Translations under genes and position numbers: made by a program
Notes under the pieces: generated by a model
What the model was told of the DNA's origin: nothing
Databases searched by the model: none
The model's input: only the letters and a program-made list of their open reading frames with translations
Assembly: GCA_016873495.1 (NCBI GenBank)
Contig: VGXC01000013.1
Coordinates: 1 to 64,000 of the forward strand
Source of the DNA: Nitrospira sp.
GTDB taxonomy: Bacteria > Nitrospirota > Nitrospiria > Nitrospirales > Nitrospiraceae
Direction of reading: 5' to 3'
Length of the DNA: 64,000 bases
Shown: positions 1 through 64,000 of the stretch, piece by piece
Layout of the letters: the number at the start of each line of letters is the position of its first letter
How positions within the stretch are numbered: the stretch's first letter is position 1

Positions 1-51
1 TTCCTTCCCACTCATCGTGACTCTGTCCTCTCCGACCATCCGGCCCTCCTG

Positions 52-3039
52 GTGAAAGCCGACAGTCTAGCAATGAAGAGGACATTTCTATCTTGGCGAA
101 AGCGGACATTCTCATGTTGGGATTACATGTACCACTTGACGCGGTTTTCTCTTAAAGAGATGGCCGAATGCGGAGCCGAGCTTCGCCGGTTGGGCACCGG
201 GGCTCAGAGCTTGGAGGAAACGGCCAACCGGATCGTCCGCCACCTGTATGAACAGCTCTGCGATTCGGAGATAGAAGAGAAGGCCTGTGTTCTTGTCCGG
301 CTGTTCAAGACCCATCCGTTCGGCGAGTTGGATCAGGATCTCCAGCGCTACGTCAAGGAGATATTAGGGGCAAGGCCTGCGGCGCCGACCATGCCCTGTT
401 TCACCTTGATGGCCACGGCGGGACTCCTGCCGGAATGGAACGACCGGCATCAATCCAAGCGCTTCAAAGCCATCCCGATCGCCGACCGACAGTTCGGCGC
501 CCAGTTTCCCATGTTTTCCCAGCTCATGACCCAGTTCGGTGTGGATCTCGGGACGATCTTGGAGCCGCGCACGGAATTGTTGCTGGATCGGCAGGAGACC
601 AGCTACAACGTCTTTCACGTTCCCGACGCACTGGGTAGTCCCTACGTTCCGGGCCAGAAGCCATTCGTAAAGCCGTATGGCGTGCGCTCGGTGCTGGGCT
701 TCGGCGGCCTGCTGCCGACCGGCTCGCTCTTCGCCGTCATCCTCTTCTCCAAGGTGCGAATTCCCAGGGACACGGCCGAGCTGTTCAGAACTCTGGCCTT
801 GAGCGTGGAAATCGCCCTCCTACCGTTCGACGGCCAGGCGGATTTCACCGTCTCGCAGGAGCCTCCCGGAAAAACCGCTGCCCCCGCGAAGGGCGAGCGG
901 CCGATCAATGTTGTCAATTGGTTGAAGGCGCGGATGACCGTGCAGGAGCAACTGATTCACGCCCACGATCAAGCGGTCATCGATCAGGCGGACCGTATTG
1001 AAGCGGCGACAGTGAAAATTCGAGACCAGGCCGAGGCGCTCAGCGCGATCGAGAAGGGGACGGCGGTCACCACCGGCGAAGACTTTTTCCGGTCGCTCGT
1101 CTTCCACCTGGCCGGCACGCTGAAGGTCCGGTACGCGTTGATCGGGGAACTCAAGGACGGGGATCCGAGCAAGGTTCGGACGCTCGCCTTCTGGGACGGT
1201 ACTGCGTTCCTGGAGAACTTTGAATACGATCTGCTCAATTCACCCTGTGCCCAGGTGATCGGTCGGCAACTGCGCCATTTTCCTCAGGGGGTACGGCAAT
1301 TGTTCCCGGACTATCGCATGCTGGCCGACCTTGGGGTCGAGAGCTACTGCGGGGCCCCCCTGTTCGACAAAGCGGGGCATGCCTTGGGGCTGTTGGCCGT
1401 GTTGCACGACCACCCTATGCGGCCGTCGTTGGATATCGAGCAGATTCTGACCATCTTCTCGGCTCGGGCCGGGGCGGAGCTTGAGCGCAAACGGATCGTG
1501 GTCCAGTTGCGGGAGACCAAAGATCGGCTACAGGCGATTTTGGATAATACCCCGGCGGTGATCTATGTAAAGGATGCCCAGGGGCGTCATATCATCGTGA
1601 ACCGTCGGTTCCAGTCCCTGGTCGGTCTTGCCGAGGACCAGATTATCGGTAAGACCAATCACGAGTTGTTCCCGACGGCCGAGGCAGACACCTTCCGGGC
1701 GAACGACCTCAAAGTCCTCAGCTCCCTGGCGCCCCTGCAGAGCGAAGAGACGGTGGAGCGGAGCGACGGACTCCATACCTACGTGTCGGTGAAATTCCCG
1801 GTCTTCGACGGTGAGGGCCGGCCGTTCGGAATCTGCGGAATCTCGACGGATATCACCGAGCGCAAGCATCTGGAGGAGCAGCTCCAACGGGCGGCAAAGA
1901 TGGAAGCCATCGGCCGCCTGGCCGGCGGCGTCGCCCACGACTTCAACAACCTGCTGACGGCGATCACTGGGTACAGCGAACTGCTGGTCCAGAAGCTGGG
2001 CCCAGGCAATCCCCTCTGCAATCATGCCGGGGAGATTCTGAAAGCCGGCGAACGGGCCGCCGCGCTGACGGCCCAGCTCCTCGCGTTCAGCCGTGGGCAG
2101 GTGGTGCAGCCGAGGATTTTGGACCTGAACCAAGTGGTCACCAACGTCGTGGGGCTGCTACGGCGACTGATCGGCGAGCATATTGAGCTCGAGACCCGGC
2201 TGGCCCCGAAGTTGTTGCCGATCAGGGCCGACATGGGGCAGATGGAGCAAGTGCTGATGAATCTGGCCATCAACGCCCGCGATGCCATGCCGCATGGGGG
2301 CCGGCTTGTGCTCGAGACGGTCAACGTTCCGTCCGGGTCCGTGCCGAATCTGGTGGCGGCGCCGGGGCCGTCGCGCGTCCGGCTCTTGGTTTCCGATACG
2401 GGACAGGGGATGGAGGAGGATACGTTGGCCCGTATCTTCGAGCCCTTCTTTACGACGAAAGCCCCGGGCAAGGGGACGGGGTTGGGGCTGGCGATGGTGT
2501 ACGGCATTGTGACGAAAAGCGGCGGTACGATTGAAGCGGAGAGCAAGCCGGGGCGGGGGAGCACCTTCACGATCGACCTCCCCGCCGCCGGCCAATCGGT
2601 CGAGGCGGCTCCGGCTCCGGCTAGGCCTGGCCGGTCTCTTGGCGGCACGGAGACAATCCTGGTAGTGGAAGACGAAGAAGCGGTCAGAAATTTCGTGGGG
2701 GCCGTGTTGCGGTCTCAGGGGTATCGGGTGCTCGAAGCCGACAACGGCGAGGCAGCTTTGGCGCTATGCGATCGCGATCCTGCGCCTATCGATCTCTTGC
2801 TGACCGACGTCGTGATGCCGGGCATGAACGGGCGCAGTCTTGCCGAGCGGTTTGCCGTCCTACGGCCGGGCGCCGGCCTGCTCTACATGTCCGGATATAC
2901 TGAAGACGAGGCCCTTCAGCGGGGCGTTCAGAATTTGGGCGACGCCTTTCTGGCCAAGCCGTTTTCTGCTGCCGCTCTGGCGGAAGCCATTCGGACGGCA
3001 CTGGATGCCCGCTTGCAGAAACCGGCGTCCGCGCGCTGA
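52..3039 (+). CDS. Hybrid sensor histidine kinase (GAF-PAS-HisKA-HATPase-REC)
   Basis: This is a cytoplasmic-looking hybrid histidine kinase of 995 residues if the GTG at 52 is used. An in-frame ATG at 73 or 127 could be the true start, because no clear ribosome site precedes the GTG. Residues 1-330 have no recognised motif. A GAF-like region follows (about 345-480), then a PAS domain (about 490-610, core AVIYVKDAQGRHIIVNRRF). The dimerisation box [11 protein letters not shown] places the phospho-acceptor at His629. Next come the HATPase boxes ([29 protein letters not shown]) and a C-terminal receiver with Asp919 in LLTDVVMPG. No transmembrane segment is evident, so it probably senses an internal signal through GAF/PAS. 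It converges with the REC/HD-GYP gene downstream with a 5-base gap. The partner output protein is not identifiable from sequence. Confidence 0.9.
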   Translation: MKADSLAMKRTFLSWRKRTFSCWDYMYHLTRFSLKEMAECGAELRRLGTGAQSLEETANRIVRHLYEQLCDSEIEEKACVLVRLFKTHPFGELDQDLQRYVKEILGARPAAPTMPCFTLMATAGLLPEWNDRHQSKRFKAIPIADRQFGAQFPMFSQLMTQFGVDLGTILEPRTELLLDRQETSYNVFHVPDALGSPYVPGQKPFVKPYGVRSVLGFGGLLPTGSLFAVILFSKVRIPRDTAELFRTLALSVEIALLPFDGQADFTVSQEPPGKTAAPAKGERPINVVNWLKARMTVQEQLIHAHDQAVIDQADRIEAATVKIRDQAEALSAIEKGTAVTTGEDFFRSLVFHLAGTLKVRYALIGELKDGDPSKVRTLAFWDGTAFLENFEYDLLNSPCAQVIGRQLRHFPQGVRQLFPDYRMLADLGVESYCGAPLFDKAGHALGLLAVLHDHPMRPSLDIEQILTIFSARAGAELERKRIVVQLRETKDRLQAILDNTPAVIYVKDAQGRHIIVNRRFQSLVGLAEDQIIGKTNHELFPTAEADTFRANDLKVLSSLAPLQSEETVERSDGLHTYVSVKFPVFDGEGRPFGICGISTDITERKHLEEQLQRAAKMEAIGRLAGGVAHDFNNLLTAITGYSELLVQKLGPGNPLCNHAGEILKAGERAAALTAQLLAFSRGQVVQPRILDLNQVVTNVVGLLRRLIGEHIELETRLAPKLLPIRADMGQMEQVLMNLAINARDAMPHGGRLVLETVNVPSGSVPNLVAAPGPSRVRLLVSDTGQGMEEDTLARIFEPFFTTKAPGKGTGLGLAMVYGIVTKSGGTIEAESKPGRGSTFTIDLPAAGQSVEAAPAPARPGRSLGGTETILVVEDEEAVRNFVGAVLRSQGYRVLEADNGEAALALCDRDPAPIDLLLTDVVMPGMNGRSLAERFAVLRPGAGLLYMSGYTEDEALQRGVQNLGDAFLAKPFSAAALAEAIRTALDARLQKPASAR

Positions 3040-3044
3040 GCGAA

Positions 3045-4178
3045 TCAACGGGGACCGGTCTCGCCCGGCTGGCCGTTCTCTCCTTCACGGTCCATGTACC
3101 GGTTCTTGATGAGCAGGACCTCGTCCATCTTGCCCAAGAACAGGTCCAGCAAGGCCGCATCGAAATGCGTGCCGCGTTGCTGGGTCATGATGTCGGTCGT
3201 CTGCTCCACCGAGAAGGCCGGCTTGTACACGCGTTTGGTGGTCAGGGCATCGAATGCATCGGCGATGGCCACGATCCGGCCTTCGAGCGGGATCGCTGCA
3301 CCCACCAATCCCTTGGGGTACCCGCTGCCGTCGACTTTTTCGTGGTGGGTTCGGGCGATGGTGGCGGCCAGCTGCAGCAGTGCGGAATCCGACCCGGCCA
3401 GGATCTGGTAGCCGATTTCCGTATGGCGCGTCATGATCGAGAATTCTTCGGGTGCAAATCCGCCGGGTTTGAGGAGAATGTGGTCGGGGGTCCCGATTTT
3501 CCCGATGTCGTGCATGGGGCTGGCGATGCGAATCAGTTCGCAGTGGTCCGCTTCCAATCCATAGCGGCGGGCGAGCAGGGCCGAGTAGTGGCTCATGCGT
3601 TTGATGTGCTGGGCCGTGCCTTTGTCCCGGAATTCGGCGGCAATGGCCAGGCGCTGGACGGTCTCTTCCTGGGAGAGACGGAGGCTTTGTTCCGCCTCTT
3701 CGAGGCGTGTGACGGCCAGCCTCAATTCGGCGGTCCGTTCCCGCACCATTTGCTCGAGATGTTCCCGATGAGCCTGGTTCTCGATCTCCAGGCGCCGCCG
3801 GCGCAGCGCGTTGGCGATATTGATGAGGATCTCGTTGGTCTCGAAGGGCTTGAGGATATAGCCGTAGGCTCCCGATTCCAGCGCCACGTTGGCCAGTTGG
3901 GGATCGTCCAGCCCCGTCACCATCACGGCCGCGGTCTGCGGATAGTCCTTCAGGACCTGCCGGACCAAGTCCAGCCCCGACTCCCCCGGCATGTTGACGT
4001 CGCAGAGGATTAGGGCGAACTCCCGTTCGCTCAGCCGGCGGCGGGCCTCCTGCGCGTCTCCGGCGAGGGTGCAGGTATAGCCGTATCCTTCGAGCAACCG
4101 ACCCAGCAGGCGTCGGGTCGCGTCCTCGTCTTCGACGATAAGAATGCTGGCGGCCTGTTCGGATATAAAATGCGCCAT
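3045..4178 (-). CDS. Response regulator with REC and HD-GYP domains (probable c-di-GMP phosphodiesterase)
   Basis: This two-domain response regulator has 377 residues from the ATG at 4178. That start is preferred over the upstream ATG at 4205 because AGGAGG lies 10 bases before it. The N-terminal receiver has the acidic pair VEDED and phospho-acceptor Asp60 in LILCDVNMPGESG. A coiled-coil-like linker (HLEQMVRERTAELRLAV) leads to an HD-GYP domain with the HD pair in SPMHDIGKIG and the GYP signature in EKVDGSGYPKGL. Members of this family hydrolyse cyclic di-GMP when the metal ligands are intact, as they appear here. It may pair with the neighbouring hybrid kinase, but that is inference from proximity only. 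A truncated, decayed copy of the receiver-coding part lies at about 18553-18672. Confidence 0.9.
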   Translation of the reverse strand: MAHFISEQAASILIVEDEDATRRLLGRLLEGYGYTCTLAGDAQEARRRLSEREFALILCDVNMPGESGLDLVRQVLKDYPQTAAVMVTGLDDPQLANVALESGAYGYILKPFETNEILINIANALRRRRLEIENQAHREHLEQMVRERTAELRLAVTRLEEAEQSLRLSQEETVQRLAIAAEFRDKGTAQHIKRMSHYSALLARRYGLEADHCELIRIASPMHDIGKIGTPDHILLKPGGFAPEEFSIMTRHTEIGYQILAGSDSALLQLAATIARTHHEKVDGSGYPKGLVGAAIPLEGRIVAIADAFDALTTKRVYKPAFSVEQTTDIMTQQRGTHFDAALLDLFLGKMDEVLLIKNRYMDREGENGQPGETGPR

Positions 4179-4315
4179 GATGGCTCGGCCTCCTGCTGCA
4201 TGCATTATAGATCAGGGACGACCCCAGTCAACCGGTAAGTGCGCGGTCGGTGCGATTGGGTCGTGAGGGGGGTTTTAGGGTTGCCAGCGAAGAGGGAACC
4301 GGTTAGGCTGGTGGC

Positions 4316-4486
4316 ATGCCGTATGTCTTCCCTTATGAACAGCTTTTCGTCCTGGGTATCGGCGTCCTGATCCTGGGGCTGTTGGTCGTTCGAGTGCGGT
4401 GGGTCGCGCGGCGACGGGCGTCTTCGGCCGTGCCGGCGCCCGTGGGTAAACAAGACGAGAGGGCATCGGCTCGCCCCATTGATTGA
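4316..4486 (+). CDS. Small single-pass membrane protein (56 aa)
   Basis: This short ORF starts at ATG 4316 and encodes 56 residues. One hydrophobic segment ([15 protein letters not shown], about residues 11-25) is followed by a basic stretch (RVRWVARRR) and a polar tail. That layout predicts a single membrane span with a cytoplasmic tail. It lies divergently from the HD-GYP regulator and just upstream of the rph fragment. A diverged copy, recognisable from QLFVLG onward, lies at the same relative position upstream of intact rph near 18.7 kb. Conservation of the reading frame in both copies is the main support that it is or was coding. The function is unknown. Confidence 0.5.
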
Positions 4487-4551
4487 GCTTTGTTCTTCTT
4501 GTCGTTTCCATTATAATTCCGGGCCCGGTCTTCAGGCTTAGGGGGGCACGC

Positions 4552-4686
4552 ATGAACCAGGCAGCGCGGCTTTTGCGCCAGGACGGGCGCCGGAAGGATC
4601 AACTCAGGCCCGTCAAGATCACGCGGGATTTCATCAAGTGGGCCGAAGGCTCGGTGTTGATCGAAATGGGCGCGAACAAAGAGTGA
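4552..4686 (+). pseudogene. Truncated duplicate of the rph 5' end
   Basis: The first 42 or so codons of RNase PH are repeated here, with only three base differences over the first ~127 bases compared with intact rph at 18880. The frame then runs into a TGA after 44 residues (ending GANKE). The catalytic and tetramer-forming parts of RNase PH are missing, so this is not a functional enzyme. A TATAAT box at 4512-4517 lies upstream, in the same context as at the intact gene. The fragment marks the left edge of the accessory block and is one half of a direct repeat whose other half is the intact rph locus. Confidence 0.85.
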
Positions 4687-5010
4687 GGACAAGAAGGCAG
4701 CAGGAAGCTGGGAGGACGAGGGACGCGCACGCCCATTTTTGCCGTGGTGACCTTCAGATGTTCGTGCGGCTTGGTCATCCGTTCGCGCGAGCTACGATCT
4801 TTGTGCCAGGCAAGGTGTTGCGGAATTGACCGCGGTGCTTTGTCAGGACGGCGCCCTCTTTGCGAGGTGTGTCCCAATACCATAATGACGACGTAGAGTT
4901 TTGCTAGACATCCTGAGACACATGACGGCCCTTGGATTATCTGCCGACCCTGGAGCGACCATGACGTCCAGGAGTGCCTATGCGATGACGTCAAGAGGTG
5001 AACGTTATAG
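4687..5010 (+). other. Intergenic stretch at the left end of the accessory block
   Basis: These 324 bases follow the broken rph copy. I see no ORF with a convincing start and no tRNA, terminator or transposase fragment. Two short GATGACGTC-like words occur near the 3' end, and AGAGGTG precedes the start of the radical SAM gene at 5011. The promoter of the sugar cluster should lie here, but I cannot point to clear -35/-10 boxes. Confidence 0.5.
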
Positions 5011-6546
5011 ATGGACGTGCTGTTCATTAATCCGGACTCTTCGGCAAAGGCCTATCAAGGGCTAGCAAAGATATACTCGGCTATTGAGCCCCCGACATGG
5101 GCGTTGCTATTGGCCGAGTCTTGCCGTGCGCAGGGGTTTGGCGTAAGCATCCTCGACTGCGACGCGGAGCGATTGTCCCTTGGGCAGTCCATACAACGGG
5201 TCAGCGATATCCGGCCGAGGCTTGTCGTCTTCGTGGTGTACGGGCAGAATCCCAACTCCGGGACCACGAGCATGATCGGCGCTCTGGATTTGGCACGCCA
5301 GCTGAAATCCCACCATCCTGAACTTCCGATCTGCTTTGTCGGGTCGCACACCAGCGCATTGCCCATGGAAGTCCTCTCGCACGACTGCGTCGACTTGGTT
5401 CTGCTCAACGAAGGCGTCTACGCGCTCCACAATCTTTTGCGCAGCAATCTCGATGGCGATCTACAGCGGATCAAGGGCATCGGCTATAAACGGCGAGGCG
5501 GTGAAAACGGTAAAACGCCCGTGCTTAATCATCCGCAGGGTGTAGTGCCCCAAGATCGTATGGATCGCGATTTGCCGGGCTATGCCTGGGATCTTCTGCC
5601 GTACCGCGAGAAGCCGCTCGACCTTTACCGCGCGCACTTTTGGCACGCCGAGTTTGATCACGGCAAGCGGACTCCCTTCGCGGCCATCTATACCTCTTTG
5701 GGGTGCAATTTCGGTTGTGATTTCTGCATGATCAACATCCTCAATCGTGTCGACAACGACGCCGCGGTCACCGCCGCGGATTCTCGAGGTATGCGTTTCT
5801 GGAGCCATGAATGGGTCGGCCGGGAAATGCGCAAGCTGGCGAATCTCGGGGTGCGAACGTTGCGGATCAGCGACGAAATGTTTTTTCTCAATCGGAAGAA
5901 TTACCTGCCGATCTTGCAGCACGTGATCGACCAGGGGTTCGGCTTCAGGATGTGGACGTATTCACGGGTCGATACGGTGCGAAAGGATGCGCTCGAGCTG
6001 TTCAAACGAGCTGGGGTAAACTGGCTTGCGCTTGGGGTCGAGGCTGGCAACCAGACGGTTCGGCAGGAGGTCTCGAAGGGCTCGTTTCAAGAAGTGAATA
6101 TTCGCGAGGTGTGTCGGGCAATCCGGGACGCCGGCATCTACGTCATCAGCAATTATATTTTCGGGTTTCCCGAAGATACGCTGGAAACCATGCAAGAGAC
6201 GCTGGATCTGGCATTGGAGCTGAACACGGAAATGGCAAACATGTACCCCTGTCAGGCGTTGCCGGGCAGCCCCATCTATCGCCGCGCTAAACAGTACGGG
6301 TGGGCGCTCCCCGATTCGTATGAAGGCTATGCGTTCCTATCGTACGAGTGCCAGCCGCTCCCGACCAAGTCGGTGAGTGCGGCGGAGGTGTTGAGGTTCC
6401 GCGACGAGGCTTGGCGCACCTACTTCACTAATCCGGCCTATCTCGACCTGATCGAGCGCAAATTTGGAGCGCTCGAACGGAGCAATGTCGAGGCACTGGC
6501 CCTTATTCGACTCAAGCGAAGACTCTTGGGTGACGCCATCGCATGA
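5011..6546 (+). CDS. B12-binding-type radical SAM protein
   Basis: This protein has 511 residues from ATG 5011, preceded by AGAGGTG about 10 bases upstream. The N-terminal ~180 residues look like the Rossmann-like B12-binding domain of class B radical SAM enzymes (starts VLFINPDSSAKAYQGLAKIY). The core holds the cluster motif C232-x3-C236-x2-C239 in SLGCNFGCDFCMI. Later segments fit the radical SAM barrel (GVEAGNQTVRQEVSKG, IFGFPEDTLETMQ). Known relatives are methyltransferases and other C-C or C-H modifying enzymes. Its stop overlaps the start of the heptose kinase gene (ATGA), so it is translationally coupled to a sugar cluster. A role in modifying a nucleotide sugar or its lipid-linked product is inference; the substrate cannot be read from sequence. 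Confidence 0.85.
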   Translation: MDVLFINPDSSAKAYQGLAKIYSAIEPPTWALLLAESCRAQGFGVSILDCDAERLSLGQSIQRVSDIRPRLVVFVVYGQNPNSGTTSMIGALDLARQLKSHHPELPICFVGSHTSALPMEVLSHDCVDLVLLNEGVYALHNLLRSNLDGDLQRIKGIGYKRRGGENGKTPVLNHPQGVVPQDRMDRDLPGYAWDLLPYREKPLDLYRAHFWHAEFDHGKRTPFAAIYTSLGCNFGCDFCMINILNRVDNDAAVTAADSRGMRFWSHEWVGREMRKLANLGVRTLRISDEMFFLNRKNYLPILQHVIDQGFGFRMWTYSRVDTVRKDALELFKRAGVNWLALGVEAGNQTVRQEVSKGSFQEVNIREVCRAIRDAGIYVISNYIFGFPEDTLETMQETLDLALELNTEMANMYPCQALPGSPIYRRAKQYGWALPDSYEGYAFLSYECQPLPTKSVSAAEVLRFRDEAWRTYFTNPAYLDLIERKFGALERSNVEALALIRLKRRLLGDAIA

Positions 6547-7544
6547 TTATTACGCGAACACCGTTCAGGATTTCATTTTTCGGCGGCGGGACGGATTATC
6601 CCGCTTGGTATCGAGAGCACGGCGGATCGGTTCTGGCGACCTCGATCAACAAATATTGCCACATCAGTTGCCGCTACCTCCCCCCGTTTTTTGAGCACAG
6701 GCACCGGATCGTGTATTCGCTGATTGAAAACGTTCGGAACATCGCCGAGATCAAGCATCCGGCCGTCCGGGCCATTCTGGACTGGGCGGGATGCGATGAC
6801 CGAGGACTCGAAATTCATCACGATGGCGACCTGCCCGCGCGGTCTGGACTTGGTTCCAGCTCATCGTTCACGGTCGGGCTGATTCATGCGTTGGCGGCGT
6901 TGCGCGGCCACTATGTCTCAAGGGACGAGCTGGCCGCGCAGGCCATCCACATGGAGCAGGAGATCATCAAGGAGCATGTCGGTTCGCAAGACCAAGTCTC
7001 AGCCGCCTTCGGCGGATTCAATCATATCGACTTTCTGCCGAACGACACCTTTCAAGTATCTCCGATCATTTTGCCCAAAGAACGGCTGCACGAGTTTCAA
7101 GAGCATCTGATGCTGTGCTTCACCGGTTTTTCGCGAATCGCCTCGGAGGTCGCCCGATCCAAGATCGAAAACTTCAAGAGCCGGCACCACGAGCTACATC
7201 GGATGAGAGAGATGGTCATTGAAGCCATCCGCGTTCTTCAGAATACCGGGGCGCCGATCGAGGATGTGGGTCGGATGCTGCACCAAAGTTGGCTGTACAA
7301 GCGAAGCCTTTCCGAAAAGGTGTCGACGCCCGAGATCGACCATTTGTATGAGGAAGTGATGCGAATGGGAGCCATCGGCGGAAAACTGCTCGGGGCCGGT
7401 GGCGGCGGATTTTTGTTGTTGTTTGTTAGGCCCGATCTGCAGCCGAAAGTCCGGGAGCGGCTCAAGCATCTGGTTCATGTCCCCTTTCGTTTCGAAAACT
7501 CTGGCAGCCGTGTCGTGCTGTACCAGCCTGATGGACTCTCGTAA
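6543..7544 (+). CDS. hddA: GHMP kinase, D-glycero-D-manno-heptose 7-phosphate kinase-like (HddA family)
   Basis: This GHMP-superfamily sugar kinase has 333 residues. The N-terminus (IITRTPFRISFFGGGTDYP) and the glycine/serine-rich phosphate loop PARSGLGSSSSFTVGL near residue 100 are typical of HddA and related sugar 1-kinases. The C-terminal motif KLLGAGGGGFLLLF is also intact. HddA phosphorylates D-glycero-alpha-D-manno-heptose 7-phosphate at C1 on the way to GDP-heptose. The start overlaps the preceding stop by four bases, and the reductase gene begins two bases after its stop. The cluster also has an HddC-like nucleotidyltransferase, which supports a heptose substrate. Fucose kinase-like enzymes share this fold, so the exact sugar is not certain. 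Confidence 0.85.
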   Translation: MIITRTPFRISFFGGGTDYPAWYREHGGSVLATSINKYCHISCRYLPPFFEHRHRIVYSLIENVRNIAEIKHPAVRAILDWAGCDDRGLEIHHDGDLPARSGLGSSSSFTVGLIHALAALRGHYVSRDELAAQAIHMEQEIIKEHVGSQDQVSAAFGGFNHIDFLPNDTFQVSPIILPKERLHEFQEHLMLCFTGFSRIASEVARSKIENFKSRHHELHRMREMVIEAIRVLQNTGAPIEDVGRMLHQSWLYKRSLSEKVSTPEIDHLYEEVMRMGAIGGKLLGAGGGGFLLLFVRPDLQPKVRERLKHLVHVPFRFENSGSRVVLYQPDGLS

Positions 7545-7546
7545 CG

Positions 7547-8515
7547 ATGGGACCGCGCGATGCCAGGATTTACGTGGCGGGGCATACCGGGCTCATCGGT
7601 TCGGCAGTCGTGAGGCGACTGGAGCGGGGCGGCTCCCCCGCACTTCTCACGCGATCCCGAAGCGAGCTGGATTTGCGAGATGCCGGTCGAGTCACGGAGT
7701 TTTTCCAGGAGAACCGCCCCGAGTATGTCGTGCTTGCGGCCGGACGAGTCGGGGGGATTGTCGACAACCAAACGTATCCCGCCGACTTTCTGGAGGAGAA
7801 TCTCGCGATCCAGTTCAACGTGTTGAAAGCGGCGCGCGCGACCGACGTCAAGAGGCTGATTTGCTTTGGCTCTTCCTGTATGTATCCTCGGGAATGCGCT
7901 CAGCCGATGGCCGAGGATCTCTTGTTGTCCGGGAAGCCGGAGCCGACGAGCCTCCCGTATGCCATTTCCAAAATGGCCGGGACCTATCTGTGCCTGGCGT
8001 ACAACAAGCAGGAGCGTGAAAACCGGTTTATCCCCGTCATTCCGAATAGCGCCTACGGGCCGCACGATAACTTCGATCCGAGATCCGGCCATGTGCTTTC
8101 GGCGCTAATGGCGCGATTTCATGAGGCGAAACTGCGCCATGCCGAATCTATCACACTGTGGGGCAGCGGCTCTCCCCGGCGCGAGTTCATCCATGCCGAC
8201 GATATCGCGGATGCGTGCGCTCATCTATTGGCCTGCGACAGCACAAGGTTTGACCTGCCCCTTAACATCGGGGTCGGAGAGGATGTATCGATTCGTGAAC
8301 TGGCGGAATTGTTGTCGGACGTCGTGGGATATGAGGGGCGTATAGAATGGGATTCGACCAAGCCTGATGGGGCGCCCCGGAAACTGCTCGATAGTGCTCG
8401 TATGCGGTCCCTCGGCTGGCAGCCGACGATCACGCTTCGCGAAGGCCTCTCTCTGACTTATCGATGGTATCTGGGCAACCTGGGCTCGGAGAGGGCTGGG
8501 GTCGGGGGGGCATGA
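7547..8515 (+). CDS. NAD(P)-dependent epimerase/reductase of the GDP-L-fucose synthase family
   Basis: This short-chain dehydrogenase-type nucleotide sugar enzyme has 322 residues. The nucleotide-binding motif GHTGLIGSAVVRRL is at the N-terminus. The family signature FGSSCMYPRECAQP and the catalytic YAISK (Tyr-x3-Lys) are present. GDP-L-fucose synthases epimerise and reduce GDP-4-keto-6-deoxymannose. Close relatives in heptose clusters act on GDP-4-keto-6-deoxy-heptose. The neighbouring kinase and guanylyltransferase suggest a heptose-type GDP substrate here. It is followed after 10 bases by the thiamine-diphosphate enzyme subunits. The length is normal for the family and no key residue appears lost. 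Confidence 0.85.
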   Translation: MGPRDARIYVAGHTGLIGSAVVRRLERGGSPALLTRSRSELDLRDAGRVTEFFQENRPEYVVLAAGRVGGIVDNQTYPADFLEENLAIQFNVLKAARATDVKRLICFGSSCMYPRECAQPMAEDLLLSGKPEPTSLPYAISKMAGTYLCLAYNKQERENRFIPVIPNSAYGPHDNFDPRSGHVLSALMARFHEAKLRHAESITLWGSGSPRREFIHADDIADACAHLLACDSTRFDLPLNIGVGEDVSIRELAELLSDVVGYEGRIEWDSTKPDGAPRKLLDSARMRSLGWQPTITLREGLSLTYRWYLGNLGSERAGVGGA

Positions 8516-8525
8516 GAAGGAAGGC

Positions 8526-9128
8526 ATGATGACCAAAGACGAACTCATTGCGTTCGAGGAAGAGATCGCCGCCTTGTTCAATGCGGGAAAAATTCGCGCG
8601 CCCGTGCATTTGTATTATGGGAATGAAGAACAAATGATCGGAATCTTCCGCAAGATTCGTCCGCAGGATTGGGTGTTGTGTTCCTGGCGCTCGCACTATC
8701 AGTGTCTGCTCAAGGGAGTTCCCAAGGAACGGGTTCGCGATGAAATTGTGGCGGGACGATCAATTTCGTTGTGTTTCCCAGACCATCGCATCTTTTCCTC
8801 GGCCATCGTCGGGGGCGTGCTGCCGATCGCTGTCGGAGTGGCGATGGCCATACAACGGAGCGGCGAAGACGCCAAGGTGTACTGCTTCATGGGTGATATG
8901 ACGGCGGAGACCGGCATCGCGTACGAGTCGATCAAGTACAGCCGCAACCATCGCCTGCCCATTCACTTCATCGTCGAAGACAACGCCAAATCCGTCTGCA
9001 CCGACACGCGGGAAGTCTGGAATCAGCCCCACCTCAGTTATGAAGGGGTGGCGGACGAGTATGTCAGTTACTACCGGTACGAAACCAAATACCCCCATGC
9101 CGGGGCCGGCATTCGCGTGCAGTTTTAG
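8526..9128 (+). CDS. Thiamine-diphosphate-dependent enzyme, alpha (ThDP-binding) subunit
   Basis: This 200-residue protein resembles the cofactor-binding half of dehydrogenase E1 alpha/transketolase enzymes. The ThDP-magnesium motif is visible as GDM (in CFMGDMTAETG) followed about 27 residues later by EDN. It is much shorter than pyruvate dehydrogenase E1 alpha (usually over 300 residues). It is followed directly by a matching beta-like gene, so the pair should form one active site. No lipoyl E2 or E3 gene is nearby, so an oxidative 2-oxoacid dehydrogenase role is unlikely. In a sugar cluster a likely job is transfer of a two-carbon unit to a keto-sugar, as proposed for branched-chain sugars such as that of avilamycin. 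That assignment is inference. Confidence 0.8.
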   Translation: MMTKDELIAFEEEIAALFNAGKIRAPVHLYYGNEEQMIGIFRKIRPQDWVLCSWRSHYQCLLKGVPKERVRDEIVAGRSISLCFPDHRIFSSAIVGGVLPIAVGVAMAIQRSGEDAKVYCFMGDMTAETGIAYESIKYSRNHRLPIHFIVEDNAKSVCTDTREVWNQPHLSYEGVADEYVSYYRYETKYPHAGAGIRVQF

Positions 9129-9135
9129 CGTGGCG

Positions 9136-9672
9136 ATGAAATATTTTGACGAACTCAAGCGGTCGATGGAGTTGTTGGCGAGCAATCCGCGCACGATTTT
9201 TATCGGACAGGCGGTGGCCGTAGCCGGGACTGCGATGACCAACACGCTCAATGGGGTGCCTCGCGATCGCCTCATCGAGCTGCCCGTGGCCGAGGAACTG
9301 CAGATGGGGATGACGACCGGAATGGCGCTGGCCGGTCTTATCCCCGTGAGCATATTCCCCCGATGGAACTTTCTGCTCTGCGCCATCAATCAACTGGTCA
9401 ATCATTTGGACAAGATCCAAGTCATGTCCAATGCCGGCTACCGGACGAACGCCATTATTCGCACGGGTATCGGCTCTCAGCGTCCCTTGCATCCCCAGCA
9501 TCAGCATGTCGGAGACTTCACGGAGGCTCTTCGCGCCATGTGCAGCACGATCGAGTTGATCCGACTCGACGAACCCGAGGAGATCTATCCGGCCTATGAG
9601 CGCGCCTTGCTCAGGGACGACGGGCGGAGCACGATCCTGGTCGAGTATGGAGATTATTACGGTGAGAAGTAG
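9136..9672 (+). CDS. Thiamine-diphosphate-dependent enzyme, beta (pyrimidine-binding) subunit
   Basis: This protein has 178 residues from ATG 9136; an in-frame GTG at 9130 is an alternative start. It matches the pyrimidine-binding domain of E1 beta/transketolase. The conserved activating glutamate lies in PVAEELQMGMTTGMALAG, followed by PVSIFPRWNFLL. The usual C-terminal transketolase domain is missing, so this is a minimal subunit. It sits seven bases after its alpha partner and about 100 bases before the PLP enzyme. Together the two genes encode a compact two-chain ThDP enzyme embedded in nucleotide sugar synthesis. The donor and acceptor substrates are unknown. Confidence 0.8.
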   Translation: MKYFDELKRSMELLASNPRTIFIGQAVAVAGTAMTNTLNGVPRDRLIELPVAEELQMGMTTGMALAGLIPVSIFPRWNFLLCAINQLVNHLDKIQVMSNAGYRTNAIIRTGIGSQRPLHPQHQHVGDFTEALRAMCSTIELIRLDEPEEIYPAYERALLRDDGRSTILVEYGDYYGEK

Positions 9673-9768
9673 GGACGAGGCGTCAAAAGAACGGGCGGTG
9701 ACGTCGATCGCGCGGCGGTCTCGACGCTCTCAAACGTGACACTGCGGACTTGGGCGAGAGAAGCACGC

Positions 9769-10938
9769 ATGCCATACCCCTTGATGAGAAACAATGTCTT
9801 GCGCGAGGATCTGGACGCCGTGATCGAGCATTTGCGGCAAGATGATCCGATTCTGACGCAAGGCGCGAATGTGAAGGCTTTTGAAGCTGAATGGTCGGCG
9901 TGGCTGGGGGTTCGGCACAGCGTCTTCGTGAATTCCGGGGCGTCGGCCAATCTCTTGACGATGGCGATCCTCAAACTTCGCCACCCTGAGGGGGGGGAGG
10001 TGATCGTTCCGCCGTTGGCCTGGGTGTCGGATATCGCGTCGGTCCTGCAAAACGGATTTGCCCCGGTTTTTGTGGATATCGACCCCCGGTCGCTGGCGAT
10101 GGACACGGCGAACATTCTGGCGACGATCACGGATCGGACACGGGCGGTGTTCCTGACGCATGTCCAGGGATTCGACGGGCTGACGGATCGGTTGCTGAGC
10201 GAGTTGCAGCAACGACGGATTCCACTCATTGAGGACGTGTGCGAGTCGCACGGGGCCACGCATGGCGGCAGGAAGCTGGGCAGCTTCGGGTGGATCTCCA
10301 ATTTTTCCTTCTATTATGCCCATCATATGAGCACGATCGAGGGGGGGATGATCTGCACGGACGACCCGGAGGTGTACCAGCAGGCTCGGATGCTGCGCTC
10401 TCACGGCATGGTGCGCGAGGCCGGCGATCCCGCCGTGCATGCGGCTTACCGGTCGGCAAACCCAGATCTGAATCCCGACTTTATCTTCGCCTTCCCGGCC
10501 TATAACGTACGGAACACGGAGATCGGCGGCATATTGGGGCGCAGTCAGTTGAAGCGATTGGATGGCAACGTGAAGCGGCGGACCGACAATCTGCTGCGGT
10601 TCCTCGATCACATCGATCCCAAGAAGTACCGAACCGATTTCAAGATTGAAGGATCGAGCAATTATGCCTTCAATCTGATCCTCAAACGGCCGGACGACGA
10701 ATTGGTCGAGCGCTTGATGAAGGTCATGCGCGAATCGGGGGTCGAGTTCCGACGCGGCAGCGCGGGAGGCGGCAATCAGACCCGCCAGCCCTATCTGAAG
10801 GGCATCGTTGCGAACGACTACCATCGTGCATTCCCCGAAGCCGAACATATTCATTTCTATGGTTTCTACATCGGCAATTTCCCGGACTTGCGCGATGATG
10901 AGATCGACCGTCTTTGTGCGATCCTCAATGCCGCCTGA
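9769..10938 (+). CDS. DegT/ColD-type PLP enzyme, probable nucleotide-sugar 3-dehydratase
   Basis: This DegT/DnrJ/EryC1-fold enzyme has 389 residues from ATG 9769, chosen over GTG 9736 because family homology begins there. The lysine that forms the internal aldimine in aminotransferases of this family is replaced: the motif reads SFYYAHHMSTIEGG, with His185 at the lysine position. This substitution is the hallmark of ColD (GDP-4-keto-6-deoxymannose 3-dehydratase) and the E1 3-dehydrases, which remove the C3 hydroxyl using PMP instead of transaminating. The product is therefore predicted to be a 3-deoxy-4-keto sugar rather than an amino sugar. The 3' end overlaps the guanylyltransferase gene by 11 bases. 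Substrate identity (hexose or heptose, GDP-linked) is inference from the neighbours. Confidence 0.82.
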   Translation: MPYPLMRNNVLREDLDAVIEHLRQDDPILTQGANVKAFEAEWSAWLGVRHSVFVNSGASANLLTMAILKLRHPEGGEVIVPPLAWVSDIASVLQNGFAPVFVDIDPRSLAMDTANILATITDRTRAVFLTHVQGFDGLTDRLLSELQQRRIPLIEDVCESHGATHGGRKLGSFGWISNFSFYYAHHMSTIEGGMICTDDPEVYQQARMLRSHGMVREAGDPAVHAAYRSANPDLNPDFIFAFPAYNVRNTEIGGILGRSQLKRLDGNVKRRTDNLLRFLDHIDPKKYRTDFKIEGSSNYAFNLILKRPDDELVERLMKVMRESGVEFRRGSAGGGNQTRQPYLKGIVANDYHRAFPEAEHIHFYGFYIGNFPDLRDDEIDRLCAILNAA

Positions 10939-11656
10939 GAAGACCGCGACCTCCGCGGTGATTCTTGCCGGCGGCCTTGGGACCAGGCTGCGCAGCTCTG
11001 TGCCCCATCTCCCAAAGCCGATGGCGCCGATCGCCGGCCGGCCGTTTTTGGAGTATCAGCTCGATTATTGGATCGCTCAGGGGGTCTGCCGTTTTGTGCT
11101 CTCCGTCGGCTATCGGTACGAGGCCATCAGAGACCACTTCGGGACTCGATACAAAGGAGCGGAGCTTGATTATGCGATTGAGCGGCAGCCGTTAGGGACT
11201 GGTGGAGGATTCCTGCTTGCCGCGGAAAAAGTCGGCCGCGAGAAGCCGTTCTTGCTTTTGAACGGCGATACCTATTTTGCCGTTGACTGGAGCGTGCTGA
11301 ACGCCTATGCACAGGAACATGAGGCGGACTGGTGCATTGCATTGTTCCGAGCCGGTGGGGGGGGGCGATATATGGGGGTCGAGATGTCCCCTCAGGGACG
11401 GATTACCTCGATGAAATCGGGGGCGGACCAGGGGGCGCGATTTGCCAACGGCGGGGTGTATTGGGTCCACCCACGCGTTTTAGAGGCAGAACATTTCGTT
11501 TCGAATCGCATGGTATCACTCGAAGATGACGTGTTTCCCGCCGCTCTTGCCTCAGGGCAGCGCATGTTCGGCCTCGAGTGTGTCGGCACATTTATCGACA
11601 TCGGGGTGCCGGAGGACTACCAGCGTGCGGCGGCACTCCTGGCGGGGGAGCGCTGA
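10928..11656 (+). CDS. hddC: Nucleotidyltransferase, HddC-like mannoheptose-1-phosphate guanylyltransferase
   Basis: This sugar-1-phosphate nucleotidyltransferase has 242 residues from ATG 10928. The start overlaps the upstream dehydratase by 11 bases and gives the standard N-terminus. The signature GGLGTRLRSSVPHLPKPM carries the phosphate-binding GGxGTRL and the conserved lysine. The substrate region LNGDTYFAVDW holds the metal-binding aspartate. HddC transfers GMP to D-glycero-alpha-D-manno-heptose 1-phosphate, and this length and core fit that family. Pairing with the HddA-like kinase in the same cluster strengthens the heptose reading. A bacterial GmhB phosphatase, needed between kinase and transferase, is not present in this window. 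Confidence 0.82.
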   Translation: MPPEKTATSAVILAGGLGTRLRSSVPHLPKPMAPIAGRPFLEYQLDYWIAQGVCRFVLSVGYRYEAIRDHFGTRYKGAELDYAIERQPLGTGGGFLLAAEKVGREKPFLLLNGDTYFAVDWSVLNAYAQEHEADWCIALFRAGGGGRYMGVEMSPQGRITSMKSGADQGARFANGGVYWVHPRVLEAEHFVSNRMVSLEDDVFPAALASGQRMFGLECVGTFIDIGVPEDYQRAAALLAGER

Positions 11657-11723
11657 GGGAGTCGGCCCATCGGAATTGTGTGGCGCGACGGAACACTTCG
11701 ATCGCCAGAAAAGGATGGAGCGC

Positions 11724-12662
11724 ATGACGTACCACATTCTCGTGACTGGAGGAGCCGGGTATCTCGGTTCCACCATGGTTCCGGATCTTCTGCAGCTCGG
11801 CCATCGCGTGACGGTGCTGGACAGTTTCATGTATCGGCAGTCGAGCCTGAACCATGTTTGCCATCATCACAATTTTTCGATCGTTAAGGGCGATATCCGC
11901 GTCGAAAGCGTGATTGCACCATTGCTCAAGAAGGCGGACATCGTCATTCCCTTGGCTGCTCTCGTCGGGGCGCCAATATGCGGGCAAGATCCCGTAGGGG
12001 CTAGAACGGTCAATCACGATGCCGTACTTCTTATGCTGAAACTCTTGTCGAATGGACAACGGGTTCTTATGCCGACCACCAACAGCGCCTACGGAACAGG
12101 AGACGAGCATAACTTCTGCACGGAAACATCGCCTCTCAACCCGATTTCGCTGTATGCCAAGGAGAAAGTCGCCATCGAAAAAGAACTCATGCAACGCGAG
12201 AACTCGATCAGCTTTAGACTCGCGACGGTCTTCGGGATGTCGCCTCGCATGCGGATCGATCTGTTGGTCAATGATTTTACTTATCGTGCTGTCCACGACC
12301 GTTTTGTCGTCTTATTTGAAAGCGCGTTCAAGCGGAACTATGTGCATGTGCGCGACGTCTCAAGGGTCTTTCAGCACGCCATCGTCAACTTCGAGGGCAT
12401 GAAAAATCAGATTTACAACGTCGGGCTTTCCGATGCGAACATCTCCAAAATAGATTTGTGTCAGGCGATCCAGAAGCATGTGCCGGACTTTGTGTTCCTC
12501 GATGCGCCCGTCGGGACAGATCCCGATCAGCGTAACTACATCGTGTCCAACGAGAAGATCGAAGCCACGGGCTATCGACCCTTGACCTCCCTCGATGCCG
12601 GGATTGCTGAGTTGATCAAGGGATACGCCATGATCAAGAACTCCCGCTATGGGAATGTGTGA
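11724..12662 (+). CDS. NAD-dependent nucleotide-sugar epimerase/dehydratase
   Basis: This extended short-chain dehydrogenase has 312 residues from ATG 11724; ATG 11715 is an in-frame alternative but has poor ribosome-site spacing. The NAD motif GGAGYLGSTMVPDL and the catalytic pair in SLYAKEKVAIEK (Tyr-x3-Lys) are intact. Such enzymes carry out 4-epimerisation, 4,6-dehydration or 2-epimerisation of NDP-sugars. The base composition looks lower in GC than the neighbouring genes (for example around 11.9-12.2 kb), a hint of separate origin that I judged only by eye. Its stop overlaps the GTG start of the next gene. If it is a 4,6-dehydratase it could supply the 4-keto substrate that the ColD-like enzyme needs, but its exact reaction is not resolved. 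Confidence 0.8.
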   Translation: MTYHILVTGGAGYLGSTMVPDLLQLGHRVTVLDSFMYRQSSLNHVCHHHNFSIVKGDIRVESVIAPLLKKADIVIPLAALVGAPICGQDPVGARTVNHDAVLLMLKLLSNGQRVLMPTTNSAYGTGDEHNFCTETSPLNPISLYAKEKVAIEKELMQRENSISFRLATVFGMSPRMRIDLLVNDFTYRAVHDRFVVLFESAFKRNYVHVRDVSRVFQHAIVNFEGMKNQIYNVGLSDANISKIDLCQAIQKHVPDFVFLDAPVGTDPDQRNYIVSNEKIEATGYRPLTSLDAGIAELIKGYAMIKNSRYGNV

Positions 12663-15364
12663 TCTCCGATACATTGCACGGCCGCATGAAACTCACCACG
12701 CATCCCGTCCTCGACGCCGCGATTATCGCCCTGCTGTTCCTGGCTCTGGTCGAACTGCCGACGGAGGCCACCGTCAACGGCCACGATTCGGGGAGCCAAG
12801 CCGCCTACGAGTATTGGACGCTCCATGGATTCGCCTACGGGATAGACATCTTCCAAAACGTCGGTCCGCTGGGATTTCTGAGTTACCCGAAAATCTATAC
12901 GGGGTTTCTGAGCGGAACCAAGCTGCTGCTGCACGTCCTGTTGATGTGCAGCTTGATCGTCCTGCTCCTGCGCCATGCGGAGGGCATGGTTCGCTGGCGG
13001 CGCCTGGTGCTCCTGGTCGCGGCGGGGAGTTGTGCCGTCGGCTCGACGTCTCTGTACCTGCTGCTCTTGTTGGCGTCGCGGCAGTTGATGGCGGCCGAGC
13101 GACGGCGGGTCGTCTTGCCCGCAGCGGTGCTTCTGGCCTTGCTGGCGCTGGCGCACGGCACCTATTTGTTTATCGCGCTGGTCAGCGTCGCCGCGGCCCT
13201 CGCCTGCCAGTTGCTCTCCCGGCGGCCGCGGCTCGCGGCGACCACGGCCGTTGGTTTCCTCGTCTCCCTTATGGCGATCTGGGCGGCTGCCGGTCAATCT
13301 TGGGTCAATTTGCCGGCCTATTTTTACGGGATGATCAGTTTTACGAATGGCTACAACGACGCGATGGCCCTGTATCTATCGTATCGCATCGACGCGGCCG
13401 GGTTCCTCGCCTTGTTGGTTTGTGCGGGGCTGATTGTCCGGAGAGTGTGGTCCAGCGTTCTGTCGGATCGGGTGGACATTGCGCAAAGCGCCAGACAAGC
13501 GCTCTGGTCGGGGACTGAACTCCTCATCCTATTGATCGTGTGGAAGCATGGCATCGTGAGGGACGATAACCATCACCTGGCCATCTATTTCCAGTATCTC
13601 GTCGTCGGTTTCGCCGGAGCCCTCTTCGCCAGGCCGCTTCCGGTCGACAGCGTGTCTTGTGCGGAGACGCTCGCGCGAGGCCGGGAAAGCGTTCTAGGGC
13701 GTTCCGCGAAGACCGCGGCGGGCATTCTCGCGGCCCTGCTGCTGATAGCGACGCTCCCAAAGATCGAGCGCACGCTGGCAGGGATCGTCGACTTGCCCGG
13801 CTATTTTGCCGGGCTTAACGCCGAGCTGCATCGCAACGCCGCGACCATGCAATCCCCCGCCGCCCGTGCGCTCATAGGGCGGGATGCCGTCGGGTATTTC
13901 GGCAATTTCCCGGCGCCAATGCTATATAGCGGCCTGAATTATGTCTCGATGCCGTCGACCGTGTCGTTCGCCTCCTGGAATGACCGGATCGTCAAGGCCG
14001 ATGCCGAGTTCATTCGCGATGACCGGCGGGCCCCGCCCTATCTGTTTTTTGCGCTCGATTCGGCCGATGGACGGCTTGTGGCGCAGGACAGCGCGCTGGC
14101 GCAACTGGAAATCCTGCATCGCTATGACGTAGTGAGATTTCAGAGCGACATTTTGCGGGGAGACTATTCTCCGCATCGAGGGAAGCTGCTGTTACGCCGG
14201 GCCGGCAAGAAAAACCCGCTCCTCAAGGTTCCGATCGCGGCGCGGGATATACGGGTTGGCGAGTGGGTCGACGTCCCTTACGATTCTTCGAATCCGCTCT
14301 GGGTGAGGGTCGAGGTCGGGCGAGGACTCTTGGCCCACCTCGTAACGCTGGCCTACAAGCCTCCCCAATACCGTCTTGAGTTGGCCTTCAAGAACGGGAT
14401 GATCCGGACCTATAAGTTCGTTCCGCAAACGGCGGCCACGGGGTTTCTGATGAATCCGTTGATCCTTGAGAACGGCGACGCGCTGGCCGTCCGCTTTCGA
14501 CAGGAATATCAGCGGTACATGGCCGATGCGCATCCCGCACTCAGCAAAGTGGTGCGCTTTCGGATCGCCTGCGATCGTTTGGTGGCTCTTTGTGAGCCGG
14601 CTGCGCAAGTGGCGTTCGAGGACGTCCGCGGGCTTGCGCTTGGGTCTGATAACGATCAGGAGCAATTCTACCGTTTCAAAGCAGGGCAATTCGACTTTGA
14701 TGCCGAGGTTGAAGCCATGGACGTGGCGTCTCCCGTGATGAGTGCGACGGCATTTGGAAAAGCATTCTTTCAGTTTACTGCACCAAGCCGTATCCAGTTG
14801 CATAAGCCCAAGGGCGCTCGTCGATTGACAGCCTTCTATGGGATGTATCCGAAGACTTATGAGAAAGAGCCTCCGCCTTTTTACAGCCAGATATATCAGC
14901 TCAAAGTCGGGTTCGATTGGCTTCGTGGTGTAGTGGACGATCCAATAGGTGGCCGATCGGCGGAGGCCGTAACCGGCGTGGCCGTATCCGTGTCCGCGCG
15001 CGAAAGGGGCAGTCAGGACGTCAAAAGCGAAGTCGGCACGCTGAAGGTCGAACTTGACTGGGTCCGTAAGAAGTCCGCGATGAAGCTGTATGCCGGCACC
15101 TTGTCCGGAGCCGGCGCTGACGGCGTTGAATTGGCCGTCCGGCTGGAGACGAAGGAGGGCGGCACCAAGCGTCTCTATGTGCGAGACGTCAATCCGATCG
15201 AGACCCCCGGCGATCGAGGTGAGCAGCGATTGGACCTCGAGCTACCGGTCGAGGAAGGAACGGTGTGGATTGACGTGAACGCGAAGAGCAACCCAGTCTA
15301 CGATCAGTTTCTTTTAAGGAGCCTTCGCCTCGAAAGATCGGGAGTACCCGCTCCGTCATCGTAG
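12659..15364 (+). CDS. Large multi-span membrane protein with C-terminal extracytoplasmic domain
   Basis: This protein has 901 residues from the GTG at 12659, which overlaps the previous stop and has GGGA upstream; ATG 12686 is an alternative. Roughly the first 400 residues contain about ten hydrophobic spans (for example AAIIALLFLALVEL, LLLHVLLMCSLIVLLL). A long polar C-terminal region rich in beta-type sequence follows, with no motif I recognise. An early loop has acidic residues (VNGHDSGSQAA, GIDIFQNVGPLGF) of the kind seen in GT-C membrane glycosyltransferases that use polyprenyl-phosphate sugars. With a polyprenyl-phosphate glycosyltransferase two genes downstream, a GT-C role in placing a sugar on a surface glycan is plausible but unproven. 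Confidence 0.65.
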   Translation: MISDTLHGRMKLTTHPVLDAAIIALLFLALVELPTEATVNGHDSGSQAAYEYWTLHGFAYGIDIFQNVGPLGFLSYPKIYTGFLSGTKLLLHVLLMCSLIVLLLRHAEGMVRWRRLVLLVAAGSCAVGSTSLYLLLLLASRQLMAAERRRVVLPAAVLLALLALAHGTYLFIALVSVAAALACQLLSRRPRLAATTAVGFLVSLMAIWAAAGQSWVNLPAYFYGMISFTNGYNDAMALYLSYRIDAAGFLALLVCAGLIVRRVWSSVLSDRVDIAQSARQALWSGTELLILLIVWKHGIVRDDNHHLAIYFQYLVVGFAGALFARPLPVDSVSCAETLARGRESVLGRSAKTAAGILAALLLIATLPKIERTLAGIVDLPGYFAGLNAELHRNAATMQSPAARALIGRDAVGYFGNFPAPMLYSGLNYVSMPSTVSFASWNDRIVKADAEFIRDDRRAPPYLFFALDSADGRLVAQDSALAQLEILHRYDVVRFQSDILRGDYSPHRGKLLLRRAGKKNPLLKVPIAARDIRVGEWVDVPYDSSNPLWVRVEVGRGLLAHLVTLAYKPPQYRLELAFKNGMIRTYKFVPQTAATGFLMNPLILENGDALAVRFRQEYQRYMADAHPALSKVVRFRIACDRLVALCEPAAQVAFEDVRGLALGSDNDQEQFYRFKAGQFDFDAEVEAMDVASPVMSATAFGKAFFQFTAPSRIQLHKPKGARRLTAFYGMYPKTYEKEPPPFYSQIYQLKVGFDWLRGVVDDPIGGRSAEAVTGVAVSVSARERGSQDVKSEVGTLKVELDWVRKKSAMKLYAGTLSGAGADGVELAVRLETKEGGTKRLYVRDVNPIETPGDRGEQRLDLELPVEEGTVWIDVNAKSNPVYDQFLLRSLRLERSGVPAPSS

Positions 15365-15419
15365 CGTTTGCTCATGGCCCAGGCCCTTCCCTCTGGGTGA
15401 AAGGCCGTGCGGGGAGAAC

Positions 15420-16022
15420 GTGGAATATCTAGTGAACTGGGTCCACAGTGCGGTGGCGAATCACCCGGTGACTGCGCCGATACTCTTTATCTTTGCCCAC
15501 ACCGTGCTGGCCGTGTGCCTTTTACCCTGTTCGCCGATGACTATGCTCGCAGGCGTCTTGTGGGGCGGGGGGAAGGGCGTGATGTTGTCGGGGGCGGCGG
15601 CCCTCGTCTCCTCGGCCACGACCTTTGGTTTATCCCGGACGTTTCTGCACGACCGTATCGAACGATATCTCCTGCGGCGTTACCCGACCGTCGCCGGACC
15701 TTTGCAGCGAGTTGTCGCCCACGACTGGAAGATCATCGCCGTCTTGTGGTTGAGTCCCTTGATCCCCGCATCCACTGCGGGGTACGTTTTCGGCTTGAGC
15801 CGGATCACGTTGCTGCGATACCTCGGGTTTTCAGCCGTGTTCATGCTGCCGCTGCAAATCCTGCTGGTGATGACCGGCCATTCGGCGGCCACGCTGTTCT
15901 CGCCTGGGGGACAGTGGGGCATGACGGCGGCGTTGATTGCGCTGCTCATTGCCGTCCCGTTTCTCGGCAAGCGTCTCTCGACGAGCCTGGACAAATCGCT
16001 CGGAACAGGGGGTGGGGAATGA
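15420..16022 (+). CDS. VTT-domain (TVP38/TMEM64, DedA-like) membrane protein
   Basis: This protein has 200 residues starting at GTG 15420 with GGGGAG five bases upstream. Several hydrophobic spans surround the conserved VTT core (LPCSPMTMLAGVLWGGGKG, then LSPLIPASTAGYVFGLSR). Members of this family are integral membrane proteins linked to lipid scrambling or lipid carrier handling, and some DedA relatives recycle undecaprenyl phosphate. The stop codon overlaps the start of the polyprenyl-phosphate glycosyltransferase (ATGA). That places it in a lipid-linked sugar context and suggests a carrier-lipid role, which is inference. The length is typical for the family. Confidence 0.85.
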   Translation: MEYLVNWVHSAVANHPVTAPILFIFAHTVLAVCLLPCSPMTMLAGVLWGGGKGVMLSGAAALVSSATTFGLSRTFLHDRIERYLLRRYPTVAGPLQRVVAHDWKIIAVLWLSPLIPASTAGYVFGLSRITLLRYLGFSAVFMLPLQILLVMTGHSAATLFSPGGQWGMTAALIALLIAVPFLGKRLSTSLDKSLGTGGGE

Positions 16023-16987
16023 ATCGTGCGTCGGCCTCCGTATCGGTCGTGCTCTCGTTTTACAACGAGCAGGCGGTGTTGCCCGAACTGTTGAGCCGGT
16101 TGAGGATGGTGTTTGCCTCGCTGATGGAGCGCGGCCAGGTGAGGTTCTACGAACTCGTGTTCGTGAACGACAATTCGACGGACGCTTCCGAGGCCTACCT
16201 GAGGTCGGAGTTGGGCCGGGGGGACATCGTCCTCGTCAGCATGTCCCGAAACTTCGGGGTGTCCGAATGCGTCATGGCGGGGATGGCCCATGCCGGCGGA
16301 GACGCGGTGATCTACATGGATGCCGATCTGCAGGATCCCCCCGAAGTGATCCCTCGGCTGGTTGAGGCGTGGATGGCGGATCCGGAAGTCGAGGTGGTCT
16401 ATACCACGCGGACCAGCCGCCAGGGCGAGTCGAGGGTAAAGATGTTCGTCACGAAAATCGGATATCGATTCATCAACGCCATTTCGGACATCGAGCTCCA
16501 AGTTGATTCAGGGGACTTCAAGTTGCTCTCTCGACGCGCCGTCGAGTGCCTACTTCAGTTGAAAGAGGACAAACCGTACATGCGCGGGCTGGTCAGTTGG
16601 ATCGGGTTCAAGCAGGTGCCGGTCTACTATGACCGACTGCCGCGCCACGATGGACGCCAAAATACCAAGATGAACGTCCTCAGCCGGAAAGTGATCTATT
16701 ACTGGCTGGATCGCGCGTTGATTTCGTTTTCCGATGCCCCGCTCAAGCTCATGCTGGTGCTGGGTTTCATCTTGTCCGGGATTTCCATGTCGTACATTCT
16801 CGTCGTGATCGCGCAGAAAATCATGGGGGTCGCTGTCCCTGGGTTGTCCGCAATCATGTCGGCCGTGCTGTTCTTGGGCAGCCTGCAAATCATGCTCTTG
16901 GGGTTTGTTGGATTGTATATCGGAGCTATATTCAGAGAAGTCAAGCAGAGGCCGCGGTATCTAGTAAAAGAAGTGTTGCGGAAGTAG
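16019..16987 (+). CDS. GT2 polyprenyl-phosphate glycosyltransferase (GtrB/DPM1-like)
   Basis: This family 2 glycosyltransferase has 322 residues from ATG 16019. The catalytic GT-A domain begins SVVLSFYNEQAVLPELL and has VNDNSTDAS and the metal-binding DAD in YMDADLQDPPE. Two C-terminal hydrophobic spans (LMLVLGFILSGISMSYILVV and a second near LFLGSLQIMLLGFVGLYIGA) anchor it in the membrane, as in GtrB. Such enzymes load a sugar from a nucleotide donor onto polyprenyl phosphate for transfer across the membrane. A longer in-frame extension upstream overlaps the VTT gene and is rejected, since homology starts at this ATG. It is the last biosynthetic gene of the cluster. Confidence 0.9.
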   Translation: MNRASASVSVVLSFYNEQAVLPELLSRLRMVFASLMERGQVRFYELVFVNDNSTDASEAYLRSELGRGDIVLVSMSRNFGVSECVMAGMAHAGGDAVIYMDADLQDPPEVIPRLVEAWMADPEVEVVYTTRTSRQGESRVKMFVTKIGYRFINAISDIELQVDSGDFKLLSRRAVECLLQLKEDKPYMRGLVSWIGFKQVPVYYDRLPRHDGRQNTKMNVLSRKVIYYWLDRALISFSDAPLKLMLVLGFILSGISMSYILVVIAQKIMGVAVPGLSAIMSAVLFLGSLQIMLLGFVGLYIGAIFREVKQRPRYLVKEVLRK

Positions 16988-17146
16988 AGCCTATCTCAAA
17001 ATTTAAACGGCTTTACTTCGAGGAGATGCTGCTTGCTAGCTTGAGAGCTCGGGGGGTCGCTTTCCCAGGAATACTGCGATTCGTTCAGGACTCCGGTCCT
17101 CCTGGGCAGACGCATCCGGGTAGGAAATCGATTTTGAGATAGGTTC
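16987..17146. repeat. 160-bp inverted-repeat element (MITE-like)
   Basis: Two 16-base ends face each other: GAGCCTATCTCAAAAT at 16987-17002 and ATTTTGAGATAGGTTC at 17131-17146. They match as an inverted repeat at 15 of 16 positions. The enclosed ~128 bases have no convincing gene. Ends reading GAGCC...TCAAAA are common at insertion sequences, so this may be an IS remnant or a non-autonomous element. The left end overlaps the last base of the glycosyltransferase stop codon. No transposase lies nearby. Confidence 0.6.
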
Positions 17147-17228
17147 GAGTTGGCGAAGGTTGGATTCCTATTGGGCGCGCTATCCCCGCCTACATCCGGG
17201 GTTTCGAGCGGACAATAATGCGGGAAAC

Positions 17229-18515
17229 ATGACACGTCAGGTCTACGACATCGCTATCATCGGCGGCGGCATCGTCGGATGCGCGCTTGCGCGCGCGCTT
17301 GGCATCCGGTTCGACAAGGTGCTGTTACTGGAGAAAGAGGGGGGAGTGGCGTGCCATACCAGCGGGAGGAACAGCGGCGTCGTGCATTCCGGATTCAACC
17401 CGACACCGGGGACGTTGAAGGCCAAGCTTTGTGTTGAGGGAGGGCGGCTCATTCGTGAGTTGTGCCATGACCGAGGCGTGCGATGCGAACAGGTCGGTAC
17501 GTTGGTGGTTGCGGTCGATGAGCGAGAAATGCCGATTCTCGACGGCCTCAAGAAAAAGGGTGAACAGAACGGCGTGCCGGGTATCGAGATCGTGCCGATC
17601 GAGCAGGTCCGATCGTACGAACCGAATGTCAAGGGCATTGCCGCGTTCCACTCGCCGGCCGGAGCCATCGTCGATTCCGTGGGCTTGACGCAAGCGGTGG
17701 CCAACGAGTCAAAGCAGTTGGGAGTGGATATCGCGCTGGGACAGGAAGTCCTGGCTGTTCGCGAAGGCGCGATGGAAGTCGAGGTGACCACAAGGACCGG
17801 GACCTTCTGTGCCCAGCTTGTCGTGAATTGCGCAGGCCTGCACGCGGACCGGTTGGCGCACATGATGGGCGTGGGTCGCGACTACGTCATTGCCCCGTTT
17901 CGCGGCGAATATTTCATCGTTCGGAGGCCGGGTCCGCCCATCATCCGAAGCATGGTCTATCCGGTGCCCAATCCGATCGTCCCGTTTCTAGGTGTGCACC
18001 TCACCAAATCCGTGGACGGCACGGTATTGGTGGGCCCAAACGCGGTGCCAGCCTTTGGGCGAGAGGCCTACAGCCGGTTCTCAATCGGCTGGAAAGACCT
18101 AAGAGAAATCGCGACCCACAAGGGAACCTGGACTGCCTTCAGGAAAAATCGTGCGTTGGTCGGAATTGCGTGGAACGAGTTGCGTAATTCGTGCAGCCGC
18201 CGGCACTTTCATGCGGAGGCCAGCCGCTTAGTATGTGGATTGCGGCCGGAGGACCTTGCCCTAGACTCTCGGGTCGGGATTCGACCGCAGCTCATTCATG
18301 CGAACGGGCATCTAGTCGAAGACCTTGTTATTGAGACAACGCCTCGTTCCATCCATATCTTGAACGTGGTTTCGCCGGGCATGACGTCGTCGCTGGCCTT
18401 CGCGGACTGGGTATCCGGGGGAATCAGCGGCGATTTGCGATGGACCCGCGCAGCCGAAGTTGGTATGGCGCCGGCCTGCGCGATAGCACGCACGGATGCT
18501 GTGCTCAACGGGTAG
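17229..18515 (+). CDS. lhgO: L-2-hydroxyglutarate dehydrogenase/oxidase (FAD-dependent)
   Basis: This DAO-type FAD oxidoreductase has 428 residues from ATG 17229 with GGGAA upstream; an earlier in-frame start at 17160 lies beside the inverted-repeat element and adds no family sequence. The dinucleotide motif is YDIAIIGGGIVGCALAR. The LhgO signature HTSGRNSGVVHSGFNPTPG follows, and FRGEYFIVRR and SPGMTSSLAFADW are also present. The enzyme oxidises L-2-hydroxyglutarate to 2-oxoglutarate, a metabolite-repair step, passing electrons to oxygen or quinone. It has no evident link to the sugar genes. It sits between the inverted-repeat element and the decayed regulator copy, so it may be cargo of the same island. 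Confidence 0.9.
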   Translation: MTRQVYDIAIIGGGIVGCALARALGIRFDKVLLLEKEGGVACHTSGRNSGVVHSGFNPTPGTLKAKLCVEGGRLIRELCHDRGVRCEQVGTLVVAVDEREMPILDGLKKKGEQNGVPGIEIVPIEQVRSYEPNVKGIAAFHSPAGAIVDSVGLTQAVANESKQLGVDIALGQEVLAVREGAMEVEVTTRTGTFCAQLVVNCAGLHADRLAHMMGVGRDYVIAPFRGEYFIVRRPGPPIIRSMVYPVPNPIVPFLGVHLTKSVDGTVLVGPNAVPAFGREAYSRFSIGWKDLREIATHKGTWTAFRKNRALVGIAWNELRNSCSRRHFHAEASRLVCGLRPEDLALDSRVGIRPQLIHANGHLVEDLVIETTPRSIHILNVVSPGMTSSLAFADWVSGGISGDLRWTRAAEVGMAPACAIARTDAVLNG

Positions 18516-18552
18516 CCTGATTTCTTCGACCGACAATTCTTTCGAAAAATAG

Positions 18553-18672
18553 ACGCCGCCGCGTTGGCAGTGTTGATGAGGCCTGGACTCGAAGTGCTGG
18601 AGATTGTAGCCATACACCCCCGATTCCAGGGCAATATTGGCCAGTTGAGGATCGTCTAGCCCCGTCGCCGCA
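18553..18672 (-). pseudogene. Remnant of a REC-domain response regulator
   Basis: On the minus strand, about 40 codons match the receiver end of the REC/HD-GYP regulator at 3045-4178 (GLDDPQLANIALESGVYGYN here, GLDDPQLANVALESGAYGYI there). The remainder of the regulator is absent. The remnant is joined directly, near 18670, to the remnant of the small membrane protein gene. It is the right-hand counterpart of the intact left copy and helps define the duplicated boundary of the accessory block. It has no start codon and cannot be functional. Confidence 0.75.
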
Positions 18673-18809
18673 TCAGCAGCTGTTTGTCCTGGGCGTCGGC
18701 GGCCTGATCCTGGGACTGGCGGCCTTCCGTCTGTGGCTGGCCCGTCGGCGCTGGACGCCCTCCGTCGGGCCGGAGCCCCAGGGCAAACCGGACAAAGTGA
18801 CACCGTAAT
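18673..18809 (+). pseudogene. Start-less copy of the small single-pass membrane protein gene
   Basis: The frame reads QQLFVLGVGGLILGL and continues to a TAA at 18807-18809. It parallels the 56-residue protein at 4316-4486 with roughly half the residues conserved. No ATG, GTG or TTG is found in this frame upstream until it runs into the receiver remnant, so the original start was lost at the junction. The hydrophobic span and the basic ARRRW segment are still recognisable. Confidence 0.6.
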
Positions 18810-18814
18810 TGAGC

Positions 18815-18879
18815 TATGCTCTTCTTGCGGTTTCCCTTATAATTCCCGGGTCGCATTGTTAGAATAATGGGGGGCATGC
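18815..18879 (+). promoter_or_regulatory. Probable rph promoter and leader
   Basis: A perfect -10 box TATAAT lies at 18839-18844, about 35 bases before the rph ATG. The -35 region is weak. The same TATAAT in the same setting is kept at 4512-4517 in front of the broken rph copy, and that conservation is the main support. Confidence 0.5.
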
Positions 18880-19623
18880 ATGAACCAGGCAGCGCGGCTT
18901 TTGCGCCAGGACGGGCGCCGGAAAGATCAACTCAGGCCCGTCAAGATCACGCGGGATTTCATCAAGTGGGCCGAAGGCTCGGTATTGATCGAAATGGGCG
19001 CGACCAAGGTTATCTGTACGGCCTCCATCGAGGAAAAGGTGCCGCCCTTTCTCAGGGACAAGGGGCGGGGATGGGTGACGGCCGAGTATGCCATGATTCC
19101 GCGGGCCACGCATGAGCGGACTCAGCGCGAGGCCGCCAAAGGCAAGCAAGGGGGCCGGACCTTGGAGATTCAGCGCCTTGTCGGGCGCGCGCTGCGGGCG
19201 GTCACCGATATGGAGCAGATGGGCGAACGAAGCATTTGGATCGACTGCGACGTGATTCAGGCGGACGGAGGGACGAGGACTGCGTCCATCACCGGCTCGT
19301 TCATTGCGCTGGCGGACGCCTTGGCGGTGCTGAAGACGAAGGGGCTCATCAAGGCCCGCCCCCTGACAGACTATCTGGCGGCGGTGAGCGTCGGCCGCGT
19401 GGGTGGCGAGGTGTTCGTGGACTTGGCCTATGAAGAAGACTCGCGGGCCGAGGTGGACATGAATCTGGTGATGACGGGCAACGGCCGGTTCGTGGAGGTC
19501 CAGGGGACTGCAGAACGGTTGCCCTTTGCCAAGAAGGACCTGGATGAGTTTCTGTCGATGGGCGGGCATGCGATCCAGGAACTCGTGGCGCTGCAAAGGG
19601 AATTGGTGGGGAGCCTCGCGTAA
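18880..19623 (+). CDS. rph: Ribonuclease PH
   Basis: This protein has 247 residues, normal for RNase PH. It trims the 3' end of tRNA precursors by phosphorolysis and acts as a hexamer in the cytoplasm. Conserved stretches include [16 protein letters not shown], the [15 protein letters not shown] loop, the [11 protein letters not shown]-like helix ([13 protein letters not shown]) and [18 protein letters not shown] with the phosphate-site region. It is followed three bases later by rdgB, a common bacterial pairing. Two tRNA genes lie just downstream. The first 127 bases are almost duplicated at 4552-4686, so this locus served as a boundary of the accessory block. Confidence 0.95.
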
Positions 19624-19626
19624 AGG

Positions 19627-20244
19627 ATGCCCGCGATCAGGGAACTGGTGCTGGCCACGCGTAATCGGGATAAGGGCGCGGAGCTGGCCGCGCTCCTGGG
19701 CGACCTGGGGGTGATCATCAGGACCCTGACCGAGTTTCCCGATGCGCCCGAGATCGTGGAGGATGGCGAGACCTGCCGGGACAATGCGATCAAGAAGGCC
19801 AAGACGATTGCGCGCCATACGGGATTGCCTGCGGTGGCCGACGACACGGGGTTGATGGTGGATGCGCTGGGGGGGCGGCCCGGTATCTATGCGGCGCGCT
19901 ATGCCGGGGAGCACGCCACGTATGAAGACAACTGGCGGAAGTTGCTTCGGGAACTGACGGGAGTGCCTCGGGCCCGGCGCCGGGCTCGGTTCGTCACGGC
20001 GGCGGCTATGGCCTGGCCTGGACAGGAGCCGGTGGAGGTCGTGGAAGGAACGCTGGAAGGGGTGATCGCCGAAGAGCCGGCCGGCAACCAAGGATTCGGA
20101 TACGATCCTGTGTTTTTTGTGCCGGAGCTTGGCAAGACGCTTGCGCAGCTCACCCCAGAAGAAAAAAACCGCGTCAGCCACAGGGCTAAGGCCTTCGCCA
20201 AGGTCAAAGATCTCTTGGGAAGCAAGCTTCCAAGGATTACATGA
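19627..20244 (+). CDS. rdgB: Non-canonical purine NTP pyrophosphatase (RdgB/HAM1)
   Basis: This protein has 205 residues. It hydrolyses dITP, ITP and XTP to the monophosphates and so keeps deaminated purines out of DNA and RNA. The N-terminal LVLATRNRDKGAELAALL is the family start. The catalytic region VADDTGLMVDALGGRPGIYAARYAG and the C-terminal FGYDPVFFVPELGKTLAQL and NRVSHRAKA segments are intact. It is co-transcribed with rph (three-base gap) and ends shortly before a tRNA-Pro gene. Confidence 0.95.
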   Translation: MPAIRELVLATRNRDKGAELAALLGDLGVIIRTLTEFPDAPEIVEDGETCRDNAIKKAKTIARHTGLPAVADDTGLMVDALGGRPGIYAARYAGEHATYEDNWRKLLRELTGVPRARRRARFVTAAAMAWPGQEPVEVVEGTLEGVIAEEPAGNQGFGYDPVFFVPELGKTLAQLTPEEKNRVSHRAKAFAKVKDLLGSKLPRIT

Positions 20245-20332
20245 AATAGGCTTCGAACTTCATTGCCTGTGCTAAGGATTAGCGAGCGTCGGTGTTTAGG
20301 TTATCGATGCCTGTTCACGAGCTGAGTGGAGT

Positions 20333-20409
<77 letters not shown>

Positions 20410-20956
20410 TACCTCGCTTGCGTGTGCCGGCGGCTCATTATCGAAGTATCGAATTATTGCCGCCGGAGAAACACCTTAGTTTAGGTTTTTGCAATTTGAA
20501 TTTCATCCGTGTGAGCCGCCGGCTTTTTATCGCTTTATCGTAATTAATGCCGGCGGATAAGCACCTCAAGTAATCCGAAGTGCTGTAATGACATCGGCTC
20601 GTCGTTAGGCGCGACAGGTGCTCACCGACGGCTGTTGATCAGGCCATGGCGCGCCAGCAGTGCAGGCGGGGCATGGCGTTTGATCACTGGGCAAGGTGTC
20701 GCTACGCGACCGTGGTCTAGGATGAACACGGGCTTCAACCTTTTCCGGCGCCCAAACGCCAAGACGTGAAGGTCCCTGGTGCGGGAGGGCTTGTGGGAAT
20801 ACGTCTCGATGTTCCTGTCGCGCCAAGCAAGACCATGATTCAGTCGTTGCGAAGCAACACCGCTTCCGGTGTGTGCGTGCCACGGCCGAAAGGGATATCT
20901 GATGGGCCATTGCCCGATACTTCTCCGTCGGAGCGCTTCTCTCGCGTTAGGAAATA
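20410..20956 (+). other. Intergenic region between tRNA-Pro and tRNA-Arg
   Basis: The stretch holds a pair of short palindromic repeats (20422-20567, listed separately). From about 20600 to 20950 I could not recognise a gene. ORFs in several frames exist, but none has a recognisable domain or a convincing start, and the minus-strand ones run through the tRNA-Arg gene. It may be a decayed gene. Confidence 0.4.
20422..20567. repeat. Pair of REP-like palindromic repeats
   Basis: Two related ~55-base units lie in tandem. In unit 1 the arms CCGGCGG (20427-20433) and CCGCCGG (20460-20466) form a hairpin. In unit 2 the arms are CCGCCGG (20516-20522) and CCGGCGG (20550-20556). Both loops share the pattern TTATCG...TATCG...AATTA. 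The arm order is reversed between the units, so each can fold alone and the pair resembles a REP doublet. Confidence 0.65.
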
Positions 20957-21033
20957 GCGCCCGTAGCTCAGTCGGATAGAGCACGAGCCTTCTAAGCTCG
21001 GGGTCGCAGGTTCGATTCCTGCCGGGCGCGCCA
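20957..21033 (+). tRNA. tRNA-Arg (anticodon TCT), CCA encoded
   Basis: This is a complete 77-base cloverleaf. Acceptor GCGCCCG pairs with CGGGCGC, the anticodon stem CGAGC/GCTCG encloses loop CTTCTAA with anticodon TCT, and the T arm contains GGTTCGATTCC. CCA is encoded at 21031-21033. It reads AGA codons. Confidence 0.97.
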
Positions 21034-21107
21034 TCCTCAAGTTTGGCAGCCGGCGTCCGATATCTGACATGGAGATGTGAACGAGATTTTGGTATAAGGC
21101 AACAAGG

Positions 21108-21497
21108 ATGGCAGAACCGTCGCCGGCAGAAACGATATTGCTAGTCGAGGATGAACCTGAAATCCGACGGTTCATTGTCAAAGTTCTCGCGGTGCAAGGA
21201 TACCAGGTCCTGGAGGCTCACGACGGGACACAGGCCCTTGCGCTGTGCCGACAACACCCGGGCCCCATCCATTTGTTACTCACGGACGTGGTCATCCCCG
21301 ACACGAGTGGCCCGGAACTGGCCGCCAATATCCAAGCGTTTCGTCCCCAAATCCGTTTCCTCTACATCTCCGCCTTTGATACCGGTTTGCTCAGGCAGAA
21401 CTTCGGCTTGAACGCGCGCGCGGCGTTTCTTCAAAAACCGTTCGACGCGGAAGATTTACTGAAAAAAATCCATGATGTGTTGCAGAGCCAGGACTAA
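21108..21497 (+). CDS. Single-domain response regulator (REC)
   Basis: This 129-residue receiver domain stands alone. The acidic pocket VEDE (near residue 14), phospho-acceptor Asp60 in LLLTDVVIPDTSG and the C-terminal lysine in LQKPFDAEDLL are all present. There is no output domain. It resembles the C-terminal receivers of the hybrid kinases in this window more than a DNA-binding regulator, so it may act as a phosphorelay or phosphate-sink partner. It sits alone downstream of tRNA-Arg with no kinase beside it. Confidence 0.9.
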   Translation: MAEPSPAETILLVEDEPEIRRFIVKVLAVQGYQVLEAHDGTQALALCRQHPGPIHLLLTDVVIPDTSGPELAANIQAFRPQIRFLYISAFDTGLLRQNFGLNARAAFLQKPFDAEDLLKKIHDVLQSQD

Positions 21498-21604
21498 GGT
21501 TCCGTCATGTCGGCGGTCTGAGGAGCGGGAGCAGGTGAGGCAGATTGGCGGGAGATTAATCCGCGCGGTGGCAGAGGGTACGTGCCTGGCCACCAACACA
21601 CGAA

Positions 21605-21964
21605 TCAGCGTTTGTACCGCATGCGGGTTCCATAGACGAGCGACATGGTGATTTCTTCGGCGGAGAGTTCAGCCGGGAAGCAGGCGCCGGACACCTTGGC
21701 TGCGTTGATGCTGGCCCCCTCCAGGCGACACTGTTGGAAATCCACGCCGCGCAAGTCCGCCTGCCGAAAATAACAGTCGCTGAAGTCAAGGCCCTGGGCG
21801 TCGAGCCCACGCAGGTCCACGTTCCGGAAATCGCAGCCGGTGAGATCGGCCTTGTCGCCCCCCGCCTTGATGGCGTTGAACTCCTTGATATTGCCCTCGC
21901 GCAGGAGTTGGTACATCCGATCAGGCGGGCACTTGAGTCCGCCTCTGGTTTGCGTCGTAGGCAT
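21605..21964 (-). CDS. Pentapeptide-repeat protein
   Basis: This small protein has 119 residues with GGAG before the ATG at 21964. Residues about 38-85 form A(D/N)LxG-type pentapeptide repeats (KADLTGCDFRNVDLRGLDA, then DFSDCYFRQADLRGVDF), which fold into a right-handed beta helix. The N-terminal helix region (DRMYQLLREGNIKEFNAI) resembles an ankyrin-like or capping helix. There is no signal peptide, so a cytoplasmic location is likely. The function of such proteins is usually unknown; some bind DNA gyrase, but this one is too short to infer that. Confidence 0.85.
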   Translation of the reverse strand: MPTTQTRGGLKCPPDRMYQLLREGNIKEFNAIKAGGDKADLTGCDFRNVDLRGLDAQGLDFSDCYFRQADLRGVDFQQCRLEGASINAAKVSGACFPAELSAEEITMSLVYGTRMRYKR

Positions 21965-22119
21965 GGGGTCTCCATTCGGCAGTCAGCGATATGCCGAGCA
22001 GTGCTTCATCCCCTTGTCGGCAGGTCAGGCCGGATTCTTGAGTGGGCGGTTTCGTGGCAGGCGCGCCCGTTGATTTGGAGCTATCGGCGGAGTATGGTTT
22101 GGCCTGGCCGGTGACCAAT

Positions 22120-22848
22120 ATGAAGTCAGCCAAACCCAAGCACAGTCACAATCGCAGACGGACCAAGAGTGCCGCCTCATCCGTGCGGGTCGAACCGGGG
22201 GCCAAGCGGCGGTTTCAGGCGCGCCTGCTCAAATGGTATCGGGAACACGGACGAGACCTGCCTTGGCGAAAAACATCCGATCCCTATAAGATTTTGGTCT
22301 CCGAAGTGATGCTACAGCAGACCCAGGTGGATCGCGTCATTCCCAAGTACCATGAGTTTCTGGAGCGGTATCCGTCGTTTCGACATCTGGCCCGGACACC
22401 CGTGGAAGAAGTGCGGAAGACCTGGTACCCGCTGGGGTACAACATCCGTCCCCACCGCTTGCACGGCATCGCCTGTGAAACGGTGGCCCGCTATGGGGGA
22501 GCGCTGCCCAGTGATCCGGAGGAACTGCTCTCGTTCAAGGGGATCGGCCGATATACGGCCGGGGCGGTCCGGTCCTTTGCCTTCAATGAAGACGCACCGA
22601 TCCTGGACACGAATGTGATGCGGGTGCTGCACCGGGTCTTTGTCGGCCAGGGCGATCCCAAAGCGCAGAAGTCCACGCTCTGGGCCCTTTCCGAGGCGTT
22701 GATTCCCAAAGGCAAGGGCTATGACTTCAATCAAGCCTTGATGGACTTCGGCGCCCTCCAGTGCACGGCCCGCGATCCCTACTGCTTGCTCTGTCCAATG
22801 AAGTCGTTCTGTAAGAGCTATCCGTTCGACGAAAGACGTAAGGCGTGA
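22120..22848 (+). CDS. mutY: A/G-specific adenine glycosylase lacking the C-terminal domain
   Basis: This protein has 242 residues from ATG 22120 (GTG 22111 is possible). The catalytic domain is complete: LPWRKTSDPYKILVSEVML carries the general acid Glu, the helix-hairpin-helix is LLSFKGIGRYTAGAV, the catalytic Asp lies in ILDTNVMRVL, and the 4Fe-4S loop is C-x6-C-x2-C-x5-C in CTARDPYCLLCPMKSFC. It removes adenine mispaired with 8-oxoguanine. Typical MutY has about 350 residues with a MutT-like C-terminal domain that recognises 8-oxoG. That domain is missing here, but a separate NUDIX gene follows 10 bases later. The gene may be a natural split version. Confidence 0.9.
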   Translation: MKSAKPKHSHNRRRTKSAASSVRVEPGAKRRFQARLLKWYREHGRDLPWRKTSDPYKILVSEVMLQQTQVDRVIPKYHEFLERYPSFRHLARTPVEEVRKTWYPLGYNIRPHRLHGIACETVARYGGALPSDPEELLSFKGIGRYTAGAVRSFAFNEDAPILDTNVMRVLHRVFVGQGDPKAQKSTLWALSEALIPKGKGYDFNQALMDFGALQCTARDPYCLLCPMKSFCKSYPFDERRKA

Positions 22849-22858
22849 GGGGTGAGGC

Positions 22859-23332
22859 GTGAAGGGCAAAAGAGACCCAACGGCTCGGAGCGGCCAGGTT
22901 TTTTCTGATACCTTGCGCCTGACGCCTCACGCCTCACGGCGGCCCGCGACAGTGCAAGTTGCGGTCGGCCTCATCGTGCAGGATGGCCGTTATTTAATTG
23001 CCCGGCGCAAGGCCGATGTCCATCTGGGCGGCCTCTGGGAATTTCCAGGCGGCAAGCGGGAAGCGGAGGAAGCGTTGGAGGATTGCTTGCGCCGGGAGTT
23101 GCGCGAGGAGCTGGGGATCGAGGTGACGCAGCCGGTCTTCCATCGGGTACTCCGCCACGAATATCCAGAGAAGTCGGTAGAGCTGCATTTCTTCCGCTGC
23201 TCGATTCGAGCCGGGCAGGTGCGGGCGCTGGACTGCCAAGAACTCCGATGGGTCGCGCCCGAGGAGTTGGGCCGGTTCGAATTTCCCGCGGCGGACCAAG
23301 CCTTGATCGAAGAGCTGTTGGCGGAGAGCTGA
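22859..23332 (+). CDS. NUDIX hydrolase (MutT-like)
   Basis: This NUDIX protein has 157 residues as drawn. Family sequence begins only near VQVAVGLIVQDGRYLIARR, so a start at the in-frame GTG of that segment is possible and the first ~30 residues may be repeat-derived. The NUDIX box G-x5-E-x7-REL-x-EE-x-GI is complete in GGKREAEEALEDCLRRELRE and the ELGI that follows. MutT-type enzymes sanitise 8-oxo-dGTP. Because it follows a truncated MutY, it might instead or also supply the 8-oxoG-recognition domain in trans. The sequence around its start contains inverted GCGTGAGG/CCTCACGC repeats. Confidence 0.85.
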   Translation: MKGKRDPTARSGQVFSDTLRLTPHASRRPATVQVAVGLIVQDGRYLIARRKADVHLGGLWEFPGGKREAEEALEDCLRRELREELGIEVTQPVFHRVLRHEYPEKSVELHFFRCSIRAGQVRALDCQELRWVAPEELGRFEFPAADQALIEELLAES

Positions 23333-23342
23333 AGGTTCGTCC

Positions 23343-24053
23343 ATGAAAGTCGTGCTGGACATCGAAACGGTGCAGCCGCCCCGCGAGGAATGGGCTCGGT
23401 TGGTGGGGCTGGCTGGCCTTCAGGCCGGGGACAGAGAGCCGGCCGACGATTTGTTCGCCTCCGCCGAGGCCGGCGAGCGGAAGCGGCAGGAGGACGAGCA
23501 GTACGAACGGGCCTCGTTCGACGGGACCTTCAGCCGCATCGTCTGTATAGGCCTCATTCAACTGTCCGACCAGCTGGATCCGCTGGGGGCTGTGTCCTGG
23601 TATGGCGCAAACGAGCAAGAGTTGCTGCGGCAATTCTGGGCCAAATTGGGCCAGCTGCGTCCGTCCTCGTTCGTCACCCACAACGGCCTGGGGTTCGACC
23701 TGCCGTTTATCAAAAAGCGATCCGTCATTCATCAAGTAAAGCCCAGCCTGGAGCTCAACTTGGCCAAGTTCAGGACCGAGCCGGTCTACGACACGATGGC
23801 GGTCTGGAGCAACTGGGACAACCGGGGCTGGGTCAAGCTGGATGTGCTGGCGCGGGCGCTGAACGTCGAGAGCAAGTCGGGCAGCGGCAAACAGGTGGCG
23901 GAGATGTGGGCCAAGGGGCGGGGCAGGGAGATCGCGGACTATTGCCTGCAAGACACTTACGTGACCTATGCCTGCTATTGCCGGATGAACTATCGGCCGC
24001 TCTTGCCTCGCGAAACGGTGCTGGCGTCAAAGGAATTGATCGAGGTGCGATGA
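23343..24053 (+). CDS. Predicted 3'-5' exonuclease (PolB-like DEDD exonuclease)
   Basis: This protein has 236 residues. DEDDy-type exonuclease motifs are visible: DIETVQPP at the N-terminus (Asp and Glu of ExoI), HNGLGFDLPF (ExoII), and DYCLQDTYVTY (ExoIII with the tyrosine variant). It belongs to the family described as related to the exonuclease domain of DNA polymerase B but lacks any polymerase domain. It probably trims DNA or RNA 3' ends. It follows mutY and the NUDIX gene on the same strand with an 11-base gap, so the three may form a small nucleic acid maintenance operon. Confidence 0.85.
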   Translation: MKVVLDIETVQPPREEWARLVGLAGLQAGDREPADDLFASAEAGERKRQEDEQYERASFDGTFSRIVCIGLIQLSDQLDPLGAVSWYGANEQELLRQFWAKLGQLRPSSFVTHNGLGFDLPFIKKRSVIHQVKPSLELNLAKFRTEPVYDTMAVWSNWDNRGWVKLDVLARALNVESKSGSGKQVAEMWAKGRGREIADYCLQDTYVTYACYCRMNYRPLLPRETVLASKELIEVR

Positions 24054-24074
24054 GGGCTGTGCGTCCGACGACAC

Positions 24075-25112
24075 TCAGGGGATCGATGGCGTGGTCGGCG
24101 GTGGAGTCGGTTTCTTTTTCTTCTTCAGCTTCTGTTTGTCCGCATCCTGTTCGGCCAGTTGCTTCTTGATCGCGCGCAGTTCCTCTTTCAACTCCTGCAT
24201 CTCCATATCCTTCTTGATCAAGAGATCCTTGACCGATTGGAGTTCGGTAGCGGCGGCGCCTTCCGCCTGGGCCGGGGCTTTGGCCGGCGCCGTCACGGCT
24301 GCTCCCTTCGCCGCGCTTGTATCTTTTGCCGGCAGGGGCCGGGACGAAGGCGCGGCCGGTTGGGCTGGCGCTGTGGCCGGCAGTTTGGCCAAGAGCTGAT
24401 AATCGATCACCAGGGTTGTGGCGTCGGAGTCGCCGAAAAAGCCGGACTGTTTGAACGAATCAGGCCGCTTGGCCGCTTCCGGCGTAAACAGGACCTGGAG
24501 CCGGTCTAATCCGGTCCGGTCTGGAATTTGGCGGTTTGGCATGTTGATCGCATCGGGTCTCGTCGGCCGATGATGGTATTCCGCCAGCGTGAGATGCAAG
24601 GACAGGCCATGCACATAGAGACTTCCGGAAGTCGTCTCCGGCTCCGGACCGTACGGCGGCGACTCGGAAGAGCCCACGGCGGCGCCCTCCCGTTCCTGGT
24701 ATGCGATGGGACTGACCAGATGGGAGACACGGAACCCCACTTGCTGCGATGGGCCGGCCTGGGCCAGGGCTTTGATCAGAGGAGGGGCGAGAAACCCCAC
24801 CTCTTCTTCCGTAAACACTCGGGTGGGCTTGGGTTTTCCGTCGAAGAGGCCCTCGACCGTGCTCTTGTCCCCCACGACCTGGATCCCGCGCAACACCTGC
24901 GCGATTGTGGTTGCTGGCAGAGTGATGGGGTGGGCGGCTTGGAGCGTCTTGTCCGGCAGGGCCTCCAAATAGACGCGCCCGTGTTGGCTATCGTAGACGA
25001 TGATCTCCGGGCCGGCGGCCGATACACAGCCGGCCGAATATGCGCCGATCAACGCGGTGGCCAAGAGAAACGCGAAGGGTAACGGAGGGCGGTGTGGAGG
25101 ACGTCGGATCAT
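24075..25112 (-). CDS. Secreted or lipid-anchored proline/alanine-rich protein, unknown function
   Basis: This protein has 345 residues from ATG 25112, chosen because a signal peptide begins there (PLPFAFLLATALIGAYSAGC); the longer ORF upstream has no family sense. The cysteine after SAG could be a lipobox. The middle ~200 residues have no motif I know (starts EIIVYDSQHGRVYLEALPD). The last ~100 residues hold an Ala/Pro linker, a coiled-coil (LLIKKDMEMQELKEELRAIK) and a lysine-rich tail KLKKKKKP. It is divergent from the urea-module porin with about 300 bases between starts, so a cell-envelope role is likely. I do not recognise the family. Confidence 0.6.
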   Translation of the reverse strand: MIRRPPHRPPLPFAFLLATALIGAYSAGCVSAAGPEIIVYDSQHGRVYLEALPDKTLQAAHPITLPATTIAQVLRGIQVVGDKSTVEGLFDGKPKPTRVFTEEEVGFLAPPLIKALAQAGPSQQVGFRVSHLVSPIAYQEREGAAVGSSESPPYGPEPETTSGSLYVHGLSLHLTLAEYHHRPTRPDAINMPNRQIPDRTGLDRLQVLFTPEAAKRPDSFKQSGFFGDSDATTLVIDYQLLAKLPATAPAQPAAPSSRPLPAKDTSAAKGAAVTAPAKAPAQAEGAAATELQSVKDLLIKKDMEMQELKEELRAIKKQLAEQDADKQKLKKKKKPTPPPTTPSIP

Positions 25113-25203
25113 GCGTACGAGGTCTCGGGTAGCTCCAGACGATGCGCCGCAGTGTACCACAAAGATCGGGCCGGGCAGAAAGAAAGAAGCGGGAAACAAA
25201 TGG

Positions 25204-25232
25204 TTGACAGGGATTGGGTGGATTGGTATAAG
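25204..25232 (+). promoter_or_regulatory. Sigma-70 type promoter of the porin/urt operon
   Basis: A consensus -35 TTGACA (25204-25209) and a near-consensus -10 TATAAG (25227-25232) are separated by exactly 17 bases. Transcription should start near 25239, giving a leader of about 170 bases before the porin ATG at 25412. This is one of the strongest promoter matches in the window. Confidence 0.75.
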
Positions 25233-25330
25233 TGGCGCCCAATACACGTAGGCGCGAGCGCGCGGACAATGTCGTCCTCGCTTTCGGCGCAGACACGGTG
25301 AGGACAATGGTGTCCTTTTGGTCCAAGGTG

Positions 25331-25371
25331 GACCGGAAGGGCGCTTTTTTTTGCCTTGAAGCCCTCCGGTC
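25331..25371 (+). promoter_or_regulatory. Leader hairpin with oligo-T loop upstream of the porin
   Basis: GACCGGAAGGGC (25331-25342) pairs with GCCCTCCGGTC (25361-25371) through 11 base pairs with one bulged A. The 18-base loop holds eight T in a row (25345-25352). It lies between the promoter and the porin start. It is not a canonical terminator, because the T run is in the loop, but it could control mRNA stability or serve as an attenuator or Hfq-type site. Confidence 0.5.
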
Positions 25372-25411
25372 TCATTTTACATTTGAACGATTTGGGGATA
25401 CGGAGGAGGTC

Positions 25412-26812
25412 ATGTTGAAGAGATTGGGTATGTGGGGCGGCATCAGCCGGACGGTGCTGGCCGCGGTGTTCATGGCGAGCGCGGCGCCGGCGTTTGCGCA
25501 GGAACAGAAGGACGGCGCTCCGAAGCCCATGCTTGAGGAGATACACAAGCAGGAGGTAGCGCCGCAGCAAGAAGAAGGAGCCGGGCAGCTGATTCGCAAG
25601 GAAGAACCGGCGACGCACCTTTGCGCCGGCTGCTTGAGCGCGATCTATACGGAAGGCAGTAAGGGGAGCATCACCCCTTACGGGCGCATCGAGTTGGATG
25701 CGATCTATAGCAGCCGCAACAACAACCCCCTGGACCCGGGACAATTCAACGGGTATGCCACAGCGGCAGGCAAGGGCAACAACGCGACTGCCACCCTGAA
25801 CCCGCGCTACAGCGTGTTCGGCATCCGGGCGGACCGGACGGATGGGAAGCATTCGCTGACCGGCGTGGTCGAGGTGGACTTCTACGGACAGACGGACAAC
25901 GCAGGCAACATTCCGCCCCGTCTCCGCTTGGCTTTCGTGAAGTACACGAACGACAAGACCAGCCTGACGGCCGGCATGGACTGGACCCCGATCATGTCCT
26001 TGCATCCGGACCTGATCGACTTCTCAATCATGGGCTACGGCGGAAACCTCTGGCAACGTCTGCCGCAAATCACCGTACGGCATCAATTCAATCAAAACAT
26101 CGAGGGGTTGGTGACGGTCATGCGCTTCGAGCGCGGGCTGTCGGCTTGCTGCGGCAATACGCAAACCAGACCCACGACGATCCCGTCGGGGCAGGTCGGC
26201 GGCGGCTCGACCAATGTTGCGCCGTTCAACGATCCGGTGCAGAACCCCTACTACGGAGGCCGACTGGCCTACACCGGCACCGGCAATCTGCAGGGCTCGA
26301 TGCTGGCGGCCAGCGTGGGCTATCGGTACTACCGGTCCGCCCCAATTTCTGGCAGCGCGTTCCAATCGGGCCGGGATATTAATTCCTACCTGTTCGGAAT
26401 CGAAGCGGTGCATCCGCTCACGAAGAACCTGAAATTCTCCGGCGAGGTTGCTTACGGGCAGGCGATGGGGGTCGAGTTCTTCCGTTTCAACCAGGAGTTA
26501 AACCTGACGACCGGCAAGCCAATTCGGGCCTTGGTCGGGTGGGGCCAGTTGTCTTATGCCCCGTCTCATTCGCCCAGCACCTTCCTGGTCGGCTACGGCT
26601 TCGACAATCCCAACAAGAACGACCTGAGCGGCAGCACGTCGGCGGCCAATATCCAATACCTTTCCAACCAGCGGATGTACGCAACCTATGTGCGGCCGAT
26701 CTGGGCCGACTTCTATTTCGGGGCGGAGTTCCAGAACCTCTGGACCCAATGGACCACCATGGAGCGGTTTTCGGGTCAACAGTACAACATGTCCGTGTGG
26801 TACAACTTCTAA
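25412..26812 (+). CDS. Outer-membrane porin of the urea module
   Basis: This protein has 466 residues from ATG 25412, which has GGAGGAGG upstream; the longer ORF upstream only reads through the leader. A signal peptide ends near ASAAPAFAQ. The mature part shows alternating beta-strand sequence (for example YGRIELDAIYSS, RYSVFGIRADRTDG) and ends in aromatic Phe (SVWYNF), as expected for a beta-barrel inserted by the BAM machinery. A helical/polar N-terminal segment with two cysteines (HLCAGC) precedes the barrel. It is the first gene before urtA (52-base gap), so it probably lets urea or short amides across the outer membrane. Substrate choice is inferred from context. Confidence 0.85.
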   Translation: MLKRLGMWGGISRTVLAAVFMASAAPAFAQEQKDGAPKPMLEEIHKQEVAPQQEEGAGQLIRKEEPATHLCAGCLSAIYTEGSKGSITPYGRIELDAIYSSRNNNPLDPGQFNGYATAAGKGNNATATLNPRYSVFGIRADRTDGKHSLTGVVEVDFYGQTDNAGNIPPRLRLAFVKYTNDKTSLTAGMDWTPIMSLHPDLIDFSIMGYGGNLWQRLPQITVRHQFNQNIEGLVTVMRFERGLSACCGNTQTRPTTIPSGQVGGGSTNVAPFNDPVQNPYYGGRLAYTGTGNLQGSMLAASVGYRYYRSAPISGSAFQSGRDINSYLFGIEAVHPLTKNLKFSGEVAYGQAMGVEFFRFNQELNLTTGKPIRALVGWGQLSYAPSHSPSTFLVGYGFDNPNKNDLSGSTSAANIQYLSNQRMYATYVRPIWADFYFGAEFQNLWTQWTTMERFSGQQYNMSVWYNF

Positions 26813-26864
26813 GCAAGCGCGGATGGCAAAAAGCTGCCATTGAGAACAAAGAGGAGATACGTCC

Positions 26865-28223
26865 ATGAAAGAAACTGATAAGAATGGGCTGTCGCAACAA
26901 GCAAGGGCAGGTAATAATCAGTCCCGCCGTGACTTTCTCGTGAGTGGCGGAAGGGTTGCCGCGGGTTTGGGCGTCGCAGCCCTGCTGGGGGACCTGGGCA
27001 ACTGGGCCCTGTCCTATGCGGCCGACAAGGAGCCGATTAAGATCGGGGTGCTCCACTCCTTGAGCGGCACGATGGCGATCAGCGAAGTGTCCCTGCGCGA
27101 CGTGGTCCTGATGGCGGTGGAGGAGATCAACGCCAAGGGAGGCGTGTTGGGGCGCAAAATCCAACCGGTGGTGGTGGACCCGGCGTCCAACTGGGACCTC
27201 TTCGCGGAAAAGGCCAAGCAGTTGCTGCTGGTGGACAAGGTGGCGGTGGTCTTCGGCTGCTGGACGTCGGTGAGCCGCAAGTCCGTGCTGCCGGTCTTCG
27301 AGAAAAACAACGGGCTGCTGTTTTACCCAGTGCAGTACGAAGGGGAGGAGTGCTCCCACAACGTGTTCTACACGGGCGCGGCGGTCAACCAGCAGGCGGT
27401 GCCGGCCGTGGAATACCTGATGAGCAAGGAAGGGGGCGGGTTCAAGAAGTTTTACCTGCTCGGCACCGACTACGTGTACCCCCGCACGACGAACAAAATT
27501 CTGCGGGCCATGTTGCTGGCCAAGAAGGTGCCGGCGGCCAACATCGCGGAAGAATACACGCCGTTCCACCATCAGGACTATCAGACCATCGTCGGGAAGA
27601 TCAAAAAATTCTCCGCGGGCGGCGGGGCGGCCGTGATCAGCACGATCAACGGCGACAGCAATGTGCCCTTCTACAAGGAATTCGCGAATCAAGGACTGAG
27701 GGCCGAGGATGCCCCGATCATGGCCTTCAGCGTGGCGGAGGACGAACTGCGCGGGATGGACACGACTGCGCTGGTCGGACACCTAGCGGCCTGGAACTAT
27801 TATCAAAGCGTGGACACGCCGCAGAACAAGCAGTTCGTGGCCAACTTCAAGGCCTACTGCAAGAAGAACAATCTGCCTGACGGAGACAAGCGGGTCACGG
27901 ACGACCCGATCGAGGCGGCCTACTTCGGCGTCCATGTGTGGAAGCAGGCGGTCGAGAAGGCCGGCAAGACCGACGTGGATTCGGTGCGCAAGGCCGTCTA
28001 CGGACAGAAGTTCCTGGCGCCGGGTGGCGAGATCAAGATGGACGAGGCCAACCATCATACGAACAAGCCGGTCCTGATCGGCGAGATTCTGAAGGACGGG
28101 CAATTCAAGACGGTCTGGCGGTCCAAGGGACTGGTGAAGCCTGAGCCCTGGAGCGAATACACGAATCCGGACAAGGGGTGCGACTGGATCAGCCACCAGG
28201 GCACCTATCAGAAAAAAGCTTAA
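26865..28223 (+). CDS. urtA: Urea ABC transporter substrate-binding protein UrtA
   Basis: This protein has 452 residues. A twin-arginine signal (QSRRDFLVSGG followed by a hydrophobic stretch) predicts export by the Tat pathway. The mature part is a type I periplasmic binding protein of the Leu/Ile/Val group (starts PIKIGVLHSLSGTMAISE) with UrtA-type features such as PVQYEGEECSHNVFYTG and YTPFHHQDYQTIV. It captures urea for UrtBCDE. A ribosome site GAGGAG precedes the ATG. It is separated from the porin by a short ATGGCA/TGCCAT hairpin (26823-26840) and from the next gene by a perfect 13-bp hairpin, an arrangement that fits higher expression of the binding protein than of the membrane subunits. 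Confidence 0.95.
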   Translation: MKETDKNGLSQQARAGNNQSRRDFLVSGGRVAAGLGVAALLGDLGNWALSYAADKEPIKIGVLHSLSGTMAISEVSLRDVVLMAVEEINAKGGVLGRKIQPVVVDPASNWDLFAEKAKQLLLVDKVAVVFGCWTSVSRKSVLPVFEKNNGLLFYPVQYEGEECSHNVFYTGAAVNQQAVPAVEYLMSKEGGGFKKFYLLGTDYVYPRTTNKILRAMLLAKKVPAANIAEEYTPFHHQDYQTIVGKIKKFSAGGGAAVISTINGDSNVPFYKEFANQGLRAEDAPIMAFSVAEDELRGMDTTALVGHLAAWNYYQSVDTPQNKQFVANFKAYCKKNNLPDGDKRVTDDPIEAAYFGVHVWKQAVEKAGKTDVDSVRKAVYGQKFLAPGGEIKMDEANHHTNKPVLIGEILKDGQFKTVWRSKGLVKPEPWSEYTNPDKGCDWISHQGTYQKKA

Positions 28224-28243
28224 GCCGGGCTGAGGGCCTCCGA

Positions 28244-28275
28244 GTGTGGCGCGGCAGTTGGTTGCCGCGCCACAC
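28244..28275 (+). promoter_or_regulatory. Perfect 13-bp hairpin between urtA and the RidA gene
   Basis: GTGTGGCGCGGCA (28244-28256) pairs without mismatch with TGCCGCGCCACAC (28263-28275) around a six-base loop. No run of T follows, so it is not a typical intrinsic terminator. Its place right after the binding-protein gene suggests mRNA 3'-end stabilisation of the urtA segment, as known for other ABC transporter operons. Confidence 0.75.
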
Positions 28276-28304
28276 CTATGTTGTAACGAGGATTGGGCAA
28301 GGCC

Positions 28305-28721
28305 ATGGCAAGAAAGAACGTTGGGACGGGCAGCAAATGGGAAGAGGCCGTGGGCTACTCGCGGGTCGTCCGGATCGGCGCGCAGGTGTTCGTGTCGGGG
28401 ACCACGGGGACAGACGAGGCGGGTAATATCGTCGGGCCCGGCGATCCCTACGCCCAAACGGTCCAGATCCTCAAGAAGATCGAACAAGCCCTCCACGGCG
28501 TCGGCGCAACCATGAACGACGTGGTGCGCACGCGGGCCTTCGTGACGAACATCGACGACTGGGAAAAGATCGGCAAGGCCCACGGCATAATCTTTCACGA
28601 CATCCGTCCGGCCATGACGATCGTGGAGGTCAGCCGCCTGATTGCTCCGGAGATGCTCGTGGAAATCGAGGCGGATGCGGTGATGGTTGCATCGCGGCCG
28701 GGATCGGACGAGCCTGCATGA
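28305..28721 (+). CDS. RidA/YjgF/YER057c/UK114-family protein
   Basis: This protein has 138 residues from ATG 28305. It belongs to the RidA superfamily of trimeric enamine/imine deaminases (motifs GYSRVVRIGAQVFVSGTTG, ALHGVGATMNDVVRTRAFV, and PAMTIVEVSRLIAPEMLVEIEA). The arginine that binds the substrate carboxylate in RidA appears kept in VVRTRAF. Family members deaminate reactive enamines or related compounds. The stop overlaps the urtB start (ATGA), so it is an integral gene of the urea transporter operon. Why a RidA protein is needed there is not known; links to urea-related nitrogen compounds are possible. Confidence 0.9.
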   Translation: MARKNVGTGSKWEEAVGYSRVVRIGAQVFVSGTTGTDEAGNIVGPGDPYAQTVQILKKIEQALHGVGATMNDVVRTRAFVTNIDDWEKIGKAHGIIFHDIRPAMTIVEVSRLIAPEMLVEIEADAVMVASRPGSDEPA

Positions 28722-30310
28722 AGAAGATGTGGGGGATAGTGGCATTGGCCGTCTTGTGCGGCAGCGTCGCCGGCGTGCGGGCTGAGGAACCGGCTCTCAC
28801 CGATCCGTCGGCTGCGCCCGTCATGATGGAAGAGGCGCTCAAGGACCTGGCCAGCGAGGATGCGGCGGTGCAAGAAGCGGCCGTCCAGACGTTGATTACA
28901 CGGGGCGACGCAGCCCTTGTGCCGAAGTTGGAGGCAATGCGTGCGGAGGGAGATCGCAGCTTGCGGATGGCGATCAAGCCGGTCCTGGATCTGCTGAAGA
29001 ACAAGGCGAAATTGACGAGCCGGAAGCAGGAGGAGCGGCGCTCGGCGGCGGCCGATTTGGCTGCCACCGGCAATCCGATGGCCTTGGTCTGGCTGGAGGC
29101 GGCGTTCCCGACCGAGCAGGATCGGTGGGTCCGCTATCAGATCGAAGAGTCGATCGGCTTGATCAAGCTGGCCGACGCCGACCCGGCCGTCAAGGCGGCG
29201 GCCGCAACCAAACTGGGCGAACTGCATAGCCAGAATGCCGTCCCGGCCTTGAAAGAGCTGGCTGCTTCGGCAGGCTCAGCACAGGCGTTTTCGACTGGCT
29301 CAGGGCAGGCTCTTTCGACCGACTCGGCGGCGCAGACACCGGAACAGGCCCTTGTCGCCAAGGCGGCGAGAGAGGCCATCGAGCGTATCGAAACATGGAG
29401 TAGCTGGACCAGCGCCATCGAGACCTTATTTCGCGGCATCAGTTTGAGTTCGGTCCTGCTGTTGATGGCCCTGGGCCTGGCGATTATTTTTGGGCTGATG
29501 GGCGTGATCAATATGGCCCATGGCGAGTTTATGATGCTGGGAGCCTACGCCACGTTCTTGACTCAGGAGGGATTTAAAGCGTGGCTGCCTCCGGGCCTCT
29601 TCGACTATTATTTTCTGCTGGCCATGCCCTGTTCATTCCTGGCGGCGGGCCTGTTCGGCCTGTTGCTGGAGGCGTCGCTGATCCGGTTCTTGTACGGCCG
29701 CCCGCTGGAAACCTTGCTGGCCACCTGGGGCGTCAGCCTGATCTTGATCCAAGGGGCGCGTGTAGTGTTTGGGGACCTGACGTCGGTCGTGGCTCCCAGC
29801 TGGCTCAGCGGGGGGATGCAGTTGATGGTCGGCGTGCAGCTCCCGTACAATCGTATGTTCATCATCGCACTGGCGGCGGTCTGTGTGTTGGGCATCTACT
29901 TGCTGCTGTTTCGCACCGGCGTGGGATTGAGGGTCCGGGCGGTGATGCAGAACCGGAACATGAGCGCTTGCCTGGCGATTCCAACCCGCAAGGTGGATGC
30001 CTACACCTTCGCCTTCGGGTCCGGCCTCGCCGGGCTGGCCGGTTGCGCGCTCACGCTCATCGGTAACGTCGAGCCGGGCTTGGGGCAAAACTACATCGTG
30101 GACTCGTTCATGGTCGTGGTGACCGGCGGGGTGGGGAAGTTGGCGGGCACGATCGTGGCCTCGCTGGGGATCGGGGGCTTGAACAAGCTGTTGGAGCCGA
30201 GCTTCGGCGCGGTCTACGGCAAGGTGTTCATTCTGGTCTTGGTAATCCTATTCTTGCAATGGCGCCCCTCGGGACTGTTCACGATCAAGGGACGGCATGT
30301 CGATTCGTGA
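28718..30310 (+). CDS. urtB: Urea ABC transporter permease UrtB
   Basis: This protein has 530 residues. A signal peptide is followed by an extracytoplasmic helical domain with HEAT-like repeats (about residues 30-230), typical of UrtB. The branched-chain amino acid-type permease then has about eight spans, beginning LSSVLLLMALGLAIIFGLMG and INMAHGEFMMLGAY. The permease signature region ending QWRPSGLFTIKGRHV closes the protein. Residues about 183-205 (AGSAQAFSTGSGQALSTDS) are low-complexity and come from an inserted palindromic DNA repeat that kept the frame. The stop codon lies inside the first unit of a heptamer tandem repeat. It forms the channel with UrtC. Confidence 0.93.
   Translation: MKKMWGIVALAVLCGSVAGVRAEEPALTDPSAAPVMMEEALKDLASEDAAVQEAAVQTLITRGDAALVPKLEAMRAEGDRSLRMAIKPVLDLLKNKAKLTSRKQEERRSAAADLAATGNPMALVWLEAAFPTEQDRWVRYQIEESIGLIKLADADPAVKAAAATKLGELHSQNAVPALKELAASAGSAQAFSTGSGQALSTDSAAQTPEQALVAKAAREAIERIETWSSWTSAIETLFRGISLSSVLLLMALGLAIIFGLMGVINMAHGEFMMLGAYATFLTQEGFKAWLPPGLFDYYFLLAMPCSFLAAGLFGLLLEASLIRFLYGRPLETLLATWGVSLILIQGARVVFGDLTSVVAPSWLSGGMQLMVGVQLPYNRMFIIALAAVCVLGIYLLLFRTGVGLRVRAVMQNRNMSACLAIPTRKVDAYTFAFGSGLAGLAGCALTLIGNVEPGLGQNYIVDSFMVVVTGGVGKLAGTIVASLGIGGLNKLLEPSFGAVYGKVFILVLVILFLQWRPSGLFTIKGRHVDS
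29265..29329. repeat. Palindromic repeat inserted in frame inside urtB
   Basis: Two related units, GGCTCAGCACAGGCGTTTTC and GGCTCAGGGCAGGCTCTTTC, lie side by side and belong to the widespread GCTCAGG/TTCGAC type of short repeat. On the other strand they read as the peptide CPEPVE, a known sign of such insertions. The frame of urtB is kept. Confidence 0.6.
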
Positions 30311-30389
30311 AGCGTGAAGCGTGAAGCGTGAAGCGTGAAGCGTGAAGCGTGAAGCGTGAAGCGTGAAGCGTGAAGCGTGAAGCGTGAAG
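30306..30389. repeat. Twelve tandem copies of the heptamer CGTGAAG
   Basis: The unit CGTGAAG is repeated 12 times without error across 84 bases. The urtB stop codon TGA (30308-30310) is inside the first unit. The array fills much of the gap between urtB and urtC. Because the unit is seven bases, each gain or loss changes frame and spacing of any read-through. Perfect identity suggests recent expansion by slippage. Confidence 0.95.
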
Positions 30390-30467
30390 AAGGACCTCCT
30401 CCCTACGAACAACGAGATACGCTTCACGAGATACCAATGATGAGGGTCTGTGTCGGAGCCGACGGTG

Positions 30468-31607
30468 ATGGAACAGGGTAAAGAATCGGGAGAAGGCTTG
30501 TCCTTCTGGCTGGTCGGCTTTGTCCTGTTGATCGTCCTGCCGCTGTTGAACGTGCTGCCCGGCACGGAGTCTCCGCTGCACGTGTCCGACTTCACCCTGA
30601 ATCTTTTCGGCAAGTTTCTGGCCTTCGCCATCCTGGCGCTCGGGCTGGATCTGATTTGGGGCTACACGGGCATCCTGAGCCTCGGCCACGGCGTGTTCTT
30701 CGGCCTGGGGGCCTATGCGATCGGGATGCACATGATGCTCTCGATCGGGACCGAGAGCGTCTACGGCAGTGCGCTCCCGGATTTCATGGTCTGGAACCAG
30801 GTCAAGGAGCTGCCGCTGTTTTGGCGGCCGTTCTCAAGCGCCTGGCTGTCGGTGGCGGCGTCGATCCTGGTCCCGACGATCTTCGCCGCGATTTTCGGAT
30901 TTCTCGCTTTCCGCAGCCGGATCAAAGGGGTGTACTTCTCGATCATCACGCAGGCCTTGGCCCTGTCGGCCTGGTTGGTCTTCAACCGGAACGAAACGAA
31001 CCTGGGGGGCACCAACGGCTTGACCGACTTCAAGACCCTCTTCGGGTTCCGCCTGGGCGAACCGGGCACACAGCGGGCCCTGTATGTCGCGACGGTCTTC
31101 TTCCTAGGCGCCGCCTACCTGCTCTGTCGCTGGATCGTCAAGTCCCGCACGGGCAAGGTGCTGGTGGCGATCCGGGACAGCGAGCAGCGGGTGCTCTTTT
31201 CCGGCTATTCCCAGGCCAACTACAAACTGTTCGTGTTCGTCGTGTCGGCTGCGCTGGCCGGTCTGGCCGGGGCCCTCTATGTGCCGCAAGTGGGCATCAT
31301 CACGCCGGCGCAAATCGGCGTGTTGCCTTCCATCGAAATGGTCATCTGGGTGGCGGTCGGCGGGCGGGGAACCTTGGTGGGCGCGGTGCTGGGCGCGGTC
31401 GGCGTCAACCTGGGACGGAGCATCCTGACCAATCATTTCCCCGAGCTCTGGCCGTTTTTCCTGGGGGGCCTCTTCATCGCCGTCGTCTTGTTCTTCCCCG
31501 ACGGGTGCGTCGGCCTGTTGCGGAAACTGGGCGGCAGCTGGTCGTCCCGGAAAGCCGGCGATGGCCTGGATAAGCCGCTCGCGACCTCCGAGCCGGGCCC
31601 CCATTAA
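30468..31607 (+). CDS. urtC: Urea ABC transporter permease UrtC
   Basis: This protein has 379 residues from ATG 30468, which has GGAG nine bases upstream; the GTG at 30450 is in frame but its ribosome site is too close. It is an inner-membrane permease with about nine to ten spans. The family signature LGLDLIWGYTGILSLGHGVFFGLGAYAIGM is seen in parts (GYTGILSLGHGVFFGLGAYA). Another conserved stretch is TNLGGTNGLTDF. It pairs with UrtB to form the urea channel. The gap to urtB is long for this operon because of the heptamer array. Confidence 0.93.
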   Translation: MEQGKESGEGLSFWLVGFVLLIVLPLLNVLPGTESPLHVSDFTLNLFGKFLAFAILALGLDLIWGYTGILSLGHGVFFGLGAYAIGMHMMLSIGTESVYGSALPDFMVWNQVKELPLFWRPFSSAWLSVAASILVPTIFAAIFGFLAFRSRIKGVYFSIITQALALSAWLVFNRNETNLGGTNGLTDFKTLFGFRLGEPGTQRALYVATVFFLGAAYLLCRWIVKSRTGKVLVAIRDSEQRVLFSGYSQANYKLFVFVVSAALAGLAGALYVPQVGIITPAQIGVLPSIEMVIWVAVGGRGTLVGAVLGAVGVNLGRSILTNHFPELWPFFLGGLFIAVVLFFPDGCVGLLRKLGGSWSSRKAGDGLDKPLATSEPGPH

Positions 31608-31619
31608 CGTGGTCATACG

Positions 31620-32441
31620 ATGAACGGAGCCATCCAGGACGAAGAGACGGTGCACGTCGCGGCCGAGCGGGGCTCCATCATTTACCTCGAAGGGGTCACG
31701 GTCGACTTCGACGGGTTCAAGGCCCTCCGCGACCTCAACTTCATCGTCAATTACCACGAGCTGCGCGTGGTGATCGGGCCCAACGGGGCCGGCAAGACCA
31801 CGTTGCTGGACGTGATCTCCGGCAAGGCCAAGCCACAATCCGGTCGCGTGATATTCGGAAAGGATCAAGATTTGCTGCCCCTGCGCGAGAACCAGATCGC
31901 CGCATTGGGCATCGGCCGCAAGTTCCAGACGCCGTCGGTCTTCGGCAACCTGACCGTCTGGGAAAACCTGGAGTTGTCGGTCAAACGGGCCAGCAAGGGG
32001 GTCTTCGCCACTCTCTGGGCCAAGGCCACGCGCGAGGAAACGGAGCGGATCGAATCGGGCCTGGCCACGATCGGGCTCAAGGACAAACGGGGGAGCAGGG
32101 CCGGTGCCCTCTCCCACGGCGAAAAGCAGTGGCTGGAGATCGGGATGGTGCTGTTGCAGGATCCGGCATTGCTCTTGGTGGACGAGCCGGTGGCCGGCAT
32201 GACGGATCAGGAGACCGAGCAGACGGGGCAGTTGCTCCTGTCGCTCGCAGACAAGCATTCCATCATCGTCATCGAGCACGACATGGAATTCGTGAGGCAG
32301 ATCGCCCGCACGGTCACGGTGCTGCACGAAGGGACGGTGCTCTGCGAGGGGCCGGTGGAGACAATCCAGTCCGATCCGCGCGTCATGGAGATTTACCTGG
32401 GGCGAAAGAAGGAAAAGAAAGAGGATGCTCCGGCTCGATAA
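31620..32441 (+). CDS. urtD: Urea ABC transporter ATP-binding protein UrtD
   Basis: This protein has 273 residues. All ABC ATPase motifs are present: Walker A GPNGAGKTTL, the signature LSHGEKQWLEIG, Walker B LLLVDEPVAGM, and the H-loop in IIVIEHDMEFV. It hydrolyses ATP at the inner face of the membrane to drive urea import, together with UrtE. The ~25-residue N-terminal extension before IIYLEGVTVDF is common in UrtD. Its 3' end overlaps urtE by 17 bases. Confidence 0.95.
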   Translation: MNGAIQDEETVHVAAERGSIIYLEGVTVDFDGFKALRDLNFIVNYHELRVVIGPNGAGKTTLLDVISGKAKPQSGRVIFGKDQDLLPLRENQIAALGIGRKFQTPSVFGNLTVWENLELSVKRASKGVFATLWAKATREETERIESGLATIGLKDKRGSRAGALSHGEKQWLEIGMVLLQDPALLLVDEPVAGMTDQETEQTGQLLLSLADKHSIIVIEHDMEFVRQIARTVTVLHEGTVLCEGPVETIQSDPRVMEIYLGRKKEKKEDAPAR

Positions 32442-33135
32442 CCAGAACGTCTATTACGGCGAGAGTCACATCCTGCGGAACGTGTCGCTGGAGGTGGGCC
32501 CTGGCCAGGTGGTCTGCTTGATGGGCCGGAACGGCGTCGGCAAGACGACCCTGCTCAAGACTATCATGGGGCTCCTAAAGTCGCGGACCGGCAAGATACA
32601 GTTCGGCGGAGACGATATTGCGCAGGAGTCTCCGGACCGGCGTGTGCGGCGTGGCATCGCCTATGTGCCGCAAGGGCGGGAGATTTTCCCCCACCTGACG
32701 GTCCGGGAGAATCTCCGGCTGGGCTATGAGGCGGGGCCGGCGGATCAACACGGTGGCTCCGAGAAGGAAGCCTACGACGAAGTGTTCTCCTTGTTTCCGG
32801 TCCTGGCACAGATGCTGGAACGGGCCGGCGGGGTCCTGAGTGGCGGGCAGCAGCAGCAACTGGCGATCGGCCGGGCCTTGTTGTCCAAGCCCAAGCTGCT
32901 GCTCCTGGACGAGCCGACGGAAGGCATCCAGCCATCCATCGTCGAGCAGATCGAAAACGTGATCGAGCGCTTCAAGGCCGAACGGCGCTTCGCGATCCTG
33001 CTCGTGGAGCAGTACATGGAGTTTGCGGCGCGGCTGGCCGACACCTATGTGATCATGGCCAAAGGGGCGGTTGTGGCGTCGGGGCGGGCGGCCGAGTTGA
33101 GCGAAGAACAGGTGAAGCGGCATTTGATCGTCTAG
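32425..33135 (+). CDS. urtE: Urea ABC transporter ATP-binding protein UrtE
   Basis: This protein has 236 residues. Walker A is GRNGVGKTTL, the signature is LSGGQQQQLAIGRAL, and Walker B is LLLLDEPTEGI. It is the LivF-type partner of UrtD. The start overlaps urtD by 17 bases, which points to coupled translation and equal subunit numbers. It is the last gene of the transporter operon; a long inverted repeat begins in its stop codon. Confidence 0.95.
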   Translation: MLRLDNQNVYYGESHILRNVSLEVGPGQVVCLMGRNGVGKTTLLKTIMGLLKSRTGKIQFGGDDIAQESPDRRVRRGIAYVPQGREIFPHLTVRENLRLGYEAGPADQHGGSEKEAYDEVFSLFPVLAQMLERAGGVLSGGQQQQLAIGRALLSKPKLLLLDEPTEGIQPSIVEQIENVIERFKAERRFAILLVEQYMEFAARLADTYVIMAKGAVVASGRAAELSEEQVKRHLIV

Positions 33136-33225
33136 GGCGGCTGGGTAGCTTCCCTTGCTCGTGGAGGCCGCACTTCAGAAAGTGCTCCCTCGACACGCGC
33201 AGTTTGGAAGCCACCCAGCCGCCCT
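33134..33225. repeat. Long inverted repeat after urtE
   Basis: AGGGCGGCTGGGTAGCTTCC (33134-33153) faces its near-perfect complement at 33206-33225 (19 of 20 positions). The 52-base centre contains a smaller hairpin, GCACTT facing AAGTGC near 33170-33185. There is no long T run after the right arm. It may end or stabilise the urt transcript, or be a mobile intergenic element; its first bases are part of the urtE stop codon. Confidence 0.7.
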
Positions 33226-33427
33226 GAAAAACCTGCCCCGAGCGGGGAGAGAGTAAGGGGTAAGAGAAGAGGGTTGCACGCAGAACGCGCACGATGAAGC
33301 GGTGCTCGTTTGATGTGCGCAACCTTGGTCTGCCGCCGTCCTTCCTAGAATCCTAGGCCGTTGCCCCAACCCAGGTTTTCCGGTCCCTTCCATTTCCTTC
33401 CTGCTTCAGGCAAGATTCGCGCATTAA

Positions 33428-34691
33428 GTGGAGGCCTGCCTGCGTCGAATCACCCTGTCTCGGCTGAGTTGTTTCTGTGCTTGGACGATCCTCCTTGCCT
33501 TGTGTGTTCAGGGGCAGCCCGGTTTCGTTTTGGCCTTGGATGAGCCTATCAAGGTTGAAGACAGGCGGGATGCTCATGGACGGCTGATCGTCTCCAAGGC
33601 CCTCGGCATCTCCTTCTCCGGCTATCTGGAAGGCTCCTACACGCAGAACTTCAGCAACCCCTCCAACGGCATCAACCAGCTGCGCATCTTCGACGTCAAC
33701 GCAAACGAGTTCCGGCCGAACGTGGCCAAGTTCGTGCTCGATCGCGAAGCCCATGCGGATGGAGCCGGCTGGGAGCGGGCCGGCTTCCACGTCAAGTTCA
33801 ACGCGGGCAAGGACTCGAAATTCATCGGGGGCACCAACCTCAGCCCCTATGCGGATTTCCAGGAGTTCTATGTCCAGTATGTCCTGCCGGTCGGAACGGG
33901 CCTGGACATCAAAGCCGGCCGCATCAATACCTTGATCGGCTTCGAAGGCCTTGAGAGTCCGGAGAACCCGAACTATTCTCGGTCCTGGCTCTTCGGCCTG
34001 GGGCAACCCTTCACGACGTTCGGCATACGAGCTTCCTACGAGTTCAGCAAACAGGTCTCCTTTTCGATCGGCGGGATCAATTCGATCACCTCATCGACCG
34101 GTGATTCGACGAACAAGCTTATGGTGGAGTCGGCCCTCGTCTGGACCGTTACCGAGCGATTGAAGGCGACCTTCTACGGGCTCTTCGGGCCGAGACCGGG
34201 ACAGCGGCCTGGGTCGGGGGGAAACCGTGTCCTTGGCGGAGGATTTGTGAACTACCAATTGTCCGACAAGGCGTCGCTGGTCCTGGAGGCCTACTACGCC
34301 AACCAGGAGCGAGCCAGCGATTTGAGCCGGGGGGGGGAACGCCAGATGGGACGGGGTGGCCGGCTACCTTATCTATGATGTGAACAAGGAATGGGGGGTC
34401 AGATTCCGGTCCGAGATCTTCGAGGATGCGGGCGGGTTTGTCTCCTGCAACGGGACCGAATCCTTCCCGAAGGCCAACGTCTGTTTCGGCGCGACGGATC
34501 GCCGGACGTCCCGCGACGTGGCCCAGACCCTTTGGGAGACCACCGGCACTCTCCAGTATCGTCCCTTCGCGTCGCTCCTCACACGCCTGGAGTACCGCTA
34601 CGACAAGTCCGACCAGAACGTCTTCCAGCTCGGTAATCGCGCGACCAGTTACCAGCCGACGTTGACGCTGGACGTCGTCTATTTCTTTTGA
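33428..34691 (+). pseudogene. OmpL-like beta-barrel porin, frameshifted at a run of nine G
   Basis: An outer-membrane protein of the BBP2/OmpL-like type reads from GTG 33428 (signal peptide, then SKALGISFSGYLEGSYTQNF, IGFEGLESPENPNYSRSWLF) to a TGA near 34378. The last ~110 residues continue in another frame from about 34338 (AGYLIYDVNKEWGVRF to the C-terminal VVYFF). The switch is at nine G in a row (34329-34337); eight G would restore one reading frame through to 34691. This may be an inactive gene, a phase-variable contingency locus, or a sequencing error in a homopolymer. It sits between the urea transporter and urease genes, so a second urea or amide porin is plausible. Confidence 0.8.
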
Positions 34692-34721
34692 TTCCCCTGG
34701 TTCCAGCCGGAGATGCTCGTG

Positions 34722-34750
34722 TTGACTGAGACCATTGGAAGTGCTAGGTT
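34722..34750 (+). promoter_or_regulatory. Probable sigma-70 promoter of the urease operon
   Basis: TTGACT (34722-34727) and TAGGTT (34745-34750) are spaced by 17 bases. They lie about 75 bases upstream of the ureA start and just after the end of the frameshifted porin. The -10 is imperfect, so the call is moderate. Confidence 0.5.
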
Positions 34751-34823
34751 TCGCCCGCTGTCGCTGGTCTCCAGCGGGGCTCATCAGGGAATGTGATCGG
34801 CGGCGGCTGGGTAAGGGGACTCT

Positions 34824-35126
34824 ATGCATCTGACTCCGCGAGAACAGGAAAAACTGCTGATCTATGTGGCGGCGCAACTCGCCAAAGAGCGCAAGGCCCG
34901 CGGATTGAAGCTCAACCACCCGGAGGCGGTGGCCTACATTACGGCGGCCTTGCTGGAGGGGGTCAGGGACGGACGGACCGTGTCCGACCTGATGAGCTAT
35001 GGGGCCACGCTCCTTGGTAGGGCCGATGTGATGCCCGGCGTGCCGGAGATGATTGACGATATACAGGTCGAAGGGACCTTTCCAGATGGGACGAAATTAG
35101 TCACGGTTCATCAACCAATTAGATGA
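34824..35126 (+). CDS. ureA: Urease subunit gamma
   Basis: This protein has 100 residues, exactly the usual UreA length. Typical segments are [50 protein letters not shown] and the C-terminal [11 protein letters not shown]. It forms the small structural subunit of the UreABC trimer. AAGGGGA lies five bases before the ATG. The gap to ureB is about 50 bases and unusually AT-rich for this genome. Confidence 0.97.
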
Positions 35127-35177
35127 TATATAGAAAGTGATTGTTAAGATATATTGGCCCTTGAAACACGAGGTCCG

Positions 35178-35669
35178 ATGATGAAGAAATCAGCTAAGAG
35201 AATCACGGCCAAAGCCCAGCCGTCCGTCAAGATTCAGGCCAAGGCTTCCCCGCAGGCTCCGTCTCGCAAAGCGCCCCAACCGGCTGATGTGATCCCCGGG
35301 GAGATCATCCTGGGGAAGGGCGACATCGTCGCCCTTCAAGGTCGTCGTACTGTGGAGGTTACGGTGGCGAATGAGGGAGACCGGCCGATTCAGGTCGGGT
35401 CGCACTGCCACTTTTTCGAGGCCAACCGATCGCTCAAGTTCGATCGGGAGAAGGCCTTCGGGTTCCGTCTTTGCGTCCCGGCCGGGACGGCGGTCCGATT
35501 TGAACCAGGCGAAGAAAAGCAGGTGACGCTTGTGGCTCTCGGTGGTAATCGGGTGGCCTATGGTATCAACGGGCTGACCCATGGCCGCCTGGACGATCCG
35601 CAGGTAAAGGCCCAGGCAATGGCGCGCGCGGCTGGACAGGGCTTTCTCGTAAAGGGATCGCGTCCATGA
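35178..35669 (+). CDS. ureB: Urease subunit beta with N-terminal extension
   Basis: This protein has 163 residues from ATG 35178 (the next codon is also ATG; GAGGT lies just upstream). The conserved UreB fold starts only at about residue 38 ([13 protein letters not shown]) and includes [20 protein letters not shown] and [19 protein letters not shown]. The first ~37 residues are Lys/Ala/Pro/Ser-rich and basic, and are not part of standard UreB (about 100 residues). The role of the tail is unknown; it could aid assembly or localisation. The 3' end overlaps ureC by four bases. Confidence 0.95.
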
Positions 35670-37390
35670 AGATTCCTCGCCGCCAATATGCAGACCTCTA
35701 CGGGCCGACCGCCGGAGATCGGATTCGCCTGGCCGACACGGAGCTGATCGTCGAAATCGAGAAGGACCTCACGACGCCGGGCGAAGAGGCCAAGTTCGGG
35801 GGTGGGAAAGTCATCCGGGACGGGATGGGCCAGTCGCCTTCGGCAACCCGTGCGGGCGGTGCGCTGGACCTCGTGATCACGAACGCGATCATCCTGGACC
35901 ATTGGGGAATCGTCAAGGCGGACATCGGCATCAAGCACGGACGCATTTCCGGCATCGGAAAGGCGGGCAACCCGGACCTGATGGATGGGGTGACGCCTGG
36001 GATGGAAATTGGCCCGGCCACGGAAGTGCTTTCGGCGGAAGGCAAGATTGTGACGGCCGGCGGCATGGACACCCACATCCATTTCATCTGTCCGCAGATC
36101 ATCACGGAAGGGTTGGCCAACGGCCTCACGTCGCTGATCGGCGGTGGGACCGGCCCGGCCACCGGGACGAACGCAACGACTTGCACGCCCGGCGCCTGGA
36201 ACATCCACCGAATGCTGGAGGCGGCCGAGGGATTTCCCATCAACCTGGGATTTTTGGGCAAGGGGAACTCGTCGCTACCCGAAGGGCTCAACGAGCAGAT
36301 CGAGGCGGGCGCCATCGGGCTCAAACTCCACGAGGATTGGGGCACGACGCCGGCCGCGATCTCCACCTGTTTGGATGTGGCCGAGCAGTACGACGTGCAA
36401 GTGGCGATTCATACCGACACGCTGAACGAGGCCGGGTTCGTCGAGGACACGATCAGGGCATTTGCCGGCCGGACGATCCACTCGTTTCACACGGAGGGAG
36501 CGGGAGGTGGCCATGCGCCGGACATCATCAAGGTCTGCGGCGAACCGAACGTGCTGCCGTCTTCGACGAACCCCACCATGCCCTTCACCGTCAACACAAT
36601 GGATGAGCACCTGGACATGCTCATGGTCTGCCACCATCTCCATCCCCGGGTGCCGGAGGACATCGCCTTTGCCGAGTCCCGCATCCGGCGCGAAACGATC
36701 GCGGCAGAGGACATTCTGCACGACATGGGCGCGATCAGCATCATGTCGTCGGATTCGCAGGCGATGGGGCGGGTCGGGGAGGTGATCATCCGCACGTGGC
36801 AGACGGCGCATAAGATGAAGCTGCAACGCGGGCATCTTAAGGGCCCGGGCGAAGGGGCGAGCGTCACGCACGATAATTTCCGCGCCAGGCGATTCGTGGC
36901 CAAATACACGATCAATCCTGCGATCGCGCATGGAGTCGCCCATGAAGTCGGCTCGGTCGAAGTGGGAAAGCTGGCGGATCTCGTTCTTTGGAAGCCGGCC
37001 TTCTTCGGGGTCAAGCCGGAGATCGTCGTGAAGGGCGGGTTTCCCATGTCCGCGGCGATGGGCGACCCCAACGCTTCGATCCCGACGCCGCAGCCGGTGC
37101 TCACCAGGCCCATGTTCGGGAGCTTTGGTCGGGCCCTCTACAACACCAGCCTGACGTTCGTGTCGCAGGCGGCGTTGGACCGGGAAGTGCCCAAGACTCT
37201 GGGTTTGCAGAAGCGGCTGGCCGTCGTCAAGAAGTGCCGCGGGATCGGTAAGCGCGACCTCAAATTGAACGACGCGCTGCCCAGGATCGAAGTGGACCCG
37301 GAGACCTACGTGGTCAGGGCCGACGGACAGACGCTCTCCTGCGAACCGCTGGCCCTCTTGCCGATGGCACAGCGGTACTTCCTCTTTTAG
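35666..37390 (+). CDS. ureC: Urease subunit alpha (catalytic)
   Basis: This protein has 574 residues, close to the usual 567-570. It hydrolyses urea to ammonia and carbamate at a dinickel site. The carbamylated lysine is Lys220 in [12 protein letters not shown]. Nickel and substrate ligands are in [20 protein letters not shown] and [15 protein letters not shown]. The mobile flap carries [20 protein letters not shown]. The motif [13 protein letters not shown] is intact. All catalytic residues I can check are present, so the enzyme should be active. An inverted-repeat element starts in the base after its stop. Confidence 0.98.
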
Positions 37391-37513
37391 CAGGCTGATG
37401 AAAATGTCCTCCAGCTTCGTTCTCAGTCGCTCGACCCCCTCAACGTACTTCTCCAGTACGCCTCAGGGGCCTCGCTCCTTGCGGCCTTGCTGGAGACCAT
37501 TTTGATCAGCCTG
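37391..37513. repeat. 123-bp inverted-repeat element between ureC and ureF
   Basis: The 25-base ends CAGGCTGATGAAAATGTCCT plus CCAGC (37391-37415) and their complement at 37489-37513 match at 22 of 25 positions. Elements ending in CAGGCTG.TGAAAA are a recurrent intergenic type in many GC-rich bacteria. It contains no gene. It separates the urease structural genes from ureF and may influence how far transcription continues. Confidence 0.7.
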
Positions 37514-37535
37514 TTGGTCTGAACGGGATAATATA

Positions 37536-38219
37536 ATGAAAGCCCTTTCGCTGCTTCATGGCATCCGGTACGTGGACAGTTTTTTCCCTGCCGGGGGATT
37601 TGCCTATTCGTCAGGTTTGGAGGCGGCGGTGCAGAGAGGGGCGGTAAAGGACTCGCAGGGGTTCGCTCTGTACGTCGAAGATTTCTTCCAGTCCGGGTTG
37701 GGGAGGCGCGAAGCCGTGGCCGTAGCAAGGGCCTGGCAAGGGGCGAGGGGCAAGGGGCGAGAGGCGCAGGAGGCGGACCAAGAACTGGATGCGATGATGA
37801 CGGGCCGCGAGAGCCGTCAGGCCAGCAAGCAGATGGGACGGCAGGTGCTCAGAGGAGCGCTGGTGGACGAAGACGCGTCCCCGGTCGTTCGGGAGTATCT
37901 CCGAGAAGTTGAGGCTGGTCGCGCAGCCGGGCACCTGGCCGTTGCACTTGGGTTGGTGCTGGGCGAAGCGGGCTGGACAAGAGAACAGACGGTGACAGCA
38001 TTTTTGTACCAGCAATCGGTCGGGTTCGTGTCGGCGTCGCTCAAGCTGCTTCCTATCGGTCAACGCGAGGGCCAGCGGTTGTTGGCTTCCTGGGCTCCGA
38101 TGATCAGCCGTCTAAGCCGACAGGCTGTCGCTGACACGGCCATGACTGCCTGGACGCCGGTGCAGGACATCTACGCTATGAAGCATAGCCGGTTGGCTTC
38201 ACGCCTCTTTCGGTCCTAG
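37536..38219 (+). CDS. ureF: Urease accessory protein UreF
   Basis: This protein has 227 residues. UreF joins UreD and UreG on apo-urease and gates nickel transfer by acting on the UreG GTPase cycle. Family features are DSFFPAGGFAYSSGLEAAV near the N-terminus, the long helical middle, and the C-terminal WTPVQDIYAMKHSRLASRLF. A short insertion around WQGARGKGREAQEADQELD is unusually polar. The gene follows the inverted-repeat element after ureC with AT-rich sequence (GATAATATA) just before its ATG. Confidence 0.93.
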   Translation: MKALSLLHGIRYVDSFFPAGGFAYSSGLEAAVQRGAVKDSQGFALYVEDFFQSGLGRREAVAVARAWQGARGKGREAQEADQELDAMMTGRESRQASKQMGRQVLRGALVDEDASPVVREYLREVEAGRAAGHLAVALGLVLGEAGWTREQTVTAFLYQQSVGFVSASLKLLPIGQREGQRLLASWAPMISRLSRQAVADTAMTAWTPVQDIYAMKHSRLASRLFRS

Positions 38220-38262
38220 CTCGTCGCTGCAGGCTGATGGCTCATAGCCGAGGGCGTTTCTT

Positions 38263-38937
38263 ATGGGCGGGCATCACCACGATCACGACCACCATCATGA
38301 GGGCAACGGGAAGCCGACGTTGGCCCGTGCCAACAAGATCCCGACGTTCGGTGTTGGTGGTCCGGTCGGATCGGGCAAGACCGCCCTGGTGGAGGCGCTT
38401 TGCCGCAAGCTGCGCGACCGATTCAGCATCGGGGTTGTGACCAACGATATTTTCACCAAGGAAGACGCGGAATTTCTCACGCGGCGCGGCGTCCTTCCGC
38501 CGGAACGTATTCTGGGGGTGGAAACAGGCGGCTGTCCTCACACGGCGATCCGCGAGGATGCGTCGCACAACCAGGAAGCGTTGGACGATCTGGTGAGGCG
38601 TTTCCCCGACGTCCAAGTGCTGTTCATCGAAAGCGGCGGCGACAACTTGGCCGCGACCTTCAGCCCCGAGCTGGTGGACTATACGATCTATGTGATCGAC
38701 GTGGCGGCGGGCGACAAGATTCCGCGCAAGGGCGGGCCTGGGATCACGAGATCCGACCTGCTCGTCATCAACAAGATCGATCTGGCCCCGCATGTCCGGG
38801 CCGACCTCTCCGTGATGGACCGCGACAGCAAGAAAATGCGCGAGTCGTTGCCGTTCATCTTCACGAATCTCCTTACCGGACGGGGGCTGGACCAGGTGGT
38901 GGAGTGGGTGCTGGCGCGCATTCCCGCGAATCGCTGA
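38263..38937 (+). CDS. ureG: Urease accessory GTPase UreG with histidine-rich N-terminus
   Basis: This protein has 224 residues. It is a SIMIBI-class GTPase that delivers nickel to urease. The P-loop [13 protein letters not shown], the metal-binding [13 protein letters not shown] (Cys-Pro-His) and the guanine motif INKIDL are intact. The N-terminus [14 protein letters not shown] is a histidine/aspartate-rich tail that could hold nickel. No ureE (nickel metallochaperone) gene lies in the cluster, so this tail may partly take over nickel storage. That last point is inference. Confidence 0.96.
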
Positions 38938-38951
38938 AAGGGCAGGGAAAC

Positions 38952-39821
38952 ATGGGGCGCCAGGCCGTTCATGCCGACTCCTTGCGCTCGGTCGGCCGGA
39001 TCGGCGCCATGACTCTCCGCTATGAGCAGCGCCGTCGGATGACTGTCCTGTCCCATTCCCGCTGCACAACCCCCTGGCACCAGTCGCCGCCCATCCAGCT
39101 GGACGGGTCCGGTTCCGTCTATCAGCCGCTGCTGAACCCCTCCGGCGGACTGGTGGGGGGAGACCGACTCTCGCTCGATGCGCAGTTGGGGCCTGACACC
39201 CACGTGATCGTTTCGACTCCCTCCGCGAACCGCGTCTACCGATCTCTGTCGGAGACTTCGGCGCAACTTATTAATCTGTCCGTCGGGGAGCGGGCGATCC
39301 TCGAATGGGTCCCGGATCTCACGATTCCCTTTGCCGGAGCCCGGTATCGACAAGAAATCCATGTCCGGCTGGAAGCGGGTGCGACGCTGCTGCTCTGGGA
39401 TGCCCTTGCCTGCGGCCGCGTCGCCCGAGGCGAGCGCTGGGATTTTGCCAGCCTAGAGAACGAGATCCGCATCATCGCCGCCGACGGCCGTCGGCTGGTC
39501 GAGCGGTACGATCTCGATGGGTCGAAAGGGCCACATCGAACGGGGCTCGCGCGAAACTGGGAGTATGTCGCGTCGCTCTATCTGGTCGGCGATTCGATCG
39601 ACGCCGAGCGCAGGAAGAAATTGGAAGAGGCATTGGCATTGATTCTGGATGAGCATCCGGAGGAGGTCTTGGGGGGAGTCTCCCAACCGGCCGTGCCGGG
39701 TTTGGCCGTCAAGCTGCTGTCCCGTTCGGCTCCGGCCCTGGTGCGGACGTTTACCGCGCTCTGGACTGCGGCCCGGTTGTGCTTGTGGAATCGCCCCATG
39801 CTGGAGCTGCGCCGCTACTAA
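38952..39821 (+). CDS. ureD: Urease accessory protein UreD (UreH)
   Basis: This protein has 289 residues from ATG 38952 with AGGGA upstream; the longer frame overlapping ureG is rejected. UreD forms the platform that binds apo-urease and the UreFG complex. Typical stretches are LNPSGGLVGGDRLSLDAQLG, the TPSANRVYRS segment and LLLWDALACGRVARGE. It is the last gene of the urease set, 14 bases after ureG. Location is cytoplasmic. Confidence 0.94.
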   Translation: MGRQAVHADSLRSVGRIGAMTLRYEQRRRMTVLSHSRCTTPWHQSPPIQLDGSGSVYQPLLNPSGGLVGGDRLSLDAQLGPDTHVIVSTPSANRVYRSLSETSAQLINLSVGERAILEWVPDLTIPFAGARYRQEIHVRLEAGATLLLWDALACGRVARGERWDFASLENEIRIIAADGRRLVERYDLDGSKGPHRTGLARNWEYVASLYLVGDSIDAERRKKLEEALALILDEHPEEVLGGVSQPAVPGLAVKLLSRSAPALVRTFTALWTAARLCLWNRPMLELRRY

Positions 39822-39897
39822 GCCGACATGGTTTTGACGCGGCGCGCCTGCGCGTCTATTATGATCCGCCTACCGTGCGGTCCGACCCGGAGGGGGC

Positions 39898-42534
39898 ATG
39901 CCCACACTTGAGCGGCAGTATCAACTCCTCTTTGACCAGAACCCCCAGCCCATGTGGGTCTTCGACATGGAGACCCTCGCCTTCCTCGCCGTGAACGATG
40001 CCACGGTTGCCCATTATGGCTACTCGAGAGAGGAATTCCTCGGCATGACGGTCAAGGATGTTCGTCCGCCGGAGGATATTCCCGCCTTGCTCGAACACTT
40101 CGAAAAAACTCCCGATGGATTGGTCGAAGCGGGGGAGTGGCGGCATCGGAAAAAGGACGGCACGATCATTGACGTCAAGATTACGGCCAGTCGGCTGCAA
40201 CTGGAAGGCAGACGGGTGTCCGTCGCCTCGATCCAGGACATCACCGAACGCAAACGGTCCGAAGAGTCGCTGCGTTTTAGCACCCAGCAATTCACGAGCG
40301 CCTTCGAACATGCCGCGATCGGAATGGCGCTCGTGTCGCCCATGGGCCATTTTCTCAAAGTGAACCGCTCGTTGTGCGACATCACGGGATACTCGGCGGA
40401 GGAATTGACGCGGACGACGTTCCAGGACATTACGCACCCTGAGGACATCGAGCGCGACCTTGATTATGTGCGCCAGATGCTGGTCGGAGAGATTCGTTCG
40501 TATCAGATGGAGAAACGGTATGTCCATAAGGGAGGGCACATGGTCTGGGTTCTCCTGAGCGTGTCCCTCGTGCGGGATACCCAGGGGCAGCCCGTCCATT
40601 TTATTGCACAGATTCAAGATATCACCGGGCGCAGGCTGGCGGAGGACAGGCTGCGGGAAACTCAAAACCGCTACCGGAACATCATCGAAGCGACCTTCGA
40701 TGCGATCGCGATCCACGAGGACGGAGTGATACTCGAAGTCAACGAAGCCTACGCCAAGATGTTCGGCTATACGGTTTCCGAAGTCATCGGGATGCATGTG
40801 CTCGAGTTTGTGGCGCCCGAATCAAGGGGGTTGGTCACGGAGAGCGTCCACGAAGCGCAGGAAGCCCCGTATGAGGCGGTGAAAGTCCGTAAAGACGGCA
40901 CCATGGTGTTTTGCGAGGTCATTAGCCGGGCCTACGTTTACCAGGAACGCAAGGCCCGCCTTGCCGCCATTCGCGATATTACCGCCCGCAAGAAGGCCGA
41001 AGCGGAGGCGGGGCGCGTGCAGGCGCTGCTCGGCTCGATCGTCGAACACAGTCCCACGATGTTCTTCGTCAAAAATGCCACGGATCTTCGCTTTGTGCTG
41101 TTCAACAAGGCCGGGGAGGATTTGGTGGGGTACAAGCGGGAGGAACTGATCGGCAAGAACGACTATGACTTCTTTCCCAAAGACGAAGCCGATTTCTTTA
41201 CCGCCAAGGATCGGGAAGTGTTGGCCAGCGGACGATTGCTCGAGATACCGGAGGAACCCATCCAGACCCGGTACAAAGGGTTGCGGTATTTGCGCACGCT
41301 GAAAGTCCCGATTCTGGATCAGGGTGGGCGGCCCCAATATTTGTTGGGCCTCTCGGAAGACATCACGGACCGTAAGCATTTGGAAGAGCAGCTCCGCCAG
41401 TCGCAAAAAATGGAGGCGGTCGGGCAACTTGCCGGGGGAGTCGCCCACGACTTCAATAACCTGCTGACGGGTATTCTCGGCTATTGCGACCTGGCCCTGG
41501 ACCGGATCGCCGGACAGGATCCGCTGCGATCCGACATAGCGGAGATCAAAAAAGCCGGGGATCGGGCCGCGGCCTTGACCCGTCAGTTGCTGGCCTTCGG
41601 TCGTCGCCAGGTCTTGCAGCCCAAAGTGCTGGACCTGAACCTCGTCGTGGCCGATTTGGAGCGTTTGCTCCGTCGGCTGATCGGCGAGCACATCGCCTTA
41701 AGCACGCAGTTGGCTCCTGCTTTGGGGCGAGTCAAGGCCGATCCTGGACAGGTGCAACAGGTGCTCATGAACGTGGTGCTCAATGCCCGAGACGCCATGC
41801 CCCAGGGCGGACGTCTGACGATCGAAACGGCCACCGTCCAGGCCGATCGGATCGGCCCGAACCGGCACGGTTCCGTGCAGCCTGGCCCGTACGCGATGGT
41901 CGAGGTTACCGACACCGGTTGCGGGATGGATGCCGGGACCTTGGAGCGTATCTTCGAACCGTTCTTTACGACCAAGGAGATCGGGAAGGGGACGGGATTG
42001 GGGCTCTCCACCGTGTACGGAATCGTCATGCAAAGCGGCGGATGTCTCGAGGTGCGGAGCGAACCCCACCGCGGCACGAAGTTCGCGATCTATCTGCCCT
42101 GCGTGGAGGAGGCCGCCGAAGGCGTTCCGGGATTACTGACTCCGGAGGCCACGGCGGGGGCAGGGACGGTGCTGTTGGTAGAAGATGAAGACATCGTTCG
42201 CAACATGGTTCGATCCGTTCTCGCCCAGAACGGGTATCGGGTCTTGGAAGCTCGCGGGGGCAACGAAGCCCTCCATCTCGCGCAGCAACATGAGGGGGCG
42301 ATCGATCTGCTGCTGACCGACGTAGTCATGCCCCTGGTGAGCGGGTCGGAGGTGGCGCGCCGCCTGTTACCGCTCCGCCCGAATATGAAAGTTCTTTTTA
42401 TGTCTGGCTATGCCGGCGAAGATGTGGTGGCGCATGGCTTGTCGGTCAAGGGAATCGTGTTCCTTCAAAAGCCGTTCACGCCCTCGGTGCTGCTTAGCAA
42501 GATTCGGGAGATGCTCCTCGCGCCGAGCACGTGA
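39898..42534 (+). CDS. Hybrid sensor histidine kinase with four PAS domains and REC
   Basis: This protein has 878 residues with no clear transmembrane segment. Four PAS-type domains follow one another (starting near residues 8, 130, 255 and 380, for example [19 protein letters not shown] and [20 protein letters not shown]). The HisKA box has phospho-acceptor His517 in [17 protein letters not shown]. The ATPase boxes [16 protein letters not shown] and [13 protein letters not shown] are intact, and the receiver has Asp808 in LLLTDVVMP. The architecture parallels the hybrid kinase at 52-3039. It lies 76 bases after ureD but probably belongs to its own transcript. The signal it senses is not visible from sequence. 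Confidence 0.92.
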
Positions 42535-42580
42535 CCCGGGTCGGCCTGCCTCTGCATCGGTGTGGAGCCCCAGCTCGCGT

Positions 42581-42664
42581 CTACCAAATGCCCAGGCCCA
42601 TCAGGACGATGCCGACCACCATCCAGCCCACCAATCCAACCGATATCATCCGCTCGAGACTCAT
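42581..42664 (-). CDS. Candidate 27-residue membrane microprotein
   Basis: On the minus strand a 27-codon ORF from ATG 42664 encodes MSLERMISVGLVGWMVVGIV and ends in LMGLGIW. GGGGAG lies eight bases before the ATG, a strong ribosome site. The residues from about 8 to 27 form one hydrophobic span, so the product would be almost only a membrane helix. Such peptides often serve as small subunits or regulators of membrane complexes. No neighbour identifies a partner. The call rests on the ribosome site and the hydrophobic pattern only. Confidence 0.45.
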   Translation of the reverse strand: MSLERMISVGLVGWMVVGIVLMGLGIW

Positions 42665-42914
42665 GAGAACGCTCCCCGCAAAATTGGCCTAATGGCATAG
42701 CGAAAGCAAAGACGATGCCGATATTTCCCATACAGGCCTATGGGCATATATTCAGAAAAATGAAGGGATTATCCGGCTACGGCTAATCTGAGGTTGGCCG
42801 AAGTTCTGCCGAACGGTCAAAATTTCGCCTTTGTGCCGAGAATCCACCGGTTGGGAAAAAACTTTCTCTTAGAGGAAGAGGCGAGAGGAGCGGGAAGAGG
42901 CGGATAATCGCCCG

Positions 42915-44267
42915 CTAGAGAGCGATGGCTGGCCGGCCGAACAGGGTCGTGACAGAAGCATGAGTGACATAGATTGGTACTTTCTCTCCAACCCTCGCGC
43001 GGGAGCCTTCTTTCTCCCACACGACTGTCACGTTGGAGTCCGTATGGCCCATCCATTGGGAGGATGACTTCTTCGCGTCGCCTTCGACGAGGACCTCGAC
43101 GGCGGCGCCGATCAGTGCTTGGTTCTTCCGAAGCGCAATGAGCTTCTGCCTCTCCACGAGCCTGGTGGCGCGGTCGGATTTGATCGCATCCGGGACATCG
43201 TCCGGATATTTTCGGCCCGCGATCGTGTTCTTCCGTTCTGAGTAGACGAAGACGAAGACCTGGTGATAGCCGACCTCCTGCACCGTCCGATAGGTGTCGA
43301 GAAATTCTTCTTCGGTTTCGGTGGGAAACCCGCAGATGACATCCGTAGTCAGCGCGATGTTTTGGCTCCGGCGTCGGATCTCCTCCACCAGGGCCAGGTA
43401 TTCCGTGCGGCTGTAGGTCCGGTCCATGAGGCGCAAGATACGATCGTTGCCCGATTGCAACGGCAGGTGAATGTGCTTGCAGATTTTCGGATGGTCCGCG
43501 ACCGCGTCCAACAGGGCCGGGGGAAAGTCTTTCGGGTGAGGTGAGGTGAAGCGGACCCTGGCGATCCCGGGCACTTCCGCGACGGCCGTAATCAGCCGCG
43601 CGAAGTCCCATCCGTCGTACCGGTAGGAGTTGACGTTCTGTCCCAGAAGCGTGACCTGCTTGTGGCCGTGGGCCGCCAGGTGTTCAGCCTCGCGGATGAT
43701 TCCTTGCGGGTCCCGCGAACGTTCCCGCCCCCTGGTATAGGGCACCACGCAGAAGGTGCAAAAGTTGTCGCAGCCCCGCATGACGGCGATCCAGGCGTTG
43801 AGGCCCTCGGCCCGTTGCGGCAGAATGTCTTCGTAGGTCTCGTACTCGGAGAGATCGACGGCGAGACCCTTCGCGGTGAGGCCCTGCTCTTGCGCCTCGA
43901 TGGCTCGGGTGAGCAAGTCCGGCAATTTGCGATAGGCATCCGGCCCCGCCAGCACGTCCACGATGGATGCCTGGTCCATCAACTCCTGTTTCAGATTTTG
44001 GGCCATGCACCCCAGGACGCCGACGACGAGGTTTCGCTGCTTCTTGATGGTCTTGAGCGTCGCCAGATGTCCGTAGACTTTATTGTGCGCGTGCTCGCGG
44101 ATGGCGCAGGTATTCATCAAGACCACGTCGGCCCGTTCTCGATCTTCGGTAAAGGCAAAGCCCCTGGCCTTGAGCAGGGAGCGGACCAGTTCCGTGTCGT
44201 ACTCGTTCATCTGGCAGCCGAAGGTCTCGATGTGGACTTGATAGGCCGCCGGTGCGCGCGCGATCAT
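42915..44267 (-). CDS. miaB: tRNA-2-methylthio-N6-dimethylallyladenosine synthase
   Basis: This protein has 450 residues from ATG 44267 with GGAGG at good spacing. It is a radical SAM methylthiotransferase acting on A37 of tRNAs that read UNN codons. The N-terminal MTTase domain has the second cluster cysteines in FGCQMNEYD, MNTCAIREH and LGCMAQN. The radical SAM cluster motif is GCDNFCTFCVVPYTRG. A TRAM domain forms the C-terminus (near RVGEKVPIYVTHAS). Its start overlaps the stop of mtaB by four bases, so two related enzymes of tRNA A37 modification are co-translated. Confidence 0.95.
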   Translation of the reverse strand: MIARAPAAYQVHIETFGCQMNEYDTELVRSLLKARGFAFTEDRERADVVLMNTCAIREHAHNKVYGHLATLKTIKKQRNLVVGVLGCMAQNLKQELMDQASIVDVLAGPDAYRKLPDLLTRAIEAQEQGLTAKGLAVDLSEYETYEDILPQRAEGLNAWIAVMRGCDNFCTFCVVPYTRGRERSRDPQGIIREAEHLAAHGHKQVTLLGQNVNSYRYDGWDFARLITAVAEVPGIARVRFTSPHPKDFPPALLDAVADHPKICKHIHLPLQSGNDRILRLMDRTYSRTEYLALVEEIRRRSQNIALTTDVICGFPTETEEEFLDTYRTVQEVGYHQVFVFVYSERKNTIAGRKYPDDVPDAIKSDRATRLVERQKLIALRKNQALIGAAVEVLVEGDAKKSSSQWMGHTDSNVTVVWEKEGSRARVGEKVPIYVTHASVTTLFGRPAIAL

Positions 44268-45625
44268 GCCGAACCTCCGGCCCCGCTCAGGTGTCCCACG
44301 GCCAGCCCGTCCATCGCGCCGGTGACCACGACCGGCTCGATCTGTTTTCTCAGGTCCCGGTGGCTCCGCACGCCGACGCGCAGATAGTTGCCGGTCCAGC
44401 CGGTCCAGAGCCCGGAAGGTTCCCTGGCCTCGAAGAGGACGGGCAAGGTTTGGCCTGTGAACCGCTGATAAAACGCGAGCCGCTTGGCGCGCGAGAGCGA
44501 GGCCAGGGCCTTCGCGCGGGCGCTCAGGGTTGCGGGTTGGATGACATCGGGGAGCTTGACTGCGGCGGTCCCGGGCCGGGCGGAATAATTGAAGACATGA
44601 AAATAGGCCAGCGGCAGGTTGGCGACCAACCGGTAGGAGTTGGCAAAGGCACGATCGTCTTCGCCGGGAAAGCCGACCATGAGATCGGTGCCGAGGCACA
44701 GGTCCGGGATCAGGCTGGCGGCCTTCTGCAGGAAGGAGGCATAGTCGCCGGCGCGGTACCGCCGGTGCATGGCCTGCAGGATGCCATCGTCGCCGCTCTG
44801 CAGCGGGATGTGCAAGTGGTGACAGAGTTTCGCGGAGGCGGCCATGTGGTCCAGCAAGGCATCGGGAATCGTGGTCGGTTCGATGGAGGAAATTCTGATC
44901 CGCGCCACGCCGTCGACTCGCTCCAGTTCCTTGATCAGATCCAGCAGGGATCGTCCACCGTGCCGGTACTGTCCGATGTTGACGCCGGTTAAAATCAGCT
45001 CTCGGTGCCCCCGCGCGACGAGCGCCTCCGCTTCGCGCACAACGTCGGGCAGTTGCCGGCTCCGCTCATGGCCCCGGGCGAAGGGAATGTTGCAGAACGA
45101 GCACATGAAGTTGCAGCCGTCCTGGATTTTCAGGTTGGCTCTCGTAGAGTCGCAGGCGCCCGTTCCGTCCAGGACGAAATCGGCTCGCTCGATGGTATTT
45201 GTGTGCAGCACCAGGGGCGCCGGTTGTTTCGCAAGGTCCGATGGCGCCGGCAGGTAATCGGGCAGGTCCATCTTGTACTGGCCGCCGACGATCAGGTCGA
45301 TGCCGGAGAGGCGCCTGAGTCCCTCGACGCCGGTTTGCGCATAGCATCCCGTCACGGCCACAAAGGCGTGGGGTGAGCGGCGCAAGGTCCGGCGGATTTG
45401 GTAGCGGCAGTCCTTTTCCGCGTCTTCGGTGACGGAGCAACTGTTCAGCACGAACAGGTCGGTCGGCTCGCCGTGCTCCACGAGCTGGTACCCGTCCCGC
45501 TTGAGCCGGTCCGCCAGCAGGGCGGTCTCCGCCTGGTTAAGTCGGCAGCCGATGGTGTGGAGCGAAGCCCTGGGACGGGCCGGCCGCGGCGCCCGGACTT
45601 GTTCTGTCTGCGAATCGAGGTGCAT
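44264..45625 (-). CDS. mtaB: tRNA t6A37 methylthiotransferase MtaB
   Basis: This protein has 453 residues from ATG 45625; the ORF extends upstream but family sequence begins with TIGCRLNQAETALLADRL. It adds a methylthio group to threonylcarbamoyl-A37 of tRNAs reading ANN codons. MTTase cysteines are in TIGCRLNQ, NSCSVTEDAE and VTGCYAQ. The radical SAM motif is GCNFMCSFCNIPFARG. A C-terminal TRAM-like segment follows. It is the first gene of an mtaB-miaB pair. The length is normal for the MiaB/MtaB group. Confidence 0.93.
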   Translation of the reverse strand: MHLDSQTEQVRAPRPARPRASLHTIGCRLNQAETALLADRLKRDGYQLVEHGEPTDLFVLNSCSVTEDAEKDCRYQIRRTLRRSPHAFVAVTGCYAQTGVEGLRRLSGIDLIVGGQYKMDLPDYLPAPSDLAKQPAPLVLHTNTIERADFVLDGTGACDSTRANLKIQDGCNFMCSFCNIPFARGHERSRQLPDVVREAEALVARGHRELILTGVNIGQYRHGGRSLLDLIKELERVDGVARIRISSIEPTTIPDALLDHMAASAKLCHHLHIPLQSGDDGILQAMHRRYRAGDYASFLQKAASLIPDLCLGTDLMVGFPGEDDRAFANSYRLVANLPLAYFHVFNYSARPGTAAVKLPDVIQPATLSARAKALASLSRAKRLAFYQRFTGQTLPVLFEAREPSGLWTGWTGNYLRVGVRSHRDLRKQIEPVVVTGAMDGLAVGHLSGAGGSA

Positions 45626-45830
45626 AGGCTCGCCATTATAGGGGAGTGGGGTGAAGCGGGGCAAGGAGGCCTCGTGCAAGGCGACCGCACGCACGAGTGG
45701 ATTGATCGAGCGTTGACAGGATCGGGCCGGCTGGGTACTATTCGAAAGGCGCGGTTGCGCATGGAACCTGTGGCCGGCCGGTGCCTCATTCGGTATGATC
45801 CCGTGTGGGGGGGGAGAGGGAGGTGCGGGG

Positions 45831-46238
45831 ATGAACGACCTCAGAGCCTGGGTTGGGCTTGTCGTGTTCGGCGTTGCGCTGCTGTCTCCTCCCGCCGGCT
45901 GGTCGAAAGAAACCCTGCCCGTCGAACCGGACGAAAGCACTCGCGTAGACGAGCTGTACGACCATGAAGCCCGCATGTTCCTCATGCTCTACTCGTTGAA
46001 GGGAAACGGAGAGGTGGATTACGTCACCGGCCGCCTGGTGCAGGAACATGCTCGGAGTCACTACGGCAACCCGGTCTATTATACCGAGCCCTTTCCGCTC
46101 TTTTATTGGTGGAACCACACGATGTGGAACGATCCGGAGCAGGATGGGGTGAACGGGAACGAAAAGGTCTATCAAGAGAACATCGACTTCGATCGGACGC
46201 GCTTCAAACCCTGCGTATTCAACGGGCAGCCTTGTTGA
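45831..46238 (+). CDS. Small secreted protein of unknown function
   Basis: This protein has 135 residues from ATG 45831 with GGGAGG upstream. A signal peptide ends near SPPAGWSKE. The mature ~110 residues are acidic and rich in aromatics (NPVYYTEPFPLFYWWNHTMW) with one C-terminal cysteine pair (KPCVFNGQPC). The pattern suggests a small periplasmic or envelope protein with a disulfide. I do not recognise a family. It is divergent from mtaB and upstream of the AmpG-like gene. Confidence 0.7.
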   Translation: MNDLRAWVGLVVFGVALLSPPAGWSKETLPVEPDESTRVDELYDHEARMFLMLYSLKGNGEVDYVTGRLVQEHARSHYGNPVYYTEPFPLFYWWNHTMWNDPEQDGVNGNEKVYQENIDFDRTRFKPCVFNGQPC

Positions 46239-46314
46239 TGCCTGTGTTCTATGACGCAGGGGCCTCCTCCGTTCCGTTTCCGATTCTGCTCGGCAACCAG
46301 TCGGCCCCAGTCAG

Positions 46315-47574
46315 GTGAGCCGGCCTTCCTTCCTCGAGACATTCAGCCACCGTCGCCTCGGAATCATGTTGCCGCTCGGGTTTGCCTCCGGCCTGCCGCT
46401 GGCGCTCACTTCCGGCACGTTGCAAGCCTGGTTGACCGTCGCCGGAGCGGATCTGCGCACGATCGGCTTCTTCACGCTCGTCGGCATTCCCTACACCTTG
46501 AAGTTTCTCTGGGCGCCGCTGATGGATCGCTTCACCCTGCCCTGGTTGGGACGGCGCCGAGGGTGGATGGTGGCCGCCCAGGCGGCGCTGATGGCGGGGA
46601 TTGCCGCCATGGCCCTGTTTGGGCCAGGCGTGCGCGCGGGATCGGCGGATACCTTCTGGCTGATCGGGACCCTAGCCTTGCTGGTGGCCATTGCCTCTGC
46701 CTCCCAGGACATTGTCTTTGATGCTTACCGGACCGATGTGCTCAGGCCGCCGGAGCGGGGATTCGGCGCGGCCCTCTCGGTGACCGGTTACCGTCTGGCT
46801 ATGCTGGTGTCCGGCGCTGGGGCCTTGATCCTCTCCGAGCGAATCGGCTGGAGCGACACCTACCTGCTCATGGCAGCGGTCCTGCTCGTTGGGGTCCTGA
46901 CGACTATCCTGAGCCCGGAGCCGGAAGTGCCGGTGGTTGCGCCGCCGAGCCTCGGGGAAGCCGTGTGGGGACCGATTAAGGAATTTTTTGAACGGTCCGC
47001 CGCGCCCTGGCTCCTCTTGCTCATCGTGTTCTATAAGATCGGGGATGCCTTTGCCGGCACGCTGACGACTGCGTTTCTGATCCGTGGCGTCGGGTTCTCG
47101 CCCACGGAAGTGGGGGTGGTGAACAAGGGGCTTGGGCTGGGGGCGACAATCGTCGGGGCATTAGTGGGCGGGGCGCTGATGGCCCGGCTGGGCCTGTTCC
47201 GCTCGCTGTTGCTCTTCGGCTGCTTGCAGGCCGTCTCCAATCTGTCCTTTATGTTGTTGGCCTGGGCGGGGAAGAGCTATACGGTGATGGTCTCAGCCAT
47301 CGCGTTCGAGAATCTGGCCGGCGGGATGGGCACGGCATCCTTCGTGGCGCTGCTCATGTCTCTCTGCGACCATCGCTACACCGCCACGCAGTTTGCCGCC
47401 TTGTCGGCGCTGGCCGCGCTGGGGCGCGTCTTCGTGGGGCCTCCGTCCGGCTATCTGGTCGAAGCGGTCGGGTGGGTCACGTTCTTCTTCCTGACCTTTC
47501 TCGCGGCCTTGCCGGGCCTCTGGCTGGTCTGGAGGCAGAGGGAGAATCTCTCGGCGATCCAAGGGCGCGAATGA
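46315..47574 (+). CDS. AmpG-like MFS transporter
   Basis: This protein has 419 residues from GTG 46315. It has about twelve spans of the major facilitator fold. The N-terminal pattern LGFASGLPLALTSGTLQAWL with GIPYTLKFLWAPLMDRF matches the AmpG family of inner-membrane permeases that import anhydromuropeptides for cell wall recycling. The conserved loop DIVFDAYRTDVL is also typical. No other wall recycling gene lies beside it, so the substrate is inferred from family only. The ribosome site is weak. Confidence 0.85.
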   Translation: MSRPSFLETFSHRRLGIMLPLGFASGLPLALTSGTLQAWLTVAGADLRTIGFFTLVGIPYTLKFLWAPLMDRFTLPWLGRRRGWMVAAQAALMAGIAAMALFGPGVRAGSADTFWLIGTLALLVAIASASQDIVFDAYRTDVLRPPERGFGAALSVTGYRLAMLVSGAGALILSERIGWSDTYLLMAAVLLVGVLTTILSPEPEVPVVAPPSLGEAVWGPIKEFFERSAAPWLLLLIVFYKIGDAFAGTLTTAFLIRGVGFSPTEVGVVNKGLGLGATIVGALVGGALMARLGLFRSLLLFGCLQAVSNLSFMLLAWAGKSYTVMVSAIAFENLAGGMGTASFVALLMSLCDHRYTATQFAALSALAALGRVFVGPPSGYLVEAVGWVTFFFLTFLAALPGLWLVWRQRENLSAIQGRE

Positions 47575-47589
47575 CGTGCGCTTGACGGA

Positions 47590-47883
47590 CTACGTTTTGA
47601 TCGGGCGCTGAAGAAACAGGACGAAGGCCATGAGCGTCGGCAGGGGGGCGAAGAGAAACGGCAACAGCCAGAGCCAGACGTTCTGCCCGCGCACCCGCGC
47701 CTGGTCGATCATCCAGACGAAGACCCAGAGCGCCAGCCCGGCGTAGTTCAGGGTGATCCAGCGTATCGTATGCATCTTGAGCCCGCTGGCGCCGCCGGCC
47801 TGGCCCTCGATGACGAACATGACGAGCAGTAGGCCGAAGGCGGCCAGCAATCCGATCACAAGACGCTTGCTCCAGACGTACAT
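47590..47883 (-). CDS. Small three-span membrane protein, unknown function
   Basis: This protein has 97 residues from ATG 47883 with GGAGG six bases upstream. Three hydrophobic segments are clear (LVIGLLAAFGLLLVMFVI, WITLNYAGLALWVFVWMI, VWLWLLPFLFAPLPTLMAFV). There is no recognised domain and no partner gene. It converges with the AmpG-like gene. Confidence 0.7.
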   Translation of the reverse strand: MYVWSKRLVIGLLAAFGLLLVMFVIEGQAGGASGLKMHTIRWITLNYAGLALWVFVWMIDQARVRGQNVWLWLLPFLFAPLPTLMAFVLFLQRPIKT

Positions 47884-48029
47884 GACGACCTCCGAGGCTG
47901 GTGTGATGCGATGTCGCGTAACGAACGGCGAGTCGGACGGAAGATAGGCGAGCAGGGGGCGATTGTCAAACCGGCCGGCGCCGCCCTGGTCGCGCCGGCG
48001 CCCGGCGGCCTGGGCAGGGTCGAACGGAC

Positions 48030-48401
48030 ATGAGCAACCGGAGTTTGAGCCTCATCGTGGCGCTGCTGGGGATCAGCGTCTGGCTTGCGCTGACCAACCC
48101 GACGATGCAGGACTATGTCGCCTTTCTGGAGCAACGGTTGGTGCTGGCGCTCGATCGGCGGCCGCAAGGCCAATCGGACCTGGTGGGCGCGCTGCTGACG
48201 GGGCAAGGCCGGCAGGTGATCGAGACCGTCGTACGTCCGAACACGATGCGCCGCAGCTACGGACTCTTCAGCCTCTTTGAAACCAGCCTCCTGGGGGAGC
48301 GGGTTCTGGTGCTCGGAGCCGGAGGAGTCTTCTTGCCTTTGCAAGGCGTCGAGCAAGTGACGAAAAAAGTCGGGTCGCTCGGCCTCCGGCAGGCACAATA
48401 G
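48030..48401 (+). CDS. DUF4359-like small protein
   Basis: This protein has 123 residues from ATG 48030. An N-terminal hydrophobic segment (SLSLIVALLGISVWLALTNP) leads to a polar domain ending with RRSYGLFSLFETSLLGERVL and GAGGVFLPL. The pattern NPTMQDYVAFLEQRL resembles proteins annotated as DUF4359. It is probably membrane-anchored with the domain outside the cytoplasm. The function is unknown. Confidence 0.65.
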   Translation: MSNRSLSLIVALLGISVWLALTNPTMQDYVAFLEQRLVLALDRRPQGQSDLVGALLTGQGRQVIETVVRPNTMRRSYGLFSLFETSLLGERVLVLGAGGVFLPLQGVEQVTKKVGSLGLRQAQ

Positions 48402-48540
48402 GTCCTTTCCGAGGGCATTCCACAGCCCGATTACCTGTTGATATCTGACGGTCGAGTTGGGTCTCAGCCGCATGGGCTGCGGCGATTTTTCTATCCACAG
48501 CCTTTCCCTCCCAATCAACAGGACCCCACAACATTTGGTA

Positions 48541-48569
48541 TTGACAAACGATGGGCTTCGCCATATATT
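48541..48569 (+). promoter_or_regulatory. Strong sigma-70 promoter upstream of nrdJ
   Basis: A perfect -35 TTGACA (48541-48546) and -10 TATATT (48564-48569) are spaced by 17 bases. Transcription should begin at about 48575-48577, right at the 5' arm of the leader RNA's closing helix. Confidence 0.8.
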
Positions 48570-48574
48570 GCGGT

Positions 48575-48735
48575 TCGTCCGGTTTTCTAGAGGTGATGCA
48601 CATGTCGAACGGGGGCCTCAGATGACGCGATCTGAACCTCTCAACCTCCAGGGTCAGCCGGACGAACGAGCCAGGACAGGGGTTTCCTGAACGGAAGCGA
48701 ACACTGCGGACTCCCGGTGTTCGCTTTTCTTTTTG
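48575..48735 (+). ncRNA. Structured leader RNA or small RNA in front of nrdJ
   Basis: A transcript from the promoter would begin with TCGTCCGG, which pairs perfectly with CCGGACGA at 48658-48665 (the arms extend to GTTCGTCCGG/CCGGACGAAC if the two bases upstream are included). Inside, AGAGGT pairs with ACCTCT, and AGAT with ATCT. The RNA ends in an intrinsic terminator at 48695-48735. The word CGAAC in the terminator arm could instead pair with the 5' GTTCG, giving a possible on/off switch. I do not recognise the cobalamin riboswitch or another known class in it. It could be an attenuator of nrdJ or a free small RNA. Confidence 0.55.
48695..48735 (+). terminator. Intrinsic terminator upstream of nrdJ
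   Basis: AAGCGAACAC (48695-48704) pairs perfectly with GTGTTCGCTT (48717-48726) around a 12-base loop, followed by TTCTTTTT. It lies 57 bases before the nrdJ start. It is placed where a regulated leader terminator would be. Confidence 0.88.
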
Positions 48736-48791
48736 GCACCCAGGGCCGGATGAGCCCGAATCGGGTCCCATAACCAGCAGGAGGAGACATT

Positions 48792-51700
48792 GTGAGGATC
48801 GAGCGTCGCTTTACGCAACGAGGGCAGAGTCCCTACCAGGGCCTGCCGTTCGCCAAGCGTTCCTCGGAGATCAAGAACCCCGATGGCTCCACGGTCTTTA
48901 AGCTGGACAACATCGATGTGCCCGAGAAATGGACCCAACTCGCCGTCGACATCCTGGCGCAGAAATACTTCCGGAAGGCCGGCGTGCCCCAGGTCGGTCC
49001 CGACGGAAAACCCCTGCTCAACCAGGAGGGCAAGCAAGTGCTGGGCGGCGAACGGGATGCGCGGCAGGTCTTTCACCGGCTGGCCGGTTGCTGGACTCAA
49101 TGGGGAAAGAGCTACGGCTACTTCACCAAGGACGAAGACGCCTCCGCCTTCTACGACGAGATGTGCTACATGCTGGCGCGTCAAATGGCGGCGCCCAACT
49201 CGCCCCAGTGGTTCAACACGGGCCTGCACTATGCCTACGGCCTCTCCGGCCCGTCCCAGGGGCACTATTATGTCGATCCGAAGAGCAAGGAGATGGTGAA
49301 GGCCGCGAACGCCTTCGAGCATCCCCAGCCGCACGCCTGCTTCATCCAATCGGTGGACGACGATCTGGTCAACGAGGGCGGGATCATGGACCTCTGGACC
49401 AGGGAGGCGAGGCTGTTCAAGTACGGGTCCGGCACCGGCACGAACTTTTCCAAGCTGCGCGGGGACAACGAGCCCCTGTCCGGCGGCGGCCGTTCCTCCG
49501 GCCTGATGTCCTTTCTCCGGATCGGCGACCGGGCGGCCGGCGCCATCAAGTCCGGCGGAACCACGAGGCGCGCGGCCAAGATGGTCTGCCTGGACCTGGA
49601 CCATCCCGACATCGAAGAGTTCGTCGACTGGAAGGTGGTCGAGGAGCAGAAGGTGGCGGCCATGGTCACCGGCTCCAAGATCTGCGCGCAGCGCCTGAAC
49701 GAAGTGCTCCGCGCCTGCCACGAGCAGGACGGCAACGGCGCGACGAAAGTCGAGATCGATCCGGCGAAGAACGAGGCCCTCAAGCGGGCCATCAAGGCCG
49801 CGCGGCAGGCGGCTGTGTCGGAGGCCTACATCCAACGGATGTTCTCCTACGCCCAGGAGGGGTTCACCCACTTCGTCTTCCACGAGTACGACACGAACTG
49901 GGACGGCAAGGCCTACCAGACCGTGTCGGGGCAGAATTCCAACAACAGCGTGCGCATTCCCAACGGGTTCTTCGAGGCCCTGGAGCAGGACGGGGACTGG
50001 GCGCTCAAGCGCCGCACGGACGGCAAGGTCGTCAAGACCGTTAAGGCCCGCGAGCTCTGGGACAAGATCGCCTGGGCCGCCTGGATCTGCGCCGACCCCG
50101 GCACGCAGTACGACACGACGATCAACGAATGGCACACCTGCCCGGAGGACGGGCGCATCAATGCGTCCAACCCTTGCAGCGAGTACATGTTCCTGGACGA
50201 CACGGCCTGTAACCTGGCCTCGCTGAACCTGGGCGAATTCTACGAAGCCGACGGCCAGTTGCGGCTGGATGATTTCCGCCATGCCGTGCGGCTCTGGACC
50301 ATTGCGCTGGAAATCAGCGTGCTGATGGCATCGTTCCCGAGCAAGGCTATTGCCGAAAAGAGCTTCATCTACCGCACGCTGGGGCTGGGCTATGCCAATT
50401 TAGGGACGGTGCTCATGCGGCAGGGGATTCCCTACGATTCTCCGAAGGCCCTGGCGATCTGCGGGGCGCTCACGGCGATCCTGACCGGCGAGTCCTATGC
50501 GGCTTCGGCGGAAATGGCGGCCGAGTTGGGCCCCTTCGACGGGTATGCACGAAACCGCGAGCCCATGCTCCGGGTCATCCGCAACCACCGGCGGGCGGCG
50601 TACCATGCGGCGCCGGAGGAGTACGAGGGGCTGACGATCAAGCCGCAAGGCATTCAGCCGGAACATTGCCCGCCGGACCTGTTGATCGGAGCGCGGCGGG
50701 CTTGGGACAAAGCGCTGGAGCTGGGCACGGCGTATGGGTTCCGCAACGCGCAGGTGACGTGCATTGCCCCCACCGGCACGATCGGGCTCGTTATGGACTG
50801 CGACACGACCGGGATCGAGCCGGATTTTGCACTCGTGAAATTCAAGAAGCTGGCCGGCGGCGGCTACTTCAAGATCATCAACCAAAGCATTCCGCCGGCG
50901 CTGGTGACGCTCGGGTACAACGAGGCGCAGGTTCAGGAGATCGTCACTTTCTGCACCGGCCGCCGCACGCTGAAAGGGGCGCCGTTCATCAATCACGAAA
51001 GCCTGCAAGCCAAGGGTTTCGACGGAGCGGCGCTGGACCGGCTGGAAGCGGGCCTGGGCCAGGCCTTCGAGATCCAGTTTGCGTTCAACAAGTGGACGCT
51101 GGGGGAGGAATTCTGCCGCGAGAAGCTCGGCTTGCTCGACGCGCAGTTCAACGAGCCCAATTTCAACATGCTCAAGGCGCTCGGGTTCACCCAGGAACAG
51201 ATCGTCGTGGCCAACGACTACTGCTGCGGCACTATGACCGTCGAGGGGGCGCCGCACCTGCTGCCGGAGCACCTGCCGGTCTTCGACTGCGCCAACCGCT
51301 GCGGGCGCACGGGGCAGCGCTACATCGCCGTGGACGCCCACATCCGGATGATGGCGGCGGCGCAGCCTTTCATCAGCGGAGCAATCAGCAAGACTATCAA
51401 CATGCCGGCGGATGCGACGGTGGAGGAGGTGAAGGCCTCCTATCTCCTGTCCTGGCACTCGATGGTCAAAGCCGTGGCCCTCTATCGGGACGGCTCCAAG
51501 CTCAGCCAGCCGCTCAACTCGGCCTCGGATTCCGGCGAGTTGGCCGAGGCAGCGGCAAGCGGGGACGTGCTGACCGCCGCCGAGAAGATCACCGAGCGGG
51601 TGCTCGTTCGGTACCTGGCGAGGCGGCGGCGGATGCCGGAACGGCGTTTGGGCTACACGCAGAAGGCGATCGTGGGCGGGCACAAGATTTATCTGCGGAC

Positions 51701-52337
51701 CGGCGAGTACAGCGACGGGACCGTGGGCGAGATCTTCCTGGACATGCACAAGGAAGGCGCGGCCTTCCGTAGCCTCATGAACTGTTTCGCGATCGCCATT
51801 TCGCTGGGACTCCAGCATGGGGTGCCGCTGGAGGAGTTCGTCGAGGCCTTCGTGTTCACCCGGTTCGAGCCCAACGGCCCGGTCAAGCTGAACGACCGGA
51901 TCAAGATGTCCACCTCGATCATCGACTACATCTTTCGCGAGTTGGCCATCACCTACCTGGGCCGCCACGACCTGGCGCAAGTAGTGCCGGAAGACCTGCG
52001 CATGGATTCGGTGAAGAAGGACGCGCAGGACCCCGAGTGCAAGGACAGCGAAGAGGCGGACCCGCAGGCCCTCGCGTCCTCCTCGATCAGCACGGAGATC
52101 TTTCCGGCCAGGCGCAGAAACGGCAACGGCAGCAACGGGCACGGCAACGGTGAAAACGGCGCGGTGGCGCACAAGCTGGAGCTGAAACGCGAGACGCTGA
52201 CCTATACGACCGTCGAACTGGCGCGCTTGAAGGGCTACGAAGGCGATCCTTGTCAGAACTGTAAGGAGTTTACGTTGGTGCGCAACGGCACCTGTCTTAA
52301 GTGCATGAACTGCGGCGCGACGAGCGGCTGCTCTTGA
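48792..52337 (+). CDS. nrdJ: Adenosylcobalamin-dependent (class II) ribonucleotide reductase
   Basis: This protein has 1181 residues from GTG 48792 with AGGAGGAG upstream. It reduces ribonucleotides to deoxyribonucleotides using adenosylcobalamin, independent of oxygen. The 10-stranded barrel core has [20 protein letters not shown] and the finger-loop region NACSE-like segment. Later segments are [19 protein letters not shown] and [14 protein letters not shown]. The C-terminus has a TSCPD-type region (near [15 protein letters not shown]), a Gly/Asn-rich linker ([15 protein letters not shown]) and a zinc-ribbon-like tail CQNCKEF...[13 protein letters not shown] with redox cysteines. The length fits long class II enzymes. 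Expression is probably controlled by the upstream leader RNA. Confidence 0.95.
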
Positions 52338-52350
52338 CGGAGGGCTGACT

Positions 52351-52737
52351 ATGACTACTATCACCGGTGATGTCGCAATCCAATCGCTCCATGATCAGAT
52401 ATCCAGTCTGGTGGCGCAGCGCTGGGCCAAGTCGTTCCAGTGCAAGGTTACGATCAGCCCCGGTTCGGAAACCGCGGAGCCCGATGTGTTCGGCTGGCAG
52501 TTCAGCCCGACCGGAAACCGGGTCGAGTGGATCGCCGAAGTCGAAACCGAGGACTCGCTGACCAGGCTGGACCGCTACAAGCGGTGGCAGACGCTGGCCG
52601 ATAAAAGCGTCCCCTTCTACCTGGTCGTGCCGAAGGGCTATCGGTCGAAAGTGCGGCAGCTGGCGGTCATGGCCGGCGTGGATCTGAACGGCATCTACGA
52701 GTATGCCTTTCTCAACGACACGTTCCAGTTGGCCTAA
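52351..52737 (+). CDS. Conserved-looking protein of unknown function, 128 aa
   Basis: This protein has 128 residues with GGAGGG before the ATG. The middle reads RVEWIAEVETEDSLTRLDRY and FYLVVPKGYRSKVRQLA, an arrangement of acidic and lysine residues around beta-strands that recalls the PD-(D/E)xK nuclease fold (E-x-E core). This is only a visual resemblance. There is no signal peptide. It follows nrdJ by 13 bases, so co-transcription is likely. Confidence 0.7.
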   Translation: MTTITGDVAIQSLHDQISSLVAQRWAKSFQCKVTISPGSETAEPDVFGWQFSPTGNRVEWIAEVETEDSLTRLDRYKRWQTLADKSVPFYLVVPKGYRSKVRQLAVMAGVDLNGIYEYAFLNDTFQLA

Positions 52738-52771
52738 CGAGCCTGGTCAAAGGTTGAACAGGAGGGAACTC

Positions 52772-52933
52772 ATGGCGCGCCATCGGGCGATCAGGTTGCG
52801 ACGAGCCTGCGATACGGTCTGGATGGAGCGGGCGGCGGGGCAGGCGCAGGATCGAGACGTAAATCGGGCCGGCCGTCCCATTAAGGCGCGCACGAGGATC
52901 GTCCGCCGACGATGGAGATGCCCCCGGTCGTAA
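52772..52933 (+). CDS. Small arginine-rich protein (53 aa)
   Basis: The 53-codon ORF has a very strong ribosome site (AGGAGGGA, about six bases before ATG 52772). The product is highly basic: MARHRAIRLRRACDTVWMER and later KARTRIVRRRWRCPRS. It could bind nucleic acid. An intrinsic terminator follows 43 bases after its stop, so it may be the last gene of the nrdJ transcript. No family is recognised. Confidence 0.5.
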   Translation: MARHRAIRLRRACDTVWMERAAGQAQDRDVNRAGRPIKARTRIVRRRWRCPRS

Positions 52934-52976
52934 ATCAGCCGGCATTGAGCGCCGGTGGCGCTTCTGTCAGTCATGG

Positions 52977-53012
52977 AGGGGATGCAGGCTATACGCCGCA
53001 TCCCCTTTGTGC
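52977..53012 (+). terminator. Intrinsic terminator after the small arginine-rich ORF
   Basis: AGGGGATGC (52977-52985) pairs perfectly with GCATCCCCT (52998-53006) around a 12-base loop, followed by TTGTGCTTT. The stem is strong and the T tract is interrupted. Confidence 0.7.
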
Positions 53013-53108
53013 TTTATCCTCTGAGTTCTTCCATTAAGATGGCCTTGCGGAGATCAAATTAGGAAGGCATTGCGTCAACTATTCTTTGTGAAGGGAAGAT
53101 AGATTAGC

Positions 53109-53386
53109 TGGGCGCAGATCGTAGGCAGGTCGAACGAGACTGACGTTCCCGCGGGTTTTCCTGTGGTCTCTGGGTTGACCCGCGGGGGCAAGTGTGGGAA
53201 GAATATGTACATGCGACGGATGAGCTGCTGATAGTGTTGGAAGGGAAACTGTAGTTGGAGATGCAGGGGAAGACGTTCCGCCCAAACATTGAAGAGGAGG
53301 TCTTCATTCCGGCGCACGTCACTCGATCGGTGCGGCACGTGGGCGGCACCACCGCCAAGTGGCTCTATGGATATCAAGAAGCGTAA
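53109..53386 (+). pseudogene. Decayed cupin-domain gene
   Basis: Conceptual translation in two frames restores a small cupin: WAQIVGRSNETDVPAGFPVV in one frame, then QVWEEYVHATDELLIVLEGK, EMQGKTFRPNIEEEVFIPAH and TTAKWLYGYQEA in another, ending at the TAA 53384-53386. A frameshift lies near 53165-53190 and an in-frame TAG at 53252-53254 breaks the core. The cupin metal-site region (HATDE and PAHVTRSVR) is still visible. No intact copy lies in the window. I count this as a recent pseudogene because the residue pattern is well kept. Confidence 0.8.
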
Positions 53387-53420
53387 AGTAGAACGACCTG
53401 AATAACTGGGAGCGAATATT

Positions 53421-53831
53421 ATGCCGGCGATAACGCAATTCGTAATCAGCGAGGAAAGCAAGCCGGGCACCCTGGCCCATGTGGCGTCGGTGCTCGGTGC
53501 GGCGGGGGTGAACATCAAGGCCTTCTCGGCGCCGGAGGTTGCCGGCCACGGCCATCTGCGCTTGTTGGTGAACGATGTGGAGAAGGCAAAAGTTGCGCTC
53601 ACGGGGGGCAAGATCAAGTTTCGGGAAGAGGCGGCCTTGGTCTTGAGTCTGGAAAACAAGCCGGGCGCGTTGAGCGAGATGGCCGAATTGCTCAAACAGG
53701 CCAAGATCAACATCGAGTGCGCCTACCTGACTCCTTCCCGCGAGGGGAAGCGTGCGATCGTGGTGCTGACCGTTTCCGACCAGCAGAAGGCGTTGGCGAC
53801 GCTCCGGGATAAGTCCTTGGACGAAATCTAA
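53421..53831 (+). CDS. Tandem ACT-domain protein
   Basis: This protein has 136 residues with GGGAG eight bases before the ATG. Two ACT domains follow each other: residues about 4-68 (FVISEESKPGTLAHVASVLG) and about 70-136 (LVLSLENKPGALSEMAELLK). Stand-alone tandem ACT proteins bind amino acids and act as sensors, but have no enzyme domain. The five-base gap to rlpA suggests co-transcription. The ligand is unknown. Confidence 0.9.
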   Translation: MPAITQFVISEESKPGTLAHVASVLGAAGVNIKAFSAPEVAGHGHLRLLVNDVEKAKVALTGGKIKFREEAALVLSLENKPGALSEMAELLKQAKINIECAYLTPSREGKRAIVVLTVSDQQKALATLRDKSLDEI

Positions 53832-53835
53832 TAGG

Positions 53836-54540
53836 ATGCTAAAAGAGGTCTACGGCATCGCGCTTCGGCCTCTCCTCATCCGTTCCTGTCTATCGTTGTT
53901 GCTGCTGATTGTCTGGAGCGTGCCTGGCTGTGGGGGCGGGCCGCAGAAGACCCCTTCCCCAGCCGGCTATCCGGCGGGCTACCCAATCGGCCATGTGGAA
54001 CGGGGTGTGGCTTCCTGGTATGGACCGGGGTTCCACGGACATAAGACCGCCAACGGCGAGCAATACGACATGCATCGGTTCACGGCCGCGCACCGCACGC
54101 TTCCGTTGGGCTCCGTCCTGTTGGTGAAGTCGTTGAGCAACGGTCGGACGGTGACGGTGCGCGTCAACGACCGAGGACCTTTCGCCAAGAATCGAATCCT
54201 GGACCTGTCGCTGGGGGCGGCCCAGAGCTTGGGCATGACCGGCGCGGGCACCAACCAGATCGAGCTGCGCGTCACCGCCTACCAGGGCCGTCCCGGCGCC
54301 ATGGGCTACCTCCAGGTCCAGGTGGCGTCGTTCGCCGAACACGCCAATGCCCAGTCGCTGGCGGGGAGGCTCAAAGCCCAGTACCACGATGTGCGTGTCG
54401 CGCGAGTCGAGCTTCCCGCAGGCATCCGGTATCGCGTGCTGGTCGGCCGCTTTACCTCGGAGCAACAGGCAGAGGCCGTGGCGGATAGATTGGGAACTCA
54501 ATTTTCGGTCGAGCCGTTGGTCCTGCGCGACGATACGTAG
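53836..54540 (+). CDS. rlpA: RlpA-family septal lipoprotein with SPOR domain
   Basis: This protein has 234 residues. A lipoprotein signal ends at Cys32 in WSVPGC. The double-psi beta-barrel RlpA domain follows (GVASWYGPGFHGHKTANGE, RVNDRGPFAKNRILDLS with the catalytic-type Asp). The C-terminal SPOR domain (about 160-230, YLQVQVASFAEHANAQSLAG) binds glycan strands without stem peptides at the division site. RlpA enzymes are lytic transglycosylases or their inactive relatives. The order of domains and length are typical. Confidence 0.93.
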   Translation: MLKEVYGIALRPLLIRSCLSLLLLIVWSVPGCGGGPQKTPSPAGYPAGYPIGHVERGVASWYGPGFHGHKTANGEQYDMHRFTAAHRTLPLGSVLLVKSLSNGRTVTVRVNDRGPFAKNRILDLSLGAAQSLGMTGAGTNQIELRVTAYQGRPGAMGYLQVQVASFAEHANAQSLAGRLKAQYHDVRVARVELPAGIRYRVLVGRFTSEQQAEAVADRLGTQFSVEPLVLRDDT

Positions 54541-54711
54541 TCAACCTCTCCGGACTTAATCGCTGCCGCACTTCAACCGCGCATCGGCAGCCATTCGAGC
54601 CTTCTTCAAAGATTGGTCGTGATGTGTTCCGCGGTGAAGTCGCGTTTGTGCGATCCGAGTCATCCAGACCCCGATGTCCCAGGTGGACCAGGATCGCGGT
54701 TTAACGACCGG

Positions 54712-56286
54712 CTAACGGGCGAGGGAACGCAGTCCCACGTTGGCTTGGAGGGTCAGCAGCTCAAAGGCGGTCCACAGGGAGTCGGGAATCGGCGCGGGGA
54801 GATCGGCCCAGATCAATCCGATCAGCCGATTGTTGGTCCGTAAGGGGCCAAGGGCGATTCCGACCGGGCGCAGGCTTTGTAATAGTTGAGGCGGCAGGGT
54901 CTCTGCAAGGCCAGGCCAGGGGCTCTCGAATCGCATCGACGTTGAGGTTTGCGTCAGGCCCGGGCAGGCGGCGGGGCCCTCCTGCGGAATGGCGAATTCG
55001 TTCAGGAAGGTATCGGAGAGGGGGCCGAATCCCAAGCGAGCGATGAATTGGCGATCTTTGGGACTGCTCAACAACAGAAAGGTATGGGTGAACCCGGCCC
55101 CGCGATGGAGTCCTTCCAGCGCGAGGTTTAAGATCGTGTTGAAGTCCGGCTTTTCGAGCATGTGTGCGCCGAGATCGGTCAGGTAATTGAGATAGGCCGG
55201 AGTCGAAGCGGCCTCATCGGTGTTTGCGGAGGACTGGCCAGTGGTCTTCGACGAGGGCGCGACGACTGGGGCGCTTGTCTGTGAAGCGACCTGGCTTGCC
55301 GACGAGGTTAAGGCCGGCGCCACGATTTTAATGCAAGCTTCGACGAGCTCTGCCCGAACCGTGGGCGCTCCTTCAGACGTGACCTTCGAGGGCACCAGAT
55401 GCTTGGGGTCGAATCTTACGACGTCGGCCAATTGAAGCGTTTGTTCGAACGCCAAGGTGACGGTGTTGGTGAGTTTGGTGGTCTCGACGTGGAAGGCGGA
55501 GGCGGCATCGCGGAGGAGTCGCTCCAAACTCGCATTGCTTGCAGCGGAAGCGGGGGAGAGGAGGTTTCTGGCCAGGTCGTTCGCGAGGTGGATGACGGCT
55601 CCCCATCGATCCTCATCCGTCCACTGCGCGCTGGCCTCCCAGCATGGGAGCGTGGCCGCCACAAGTTCCTGTGGAATCTGGTAGGGCTCGCACACCTTGC
55701 GCATGGTCTCCTTCGGGCTGGCTCCCACGACCCGCTGGTGGGCGGTGCTGTATGACAGGTTTTCCTCGATCATGAGGGTTTGGATGTTCTGGCGGACGGT
55801 CGGCAGATGATAGGCCAACGCCAATTCGCCGATGCTCTGGAGAAGGGCGCTGGTGAACAGGAGTTCCGTGTTCGGGAGTTCGAGCGCCTTGCCCAGGTCG
55901 GAGGCCTGGTTGGCGGCGACGAAGGCTTTGGCGATAATCTGGCGGAGGTCCACCCCGGCTGGCAGATGTTTCTGCGCGAATTCGGCGAATTCCCCGGCGA
56001 GGGCGAGATCGCGCAATGCGCCGTACCCGATCAACAGGATCGCTCGCGTAACGGATGTGACGGGCCGTCCCGATTGGCGATTGTAGAAAAAGGTATTGGC
56101 CATCCTGAGGACGCGGGCCGTGAAGGCTTGGTCCTGCAGAATGATTTGTGCCAGCGCATTGATCTCGGTTTTCGAGGAGCTGGCCAACGTAATGACACGG
56201 GCGGCACTCTGCCGGAGGATCGGCAGTTCGCTTTCTTTAATCTTGTCTTGCAGTCGGTCGAGTACCGACTTGGCCAGGACCGGCAT
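54712..56286 (-). CDS. HDOD-domain protein with C-terminal GAF-like domain
   Basis: This protein has 524 residues with AGGAG before the ATG at 56286. The HDOD domain spans about residues 10-230 (LPILRQSAARVITLASSS, LLFTSALLQSIGELALAYHL). A linker rich in Ser/Ala/Thr joins it to a GAF-like sensory domain (about 370-520, LALEGLHRGAGFTHTFLLL). HDOD proteins act in signalling, often with c-di-GMP or two-component pathways, and lack the catalytic HD of true phosphodiesterases. The linker contains TVRAELVEAC, which comes from an inserted palindromic repeat (55333-55360 on the plus strand). A TTGACA word on the minus strand lies about 140 bases upstream of the start. Confidence 0.88.
   Translation of the reverse strand: MPVLAKSVLDRLQDKIKESELPILRQSAARVITLASSSKTEINALAQIILQDQAFTARVLRMANTFFYNRQSGRPVTSVTRAILLIGYGALRDLALAGEFAEFAQKHLPAGVDLRQIIAKAFVAANQASDLGKALELPNTELLFTSALLQSIGELALAYHLPTVRQNIQTLMIEENLSYSTAHQRVVGASPKETMRKVCEPYQIPQELVAATLPCWEASAQWTDEDRWGAVIHLANDLARNLLSPASAASNASLERLLRDAASAFHVETTKLTNTVTLAFEQTLQLADVVRFDPKHLVPSKVTSEGAPTVRAELVEACIKIVAPALTSSASQVASQTSAPVVAPSSKTTGQSSANTDEAASTPAYLNYLTDLGAHMLEKPDFNTILNLALEGLHRGAGFTHTFLLLSSPKDRQFIARLGFGPLSDTFLNEFAIPQEGPAACPGLTQTSTSMRFESPWPGLAETLPPQLLQSLRPVGIALGPLRTNNRLIGLIWADLPAPIPDSLWTAFELLTLQANVGLRSLAR
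55333..55360. repeat. Palindromic repeat inserted in the HDOD linker
   Basis: The sequence CTTCGACGAGCTCTGCCCGA reads on the coding (minus) strand as the peptide RAELVEA. That peptide is a known sign of a dispersed short palindromic repeat that has entered genes in frame. The insertion is in a flexible linker, where it would be tolerated. Confidence 0.5.
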
Positions 56287-56645
56287 CCACGGCTCCTTTC
56301 GTTATCTGGAAACGCACTCTCTTCAACGGTCTTTTGTCTGGATTGCTTGAGCGAGGACTGGGCCAGTCTGGAGTGTGGCTCGAGTCCTGCGTGAGCCATT
56401 GGCGGAATCTCTTCATCGTACGCGATGTCAACCCATTGAATTGATGGGCATTTATTATTGGTTGATTGCCTGATTGCAAGGATTGTGATACAAAAAGCCG
56501 GCTATGGATGACGATGGCCCTATAAGCACCAAGCCGTTCTTACCGCGTCGCACCGTTGCGGTTGCTCTCTTCTCGGCGACGCTCCTGCCGACACCTACCG
56601 GTCGCGCAGCTATATCCACGGCACTAGTCTTCGCCTGATTTCTCC
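56287..56645. other. Divergent intergenic region between the HDOD gene and the CNNM/CorC-type gene
   Basis: About 360 bases with no gene. An AT-rich patch lies at 56438-56500. Promoter-like words occur on both strands (minus-strand TTGACA at 56427-56432, plus-strand TTGATT near 56463) without good -10 partners. A short ATG frame near 56505 ends after six codons. I see no RNA gene. Confidence 0.5.
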
Positions 56646-57884
56646 ATGGACTTTCTGATTCTGCTGGTTTTGATTTTCCTGTCAGCCGTGATCTCGGCGG
56701 CCGAGATCGGATTTTTTTCCGTCAACGAAACGCGCTTGAAAGCCTTGGCGGAGGCCGGGGGTAAGCGAGCGACGCTGGCGTTGCATTTACGGGCTCATCC
56801 CCAGCGGCTCCTCTCCACCATCATGATCGGGGACAACCTGGTCAACATCGGCGCGGCCTCCTGGGCCACGATCCTGACGATCCGGACCTTCGGGTCCGAG
56901 GCCGTGGCGATCGCGACCGGCATCCTGACCTTCCTCCTGCTGATCTTCGGGGACGTGGTACCCAAGACCCTGGCGGCCAAGCATTCGGTGTCCGTCGTGC
57001 TCACGATGGCCTATCCGATCTATTGGATCGAGCAGGCCCTCTCGCCGGTCCTCTTCGTGCTGGAGCCGATGATCGCCGCGATTACGGGCGGGAAGGGGCT
57101 CACGGTGCCCTTCGTGACCGAGGAGGAGCTCAAAATCATGCTGGACGTGGGGGGGAAGGCGGGGGTCATCGAGACCGAAGAGGTCAAGATGATCAAGAAC
57201 GTCTTCCATTTGAACGACCTCACGGCCGAAGATTCGATGACCCCGCGCATCTATGTGTTCGCGCTCGACGGCAATCTGAGGCTGAAGGAGGCGCGGGAGC
57301 AGTTGTTCGCGTCCAAGTATTCCCGCATTCCGCTGTTCGAGGGAAGTCTGGACAACATCATCGGCATTCTCTACAAGACCAAGGCGCTGATGGAGCTGGC
57401 CAAGGGGCATGACGGAGTCCAGCTCAAGGCGATCGCGAATCCGGCCCTATTTGTGCCCCGCGGGAAGCCGGCGGACGACCTCATGAAGCAGTTCCAGCGG
57501 GAGAAACGCCACATGGCCGTCGTCGTGAACGAATTCGGGGGCATGATGGGCCTGATTACGCTGGAGGATCTGCTGGAAGAGGTGGTCGGCGAGATCATGG
57601 ACGAGACCGACCTGGCCGTGGAGTTGATCAAGCGCATCGGCAAGAATCAGATCCTGGTGCACGGGCGGACGGAGGTGCGGCGGATCAACGAGTTTCTGAA
57701 AGTGTCGCTGGACGAGAAGGCGAACACGATCAGCGGACTGATTCAGGAACAGCTGGGCCGCATTCCGGCGGCCGGCGAGGAGGTGCGCGCCGGGGCCTGC
57801 CGCCTTATCGTGCACGAAGCGGATCCCAAGTCCATCAAGAGCGTGCAGATCGTCAAGGAAGAGAAGGCCGACGTCCCGGTCGAG

Positions 57885-57911
<27 letters not shown>
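56646..57911 (+). CDS. CNNM/CorC-type (HlyC/CorC family) membrane protein
   Basis: This protein has 421 residues. An N-terminal DUF21/CNNM membrane domain has three to four spans (FLILLVLIFLSAVISAAEIG, ATGILTFLLLIFGDVVPKTL). Two CBS motifs follow (about 205-325, MTPRIYVFALDG and VVVNEFGGMMGLITLEDLL), then a CorC_HlyC transporter-associated domain at the C-terminus. The family is linked to magnesium or other divalent cation efflux. The 3' end overlaps the convergent diguanylate cyclase gene by 27 bases. Confidence 0.9.
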
Positions 57912-62895
<4,984 letters not shown>

Positions 62896-62979
62896 AAAAG
62901 TTGCAAAGTCAGAAAGACATCACGTCTATCGCCGCCGAGCCTTTGCGACTCGACGACTTGCATACTTTCAGACTGTGGC

Positions 62980-63960
62980 CTACCGTTCCGGGTGCAGCGG
63001 ATCGTCACCTTCGAAGAAAAAATCGCCCAGACCCTGGGGCAAGGCTTGGTCTCCCAGCGCCCGCTTCCGTCGCCGCGAGAGTCCTTCCAAGTCCAGCGCC
63101 TCTTCGCCCAGTACTTTGACCAGCGATTCCCGCCAGGCTTCGTCTTTCGACAGGGGGTGGGTCGAGTCTTGCGCCAGCCGCTTGAGCGCATATTGCAGCA
63201 GGTGAATCCCGTCGCGGACCGAGAACTCCGGATTGAGCTGATGCGCCGCTTGCAAGAAGTCCACGGTCAGCCCCAGCATCTCACCCGGCGCGAAGGGCAT
63301 GTGGTAGCGCAGAATCGCCAGCTCGTCGTCTCGGCGCGGGAAACCCATGCTCAAGGTCGGTTGCAGGCGGGACAGGATGTAATCGGGGACCTCGTAGGTC
63401 GAGGCATCCTCGTTCATGGTCACGCAACAGCGGAAATCGTCCCGGGCCTGAATCAGCAGGCCCGCCACGATGGATTCCACGCAGCGCCGGTGGTCCAGGA
63501 GGGAGGCCAACGAGGCCCAGCTCTTTTCGTTCATCCGGTTGCCCTCGTCCAGCACGCAGACGCTGCCGGTCAACATGGCCGTGACGAGAGGCGAGGCATG
63601 GTAGGCGATCGTGCCGGACTCCGCCAGCACCGGCGTGATCAGCAAATCTTCGGGCCTGGTATCCGCGGTGCATTGGAAAATGTACAGGTCCTGCTTGCGC
63701 TCCTTGGCTCCGGCCATGGCCAGCGAGGTTTTGCCGATGCCGGGCTGGCCGGTGATGCGGGGGGACAGGGGAAGGTCCCGTTCGTCGATCACGAGCCAGC
63801 AGGCGAGCAACTGCTTGAGAATCTCGCGCTCGCCGATCCATTCCTGCGGGGAGTCCATGGGTTGGGCCAGGTGGATGGTCACCCCGTCCAACAGCACCGA
63901 GCGGCCGGCTCTGGTCGTTCCCGCGAGTCCCTTCTGTCCGTCTCCGTCAGGCTTGTGCAT
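62980..63960 (-). CDS. MoxR-type AAA+ ATPase
   Basis: This protein has 326 residues from ATG 63960 with AGGAG upstream. Walker A is [11 protein letters not shown] and Walker B is [11 protein letters not shown] sensor-type segment [14 protein letters not shown] and a likely arginine-finger region ILSRLQPTL follow. MoxR ATPases act as chaperones that insert cofactors or remodel protein complexes, usually with a VWA-domain partner. No VWA protein is seen here; the adjacent 638-residue protein takes that place. It heads a minus-strand operon that continues into ligA. The window ends 40 bases upstream, so an earlier gene is possible. Confidence 0.88.
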
Positions 63961-64000
63961 GGCTGCTCCTGGATGCCCGGCCTTCCACAGTTGACGCGGG

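Follow-up and report, generated by a model that had tools for sequence, protein, structure and literature searches.

The gene nrdJ of Nitrospira sp., encoding an adenosylcobalamin-dependent class II ribonucleotide reductase, lies behind a consensus promoter, a leader with predicted structure and an intrinsic terminator, which raises the question of what decides whether transcription reaches the gene. A sequence-only reading of this locus had proposed a structured RNA acting as a switch, with a cobalamin or nucleotide ligand and possibly of a new class, or else a free small RNA, and had overlooked two features, i.e. a pair of NrdR boxes and a short ORF in the leader. Here, the locus is considered within the window, i.e. 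the whole stretch of 64,000 nucleotides analysed (contig VGXC01000013.1, assembly GCA_016873495.1), and in related genomes (Table 1). On balance, and with some reserve, we favour a leader-peptide transcription attenuator behind an NrdR-repressed promoter, which would place nrdJ under two-stage control. The region seems to put a known control principle to new use and does not look like a new riboswitch.

Table 1. Features of the nrdJ locus, with positions counted from the first base of the window
Feature	Position	Strand	Basis
DnaA-box-like site CTATCCACA, one mismatch to TTATCCACA	48491..48499	+	box scan
NrdR box 1 (NrdR-box-like), CCACAACATTTGGTAT	48526..48541	.	palindrome scoring
-35 hexamer TTGACA	48541..48546	+	sequence, promoter scan
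NrdR box 2 (NrdR-box-like), TCGCCATATATTGCGG, over the -10 hexamer	48558..48573	.	palindrome scoring
-10 hexamer TATATT	48564..48569	+	sequence, promoter scan
Long-range helix, 5' arm	48573..48582	+	fold
Shine-Dalgarno-like GGGGG of the leader ORF (GAGG in relatives)	48611..48615	+	sequence
Invariant element CAGATG-N5-ATCTGA-N-CCTC, 22 nt	48619..48640	+	exact-match search
Leader ORF, 22 codons, MTRSEPLNLQGQPDERARTGVS, stop TGA at 48688-48690	48622..48690	+	ORF comparison
Long-range helix, 3' arm, within the leader ORF	48658..48667	+	fold
Intrinsic terminator, stem 48693-48728, T tract to 48734	48693..48734	+	fold, terminator scan
nrdJ Shine-Dalgarno AGGAGGAG	48779..48786	+	sequence
nrdJ, adenosylcobalamin-dependent class II ribonucleotide reductase, 1181 aa, start codon GTG	48792..52337	+	NF005736

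The promoter of nrdJ and its NrdR and DnaA boxes

The nrdJ product is full-length (NF005736, 1948.6 bits against a cut-off of 1737) and free of inteins. The nrdJ frames of several relatives (G002, G014, G022, G016, G005, G007 and others) stay open over 1550-2230 aa, and their NrdJ match mostly breaks near residue 184, i.e. these frames carry inteins. L221 (G000 contig C21:16089-18596, minus strand) encodes another class II ribonucleotide reductase, 952 aa long and apparently interrupted mid-protein by an intein; NrdR boxes and a terminator were not evident upstream of it.

The promoter already recognized in front of the leader stands as described: TTGACA-17-TATATT (48541-48569) agrees with the consensus at 11 of 12 positions, one such site being found where 0.2 were expected. 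From these hexamers, the leader transcript is expected to start near 48576. Scoring of the palindrome ACACWATATATWGTGT located the two NrdR boxes, which are arranged in tandem 32 bp apart from centre to centre, with a 16-bp spacer, so that the promoter sits within the pair and the boxes overlap the -35/-10 region. The pair is conserved across the family, being found upstream of nrdJ also in the relatives checked, with a spacing of 41-42 bp in two genera (G022, G016). Boxes separated by three or four turns of the helix are bound by NrdR proteins from several phyla (PMC12051234), and the nrdJ promoter likewise carries two boxes at an integral spacing of three or four turns. Such boxes often overlap the polymerase site (PMC9110341). 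Moreover, the genome encodes nrdR (TIGR00244, 199.7 bits against a cut-off of 124.65). The anatomy of the site, together with this gene, indicates that NrdR probably represses the nrdJ promoter.

When 48300-48540 of the window and the homologous regions of relatives were considered, 90 of 102 regions from the family and order showed exact DnaA boxes (TTWTNCACA) shortly before the NrdR boxes of nrdJ. These 102 regions contain 116 boxes, compared with 2 in the shuffled control. Their conservation suggests that nrdJ may be under replication-linked control.

A short reading frame that ends at the terminator

The intrinsic terminator had been placed 57 bases before the reductase gene, and this was confirmed, the distance being measured from the T tract to the GTG. 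In each of the 14 genomes with the leader, the only strong promoter precedes it; a scan against the sigma-70 consensus, requiring at least 9 of 12 matches, detected no further promoter beyond the start of the leader. With no other promoter found between leader and nrdJ, the gene appears to depend on read-through of this terminator, which precedes the first structural gene. The hairpins of other genera differ widely in sequence (GCGAACAC, GCAGGCGCCGC, GTGGATGCC, GCGAATA, GCGGGC), and the hairpin is therefore preserved via compensating change.

Between promoter and terminator lies a short ORF with a start codon and a ribosome-binding site, which begins within the 'core' of the sequence-only reading and stops 2-3 nt before the terminator stem, i.e. 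near enough for the position of a ribosome to decide whether the terminator forms. The nrdJ upstream regions of about 100 members of the family and order were gathered. Fourteen genomes bear the terminator, and 13 of them, from nine genera, have an ORF whose stop lies 0-3 nt from the stem; it spans 22-31 codons, or more if some alternative starts are used. The distance is held although the ORFs, peptides and terminators of the nine genera differ in sequence. In the fourteenth genome (G028), the frame preceded by a Shine-Dalgarno sequence passes beyond the terminator, and the one frame that stops at the stem is another, internal one. The Shine-Dalgarno sequence is weak or not clear in three genomes (G007, G009, G024). 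Both observations are counted against an attenuator.

When the last six bases, including the stop triplet, were kept and the remaining leader was dinucleotide-shuffled, the probability that an ORF of 20 codons or more, opened by ATG, ran to that stop was 0.03-0.27 per genome. Multiplied over the nine genera this gives about 1e-9, an optimistic figure that assumes independence of related genera. The conserved arrangement, in which a short ORF comes to its stop at the foot of the terminator, points to ribosome-mediated attenuation.

The frame is maintained, as judged from these comparisons, and the peptide sequence is not. Within the window's genus (G000-G002), pN/pS of the leader ORF is about 1 (pN 0.198, pS 0.195), compared with about 0.1 at the start of nrdJ (pN 0.029, pS 0.243), as expected if the act of translation matters rather than the peptide. 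The leader peptides of more distant genera gave no alignment. No regulatory codon run was found in the leader peptides, which rules out the trp/his subtype alone; amino-acid attenuation was rejected on this ground, as was a small conserved protein given a pN/pS of about 1.

Around the start codon, an element of 22 nt is invariant. It occurs exactly in 8 genomes of 4 genera, once per genome and only upstream of nrdJ (175 genomes searched), while one-mismatch copies elsewhere are about as frequent as in a reversed control. Its CAGAT/ATCTG halves could form a hairpin that would enclose the leader start codon; as all core pairs are invariant, covariation speaks neither for nor against this hairpin. 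Two recurring residues of the leader peptide in four genera, S4 and P6, fall in the invariant string, and their codons are rare in nrdJ (TCT for 2 of 61 Ser, CCT for 3 of 51 Pro). Rarity and overlap together make S and P look like the result of an RNA or DNA constraint. It is conceivable, if doubtful, that the element binds a factor, i.e. a protein, NrdJ itself or a small molecule, that would decide leader translation, so that a sensor of leader-ORF initiation would control nrdJ transcription via the terminator, and with it dNTP supply, as a second layer besides NrdR.

The leader RNA and the competing explanations

The structured RNA invoked earlier rested on a perfect closing helix, GTCCGG/CCGGAC, with transcription beginning at its first base. 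The helix is there and even extends to 10 bp (GTTCGTCCGG with CCGGACGAAC), but normal spacing from the -10 hexamer may leave its outermost 3-4 bases untranscribed, and it is perfect only in G000 and G003, its sister species G001 and G002 having uncompensated mismatches. A riboswitch would use this 5' helix and core to control the terminator by alternative pairing, in response to cobalamin, a dNTP or another ligand. In its favour, 48572-48735 folds better than dinucleotide shuffles (z = -3.2), also when the terminator is taken away (z = -3.0); an invariant hairpin motif is present; and helices between the 5' end and the ORF stand modestly above shuffles (P 0.01-0.12) in G000, G003, G037, G022, G014 and G018, so that such a helix may exist in several genera. 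Against it, the fold excess is absent from the G001 leader (z = 0.1), and homolog comparison upstream of nrdJ, in which covariation had been looked for, revealed no compensatory change in 35 pairs of the G000 fold and three broken outer pairs among four sister species. The conserved core comprises just 22 nt and overlaps a coding frame. The motif CGAAC is indeed contained in the 5' arm of the terminator, but the proposed switch to pairing with the 5' strand does not exceed chance expectation (P = 0.3) and lacks conservation. Rfam gave no match to the leader at gathering thresholds, and the matches listed up to E = 10 were merely at chance level, far below threshold. The covariance model of the cobalamin riboswitch (RF00174) likewise found nothing; the sequence-only reading had not been able to match the core to that consensus. 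A ligand-binding RNA, which the sequence-only reading found attractive, is without a family match and without compensatory changes, and we hold it to be quite improbable.

We regard it as unlikely, too, that the ORF is a real small-protein gene on the nrdJ promoter, with a terminator giving partial read-through at a fixed ratio and thereby lowering nrdJ expression. Shine-Dalgarno sequence, ORF and terminator would be normal gene anatomy, and residues recur in the peptide (S-E-P at 4-6, Q-P-D near 12-14). The leader pN/pS and the rare codons of S and P within the invariant motif argue otherwise, as do the unrelated peptides of g5, g7, g16 and g22 and the fixed distance of 0-3 nt from stop to stem, compared with 20-27 nt at the window's two or three plausible gene-end terminators, which are few data. 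Less probable by far is a free small RNA acting elsewhere, with nrdJ downstream by accident: promoter, structured RNA and terminator do form a compact unit of about 155 nt, but wherever it occurs among related genomes, 14 in all, this unit directly precedes nrdJ, once per genome and never elsewhere, nrdJ has no other recognizable promoter, and the NrdR boxes identify the promoter as belonging to a reductase gene. The leader therefore belongs to nrdJ.

Two further forms of RNA control were tried and rejected. The leader pairs with the terminator's 5' arm no better than shuffled sequences do, and this applies to any leader-terminator antiterminator; nor did this pairing test find a conserved competing antiterminator hairpin, which the pyrBI type of attenuation does not need. 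Sequestration of the leader ribosome-binding site by codons downstream of it, through GAGG/CCTC pairing, is attractive by eye, but neither opening energies nor exact complementarity differed significantly from those of shuffles.

Two other observations were made in the window. At 35812-36110 on the minus strand, Rfam matches 5_ureB_sRNA (RF02514, 100.8 bits), possibly a conserved urease coding sequence and not a small RNA. At 42915-45985, also on the minus strand, two adjacent MiaB/MtaB-type methylthiotransferase-like ORFs have listed ends that overlap.

Proposed two-stage control and its distribution in the family

In the favoured attenuator, NrdR, sensing ATP/dATP, would bind the two boxes over the -35/-10 region and repress initiation, and each transcript would then encounter the terminator ahead of nrdJ. 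A ribosome following close behind the polymerase and standing at the leader stop codon would cover the 5' arm of the hairpin, allowing read-through into nrdJ; if the leader were untranslated or the ribosome lagged, the hairpin would form and transcription would stop. In Escherichia coli, termination fell from about 90 % to under 10 % when the distance between a stop codon and the terminator behind it was cut from 28 to 5 bp, and full termination required more than 27 nt between the two (PMC4824070). A terminator that lies within the first ~100 bp of a coding sequence can evade such repression because the ribosome has not caught up, except where the polymerase pauses, as in pyrBI (PMC4824070). 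Therefore, translation of the nrdJ leader may come too late unless the polymerase pauses. As far as sequence can tell, the leader is probably translated and read-through probably depends on the ribosome. By analogy, the leader geometry would be poised to respond to the rate of leader initiation, polymerase pausing or the speed of translation, and our favoured guess is that the input would be pausing or translation rate coupled to nucleotide supply, as for pyrBI.

The leader indeed resembles that of E. coli pyrBI (PyrL) in having a short ORF before an intrinsic terminator and a nucleotide-metabolism gene downstream, and in that a ribosome close behind the polymerase would block the hairpin, requiring neither peptide conservation nor an antiterminator. 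In pyrBI, however, the leader frame continues into the terminator; the nrdJ leader has a stop codon abutting the stem, no identified U-rich pause cluster and, in Nitrospiraceae, a class II ribonucleotide reductase gene behind it. With trpL and hisL it shares a leader ORF, a terminator and a single upstream promoter, but not the regulatory codon run or conserved antiterminator pairing. It has in common with cobalamin riboswitches that it precedes a gene of B12-related metabolism, the covariance model setting them apart. Finally, the two NrdR boxes about 32 bp apart over the polymerase site recall NrdR-repressed promoters such as those of nrdRJ and nrdAB of Streptomyces coelicolor. The NrdR literature consulted describes repression of initiation; the region studied here adds a putative attenuator. 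The literature search yielded neither an attenuator behind an NrdR promoter nor, in the papers open to it without subscription, a leader-peptide attenuator for a ribonucleotide reductase.

In a tree of 48 NrdJ N-termini, with modest support for the deep forks, the leader-bearing genera (g1, g8, g12, g20, g14, g16, g5, g7 and g22) branch early, outside a 22-row Nitrospira clade (g3, g13, g21, g15, g19, g6, g10, g17 and g2) that has kept the NrdR promoter and has no leader terminator. Only 5 weak candidates for such a terminator were found in the 88 regions without a leader. On the simplest reading of these sequences, the attenuator would have arisen in the family ancestor and been lost in the Nitrospira clade; g9, g11, g18 and G033 look degenerate. 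A contig scan for further close relatives with the leader returned only GW928_bin.19, apparently the same assembly as G028. In some genomes of the Nitrospira clade (for example L064, L062, L063 and L015), a short ORF was noticed by eye whose TGA overlaps the nrdJ GTG. Such frames were dismissed as leader ORFs, as they are not conserved and may be due to chance.

The locus illustrates that a call of 'structured RNA' can conceal a leader ORF, and the apparent loss of the attenuator in the Nitrospira clade, with the promoter kept, would offer a natural comparison. Control of bacterial ribonucleotide reductases has been described mainly at initiation, i.e. by NrdR and DnaA, and as allostery of the enzyme. 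If our reading is true, dNTP synthesis would be tied to translation or to nucleotide supply through a second level of control, i.e. a translation-coupled attenuator that follows an NrdR promoter.
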